20,387 nt of DNA from a virus. The stretch is from the IMG/VR virus record IMGVR_UViG_3300031162_000863, positions 1 to 20,387 of that record; one strand, written 5' to 3'. The position numbers were made by a program, and so were the translations under genes. Positions 1 through 20,387 of the stretch are shown piece by piece (within the stretch, counting starts at the first letter, position 1; each line of letters starts with the position of its first letter). The notes beneath the pieces are model-generated. The model was not told where the DNA came from and searched no databases. It was given only the letters and a program-made list of their open reading frames with translations.

Positions 1-18
1 ATGATGGAGAATGTGAAT

Positions 19-318
19 ATGACTATGACAGCTCAACAAAAAGCAGATCGTTTGGCTCTTATTAAAAAGGTAGCACAAAAGCGCGATAGTGCAGCTGCTT
101 TCAAAAAGAAGCTTACTGCTCAAGGTTCCATTGTACATCGCTGGAGTGATGTTGAAGAAAAGCCTAAGCGCCAAGCTAAGCAAGATGCCTTTGATAAAAA
201 AATTGCTAGCTATGATAGTGATAACATCAACGCTTGGACTGATGCTTCTAAATACGCCAAAGAATATTATGGCGAAACTCTTCACTACACAACTAAATTC
301 GATAACGATTGGGATTAA
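19..318 (+). CDS. Small hypothetical protein, charged
   Basis: I do not recognise this protein. It is about 99 residues, rich in Lys, Ala, Asp and Gln, with no membrane segment or signal peptide, and it ends in an acidic/aromatic tail (FDNDWD). The frame is open from the first base of the window, where ATG codons lie at 1 and 4. I prefer the in-frame ATG at 19 because GGAG at 6-9 sits nine bases before it, the same spacing as for the gene at 1289. The N-terminal half (residues 5-40) is predicted by eye to be a basic helix. The next gene begins two bases after its stop, so it is probably the first visible gene of a + strand run of small accessory genes. Because the window starts here, an upstream extension cannot be excluded. 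Confidence 0.7.
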   Translation: MTMTAQQKADRLALIKKVAQKRDSAAAFKKKLTAQGSIVHRWSDVEEKPKRQAKQDAFDKKIASYDSDNINAWTDASKYAKEYYGETLHYTTKFDNDWD

Positions 319-320
319 TC

Positions 321-488
321 ATGAAAAACTTTGATATATTTTTTGGTGGCTTAATGGGGTTTCTCCTTGCTATCTTTCTTATGGTAATTGCTAGCACTGT
401 AGTTACTACTAACTTTGAAAAATGCGGTGAGCGATATAGTACACCTGACGAAGTAGTTGAATGTATGTGGCTGCTAGAAAACAACTAA
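321..488 (+). CDS. Small single-pass membrane protein (55 aa)
   Basis: This is a 55-codon gene starting at ATG 321, two bases after the previous stop, and ending in TAA at 486-488. Residues about 5-30 are a continuous hydrophobic stretch (Phe, Leu, Ile, Met, Val, Ala) that would form one transmembrane helix. A short soluble tail follows, with two cysteines (positions 35 and 48) and a mainly acidic end. The tight packing between two other genes on the same strand supports it as real. Small one-helix proteins of this kind in phages can be holins, antiholins or inner-membrane modulators of the host. A cell-wall hydrolase gene lies about 1.8 kb downstream, but that is too far to assign a lysis role. 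Function unknown. Confidence 0.65.
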   Translation: MKNFDIFFGGLMGFLLAIFLMVIASTVVTTNFEKCGERYSTPDEVVECMWLLENN

Positions 489-489
489 T

Positions 490-918
490 ATGACTATGCA
501 TCTAGTGAGAGGTATGTCTACACTCTCAACTAAAAAGCGTAGGCAAAAAGGGAAAAAGATTAGCGCTGAACAAATGGAGCGTGATTGGAAATCTTACAAT
601 AAAGATATGCGACGTAACAATTTGCATTCTTGTCAGTTTAATACTTTACAAGAGTATGTTGACTATCGCATGGGCAAGGCAAAACCAAAACCAAAGGAGT
701 TTGTACCTTATGAACCGAAAGAATCCAAACCAACTCGCCAGACAAAGAATTATCCAAGCCTCTCGACGGAAAGCATACCTGGATCAGGCGCGAAAAAAGA
801 GTCTCCAGTCTACTCAGGAGACTACATCATCGGAATCGCAACAATGCACAAGTCAAACCTCGTTCCTGTCGGAAGGGGAGATGATCCGAAACATTATGCG
901 ACCATGAGAAGAAATTAA
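490..918 (+). CDS. Conserved hypothetical protein of marine T4-like phages
   Basis: A basic protein of about 142 residues. The N-terminal third is strongly positive (KKRRQKGKK around residue 16) and is followed by a helical stretch with MERDW and YVDYRMGK. A Lys/Pro-rich linker lies at about 58-85. The C-terminal block (about 88-142) contains PGSGAKKE, YSGDYIIGIATMHKSN, VPVGR and a final HYATMRRN; I recall a similar block in unannotated proteins of cyanophages. No enzyme motif is visible. The basic N-terminus could bind nucleic acid, but this is only inference. ATG 490 follows the previous TAA by one base, suggesting translational coupling. ATG 496 and 514 are alternative starts, and no good ribosome-binding site favours one. 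The stop codon overlaps an ATG at 918. Confidence 0.8.
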   Translation: MTMHLVRGMSTLSTKKRRQKGKKISAEQMERDWKSYNKDMRRNNLHSCQFNTLQEYVDYRMGKAKPKPKEFVPYEPKESKPTRQTKNYPSLSTESIPGSGAKKESPVYSGDYIIGIATMHKSNLVPVGRGDDPKHYATMRRN

Positions 919-950
919 TGTCAATCCCACACGTACGGAGAATTTATAAT

Positions 951-1220
951 ATGGAACTAACTCAAGAAAATATGCTCACAGCTTTGCGAGAAAGCGAATG
1001 TGAAGTAACCTTTACAAAAGCAAATGGCGACACTCGCGTTATGAAATGTACTTTGAATATGGATCTTATTCCAAATAATAAAATGCCAAAAGGTGATGAC
1101 ACTCCTGAACTTCGCGAAGGATTGGATTCGATCTTGAAAGCTATTCGTGTATTTGATACTGGTCTAGAAGAGTGGCGTTCATTTAAAGTTGAGACTGTGA
1201 AAAACTTTGTAAAAAGTTGA
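951..1220 (+). CDS. Small beta-rich phage protein, SH3-like fold suspected
   Basis: An 89-residue acidic protein. The pattern is LRESECEVTFTKANGDTRVM, then MKCTLNMDLIP, and later IRVFDTGLEEWRSFKVETV. This alternation of short strands with a terminal W-R-S-F-K-V strand is typical of a small beta-barrel family common in T4-like marine phages, sometimes labelled SH3-like. That label is from memory and its function is unknown. The frame is open from ATG 918, which overlaps the preceding stop. I choose ATG 951 because a CGGAG Shine-Dalgarno element lies at 936-940 and family resemblance begins just after it. The 33 bases in front (918-950) would otherwise encode an unusual leader. It is the last gene before the promoter region at 1230-1265. 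Confidence 0.75.
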   Translation: MELTQENMLTALRESECEVTFTKANGDTRVMKCTLNMDLIPNNKMPKGDDTPELREGLDSILKAIRVFDTGLEEWRSFKVETVKNFVKS

Positions 1221-1229
1221 AATTAACTG

Positions 1230-1258
1230 TGTACATTCTCAGCTACTTATGGTAGTAT
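1230..1258 (+). promoter_or_regulatory. Sigma70-like promoter candidate
   Basis: TGTACA at 1230-1235 and TAGTAT at 1253-1258 are separated by 17 bases, an acceptable sigma70-type arrangement in the 68-base gap between two genes. The -10 element is imperfect and its last base overlaps the late octamer at 1258-1265. It resembles the stronger promoter in front of gp32, which also starts with a GTGT...ACAT stretch. It may give early or middle expression of the gene at 1289. Confidence 0.4.
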
Positions 1259-1265
1259 ATAAATA
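1258..1265 (+). promoter_or_regulatory. T4-type late promoter (TATAAATA)
   Basis: An exact match to the T4 late-promoter octamer, which is recognised by the phage sigma factor gp55 together with co-activator gp33 and the clamp gp45. It lies 23 bases before the ATG at 1289, and AAGGAG at 1274-1279 falls between. Predicted transcription start is near 1271. It would drive the 375-aa protein, the SleB-like hydrolase and probably gp33 and gp59. Confidence 0.7.
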
Positions 1266-1288
1266 TACTCACTAAGGAGAAACACCCT

Positions 1289-2416
1289 ATGGCAGCTCGT
1301 AAAAAAACTACTGTTAGAGCAAGACCTAAAACTGGTATTGCTGCGGCTCCAATGAACGATGGATTTGATAAGTTCAAATATTATATTCATCAGGAAGTTG
1401 ATCGTAAAGAGCTTTCTTCAGTTACTAAGCAGTACGTTAAGCAGACTTTTTCTAAAGATGATGCTCGGGCTATTTTAGCTACTCCTGAGTATAATTTCTA
1501 TATGTATACCTTACATGCTTCAATTATCTACTGGAGTAAAATTCTACAACAAGAATTGCCAAAAAAGTATGGTATGGAAAATGGTGTAGAACGCATTAAT
1601 GAATTCTATACTAATCTCATTCCAATTGGTAAAAAGATCCTTGAGGAGAAAGCGCAAGCTGATACGGCTGCGTCAAATGTCGTTGTCTTAACTCCTCAAC
1701 AGCGTCTTTTCAATAAAATTCAAGAAACGGTTATGACCGACTTGGATGATTTGGAAGACGCTTGGATTGACGGCGAAGAACTAGAATTTAATATGTACAA
1801 CTGTTTCAAACTTCATGGTTTGAGCGGGTCACACACAGCTCCTGTGTTGAACAGACTTGAAGGTTGGCTATTAGATTACGAGGACGCTTATCATAAAAGA
1901 TGTGAACAAGCTGTTGAAGGCTATTCACATGTTAAGCGGACGGTTCTTCGCCGTCGGATCAAGTTGATTGAAGAAATGATTGCTGATCTAGATAGAGTCA
2001 AAGCTTCTGCTAAAGCTACTCGTAAAACTCGTGCACCAAAACCTCGAGCTGCTGATAAGCAAGTGAATAAGATTAAGTACCTTAAAGAAGATAATGACTT
2101 TAAGATTACTTCTATTCTACCAATTACAATTATTGGTGCTATGAGATTGTATGTCTTTAATGTCAAAACAAAAGAATTGACTGAATATATTTCAAGTGCT
2201 GCAAAAGGATTTGAAGTAAAAGGTACAACTCTACAAAATGTAGGAGAAGCTTCTCGTAAAGTCAAGCTAAGAAAGCCTGATGAGGTACTTCCTATCGTGC
2301 AAAATAAAACTCCAAAACAGATTGATAATACATGGCAAACTTTGACTACAAAAACAAGTTCACCAAATGGGCGACTCAATTCGGATTGTGTCTTATTGCG
2401 AGTGTTGGACCGGTAA
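1289..2416 (+). CDS. Conserved protein of unknown function (375 aa)
   Basis: A mostly helical, charged protein with a basic Ala/Lys/Arg start (residues 1-15), a helical core (about 25-235) and a very basic Lys/Arg/Ala/Pro linker (about 236-258). The C-terminal beta-rich domain (about 260-375) contains the patterns KIKYLKEDNDFKI, YVFNVKTKEL, FEVKGTTL and LRKPDEVL, and ends NGRLNSDCVLLRV. I recognise that C-terminal block as conserved among T4-like phages of marine bacteria, where it has no assigned role. The start is secure: AAGGAG at 1274-1279 is nine bases before ATG 1289, under a late promoter. The last 85 bases overlap the next gene in another frame. The C-terminus appears to belong to the conserved domain, so the overlap is unlikely to be an artefact. 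The basic linker suggests nucleic-acid or virion binding, which is inference only. Confidence 0.85.
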   Translation: MAARKKTTVRARPKTGIAAAPMNDGFDKFKYYIHQEVDRKELSSVTKQYVKQTFSKDDARAILATPEYNFYMYTLHASIIYWSKILQQELPKKYGMENGVERINEFYTNLIPIGKKILEEKAQADTAASNVVVLTPQQRLFNKIQETVMTDLDDLEDAWIDGEELEFNMYNCFKLHGLSGSHTAPVLNRLEGWLLDYEDAYHKRCEQAVEGYSHVKRTVLRRRIKLIEEMIADLDRVKASAKATRKTRAPKPRAADKQVNKIKYLKEDNDFKITSILPITIIGAMRLYVFNVKTKELTEYISSAAKGFEVKGTTLQNVGEASRKVKLRKPDEVLPIVQNKTPKQIDNTWQTLTTKTSSPNGRLNSDCVLLRVLDR

Positions 2417-2856
2417 ATGCTCAAGCTCTTGAAAAAACCACATCTGAAGATTTGCGGTGCCTAGTACAGAATGGATATTTTGAAGCTCGATCAGATGGTT
2501 ATGCATCTGTGATGGGTGTAACAAATGTTGTTCTTAATCGAAAAGAAGATCCTAGGTATCCTAACACTATTTGTGGAGTAGTATACCAAGGTCGTACTGA
2601 CTCAAATAATAACATGCTTCGTAATCAATGTCAATTTAGTTGGTATTGCGATGGTAAGTCAGATCGTATGACTAACAAAGAACTTGAACAAAAAGTTCTA
2701 ATTGTTGTGTACGAAACTCTGGCTTTATGGTATAATAATATTGATATTACGGAAGGTGCAACTCATTACCATGCTAACTATGTTCAACCAACTTGGGCAA
2801 AGACCCTCAACTACACTACACAAATCGGAACTCACAAATATTATAGGTGGAACTGA
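2332..2856 (+). CDS. Exported SleB-type cell-wall hydrolase, probable endolysin
   Basis: A 174-residue member of the SleB / Hydrolase_2 family, which cleaves peptidoglycan glycan strands. Family landmarks are present: YFEARSDG at 49-56 with the candidate catalytic Glu51, VVLNR at 66-70, TICGVVYQG at 79-87, CQFSW at 100-104, GATHYHANYVQPTWA at 142-156, and IGTHKYYRW at the end. The N-terminus looks like a Sec signal peptide: a basic region with three Lys (about 1-15), a hydrophobic core FGLCLIASVG (17-26), and VNAQA as a likely cleavage site after residue 32. The start overlaps the preceding gene by 85 bases, so almost the whole signal peptide lies inside the overlap. No in-frame ATG follows until 2512, which would remove the catalytic Glu. 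I see no strong Shine-Dalgarno before 2332. Its place under a late promoter fits a role in host lysis. Confidence 0.85.
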   Translation: MANFDYKNKFTKWATQFGLCLIASVGPVNAQALEKTTSEDLRCLVQNGYFEARSDGYASVMGVTNVVLNRKEDPRYPNTICGVVYQGRTDSNNNMLRNQCQFSWYCDGKSDRMTNKELEQKVLIVVYETLALWYNNIDITEGATHYHANYVQPTWAKTLNYTTQIGTHKYYRWN

Positions 2857-2863
2857 TCAAAAA

Positions 2864-3097
2864 ATGTTAGAAGGAAAGATACTTACAAAGAAAAGATTCT
2901 CTACAGCTGTAGAGAAGAGAGTAAAAACTTTTCAATTATCATATTTAGACGCTATCCTAGAAGTGTGTGATGAACTTGAGTTTCCTGTGGAGGATGTTGC
3001 AAGGGTTATTACACCAAGCCTCAAAGAAAAGATTACGGCTGAAGCTCAACGGCTTCGGATGATTAAAGACTCAAATACAGCAACGTTGCCTATATGA
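2864..3097 (+). CDS. 33: gp33-like late-promoter transcription co-activator
   Basis: A 77-residue protein whose helical core (SYLDAILEVCDELEFPVEDV, residues 26-45), LKEKITAEAQRL segment (52-63) and terminal TATLPI match the short gp33 proteins of marine T4-like phages as I know them. In T4, gp33 links the sliding clamp gp45 to RNA polymerase carrying gp55 and activates late promoters. The location is decisive: in T4 the order is 33-59-32, and the next two genes here are gp59 and gp32. I start it at ATG 2864, seven bases after the SleB stop, because the longer reading frame upstream is only the shadow of SleB. Its stop shares bases with the next start (ATGA at 3094-3097), indicating translational coupling. 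T4 gp33 is longer (112 aa). Five intergenic copies of the late octamer in this window are its expected targets. Confidence 0.75.
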   Translation: MLEGKILTKKRFSTAVEKRVKTFQLSYLDAILEVCDELEFPVEDVARVITPSLKEKITAEAQRLRMIKDSNTATLPI

Positions 3098-3684
3098 TTA
3101 TGGAACCTTATGACGCATTTAGATTTTATCAATCTATGAAGCTACACTTTGAATCTGATAGCTATGATGCTATTAAATATAACTATAAGACTTCAGTAAA
3201 GCCACAGTCTTTTTGGAAACGAAAAGATAAGTATTTCTTTGCTAAGGTTGGTAGAAAATTCAATGATACTCGTGAATTGATCAATTACTATGCTGCTCAC
3301 TTTATTCAAGATAAAACTTGGATTGGCGAGATGATCGAAGATGAAGACATCTATCAGGCTTATCAAAAGCGTATGCAGTCCTTAGGTTATACCTTTGAAA
3401 ACGATATGTGTAAGCTTGCTAATATTGCTAACTTAGATCAAGTACTTGATTCATCAGATGGTCATCCTGATATTATCACTTCTTACCTTAGTGGCGATAT
3501 AAATATAGAGTCAGTAGTAATTATGAACCAATTGACAGGGTTCATGAAACGTGCTGATAAAGAAATAACCGAAACTATCGTGTGGCCAGATGTCTCACGT
3601 AAGATTCGTAAATATTCACCTTTTGTTCAATATGATTTGCAAAAAGCTAAAAATATTGTTCTAAGGGTGTTTACATCAGAGTAA
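3094..3684 (+). CDS. 59: gp59-like replicative helicase loader
   Basis: A 196-residue homologue of T4 gp59 (217 aa), which loads the gp41 helicase onto gp32-coated forks and recombination intermediates. Visible family landmarks are SYDAIKYNYKTSVK (23-36), KRKDKYFFAKV (42-52), DKTWIGEM (73-80), and a C-terminal helix ending QKAKNIVLRVF. They align in order with the corresponding T4 segments (YDVIKYN, RRDKYFF, WIGDI, QKAKNVF). The gene lies between gp33 and gp32, exactly as in T4. ATG 3094 overlaps the gp33 stop. A second ATG at 3100 would shorten it by two residues. The end of the gene contains the -35 element of the gp32 promoter. Confidence 0.9.
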   Translation: MIMEPYDAFRFYQSMKLHFESDSYDAIKYNYKTSVKPQSFWKRKDKYFFAKVGRKFNDTRELINYYAAHFIQDKTWIGEMIEDEDIYQAYQKRMQSLGYTFENDMCKLANIANLDQVLDSSDGHPDIITSYLSGDINIESVVIMNQLTGFMKRADKEITETIVWPDVSRKIRKYSPFVQYDLQKAKNIVLRVFTSE

Positions 3685-3698
3685 TTTTGGTGTATAAT
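3670..3698 (+). promoter_or_regulatory. Strong sigma70-type promoter for gp32
   Basis: TTTACA (3670-3675) and TATAAT (3693-3698) are separated by exactly 17 bases; the -10 is a perfect consensus. The -35 lies inside the last codons of gp59 and the -10 follows its stop. Predicted transcription start is near 3705, about 50 bases before the gp32 ATG. This would let the host polymerase express gp32 independently of late transcription, fitting an early or middle replication gene. Confidence 0.75.
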
Positions 3699-3704
3699 AG
3701 TTAT

Positions 3705-3754
3705 ATCATGTGAATGTGGATAATTCAGTAAATATAAAACATACGGAGAAATAT
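3705..3754 (+). promoter_or_regulatory. gp32 leader with deciding ribosome-binding site
   Basis: The leader is almost entirely A+T (for example AATATAAAACAT at 3731-3742) and then carries CGGAGAA at 3744-3750, four bases before ATG 3755. This Shine-Dalgarno element fixes the gp32 start and rules out the in-frame GTG at 3710. In T4, gp32 represses its own translation by coating a pseudoknot plus an unstructured A/U-rich leader. The unstructured A/U-rich part is seen here; I did not find a clear pseudoknot. Confidence 0.5.
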
Positions 3755-4666
3755 ATGTCTTTTTCAAATCTAAAACGTAACCGCAGTTCTATCGATTCAC
3801 TCACCAAAGCTGCAGAAGCTTCAGGTGGTGGCACTCAACAAAAGCAATCTTATGCAGATGAGCGTTTGTGGAAACCAACAGTCGATAAAGCAGGTAATGG
3901 TTACGCAGTAATTCGTTTCCTACCAGCACCCGAAGGCGAGGATCTCCCTTGGGTTCGTTATTGGGATCATGGTTTCCAAGGCCCATCTGGACTTTGGTAT
4001 ATCGAAAACTCATTGACTTCTATTGGCCAACAAGATCCAGTATCTGAAATGAATTCTATCCTTTGGAATTCTGGTCGAGAAGAAGATAAACAGACTGCTC
4101 GTGATCGTAAACGTCGCTTGCATTATGTTGCAAATATTCAGGTCGTCTCTGATCCAGGTAACCCAGACAATGAAGGTAAAGTATTCCTTTATAAGTTTGG
4201 TAAAAAGATCTTTGATAAGATCATGGATGTTATGCAACCACAGTTTGCTGATGAGGATCCAGTAAATCCGTTTGATTTCTGGGATGGTGCGAATTTCAAA
4301 CTTAAGATCCAGCAAGTAGCTGGTTATCGTAACTACGATAAATCTGAGTTTGCTAATGCTTCTGTTTTATCTGATGATGACGAAAAGCTAGAAGGTATCT
4401 ACAATCGTTTGTATAGCTTGCAGGATTTCCTCGATCCTAAAAACTATAAAACATACGATGAACTAAAAACAAAGTTGAATCGTGTTCTCGGCCAAGAGGA
4501 TATGGTAATGACTACGGCAGAGTCGGTATCACTTGATGAACCAGCTCCATCTCGTTATGAACCAGTAGAAGCATCTCCTGGAGTAACAAGTAACTCAGTA
4601 CCAGAAACATCGGAAGGTGATGATGATACCTTGAGTTATTTCCAAAAGTTGGCTTCAGGTCAATAA
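3755..4666 (+). CDS. 32: gp32-like single-stranded DNA-binding protein
   Basis: A 303-residue protein (T4 gp32 is 301) that coats single-stranded DNA during replication, recombination and repair and recruits gp59. Residues 7-12 (KRNRSS) resemble the T4 LAST motif used for cooperative binding. The core runs from about 35 to 230, with YADERLWKP, GYAVIRFLPAPEGE, PWVRYWDHGF, GLWYIENSLT, DPVSEMN and LWNSG all in family order. The C-terminal tail is acidic (SEGDDD) and ends in DTLSYFQKLASGQ, the usual interaction tail. No cysteine occurs anywhere, so the T4 zinc site (three Cys and a His) is absent. The gene has its own promoter and ribosome-binding site, is preceded by gp59, and is closed by a strong hairpin terminator. 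Confidence 0.95.
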   Translation: MSFSNLKRNRSSIDSLTKAAEASGGGTQQKQSYADERLWKPTVDKAGNGYAVIRFLPAPEGEDLPWVRYWDHGFQGPSGLWYIENSLTSIGQQDPVSEMNSILWNSGREEDKQTARDRKRRLHYVANIQVVSDPGNPDNEGKVFLYKFGKKIFDKIMDVMQPQFADEDPVNPFDFWDGANFKLKIQQVAGYRNYDKSEFANASVLSDDDEKLEGIYNRLYSLQDFLDPKNYKTYDELKTKLNRVLGQEDMVMTTAESVSLDEPAPSRYEPVEASPGVTSNSVPETSEGDDDTLSYFQKLASGQ

Positions 4667-4670
4667 GAGA

Positions 4671-4698
4671 AAAGGGACCCTTCGGGGTCCCTTTTTTT
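4671..4698. terminator. Rho-independent terminator between converging units
   Basis: AAAGGGACCC (4671-4680) and GGGTCCCTTT (4685-4694) form a perfect ten-base-pair stem closed by a C(UUCG)G tetraloop, followed by a T run to 4698. It lies four bases after the gp32 stop. The tape-measure gene on the other strand ends at 4700. Read on the - strand the stem is followed by TTTTCTCTTATT (counting the last stem base), so it may also stop the converging - transcript, less strongly. Confidence 0.92.
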
Positions 4699-4699
4699 A

Positions 4700-7210
4700 T
4701 CAATATGAGAAGTTTACAAAGTCTCGTTTGAGGAAATCATCTGGTGTAATACCTTGTTGGATAGTATAACTTGAAGTAGATACGTTATTGGTATTATTTG
4801 AAGTAGAATTACTTCCACCTTGTACAATCATTGGTCCACCCATTCCACCATATTCGCCGGCACCAGCAGCAGACTTAGCGTTCATAAGATCATTAATTGC
4901 CATTAGGACTTTACCTTGTGGGGAATCCAATGGTGCTACAATTTCTGCACCATGCAACATAGCCAATCCACCAGAAGCTGGCGCGTTCATAAAGCCACCC
5001 TTATTTGCTTGTGGAAGTTCAGCCAATTGAGCTCTAATAGCTGCAGCTTCAGCTTCAAAATCTTCTCTAGTATCATTTACAAAAGGAGTATCAAATTGTT
5101 CAGCCGCTGGTAATGCATTGGCTGCGGCCGCTTCCATTGCGGCTAATTGATCTACTAACCCAGCTCTTTGCTCTTCAATAGTATCTGGTCGCATCCATTC
5201 TGGAAGCATAGCAGTCAATGAAGCTTTGATCTCTGCAAAAGATGGTAGAAAATCAAATAGATCAGTAAAGAATGTTTTTACTTTATCAATAGCAGTATTG
5301 AATAAATCAGCAATGATATTTGTTTGTGATGCATCAGCAGCCCAAGTAAATAATCCAGTAAACCATTCTTTAGTTGCAGTCCATTTACCTTTTACAAAGT
5401 CAGTAAGGTTAGTCCATCCTTCAGTTGCTAAGTTGCTGGCAAAAGTGAATTTGCCAATTAGCAAATTCTTTGCTGCGGTAAATGCGCCTGATACTAATGA
5501 TGATAAAGACCATTCACCATCTTCGCCAGTACCAGCTTCAGATCCCCAAGTGAATAGACCTACAATCCAATCCTTTGCAGCTTTGAAAGCGTCTTTCACT
5601 AGTGTTGAAAGTTCAAATGGTTCTTCAGGATTTCCCCAACCAAATAGACCTTGGATCCAAGCAATTGCTTTATCAATTGGAGCAAATATAATATCAATTA
5701 ATCCACCTTCACCAACTAAGCCATTCCATGCTTGTTGCATAGCTGCTACTGGATCTGTGAATAATCCTTGTAACCATGTAATTGTTTTATCAATTGGAGT
5801 ATATAGAACGTCATAAAGAGAGAAGTCTCTATCAGGATCTCCAAGATTAAATAAACCCATAACCCAATTAATTGCTTTATCGATTGGAGCAGTAACTACA
5901 CCTAAAATACCATCGGGACCAATAAGACCCATAGATAAAGATTCTAATGCGGCTACTGGATCTGTGAATAATCCTTTTACCCAAGTAATAGCTCCGGTTA
6001 TAGCGCCACTAATAGTATCTTGCAATTTAAAAGGTTCATTGGGATCACCCCAGCCAAAGAGTCCTGAAATCCAATTAATAGCTGCGTTAATTGGTGCATA
6101 TACAATATCAACTAACCAATTAGCTCCAGAAACTAATCCATCCCACAAACTTTGAAGTGCTGCAACAGGATCAGTAAATAGAGTTCCAATCCAATCGAAA
6201 GCTCCTTTGATCATATCAAATATAGCACCAATAGAATCACTAATTAGTGTTGAGAACGAAAATTCATTTAGAGTAGCTTCAGCATTTTCAAATCCAAACT
6301 TACCAGCAATCCATGCTACAGCGCTCTTTAATAAGTCTAATGGATAACCAACAATAGTGGTTAATAATCCAGAGATACCACCTTCGAGTCCACCCAATAT
6401 GCCATCTTCTTTGAAGCCATCAATTGCTCCTTGAATAGCACCAATAGCTCCAGTAATAATCGTAAATGGAAGGAATAGTCTACCAAAGATTTTTACTAAA
6501 CCACCAAAGCGACCGGCTAATGCTCCAATAAATCTACCAACTTTTGAAACAGCTCGGATTATTCCTCGTACGCCTTTTACTAATGAACCAACTAAGCGTA
6601 TAATACGTCCACCAAATAACACGGCAACAGTACCAACAATAGCAGCAACAGCTCCAATATTATCTCCAAGCAAAGCAAATCCTTCGCCAAAGTCTCCATC
6701 TAAAAACATTTTAATAGAATCAATAATAGCAAATACACCATCAATTGCGGCTCTAACACCAGCAAATAATGTTTCAGGATCCATGAACAATAATGCTGCA
6801 GCGCCAAGACCAGCTATTAATCCACCAGAAGGTTTCATAGCATCTAATTGTTTATCATAAGCATCTGCTAATCCATCAATACCAGATACAAGTTGAGACA
6901 AAAATTCATTTGCTTCTTCTTGACGTCTGGCATTTTCTCGATTTTCTTCTTCAGTTCCTGCTAATCCTTGAAGTGCGTCTAATTGTTCTCGAGCTAATTC
7001 CATTTGCTCTTCATTAGACGCACTATCAAGAGATATTTGAACTTGCGTTAAGGTTTCCCTCAATTTGGCAGAGTTTTCCGTACCGCTTTTTTCTAAAGCA
7101 GTAATACTTTTATCGAGGTCATTTAAAGAGTCTTTTTGTTTTAACTCTTTATTTTGCTCTTGAATTGTAGCGGTCAATTGCTCTAATGAGCGACCTAGAT
7201 CTTCTGCCAT
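4700..7210 (-). CDS. Probable tail tape-measure protein (gp29 role)
   Basis: An 836-residue protein, the longest in the - block. Residues about 5-110 are charged and Gln/Glu-rich, consistent with coiled coil. Hydrophobic Gly/Ala/Ile/Leu helices follow at about 127-170 and 185-275, as in tape measures that insert into the host membrane. The centre (about 330-650) repeats W-x-x-G-L-F eight times (one as WIGTLF), with three long units of about 70 residues carrying TDPVAA. The C-terminal part has NKGGFMNAPASGGLAMLHGAE, an Asn/Ser-rich linker and a short terminal peptide. Size, architecture and its place downstream of gp26 and the small gp51-like gene fit the role of T4 gp29 (590 aa), which sets tail length. 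I do not see clear sequence identity to gp29 itself. By the common rule of about 0.15 nm per residue the tail would be roughly 125 nm. Its start lies five bases after the upstream stop. Confidence 0.75.
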   Translation of the reverse strand: MAEDLGRSLEQLTATIQEQNKELKQKDSLNDLDKSITALEKSGTENSAKLRETLTQVQISLDSASNEEQMELAREQLDALQGLAGTEEENRENARRQEEANEFLSQLVSGIDGLADAYDKQLDAMKPSGGLIAGLGAAALLFMDPETLFAGVRAAIDGVFAIIDSIKMFLDGDFGEGFALLGDNIGAVAAIVGTVAVLFGGRIIRLVGSLVKGVRGIIRAVSKVGRFIGALAGRFGGLVKIFGRLFLPFTIITGAIGAIQGAIDGFKEDGILGGLEGGISGLLTTIVGYPLDLLKSAVAWIAGKFGFENAEATLNEFSFSTLISDSIGAIFDMIKGAFDWIGTLFTDPVAALQSLWDGLVSGANWLVDIVYAPINAAINWISGLFGWGDPNEPFKLQDTISGAITGAITWVKGLFTDPVAALESLSMGLIGPDGILGVVTAPIDKAINWVMGLFNLGDPDRDFSLYDVLYTPIDKTITWLQGLFTDPVAAMQQAWNGLVGEGGLIDIIFAPIDKAIAWIQGLFGWGNPEEPFELSTLVKDAFKAAKDWIVGLFTWGSEAGTGEDGEWSLSSLVSGAFTAAKNLLIGKFTFASNLATEGWTNLTDFVKGKWTATKEWFTGLFTWAADASQTNIIADLFNTAIDKVKTFFTDLFDFLPSFAEIKASLTAMLPEWMRPDTIEEQRAGLVDQLAAMEAAAANALPAAEQFDTPFVNDTREDFEAEAAAIRAQLAELPQANKGGFMNAPASGGLAMLHGAEIVAPLDSPQGKVLMAINDLMNAKSAAGAGEYGGMGGPMIVQGGSNSTSNNTNNVSTSSYTIQQGITPDDFLKRDFVNFSY
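5600..6235 (-). repeat. Internal tandem repeats in the tape-measure gene
   Basis: Three diverged units each encode W-x-x-(G/T)-L-F-TDPVAA, then GL(V/I), then (Y/F/T)APID(K)AI(N)WI, then GLF-x-x-G-(D/N)P. The coding for the GxDPVAA segment recurs with GGATC(T/A)GT at about 5751, 5958 and 6168, spacings of 207 and 210 bases (69-70 codons). Related half units with W-x-x-G-L-F continue on both sides. The DNA is diverged, so this is an old protein repeat, not a recent duplication. Confidence 0.8.
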
Positions 7211-7215
7211 ATTAG

Positions 7216-7404
7216 TTATCCACGCTTATTACGTTGTTTTATTCTTTCATTTTCTTCTTCAATAAACTGATTAAGTAACATAACGTAAATTTCTCTCTCC
7301 CACGGTATCATCGAGTCAAGCTCCGTTAGAGAATATTTGTGGTGTTGCATCAAAGCAAAATTAGTCTTATAATAATTCTCTAATGAGTCATGTGAGAGAG
7401 CCAC
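7216..7404 (-). CDS. Small gp51-like tail/baseplate assembly protein
   Basis: A 62-residue helical protein (NYYKTNFALMQHHKYS, LDSMIPWEREIYVMLL, EEENERIKQRNKRG). The central (I/M)PWEREIYV motif and its position directly after gp26 match the small protein annotated as gp51, baseplate hub assembly catalyst, in marine T4-like phages. The comparison is from memory. Its size and position between gp26 and the tape measure also resemble the tail-assembly chaperones found just upstream of tape-measure genes in many phages. The start codon is GTG at 7404-7402, sharing one base with the gp26 stop (TAGTG), so translation is likely coupled. A GGAGG lies about 18 bases upstream, too far for a normal site. 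The stop is five bases before the tape-measure ATG. Confidence 0.7.
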   Translation of the reverse strand: MALSHDSLENYYKTNFALMQHHKYSLTELDSMIPWEREIYVMLLNQFIEEENERIKQRNKRG

Positions 7405-8111
7405 TAGAAAAAATTCGTTAGACCCTCCAAGGTCTGACTATTTTCTTCTTTACAACTTTTACAATTAAAATTTACCTCATGTTTCAGTCTTGGCATATCC
7501 TCAAAGTATTCAGAAATCTTCTTAAATTGAGATGATGTTAATGAATCAAGAAAGCTAATTACATCTTCAGCTTTTTCATCTTCAGTTGGATAAACATTTT
7601 CAGCATCGTAAATAGATTCAATAGCACTTGCTACTGCAGCCATAGTTACTTCGCTTTGATCTCCACCCTGTTTACCAAGTTGCTTTTGAATTCCTTTTAC
7701 TGTTGGGTATCTAAGTACAACACCAACACTATCAGTTAAAGCAACCTTTTCGTTTTTCTTTACTTCGCCTTGTACTTCAACTTCGTCAAGATTAATTTCT
7801 ACTTCATTTTTATGGTCACATGATTTGCATTTCAAATTAACCCTTGTGGTTTCACCCACTGATTTTCCACGAATCTTAAGAAAGACGTATTCTAAATCAA
7901 ACATTGCAAGATCATTTGCTTGGATCTTGCCTTCAGTACAACCAGCAATAACATCTCGTAAAGCACGAATCATTTGCTGTTGATCTTTTGTTTCCATAGC
8001 CATCATTAAAAGTTTTTCTTCTTTAACGAGGTATGGTCTATATTCCACTATGTCACCAGAGCTAGGAATCCTAAGCTCGTATTTTGGTGAATCGATTCTA
8101 GGTAAAGCCAT
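7404..8111 (-). CDS. 26: gp26-like baseplate hub protein
   Basis: A 235-residue protein (T4 gp26 is 208). The opening MALPRIDSPKYELRIPSSGD, then YRPYLVKEEKLLMMAME (25-41) and the DLEYVFLKIRGKSVGE segment (72-87) are characteristic of gp26 in T4-like phages. Two cysteine pairs, CKSC at 95-98 and CKSC at 217-220, look like one four-cysteine zinc site. In T4 gp26 is needed for assembly of the central baseplate hub. GGAG lies six bases before the ATG at 8111. It sits between the gp54-like gene and the gp51-like gene. Confidence 0.85.
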   Translation of the reverse strand: MALPRIDSPKYELRIPSSGDIVEYRPYLVKEEKLLMMAMETKDQQQMIRALRDVIAGCTEGKIQANDLAMFDLEYVFLKIRGKSVGETTRVNLKCKSCDHKNEVEINLDEVEVQGEVKKNEKVALTDSVGVVLRYPTVKGIQKQLGKQGGDQSEVTMAAVASAIESIYDAENVYPTEDEKAEDVISFLDSLTSSQFKKISEYFEDMPRLKHEVNFNCKSCKEENSQTLEGLTNFF

Positions 8112-8128
8112 TATATACTCCTATTATA

Positions 8129-9124
8129 TTATCCAAAGAGTCCGCGTATACCGGACGAAATTCTGTTAGTCACACTACTAATTCCACTAGAAATAGTACC
8201 ACTGATTTGTGATGCAGGAGCATTTAGTATCCCACCAATCGCACCTGTAATACCACCTGTGATATTATTTATTATTCCATTTACACCGCCAGATATTGTA
8301 CCAACAATCTGATTGAATCCACCAGTAATTGAATTAGTAACAGTATTGATTGCTGATGTAATTGGTCTTGTTACTGATGTAATAACTTCTCTGATAGATC
8401 CTGTAATATTATTTTGAATAGAATCTAATGCACCATTGAGTGAACCTTGTAGGGCATCTTTCAAATCATCGAGAGAATTAAAATTCAATTGGTTTGAAAT
8501 ATCTCCAAATGGACTAAATGGCAATGAAGAAATACCACCAGCCGGAATGGTTAACGCTGAGTTAAAATCTGGAATTGATGATATTGTTTCAAAGTTATTT
8601 GATTTGGTTGTATAGTCTTCATATGTTAATGTTACTGTTAAGCGCATAAGCTCATTTTCAGAACCGTTATTTAATTCAATAGCATTAATAGTAATTGGGT
8701 AAGCTTTTGTCAAAGTAACTTGATGGATTTCATTATGATTTAAGTTTAACACCGAAATAACTACATCTTGAGCGTAGTCATCTCTATAACCAATCTTATC
8801 ATTTACATCATTAACTACAGTGTTTAACCAAGCTTCCCAAAGTTTCTTAATATAAAAATCGTTTGTCACATAAAAAGTTAATGTGACGTCATCGTTAATA
8901 TATCCATATGGACGTTTAATTGCGTGCTTAGTCATTCCATGTTCAAATGTAGAAATTGAACGACCTGGCAATTGAGCTGATTCACAAAGAGCATTTACAA
9001 TAACAGGATCTGGGCTGATAGAGGAAGGTCCATTAAATGTTACTGCAAAGAAGTTGGTTCGAGCAAATCCGCCCTGATTGCCAACAATGGCTTTCATATC
9101 ATCAATTGGATTTTGAAATGGCAT
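8129..9124 (-). CDS. Tail-tube-fold protein, gp54-like tube initiator
   Basis: A 331-residue protein in two parts. Residues about 1-180 have the tube-protein pattern: NPIDDMKAIVGNQGGFARTNFFAVTF, a conserved ESAQLPGRSIST loop (around 49-60), IKRPYGYINDDVTLTFYV, FYIKKLWEAWLN, and a final LMRLTVTLTYEDY strand. This is the fold of the tube protein gp19 and of the hub-proximal gp48/gp54. The C-terminal part (about 232-331) repeats short amphipathic units such as ITGGI, ISGGV and ITSAI, rich in Gly, Ser, Ile and Asn. T4 gp54 (320 aa) has a similar low-complexity Gly/Ser/Leu tail. I therefore favour gp54, which starts tube polymerisation on gp48, over gp19 (163 aa in T4). The GAGGA ribosome-binding site precedes the ATG; it follows the 196-aa gene by three bases. 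Confidence 0.65.
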   Translation of the reverse strand: MPFQNPIDDMKAIVGNQGGFARTNFFAVTFNGPSSISPDPVIVNALCESAQLPGRSISTFEHGMTKHAIKRPYGYINDDVTLTFYVTNDFYIKKLWEAWLNTVVNDVNDKIGYRDDYAQDVVISVLNLNHNEIHQVTLTKAYPITINAIELNNGSENELMRLTVTLTYEDYTTKSNNFETISSIPDFNSALTIPAGGISSLPFSPFGDISNQLNFNSLDDLKDALQGSLNGALDSIQNNITGSIREVITSVTRPITSAINTVTNSITGGFNQIVGTISGGVNGIINNITGGITGAIGGILNAPASQISGTISSGISSVTNRISSGIRGLFG

Positions 9125-9127
9125 GGT

Positions 9128-9718
9128 TTATCCTCTTATCGCTTCTCTGGAATCTTTCCAGACAGCAGTCTTTGTAGATTTTCTAAATTGCTCTGTTGGT
9201 AGAAATAAAGCCATTTCCCATACGGGAGCTTCAACCATAGCAACACGACCTTCGATTTGAGAATAAAGATAATGCTTAAAACATGGTTTGAAAAGTCTTA
9301 ATTTAGACGCTGATTTTAATAAGTCATATCTCAATTTAAATCTAGTTGACTCATCGTACTTTTTATTATTGGTTAAATCAACTAAAGAATCAAATAAGCG
9401 AGCTCTCATAGCTAATGGAAGATAGTGGAGATTTAATCCATAAAAACCACCTTTTACTGGCTCAACCATAATTGTCAATGGGAACACATCGTAATATGGT
9501 AATGTTTCTCTATGCTTTGGATCATAGAAGTACATGTACATAGATCCAATTCGAGCTTTATTTCTTTTTTCGAGAGATGGATCTTTAAGCAGTGATCTTC
9601 TATTCACCTTTATATTTTTCACTTCATTACGAAACCACTGGCGTGACTGATCGGTACGAGGTGTTACACCAGCGCGAAAAGCTTTTGCTGCTAGGTTTGT
9701 GAAAAACGATTCTGCCAT
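9128..9718 (-). CDS. Conserved virion-associated protein, unknown role
   Basis: A basic 196-residue protein. Landmarks are FFTNLAAKAFRAGVTPRT (5-22), SRQWFRNEVKNI, YMYFYDPKHRETLPYYDVFPL (about 62-82), GGFYGLNLHYLPLAMRARLFDSL (about 90-112), and a C-terminal half rich in Lys, Phe and Tyr. The YDPK...LPYYD...FPL and GxNLHYLP patterns mark a family I recall as widespread in large myoviruses, usually without a function. In T4, gene 2 (DNA end protector) lies next to gene 4, and here this gene directly follows gp4, so a gp2-like role is possible but rests on position only. The gene has its own late octamer at 9746-9753 and an AGGA ribosome-binding site. Confidence 0.8.
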   Translation of the reverse strand: MAESFFTNLAAKAFRAGVTPRTDQSRQWFRNEVKNIKVNRRSLLKDPSLEKRNKARIGSMYMYFYDPKHRETLPYYDVFPLTIMVEPVKGGFYGLNLHYLPLAMRARLFDSLVDLTNNKKYDESTRFKLRYDLLKSASKLRLFKPCFKHYLYSQIEGRVAMVEAPVWEMALFLPTEQFRKSTKTAVWKDSREAIRG

Positions 9719-9740
9719 AATTCCTACTTCTTAGTTTGAT

Positions 9741-9779
9741 AATACTATTTATACTTAACGAATGTCGTATTATAGTATT
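9741..9779. repeat. Short inverted repeat around a late promoter
   Basis: AATACTAT at 9741-9748 and ATAGTATT at 9772-9779 are perfect eight-base complements separated by 23 bases. They flank the gp4 stop and overlap the late octamer on the - strand. The arms are A+T-rich, so an RNA hairpin would be weak. It could be a vestigial terminator of the gp4 message, a regulator site, or chance. Confidence 0.3.
9746..9753 (-). promoter_or_regulatory. T4-type late promoter (TATAAATA) on - strand
   Basis: An exact TATAAATA octamer on the - strand in the 51-base gap after gp4. Predicted transcription start is near 9740, about 22 bases before the ATG at 9718, leaving room for the AGGA ribosome-binding site. 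It would add transcripts of the 196-aa protein, the gp54-like protein, gp26, the gp51-like protein and the tape measure, separate from gp4. Confidence 0.7.
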
Positions 9780-10216
9780 TTCATTCCTAGCTGTCTTAAA
9801 GTATTTTCGTCCCAGATTTCGAAGTGATAACCACGATCTTTTGCGTATTTAGTTGCAGCTTTCCATTTTGCTTCGTTTTTAACATAGGTCATTACCTCTG
9901 TTATATACTTTTTAGTTTGACGCTGTGGTTTTTTAGGAGGGACAGTTTGCTTCTTTGGTTTGATCTCAACTAAAACAGTTCTACCATTTGAGAATTTTAT
10001 TTTGAGGTCAATGAAATATCGATGAGCTCTTTTATCGGTAGGACATACATAAGGCACTACAACTTCTTCGGATGACCAACCAATTACGTCATCACGTTCT
10101 TCACACCATTTAAAAGCTTGTCGTTCCCAAAGAGATCTATAAGTTACTTTAGTTGCATCACCCATATACTTCTTAGGCTTTTTAATTGTGTATTTGCCTT
10201 TGTAAGTCTTTGCCAT
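9770..10216 (-). CDS. 4: gp4-like head-completion protein, nuclease fold
   Basis: A 148-residue homologue of T4 gp4 (150 aa), required to finish packaged heads before tail joining. Family landmarks are GKYTIKKPKKYMGDATKVTYRS, LWERQAFKWCEE (29-40), WSSEEVVVPY (47-56), RAHRYFIDLKIKF (64-75), and VEIKPKKQ (83-90). The residues Glu31, Asp70 and Glu84-x-Lys86 match the order of a PD-(D/E)xK nuclease site, and the protein resembles the TnsA-like nuclease fold. All candidate catalytic residues are present, so activity is possible. It is the first gene of the - block, 30 bases downstream of the predicted start of a late promoter at 10252-10259. Confidence 0.9.
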   Translation of the reverse strand: MAKTYKGKYTIKKPKKYMGDATKVTYRSLWERQAFKWCEERDDVIGWSSEEVVVPYVCPTDKRAHRYFIDLKIKFSNGRTVLVEIKPKKQTVPPKKPQRQTKKYITEVMTYVKNEAKWKAATKYAKDRGYHFEIWDENTLRQLGMKIL

Positions 10217-10223
10217 TTTGCCT

Positions 10224-10231
10224 TATAAATA
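10224..10231 (+). promoter_or_regulatory. T4-type late promoter (TATAAATA) for the baseplate unit
   Basis: An exact TATAAATA on the + strand in the gap between gp4 (-) and gp48 (+). Predicted transcription start is near 10237, 35 bases before the gp48 ATG, with GAGG at 10263-10266 as ribosome-binding site. It faces a second late octamer on the other strand at 10252-10259. Confidence 0.8.
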
Positions 10232-10251
10232 ATCATAACTACTCTTAACAA

Positions 10252-10259
10252 TATTTATA
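10252..10259 (-). promoter_or_regulatory. T4-type late promoter (TATAAATA) for the gp4 unit
   Basis: An exact TATAAATA read on the - strand. Predicted transcription start is near 10246, 30 bases before the gp4 ATG at 10216, with AAGG shortly before that start codon. Together with the + octamer at 10224-10231 it forms a face-to-face pair whose predicted 5' RNA ends would overlap by about ten bases. Confidence 0.8.
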
Positions 10260-10271
10260 CCTGAGGCTAGA

Positions 10272-11039
10272 ATGGCATTTAAAGCACCATTAGTATTTCC
10301 AAGCAATTTATACACCACCGGAGCTGGCTATGTAACTTTTACTGCTTACGATAAAGATGGTGGATCCATTGGCCATTGCGCTTTGTATATGCCACCAGGA
10401 GTTTCTTTTGCAGACGGTGCTGGCTACTCTACATTTGACATGGGTCCTCTCGGAGCTGGTATTGCTGAAAGAATGTCTGGCGGCCTAGATTCAAACGCGA
10501 TAAAAGGTATTCTAGATGAAGCTACTGCAGCAGCAAACAGTAATTTAGATTTAAGAACTATTATGGCTGGTAAAATGATTCAAAATGCAGCGATGATTCC
10601 TGGTGCAGATAAAGTTTCTGATATTTACCAGCAGTCAAAATCTATTGCAATTAATCCAAATACTACTACTGCTTTTCAAAATATGAATATTCGTTCTTTT
10701 GTATTTAACTTTAAATTAGTTCCAGATAATCAATCTGAATCTGCTGATATTAAAAAGATTCAAAACTTTTTCCGTGAGCTAATGTACGCTGAAAAAGCAG
10801 GCCAAGGTTATCTATTAAGTTATCCCGCAAAGTGGAAGATTAAATTTAAAAATAGTCTTTCAAATGAAAATCCATATTATCCAAAAATTTATGAAAGCTA
10901 TTTAACAAACTTTCAAACTTCATTTAATAGCTCTGGACATTTGCATCATCGTGACGATGCACCAACTGAAGTTGATATATCCCTTACATTCCAAGAAACT
11001 CGAGTTCTTACTCGAGAAGAGATTATAGGATTACTATAA
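10272..11039 (+). CDS. 48: gp48-like baseplate tail-tube cap
   Basis: A 255-residue protein that fits the role of T4 gp48 (364 aa), which caps the central hub and connects it to the tube initiator gp54. The N-terminal part is Gly/Tyr/Phe-rich (LYTTGAGYVTFTAYDKDGG; YMPPGVSFADGAGYSTFD). An Ala-rich helical stretch follows at about 65-110. The C-terminal tube-like domain (about 130-255) has NIRSFVFNFKLVPDNQSESAD, KIQNFFRELMY, YLLSYPAKWKIKF and VDISLTFQETRVLTREEI. These C-terminal patterns are shared with gp48 of marine T4-like phages and with tube-fold proteins generally. It is first in the + baseplate unit, under the late promoter at 10224-10231. Its stop overlaps the start of gp53 (TAATG). Confidence 0.8.
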   Translation: MAFKAPLVFPSNLYTTGAGYVTFTAYDKDGGSIGHCALYMPPGVSFADGAGYSTFDMGPLGAGIAERMSGGLDSNAIKGILDEATAAANSNLDLRTIMAGKMIQNAAMIPGADKVSDIYQQSKSIAINPNTTTAFQNMNIRSFVFNFKLVPDNQSESADIKKIQNFFRELMYAEKAGQGYLLSYPAKWKIKFKNSLSNENPYYPKIYESYLTNFQTSFNSSGHLHHRDDAPTEVDISLTFQETRVLTREEIIGLL

Positions 11040-11812
11040 TGCCTCATTATTTTAAAAACTTTCCACTAACATCGTACAATTTTCAAGACGATCCAAACTC
11101 TCGCACTCTTGTAATTGATATTTTTAGAAATGTTAGAGCTGATATTAATATTGACGATGCTTCTGCTTATACTTTATATGAAGTACAAGAGAATGAAAGA
11201 CCTGACCAGATCTCACAATTGTTTTACGATACTCCAGAATATTATTGGACATTCTTTATTATTAACGATCATCTATACGAAGGTCTTCACGCATGGCCTA
11301 AAGAGTATAATGAACTTCAAGAAATTATTGCTCAAAAATATACAAAAACATTTATTACTGGTTATTTAAATGCTGGAATGACTGGTAGTAACCATTTAGT
11401 ACTTGATCAAGAATGGGTTGTTGGTGAGCAAATCATTGGCAATAATACTGGTCACACCGCTACTATTTCTGAAATTGATGTCTTTATGAATCGTCTTGAA
11501 ATTACTGATGCGACAGGTGATTTTACTGGAGATGAAGAAATTGACGGACAAACTTCTGGCGGAAGATGGGTTAGAACTCAAGCTTATGATTTTTCTGTTG
11601 AAGAACAAAAGAACGCAGCGCACCATTACGAAGATATAGATGGAATGGAAATTCCAAGAACACTTTTTTCTAAAGGCGAAACTGAAGTATTTGAAGTCAC
11701 TCATCGTGAATACGAAGAAAGACTTAATGATTCAAAACAGCAAATTAAAGTTTTGAAGCGTGGATTTATTGAAGATTTTGCTAGGGCTTATAAGAAGTTA
11801 ATTAATCAATGA
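11039..11812 (+). CDS. 53: gp53-like baseplate wedge protein with inserted module
   Basis: A 257-residue protein (T4 gp53 is 196). The N-terminal half is typical of gp53: HYFKNFPLTSYNF (3-15), DIFRNVRADI (27-36), then a LysM-like stretch YEVQENERPDQISQLFYD (47-64), YYWTFFIIND (68-77) and LHAWPKEYNELQEII (83-97). T4 gp53 links neighbouring wedges and closes the hub-wedge connection. Residues about 110-180 form an extra block with W-V-V-G-E-Q-I-I-G, then TGHTATISEID, LEITDATGDFTGDEEIDGQTSGG. This looks like a beta-strand module found in many marine phage structural proteins and would explain the extra length. The C-terminus (about 181-257) is charged and helical. The gene overlaps gp48 by one base and the hub gene by four. 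Confidence 0.85.
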   Translation: MPHYFKNFPLTSYNFQDDPNSRTLVIDIFRNVRADINIDDASAYTLYEVQENERPDQISQLFYDTPEYYWTFFIINDHLYEGLHAWPKEYNELQEIIAQKYTKTFITGYLNAGMTGSNHLVLDQEWVVGEQIIGNNTGHTATISEIDVFMNRLEITDATGDFTGDEEIDGQTSGGRWVRTQAYDFSVEEQKNAAHHYEDIDGMEIPRTLFSKGETEVFEVTHREYEERLNDSKQQIKVLKRGFIEDFARAYKKLINQ

Positions 11813-14031
11813 AGCAATCAGGTTTACATCCTACTAACTCTACAGGTGTAGGTAATCCCGGTGCTTTTCGAATGGAAATCAAAATCTATTCGGCAAGTGG
11901 CGAAGAAAGAGATATTACCCAACTTGTAGATACATTTGAAGTCACCGAATCTGTTTTCCAACAAGCTATGATTGGAGAATTCAGAATCGTTGATGGCGTC
12001 AACTTGTTTGAAGAATTAAATATTACCGGTAATGAAAGATTATCTGTAGTTCTTCGCAAACAATTAGATGGTCAAGGTCAAGCTGAAGACATGCAATCTG
12101 ATTGGTATATTATTGATATACCATTATTTGCAAGACCCAAGCCAGATGTTCAAGCATATACTTTACGATGCGTTTCTGCATTTGGACTTGTTTCTAAAAT
12201 GAGACGAGTAACTCATGTAATGAAAGGTCCACCATCTGATATTCTAAAAAGGTTATACGAAGAATGTGGTGTTGACGATTTAGATAAAGCTCTTGCTGAT
12301 TACAATGACTTTTTAAGACCAGATAATAATTCATTTAAGCTTTTAGTTGGTGATAATACATCTACTGGCGTAATGACTTATATTCCAACTAAGCAAACAT
12401 ATTCAGAAGCTATTATGCAAATTCTGTCAAAGACTGCTGCTCCAAATGGATCTCCATTCTTTTGTTATGAAACATTTATTGGTGGAAACTCAGTTCTTAA
12501 TTCATATAATAATATGATTTCAACTGAAGAAGCTGGTAATTATGTACAATCATTCTTCTTAACTGCAGATGCATTGACCGAAGCTTCATTTGAAGAACAA
12601 CGGTTGCGTATTTTAGAAATTTCTTCTAATCTCGGTTTCTCTCCATATAAAGGTTTCCGTGATGGTTCATATACAACGCGTACTCATATTTTAGATTGGA
12701 CTTCAAAGTCTTATCAGCTTCAAGATTTCAATGCAATGAGAGACGACATCCAAACTATGGATAAAGATCTTGTAATGCATCCAGATTTTTCTGTATCAGG
12801 AATTGATTATACAAATTCTCCTGATATGCATAATCTATTTTATGCTGTAAATAGACAAGCAATGTCTGATAAAGACGAAGTAAATATTCATATGCATATG
12901 CCATATGTTGGCGCAAAGAAAAGATCTATTATTTCTAATCTTGGCCAAATTGAGCATATGGTTAAAGTTCACGGTGATCCAAGACTACTTCCAGGTCGTC
13001 AGATTGGATTAGTGATTCCAAGATCTGGTTCTGAAAAAGCTGACCGAGATGAAATGCTTTCTGGTCGCTATTTAATTGTATCTTCAATTCATACATTTGA
13101 TAATAATGGTTATTACACTCGTCTCAAATTAGCTCGGGATGGCATTGATAGAGGTGATTTGCAGTACAGACCAGTTGAAGGTGTACCTGATGTTCGTTAT
13201 GGCGATGAAGCCTTTGACGTTACTCCTCAAGTTACAAATGTAATTGGTCAAAATCCAGCCGGTGGAGCTGGTGGATTACAGCAACAAGGACCTATTGCAA
13301 CTGAAGTTATTCCAGGTTATGGTCCTGGCGAAGTTGATCCAGCATTAGCGGCAGCAGTAGCAAATTCAGCTGCTGTAACTGGTGATAATGCTCAAAGACA
13401 AGCTGAAGCTAATGGCGGTTCGGCAGCAGATGTTGCAGGCGATGAAACTGGATCTGCATCAGGTCAAGATTTCAATCCTGGTGATATTGATTCCGGAGAA
13501 GCTCCATCTACTTCTCAAACTGTTCAAGGAACAGTAGTTTCAGATGATCCAGCTTCTGTGATTACAGAAGTAATCGATTTTGGTCCAGGTTATAATATTG
13601 TAAGACTTGGTGATGGCCGGGTCGTAAGACGTCAAGGTGCTCGCAATTGGAGAAACCACAATCCAGGAAATATCGAAGAAGGTGGGTTTATGCAAGCCCG
13701 TGGTTCTCTGGGTGGCGATCCTAGATTTGCTATCATGCCATCTTATGCCGCAGGTAGACAAGCTAAATACGATCTAATATTTACTGCATCTAGCTATAAA
13801 GATCTTCCAATTTCTGCAGCTATTGCTAGATATGCTCCAGCGTTTGAAAACAACACTCAATCTTATGCTAGACAAGTAATTTCTACAGCAGCAGTTCCGG
13901 CCGAACGTGGTGGACCAGATGCAAAAATGAAAGATACTAATGAAGCCGAGCGTCAAAGAATTCTTGATGCTATGGAAAAGGTTGAAGGCTTTAGAGTTGG
14001 TACTGTGACTGAATTAACGGGATATAATTAA
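11809..14031 (+). CDS. 27: gp27-like baseplate hub fused to a peptidoglycan-active domain
   Basis: A 740-residue protein, far longer than T4 gp27 (391). Residues about 20-465 are hub-like: FRMEIKIYSASGEERDITQL, TFEVTESVFQQAMIGEFRIVDG, the tube-like strands, and HGDPRLLPGRQIGLVIPRSG near the end. A flexible Gly/Ala/Gln/Ser-rich stretch spans about 478-590. The C-terminal domain (about 612-735) starts RNWRNHNPGNIEEGG, then GDPRFAIMPSYAAGRQAKYDL, PISAAIARYAPAFENNTQSYARQV. This is the RNxNPGNI...YAP..EN.T..Y domain found in many phage virion proteins (sometimes named after PRD1 P5) and thought to act on peptidoglycan. Its catalytic residues are not established here. In T4 the trimeric hub holds the gp5 spike, encoded next here, and this start overlaps gp53 (ATGA). 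The next gene overlaps by one base (TAATG). Confidence 0.8.
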   Translation: MKQSGLHPTNSTGVGNPGAFRMEIKIYSASGEERDITQLVDTFEVTESVFQQAMIGEFRIVDGVNLFEELNITGNERLSVVLRKQLDGQGQAEDMQSDWYIIDIPLFARPKPDVQAYTLRCVSAFGLVSKMRRVTHVMKGPPSDILKRLYEECGVDDLDKALADYNDFLRPDNNSFKLLVGDNTSTGVMTYIPTKQTYSEAIMQILSKTAAPNGSPFFCYETFIGGNSVLNSYNNMISTEEAGNYVQSFFLTADALTEASFEEQRLRILEISSNLGFSPYKGFRDGSYTTRTHILDWTSKSYQLQDFNAMRDDIQTMDKDLVMHPDFSVSGIDYTNSPDMHNLFYAVNRQAMSDKDEVNIHMHMPYVGAKKRSIISNLGQIEHMVKVHGDPRLLPGRQIGLVIPRSGSEKADRDEMLSGRYLIVSSIHTFDNNGYYTRLKLARDGIDRGDLQYRPVEGVPDVRYGDEAFDVTPQVTNVIGQNPAGGAGGLQQQGPIATEVIPGYGPGEVDPALAAAVANSAAVTGDNAQRQAEANGGSAADVAGDETGSASGQDFNPGDIDSGEAPSTSQTVQGTVVSDDPASVITEVIDFGPGYNIVRLGDGRVVRRQGARNWRNHNPGNIEEGGFMQARGSLGGDPRFAIMPSYAAGRQAKYDLIFTASSYKDLPISAAIARYAPAFENNTQSYARQVISTAAVPAERGGPDAKMKDTNEAERQRILDAMEKVEGFRVGTVTELTGYN

Positions 14032-16157
14032 TGGCTACGTTTAATAATAAAGATGGATTTAAGTCAACTGATTTTAATTGGTTTACTGGCGTGGTTGAGG
14101 ATCGTCATGATCCCTTAGTACTCAATCGTGTAAAAGTTCGTTGCTTTGGTTGGCATACAGAAAATAAAAGAGCATTACCTACAGAAGAATTACCTTGGGC
14201 ATCTGTTTTAATGCCTACAACTTCGTCTGGTACTTCGGGTGTTGGTGAAGGTACTCACGGGCTTGTTGAAGGTTCATGGGTTATGGGATTCTTTAGAGAT
14301 GGTAATGATGCTCAAGATCCAGTAATCATGGGTACTATTATGGGTACTAATACTGAAGGTTCTGAACCAACAACTGGATTTAATGATCCATATGGAGTCT
14401 TTCCAAGAGAAGCTGGTACTGATGCGGGTACAAGAGCATTAGGTCTTGATTCTGAAAGAGTTCGTCCTGTTGGAGCTACAGAACCTGAAGATGCGTATGC
14501 ACCACAATATCCATATAACAAAGTTCGTTTAACTGAATCAGGTCACATCGTAGAATTTGATGATACACCTGGAGCAGAACGTATTAATATAAGACATCGT
14601 ACTGGATCGTTTATTGAATTAAGACCTGATACATCTATGCGAACTCGTTCAAAAGAACGATTTGATGCTATGACACAGTGGACAGTTACAGTGACTGGAG
14701 ATGCTACTGTAAATGTTGGTGGAAGTATGTCTACAACAGTTCAAGGTAATATGACATCTTCAGTTGCTGGTAATTCTTATATTGACACAAGGGGTAATGT
14801 TACTTCTCGTGTTTCTGGTTCTCATTATGGTTATGTTCAGGGTTCATCGATTCTGCAAACAACTGGTAATATTAACGTTAAGACAACAGGTAACCTAACA
14901 GTTGATTCCGCTGGTAAAATTGATTTTAGATCTGATGGTCCATTCTCAATTACAGCACCTTCGATGACCATTGACTTACAAGAAGACTTATCAATTGTTG
15001 GTACTAATATGATTACCGATATGTCTGCTACTATAGTCACACAAGTTCCAACTCTATCAATGATTACAGATGTAACTAGAATTGATGCAACGCAATCATT
15101 AGATCTTCACACTGTAGCATTTACTGGAGTTGGTACAAGTACAATGAATCTTACAGCAGATGTTCTTTCTATTGCAGCTATTACTTCTGGTGGTGTTAAT
15201 GCCGGCTCCAGTCTTGATATTTCAGCTGGATCCGAAATGAACCTTGTAACTGCAACCATGTCTCTTGATGCAGATTCTGAAATGAATATTGCTGGTGCAT
15301 CTACAAATCTTGGTTCTTCTGGAACAACAACTATTAAATCTGGCTTCTTGGATCTTAACCCTGGTGGAACAATGTCTCCATTCTCACCAGATGGAGCTCC
15401 TGCAGCTCCAGATGCTCCATTGGTCCCAGCTCCAACTGCACCGAATGCTCTTCCAGCCGTTGGATTTGATGCTCTTGAATCTGCTCCATTTGAAGTACAA
15501 ATTGACGAAGCTGATACCGACATTAGCTTTCCAACTCCAAAATACTCGGCAATTACTCCAGATGGAACAGCAGCTTATTCCCAACAAGTACTTAATTTGA
15601 CAAGTACTGGCCGTGCTGGTATTTCTGGATATTCAGGTACTGGTCTTCAAAGCAAAACTTCAGATACAACTAATCCAGCAATTGATGGTAAGATTATTTA
15701 CTCTAATAGACCATTCGATGATAGTGGAATAACCGTAAAATACACTAATGCTCATGCAACAAGAAATAAAGAAATTGTGTCAGCACTTGAGCAAATAATT
15801 ATTACTGCTTGCAAAAATAGTGGTCTATCAGCTGAAATATTCTCTGGCGGTATGACACCACAAAGAAGGACTGGTTCAGATCGTCACTTAAATGGCTTTG
15901 CTGCTGATGTACATCTATTTACTTCAGAAGGTAAAAGGTTAAATGTCCAATCTCAAGAACTTCGCGATTGGTGTCAACAAGCTAAAAATGCTGGTGCCAC
16001 AGCAATTGGTGCTGGTGTTGGTTATATGGGCAATGTAGGTGTTCACTTAGATATTTCGGCTGGTAATACTGTTCCGGCAGCCGCTGCTAAATATTGGGGT
16101 GCTGGCGGTAGAGCGGCTAATGCTCCTCAATGGCTAATTAACATTATGACGGGTTAA
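14031..16157 (+). CDS. 5: gp5-like central spike with C-terminal M15-type peptidase
   Basis: A 708-residue spike protein. Residues about 13-125 form the gp5 OB fold (FNWFTGVVEDRHDPLVLNRV, ELPWASVLMP, HGLVEGSWVMGFF, DPVIMGTIMG). The trypsin-like cutting loop and the lysozyme domain that T4 gp5 carries next are missing. Instead, from about 162 the sequence goes directly into VRLTESGHIVEFDDTPG and a long Thr/Ser/Val/Asn-rich beta-helix (about 210-440). A Pro/Ala linker follows (about 443-475). The C-terminal domain (about 555-700) has GSDRHLNGFAADVH (615-628) and VHLD (671-674). His619, Asp626 and His672 fit the zinc ligands of peptidase family M15, D-Ala/L-Ala-D-Glu peptidases that cut cross-bridges. 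A PAAR tip gene lies two genes downstream. It overlaps the hub gene by one base. Confidence 0.85.
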   Translation: MATFNNKDGFKSTDFNWFTGVVEDRHDPLVLNRVKVRCFGWHTENKRALPTEELPWASVLMPTTSSGTSGVGEGTHGLVEGSWVMGFFRDGNDAQDPVIMGTIMGTNTEGSEPTTGFNDPYGVFPREAGTDAGTRALGLDSERVRPVGATEPEDAYAPQYPYNKVRLTESGHIVEFDDTPGAERINIRHRTGSFIELRPDTSMRTRSKERFDAMTQWTVTVTGDATVNVGGSMSTTVQGNMTSSVAGNSYIDTRGNVTSRVSGSHYGYVQGSSILQTTGNINVKTTGNLTVDSAGKIDFRSDGPFSITAPSMTIDLQEDLSIVGTNMITDMSATIVTQVPTLSMITDVTRIDATQSLDLHTVAFTGVGTSTMNLTADVLSIAAITSGGVNAGSSLDISAGSEMNLVTATMSLDADSEMNIAGASTNLGSSGTTTIKSGFLDLNPGGTMSPFSPDGAPAAPDAPLVPAPTAPNALPAVGFDALESAPFEVQIDEADTDISFPTPKYSAITPDGTAAYSQQVLNLTSTGRAGISGYSGTGLQSKTSDTTNPAIDGKIIYSNRPFDDSGITVKYTNAHATRNKEIVSALEQIIITACKNSGLSAEIFSGGMTPQRRTGSDRHLNGFAADVHLFTSEGKRLNVQSQELRDWCQQAKNAGATAIGAGVGYMGNVGVHLDISAGNTVPAAAAKYWGAGGRAANAPQWLINIMTG

Positions 16158-16160
16158 CGT

Positions 16161-16775
16161 ATGCCATATCCTTATTTACCAGAAGATCAAATAACATTTT
16201 CAAATCCAGGATCTCCACTATCAAATGAATTTTCTGGATCGCCGACATCAACTAATCCTAGAGAATTATATAATTTTGAATTTGATTTAAGTCAATATGC
16301 TTCATTTACTGGGGCCGGTGGAACATTAGAATTTTATATTATTGGTGGAACTTTACCAAATAATTTAACTTTATCTTCATCTGGTCAAATATCTGGTCAA
16401 GTAATTGATATGGATTCTTATGTCGATTGGACTGGAACACCATATGAAGAACCTCCAAACTTTGTTTTAGAGCTAGATGGATCAAATTTTGGATCATGGG
16501 GATCAGCAAAAGCAGGTTCATACGCAACCGATTTTACAGTTAGAGCTCACGTAACTGATGCTCCACCTGATGAATTTTATGCTGATGTTGATACTTCAAT
16601 TCTTGTTGTAAATAATTATTCATCTGATAGAGATCAATTTATTCGTGATTATACCGAAGAACATGGTGAAGGAGTATCTGGCTCAAAAGTTTTATTTAGA
16701 GTTAATGATATTCCAGTTACTGCAGAAGAATATTTAAATTATCAAAAGTCATTGGGTAATTACCCAGTATTATAG
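16161..16775 (+). CDS. Putative virion protein with an Ig-like (He_PIG-type) segment
   Basis: A 204-residue acidic protein without a recognised T4 counterpart. Residues about 37-80 carry YNFEFDLSQYASF and GGTLPNNLTLSSSGQISGQV. The LP-x-x-L-T-L-x-x-x-G-x-I-x-G pattern is that of the He_PIG/cadherin-like Ig fold found in adhesins and phage tail proteins. A central loop-rich region (about 85-150) has many Gly, Ser and Trp. A C-terminal helical part ends DRDQFIRDY, SKVLFRVNDIPVTAEEYLNYQKSL. It starts three bases after gp5. Its TAG stop is part of the TAGGAG ribosome-binding site of the PAAR gene. Its place between spike and tip suggests it is a spike adaptor or baseplate decoration, which is inference. 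Confidence 0.75.
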   Translation: MPYPYLPEDQITFSNPGSPLSNEFSGSPTSTNPRELYNFEFDLSQYASFTGAGGTLEFYIIGGTLPNNLTLSSSGQISGQVIDMDSYVDWTGTPYEEPPNFVLELDGSNFGSWGSAKAGSYATDFTVRAHVTDAPPDEFYADVDTSILVVNNYSSDRDQFIRDYTEEHGEGVSGSKVLFRVNDIPVTAEEYLNYQKSLGNYPVL

Positions 16776-16785
16776 GAGATACAAT

Positions 16786-17079
16786 ATGCCAATGGTTTCG
16801 CGTTTAGGTGATTCTTGCACTGGTCATGGATCATTTCCTCCTCGTGCTTCAATTGCTGCTAGTGGTGATTGTAATGTAAATGGAATTCCAGCTCATCGTC
16901 AAGGAGATGCTTGGGCACCACATGGTTCTCCTTCTCCTTCTCCACCACATCCTGGATCTACTGCAGCTGGCTCTGGTACTGTAAGTTTAAATAATAAACC
17001 ATTAGCTAGAATTGGTGACCCTGTAGATTGCGGAAGTGCAATTGCTGCAGGGTCAGGTGATGTAAACTGCGGTGGATAA
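16786..17079 (+). CDS. 5.4: PAAR-domain spike tip protein (gp5.4-like)
   Basis: A 97-residue protein made of a single PAAR domain: VSRLGDSCTGHG at the start, SIAASGDCNVNGIPAHRQGD (23-42), a His/Pro/Ser-rich stretch with APHGSPSPSPPHPGS, and SGTVSLNNKPLARIGDPVDCG (62-82), then SGDVNCGG. These are the duplicated G-D and N-G-x-P-(A/L)-x-R-x-G-D repeats of the family. Several His and Cys residues are available to bind the metal ion at the tip. PAAR proteins form a sharp cone that caps the gp5/VgrG beta-helix and helps it pierce the outer membrane; T4 gp5.4 is the equivalent. AGGAG lies shortly before the ATG, reusing the stop of the upstream gene. Confidence 0.92.
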   Translation: MPMVSRLGDSCTGHGSFPPRASIAASGDCNVNGIPAHRQGDAWAPHGSPSPSPPHPGSTAAGSGTVSLNNKPLARIGDPVDCGSAIAAGSGDVNCGG

Positions 17080-17081
17080 GG

Positions 17082-17089
17082 TATAAATA
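17082..17089 (+). promoter_or_regulatory. T4-type late promoter (TATAAATA) before gp25
   Basis: An exact TATAAATA in the 15-base gap between the PAAR gene and gp25. With the usual T4 spacing the transcript would start at about 17095, the A of the first possible gp25 ATG. It would add expression of gp25, gp6 and gp7 independent of the promoter at 10224. Confidence 0.65.
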
Positions 17090-17094
17090 ATAGC

Positions 17095-17544
17095 ATGAGT
17101 ACAGAAATTCTATCAGACACAAATTCAAATAGAGTCGGGGTAACTGCTAAAGTTATGGCCCGAGTAAAGCCATACACTGATTTGGATTTACGCTTTAAGC
17201 CTCATCCGAATTTTGGTGATGTGGTTCCATTAAAAGATATTGCAGCGATTAAAAATTCTATTCGCACTATTCTATTAACAAATAAAGGTGAAAGACCATT
17301 TCAGCCAAACTTTGGTTGTAACATTAGTGGTTACCTTTTTGAACAACCAGATCCAATTACATTATCATTTTTAGAAGACGAAATTAAAGACGCATTGGGA
17401 TTATACGAACCAAGAGTAATTACGTCAGAAGTTAAAATTCAAGACAACACAGATGCTAATGCCTTATTTGTTTCAGTATCGTGTATCTTAATATCAACAC
17501 AACAAGAAATCGATGTTGAATTATTTTTAGAGAGAACTCGATAA
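17095..17544 (+). CDS. 25: gp25-like baseplate wedge protein
   Basis: A 149-residue member of the gp25/TssE family, which anchors the sheath to the wedge. Landmarks are YTDLDLRFKPHPNFGDVV (27-44), the helix DIAAIKNSIRTILLTNKGERPFQPNFG (48-74), ISGYLFE (77-83), LEDEIKDAL (93-101) and the conserved EPR at 105-107. T4 gp25 is 132 aa. An internal ATG at 17155 (MARVKPYTDLDLRF) would give 129 residues and a better match in length. A GGGG at 17137-17140 is the only weak ribosome-binding candidate for it. The first ATG at 17095 is only five bases after a late octamer, so the late transcript could use it only without a leader. I give the longer form, with the true start undecided. The stop is immediately followed by gp6. 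Confidence 0.9.
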   Translation: MSTEILSDTNSNRVGVTAKVMARVKPYTDLDLRFKPHPNFGDVVPLKDIAAIKNSIRTILLTNKGERPFQPNFGCNISGYLFEQPDPITLSFLEDEIKDALGLYEPRVITSEVKIQDNTDANALFVSVSCILISTQQEIDVELFLERTR

Positions 17545-19395
17545 ATGGCACAAATTAAGAACGTAACAGAACTTGATTTCGATCAGATTAAAACTAATTT
17601 GAAAGTCTTTTTAAGTTCTCAAGACAAATTCAACGATTATGATTTTGATGGTGCAGGGATGAATGTCTTATTAGATGTTCTTTCTTATAATACTCAGTAT
17701 AATGCGCTTCTTGCCCATATGTCTATGAATGAAGCGTTCTTAGATTCAGCTCAAGTAAGATCTAATGCTGTATCACATGCTAAGAACTTAGGTTATATTC
17801 CAAAGTCGAGAACAGCAGCTCAAACAAAATTAAAAGTTACAGTAACTGGCGATGCAGATTCTCCTACGAATGTTTCTATTCCAAAGGGATATAATTTTAC
17901 AGGTCAAATTGGATCTAATACTTATACATTTGTTACTAATACGGCATTCAATGCTGTTAAGAGCCAGTTTAATAATCAATACGTTTTTAATGAAGTTCAT
18001 GCATATGAAGGTAAACTTGTCAATCTCACATATCGAGTAGATAATAAAGAAGAATTTCAAAAATTTAGAATTGCTGATCCAAATGTGGATACATCAACTA
18101 TGCTTGTTAGAGTTCGCAGTTCTTTGACTTCAAACGATTATACAACATATACTCACTTTAATAACATATTGCAAGTGAACGACGAATCCAAAGTTTACTT
18201 TTTACAAGAAAATGGTAATGGCCAGTACGAGTTTTATTTTGGCGATGGAGTCTTAGGATACCAACCAACAACTGGGCAAATTGTTGAATTAACTTATATT
18301 TCTACTGGTGGCTTAGAAGGAAACGGTGCAAAAACATTTTCAGCTAATTCGTTAATTGGTGGACAATCATCTATTTTAGTAGAGACTATAAGTGGATTTG
18401 TTAAAACAATTTCTGGTGCAGAAAAAGAAACAATTGACTCTATTAAATTTAATGCACCCAAGTTATTTGCTGCTCAAGATAGAGCTGTTACTTCCGAAGA
18501 TTATCGTAGTATCTTACTAGCCGAATTTGACTATATTGACGATATTGCTGTCTGGGGTGGAGAAACTGCGGTTCCACCAGTTTATGGTAAAGTATATGTT
18601 TCAATTAAACCTACAACTGGCGAAGTATTAACTGATTCTACTAAAAATGGCATTGAAAGATATTTAACAAATAAAAACGTTGGATCAGTTACAGCCGAAG
18701 TTGTAGATCCAGACTATACTTATTTGAATATTGAAGCGTTTTTTAAATATAATCCTAATGATACTTCTAGAACCAAAACACAACTAGAAACAGCAGTTCG
18801 ACAAGTCATTACAAATTATAATAATACAACATTGAAAAAATTTGATGGTGTATTTAGACAGTCGCAAGTACTACGTCTTATCGACGATACTGATCAAGGT
18901 ATTTTGAATTCTACAATAAGATTAAAAATGCATAAGCATATATTCCCAATTGCTGGAGTTGTGTCTTCATATAATATTAAATTTTCGGCTCCAATGTATT
19001 TGTCTGATTCAGACGAATCAATTATTAGTTCTAATACATTCCACACAGATTCTCTTGGTACTGAAGGTACATTTACTGATATTGCAATTGCAGGATCTAC
19101 TAATAGACAAGTTCAAGTCGTATCTGCCGCAACTGGAAATGTAATAATTGCTAATGCTGGAACTGTAAACCCAACAGCTGGAACAATTAGTCTTAGTTTA
19201 AATATTGCTTCAACAGCAGTAATAAAAATATACGCTAAAGCCGATTCAAACGATATTGCTCCAAAATTTAACCAGCTTGTAGCGATTGAGCTAGATGATA
19301 CTGAAGACTCTATCGAAGTAACTGGTGAAATAGATACTATTGCAACGCAGGGCTCTGGTGGTGCTGCGAATTACACAACATTCCCAAGGCATTAA
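17545..19395 (+). CDS. 6: gp6-like baseplate wedge protein
   Basis: A 616-residue protein (T4 gp6 is 660) of the gp6/Baseplate_J family, which dimerises to form the inner ring joining the wedges. The N-terminus is typical: ITELDFDQI-like start (VTELDFDQIKTNLKVFL, 7-23), DFDGAGMNVLLDVLSYNTQYNALLAHMSMNEAFLDSA (35-71) and an AKNLGYIPKSRTAA segment (84-97). The middle has FGDGVLGYQP and YISTGGLEGNGA, followed by the conserved ITSEDYR-like element (AVTSEDYRSILLAEF, about 314-328) and WGGE. The C-terminal part (about 490-616) is beta-rich and less conserved. The ATG follows the gp25 stop without a gap. This order 25-6-7 keeps all three wedge genes together, whereas T4 has gene 25 elsewhere. Confidence 0.92.
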   Translation: MAQIKNVTELDFDQIKTNLKVFLSSQDKFNDYDFDGAGMNVLLDVLSYNTQYNALLAHMSMNEAFLDSAQVRSNAVSHAKNLGYIPKSRTAAQTKLKVTVTGDADSPTNVSIPKGYNFTGQIGSNTYTFVTNTAFNAVKSQFNNQYVFNEVHAYEGKLVNLTYRVDNKEEFQKFRIADPNVDTSTMLVRVRSSLTSNDYTTYTHFNNILQVNDESKVYFLQENGNGQYEFYFGDGVLGYQPTTGQIVELTYISTGGLEGNGAKTFSANSLIGGQSSILVETISGFVKTISGAEKETIDSIKFNAPKLFAAQDRAVTSEDYRSILLAEFDYIDDIAVWGGETAVPPVYGKVYVSIKPTTGEVLTDSTKNGIERYLTNKNVGSVTAEVVDPDYTYLNIEAFFKYNPNDTSRTKTQLETAVRQVITNYNNTTLKKFDGVFRQSQVLRLIDDTDQGILNSTIRLKMHKHIFPIAGVVSSYNIKFSAPMYLSDSDESIISSNTFHTDSLGTEGTFTDIAIAGSTNRQVQVVSAATGNVIIANAGTVNPTAGTISLSLNIASTAVIKIYAKADSNDIAPKFNQLVAIELDDTEDSIEVTGEIDTIATQGSGGAANYTTFPRH

Positions 19396-19404
19396 TAGGG
19401 TCTC

Positions 19405-20387
19405 ATGGCTGATAATAAAACAAATATAGAAAGCCCTAGTGTTGAGCAATTAATTCCTCAGCAATTAGTAGGTGACTCTCAAGCTCTAATCGAGTTCTTA
19501 AAGGAATACTATAAGTTCCTTAATCAAGATCAAGAGCCTACTCAAGTAATTAATACAATTGTTCAAAACAGAGATTTGGACGATGCTGTTGATGCATATA
19601 TTGACATGGTTCGCAAAGAGCTTGGCTATGGAATGGCCACTCAGCTTGAAGCTAATAAAGTAAATTTATATAAACATATTGGAGAATTTTATAGAGCTAA
19701 AGGTTCTATTGATTCATTTAAACTATTATTTAGATTACTTTTTAATAAAAACGTAGAAATTTCTCTACCAAAAGAGCAAATTCTCGTTGCTTCTGATGGT
19801 AGATGGGTTCAACAAACTTCTTTATTTACTGATATATCTGCTGGTGTACCATTTGATCTTGTTAATATATTTGTTGACATTGTAAATACAGATGGCTCTA
19901 CTGTTAAAGTTGAAGTAGAACGTGTTAGGCATTATCAAGAAGGCATTTACGAGCTTGTCGTATCTCGTTTCTTTGTTGGTAATATTCTTAATAATGCTAC
20001 TTTTACTTCTAGTGGAGTAACAGGTACTGTTATTAATTCTTTATCTGGATTCAAAATTGATTATCCAGGTCAAAAATTTAAAGTTGGCCAGTTGCTTGAT
20101 GTTGTTCATGGCCAAGCAATCGGTACAAAAATTAAAGTTACTTCTGTTAATGTAAGCGGTGGTATTACTGGACTTGAGTTCTTATCTTTTGGTGTAGGTT
20201 ATCCTGAAGACTTTACTTCTCAACTTGTTCCAGTTGGATTTGATTATAGCTTCTCATTTGATAGTAACACAGATACTTATACTGGATCTCTTAACGATCA
20301 AGTATCTTCTTCTGAGTTTCTATACTTAGAGATTAATCCGTATACATCTGATGTTCAGCCTTATTTTGCAGAAGTTTATCTTGAAGG
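19405..20387 (+). CDS. 7: gp7-like baseplate wedge protein, 5' part only
   Basis: The frame opens at ATG 19405, nine bases after the gp6 stop, and runs without a stop to the end of the window (327 codons plus two bases). The protein starts MADNKTNIESPSVEQLIPQQ. It has the helical element LIEFLKEYYKFLNQDQEPTQVI (about 28-49), DAYIDMVRKELGYGM, KHIGEFYRAKGSIDSFKLLFRLLFNKNVEI (about 90-120), and then beta-rich repeats with GTVINSLSGF and YPGQKFKVGQ. Its N-terminal helices and place directly after gp6 match gp7 of marine T4-like phages. T4 gp7 (1032 aa) is the backbone of the wedge onto which gp10, gp8 and gp6 assemble. GGG at 19398-19400 precedes the start. The rest of the gene is outside the window. 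Confidence 0.8.
   Translation, partial: MADNKTNIESPSVEQLIPQQLVGDSQALIEFLKEYYKFLNQDQEPTQVINTIVQNRDLDDAVDAYIDMVRKELGYGMATQLEANKVNLYKHIGEFYRAKGSIDSFKLLFRLLFNKNVEISLPKEQILVASDGRWVQQTSLFTDISAGVPFDLVNIFVDIVNTDGSTVKVEVERVRHYQEGIYELVVSRFFVGNILNNATFTSSGVTGTVINSLSGFKIDYPGQKFKVGQLLDVVHGQAIGTKIKVTSVNVSGGITGLEFLSFGVGYPEDFTSQLVPVGFDYSFSFDSNTDTYTGSLNDQVSSSEFLYLEINPYTSDVQPYFAEVYLE

Follow-up and report, generated by a model that had tools for sequence, protein, structure and literature searches.

The gp5 spike and its missing lysozyme

Most gp5 central spike proteins without a lysozyme are labeled "tail lysozyme", which hides how the phages that carry them cross the cell wall. The locus described here raises this question for a spike in which a first-pass annotation had seen no lysozyme, and had predicted a peptidase behind the needle instead. 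The sequence analyzed (hereafter the window) is the whole of the 20,387-base virus record IMGVR_UViG_3300031162_000863, a metagenomic fragment from an uncultured T4-like phage. Genes near gp5 are ordered as tail tube cap gp48, wedge gp53, a gp27-like hub, gp5, a 204-aa protein, a PAAR protein, gp25 and more wedge proteins. The gp53-like protein (11039-11812) has a C-terminal extension weakly similar to PHROG 460 (head closure) and PHROG 701 (virion structural protein), and an 836-aa tape-measure-like protein (4700-7210, -) is encoded on the strand opposite to the baseplate genes. A Hydrolase_2 (SleB/CwlJ-type) protein with a hydrophobic N-terminal stretch, found at 2332-2856 (2.7e-21), is probably the lysis endolysin.

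The gp5 ORF (14031..16157, +) encodes 708 aa; its coordinates and the residue numbers H619, D626 and H672 had been given correctly. It was identified as a gp5-type central spike by PHROG 430 (4.3e-82), Pfam Gp5_OB and phmmer matches to gp5 in the PDB, and its ATG overlaps the stop codon of the gp27-like gene (TAATG). The OB fold covers residues 14-138 (14070..14444, +; Gp5_OB 1.6e-24 at residues 45-137), and the needle, a triple beta-helix recognized by Pfam, phmmer and BLASTP, covers residues 151-444 (14481..15362, +) and terminates in DLNP (441-444). Gp5_trimer_C was placed at residues 175-263, under the Pfam cut-off. Pfam, PHROGs, phmmer and BLASTP demonstrated homology of the OB fold and the needle to T4 gp5, with which the protein also shares its place between the gp53/hub genes and gp25 and a separate PAAR.

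Unlike in T4 gp5, OB fold and needle are not separated by a lysozyme, and ~264 extra residues with a LAS/M15-like domain follow the needle. A junction of 12 residues (14445..14480, +) stands in place of the ~278 residues of a lysozyme-bearing gp5. Two-block alignments were obtained both with BLASTP against gp5 of Aeromonas phage Aswh_1 (14-138 to 2-130 and 151-307 to 409-567) and with phmmer against T4-type gp5 in the PDB (14-135 to 7-132 and 150-303 to 378-533). Phage_lysozyme was not found in the window gp5 by the same Pfam search that located it at 190-324 in the Aswh_1 control. Judged by sequence, the lysozyme domain is absent, which bears out the first-pass annotation; the stretch from residue 125 to 165, where a hidden lysozyme fold would have spoken against it, is too short to hold one. 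A lysozyme match was also absent from the gp5s of phages ACP17, K393 and F336 and of three cyanophages. Absence of the gp5 lysozyme is common and not peculiar to this phage. The gp5 of the Ackermannviridae phage rabagast (L060:4998-6623) has a CHAP domain at 191-266 where T4 has the lysozyme, and its label is still tail lysozyme.

A predicted zinc peptidase behind the needle

The ~264 residues beyond the needle consist of a Pro/Ala-rich linker of ~110 residues (445-553; 15363..15689, +) and a predicted LAS/M15-like zinc peptidase domain of 155 residues (554-708; 15690..16154, +). Among 80 relatives from IMG/VR, the 18 M15-bearing gp5s examined are at least 76% identical to the window in the OB fold and needle start, and the domain is absent from more distant gp5 relatives (≤50% identity). 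Among the complete lysozyme-less relatives, 37 of 51 terminate at LN(P), exactly where the window's linker starts, so the extension was most likely added behind a pre-existing needle end. The enzyme domain is under purifying selection (dN/dS 0.06-0.28); helix and linker are the fastest-evolving parts, ahead of OB fold and enzyme domain, in most comparisons. A metagenomic fragment could in principle owe such a fusion of an endolysin to gp5 to a chimera or misassembly. That explanation has practically no probability and is refuted by 15 distinct gp5 sequences with the same join on independent contigs; dN/dS across the join is also low.

Searches with profiles placed the domain outside the curated M15 families. 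No curated M15 model in Pfam or NCBIfam matched the whole gp5 or the isolated domain, direct searches of the domain with PF08291 and PF05951 were negative, nothing rose above cut-off when the isolated domain was compared with Pfam, NCBIfam and PHROGs, and a phmmer search of the PDB with the domain alone found nothing. A narrow alignment of the domain gave noise plus one M15C protein in the PDB. When the alignment was widened with the related domains of OLIVR1, RHph_I42 and Cp1R7A, hmmsearch of the resulting broad profile against the PDB returned four chains below E 10, all of them M15 peptidases (Ply500, best at 0.0018, LysB4, LysECD7 and RB49).

Two AlphaFold models of the domain, of moderate confidence (pLDDT 76.5 and 73.6, pTM 0.79 and 0.77), were compared with known structures using Foldseek. 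For each model the first 41 PDB matches were all LAS folds, with E from 3e-3 upward, mostly with a probability >0.85, and TM-scores of ~0.4; no PDB match of either model fell below 1e-3. As the single matches are weak (E ≥3e-3, TM ~0.4), the weight rests on the consistency of the list, which is led by hedgehog domains, LysECD7, the RB49 M15C peptidase, LysB4, MepA and Ply500. In BFVD, six matches had E below 1e-3, among them a protein that bears the name Peptidase M15A (3.8e-5).

The LAS zinc triad H-x6-D ... H is present as His619 (15885..15887, +), Asp626 (15906..15908, +) and His672 (16044..16046, +). These predicted zinc ligands are invariant in the wide alignments A4 and A5, and across gp5, hub and tape-measure-type carriers from unrelated phages; Asp674 (16050..16052, +) is invariant in A5. 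The motif pair H..G.A.D ... H.D occurs once among the window's six-frame ORFs of at least 60 aa, in 4 of 200,000 shuffles of the domain, and in 18 of 18 M15-bearing gp5s examined. Because no curated M15 model matches, the M15/LAS call is carried by the invariant triad together with the weak profile matches and the fold matches, and on these the prediction of a divergent LAS/M15-like zinc peptidase below curated thresholds is well supported. The proposed M15-type peptidase after the Pro/Ala linker was accordingly upheld as a zinc-peptidase-like LAS/M15 domain, and not as a member of a curated family: it is M15-like, yet outside any Pfam M15 family.

The predicted active site is unusual in having neither the His of an HxH motif nor a Glu or Asp three residues before the second zinc His (G670 and V669 stand there instead; A5). 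E. coli MepK (YcbK), annotated as a peptidoglycan L,D-endopeptidase, has the same arrangement: it shares the H..G.A.D and GVGY....VH.D motifs with the domain (SYHTKGQAMDF ... GGVGYYPRSNFVHIDTG), has Asp at the place of Asp674, and shows neither HxH nor E/D ahead of the zinc His. Unlike the spike domain, MepK is a free cell enzyme, and the likeness is at motif level (hhalign 0.007-0.09); hhalign of the domain with single MepK and pf16 sequences gave motif-level alignments only, not significant alone. LdcB is also without HxH, and its E204A mutant retains residual activity (PMC4087270).

The domain might alternatively keep the LAS fold, perhaps with zinc, and be no enzyme. It would then bind wall or envelope components at the tip, and the cutting would be left to the hub; hedgehog domains, too, have retained this fold although a protease role is not clear for them. 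The hedgehog domains among the top fold matches fit such a binding domain, and so does the lack of a canonical catalytic residue next to the second zinc His. We nevertheless consider it unlikely, given a zinc triad that is invariant over distant carriers and the annotated endopeptidase activity of MepK with its same residue pattern. A peptidoglycan peptidase is the most likely prediction for the domain.

The spike tip and the hub

The separate PAAR tip protein (97 aa; 16786..17079, +; Pfam PAAR_motif 5.5e-10) is encoded downstream of gp5 in every locus of the M15 clade (L062-L080). Between the two genes lies the 204-aa protein (16161..16775, +), with a weak He_PIG match in Pfam. It is variable, with a homologue in L067 only among these loci, and is thus not a constant partner. 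It had been argued that three peptidase copies at the place of the PAAR tip require a tip geometry different from T4, or a linker that folds back. This claim is unsupported, because PAAR follows gp5 throughout the clade, the linker is long, and the evolved VgrGs of T6SS share the layout, in which a spike tipped by PAAR bears enzymes at its C-terminus (PMC6899460, PMC7043769); in several phages an M15-type domain even sits on PAAR itself. At ~110 residues, the linker is long enough for the chains to exit sideways, and none of this evidence calls for a new tip. The more radical version of the same idea, also one possibility in the first-pass annotation, is that this gp5 has no PAAR cap and that its tip is made of the peptidases. 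Three chains do exit the needle where PAAR would bind; even so, we regard a rebuilt tip as very unlikely in view of the PAAR gene, the evolved VgrGs, and a needle end, DLNP, that is identical to that of relatives without extension.

The likeness to evolved VgrGs (V. cholerae VgrG3, P. aeruginosa VgrG2b) lies in an enzyme after the spike beta-helix and a separate PAAR. These proteins combine the gp27 and gp5 parts in one chain, whereas the window has separate ORFs (11809-14031 and 14031-16157); VgrG2b has a HEXXH peptidase and not the LAS triad, and evolved VgrGs are effectors against rivals, not devices for phage entry. The spike would work like an evolved VgrG but is none, and it is a gp5 homologue but no tail lysozyme.

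The gp27-like hub protein (740 aa; 11809..14031, +) matched PHROG 350 over residues 16-448, a family that also precedes gp5 in P-SSM2 and pf16. A PDB profile search of the hub gave a spurious GpsB match and no gp27; the protein is called gp27-like on the basis of PHROG 350, of its place in the gene order and of a weak collinear hhalign alignment to T4 gp27. Its C-terminal domain (residues 584-740; 13558..14028, +), overlooked in the first-pass annotation, is an Enc34-endolysin-like domain of lysozyme fold, matching PHROG 873 (endolysin) and, in the PDB, the Gp29 N-terminus (9vvp, 1.7e-7) and the Enc34 endolysin (7q47, 3.9e-5). The 7q47 match spans residues 28-109 of the hub domain and establishes homology to the Enc34 catalytic domain (PHA02564); the alignment ends before the catalytic Glu131, for which E714, E723 and E726 are invariant candidates in the hub. 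Muralytic activity and a lysozyme fold are described for the Enc34 endolysin domain, which has been argued to be a glycosidase (PMC8943055). The hub domain is therefore a probable glycosidase, and since the gp27-like hub carries it, glycan cutting was probably relocated and not lost.

The window's subclade has the hub domain; L076, L078, L079 and L080 lack it but retain the domain on gp5. It bears in two ways on the possibility of a non-catalytic spike domain: a second hydrolase-like domain on the hub could take over all cutting, but subclade B (L076-L080) keeps the gp5 domain though the hub domain is missing there. A hub-spike complex with both glycan-cutting and peptidase domains, tested active, is known from Anabaena myophage A-1(L); unlike in the window, all its enzyme domains lie in the hub (gp15) and the central spike is unadorned.

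We consider it probable that these parts form one system, in which a lysozyme-less spike with a LAS/M15-like wall peptidase at its tip is combined with a glycan cutter on the hub. In this explanation, a trimeric spike of T4-gp5 type, without internal lysozyme, would have gained a LAS-superfamily (M15-like) zinc peptidase behind the needle on a long flexible linker. Upon tail contraction, the spike and the PAAR tip would carry the three peptidase copies into the periplasm, where local cleavage of peptide bonds in the peptidoglycan would clear the way for the tube. With the lysozyme-fold domain added by the hub, hub and spike together would cut both glycan and peptide. The clade thus indicates where the wall-cutting activity probably went.

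Related domains on other phage proteins

Domains of the same subfamily were found on another gp5-like lineage (L166, PHROG 13211), a hub-type protein (L170, PHROG 11190), an unassigned 733-aa protein (L168), an N4-like virion structural protein of OLIVR1, a tail protein of Rhizobium phage RHph_I42, where it lies behind Phage_lysozyme2, and the tape measure protein of Mesorhizobium phage Cp1R7A. A by-eye reading of L166 as a GH24-like lysozyme plus M15 received no confirmation from a PDB search; the secure case of lysozyme plus M15 is Caulobacter phage Cr30. Taken together with the carriers described below, nearly all of these are virion proteins associated with entry, in support of a role in opening the wall locally.

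The bond that the spike domain cuts is one that we infer, and the domain could instead be a protease that matures the spike or attacks a target distinct from peptidoglycan, for example a protein of the outer membrane or the periplasm. The periplasmic metallopeptidase carried by VgrG2b of P. aeruginosa, proposed to interfere with wall enzymes (PMC7043769), offers a parallel. We hold such a target to be quite unlikely, as the solved M15 relatives (Ply500, LysB4, LysECD7 and RB49) are named wall peptidases or endolysins, and related domains adjoin lysozymes in tail proteins.

A second M15 subfamily, recognized by Pfam at or near its cut-off, sits at the corresponding position of gp5 in two independent isolates, Pseudomonas phage pf16 (gp208) and Cr30. 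Both share OB fold, needle, linker and C-terminal M15-type domain with the window, and pf16 is likewise without lysozyme, whereas Cr30 keeps Phage_lysozyme2. Their domains are of the Peptidase_M15_3 type; that of the window is separate and more divergent, with a different second motif. Second-subfamily domains are also carried by the Melnitz needle protein and, on PAAR, by Pseudomonas phages Paride and Milchi and Vibrio phage 1.255.O. The PAAR fusions resemble the window in that a linker connects an M15-type domain to the spike tip, but they provide one copy per tip, whereas gp5 provides three. These fusions (L188:2437-3459, L189:2467-3456 and L190:2467-3471) are annotated "PAAR motif of membrane proteins" or endolysin.

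An M15-type add-on recurs at different places of other phages' needles, and seems to have gone largely unremarked so far: the literature searched, which did not cover most subscription journals, yielded no account of phages with gp5-M15 or PAAR-M15. One generalization, to which we give an even chance, is that contractile phages freely exchange their wall-cutting enzymes as a cassette with four docking places (inside gp5, behind the needle, on PAAR and on the hub). The clade would use two non-classical ones at once, with an unnamed LAS-peptidase subfamily that resembles MepK rather than phage endolysins in residue arrangement. The clade adds a subfamily of LAS domains undetected by Pfam, and the series of internal lysozyme, tip M15, PAAR-M15, tip CHAP and hub lysozyme is natural material for testing how position on the spike affects entry. 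A CHAP domain behind the needle was found above cut-off (8.7e-9) in a gp5 at L106:5989-7869. Just ahead of its needle protein, Melnitz-3 encodes a second protein with an OB domain, which gave a VanY match below threshold (PF02557, 1.1e-4; L187:437-1477).
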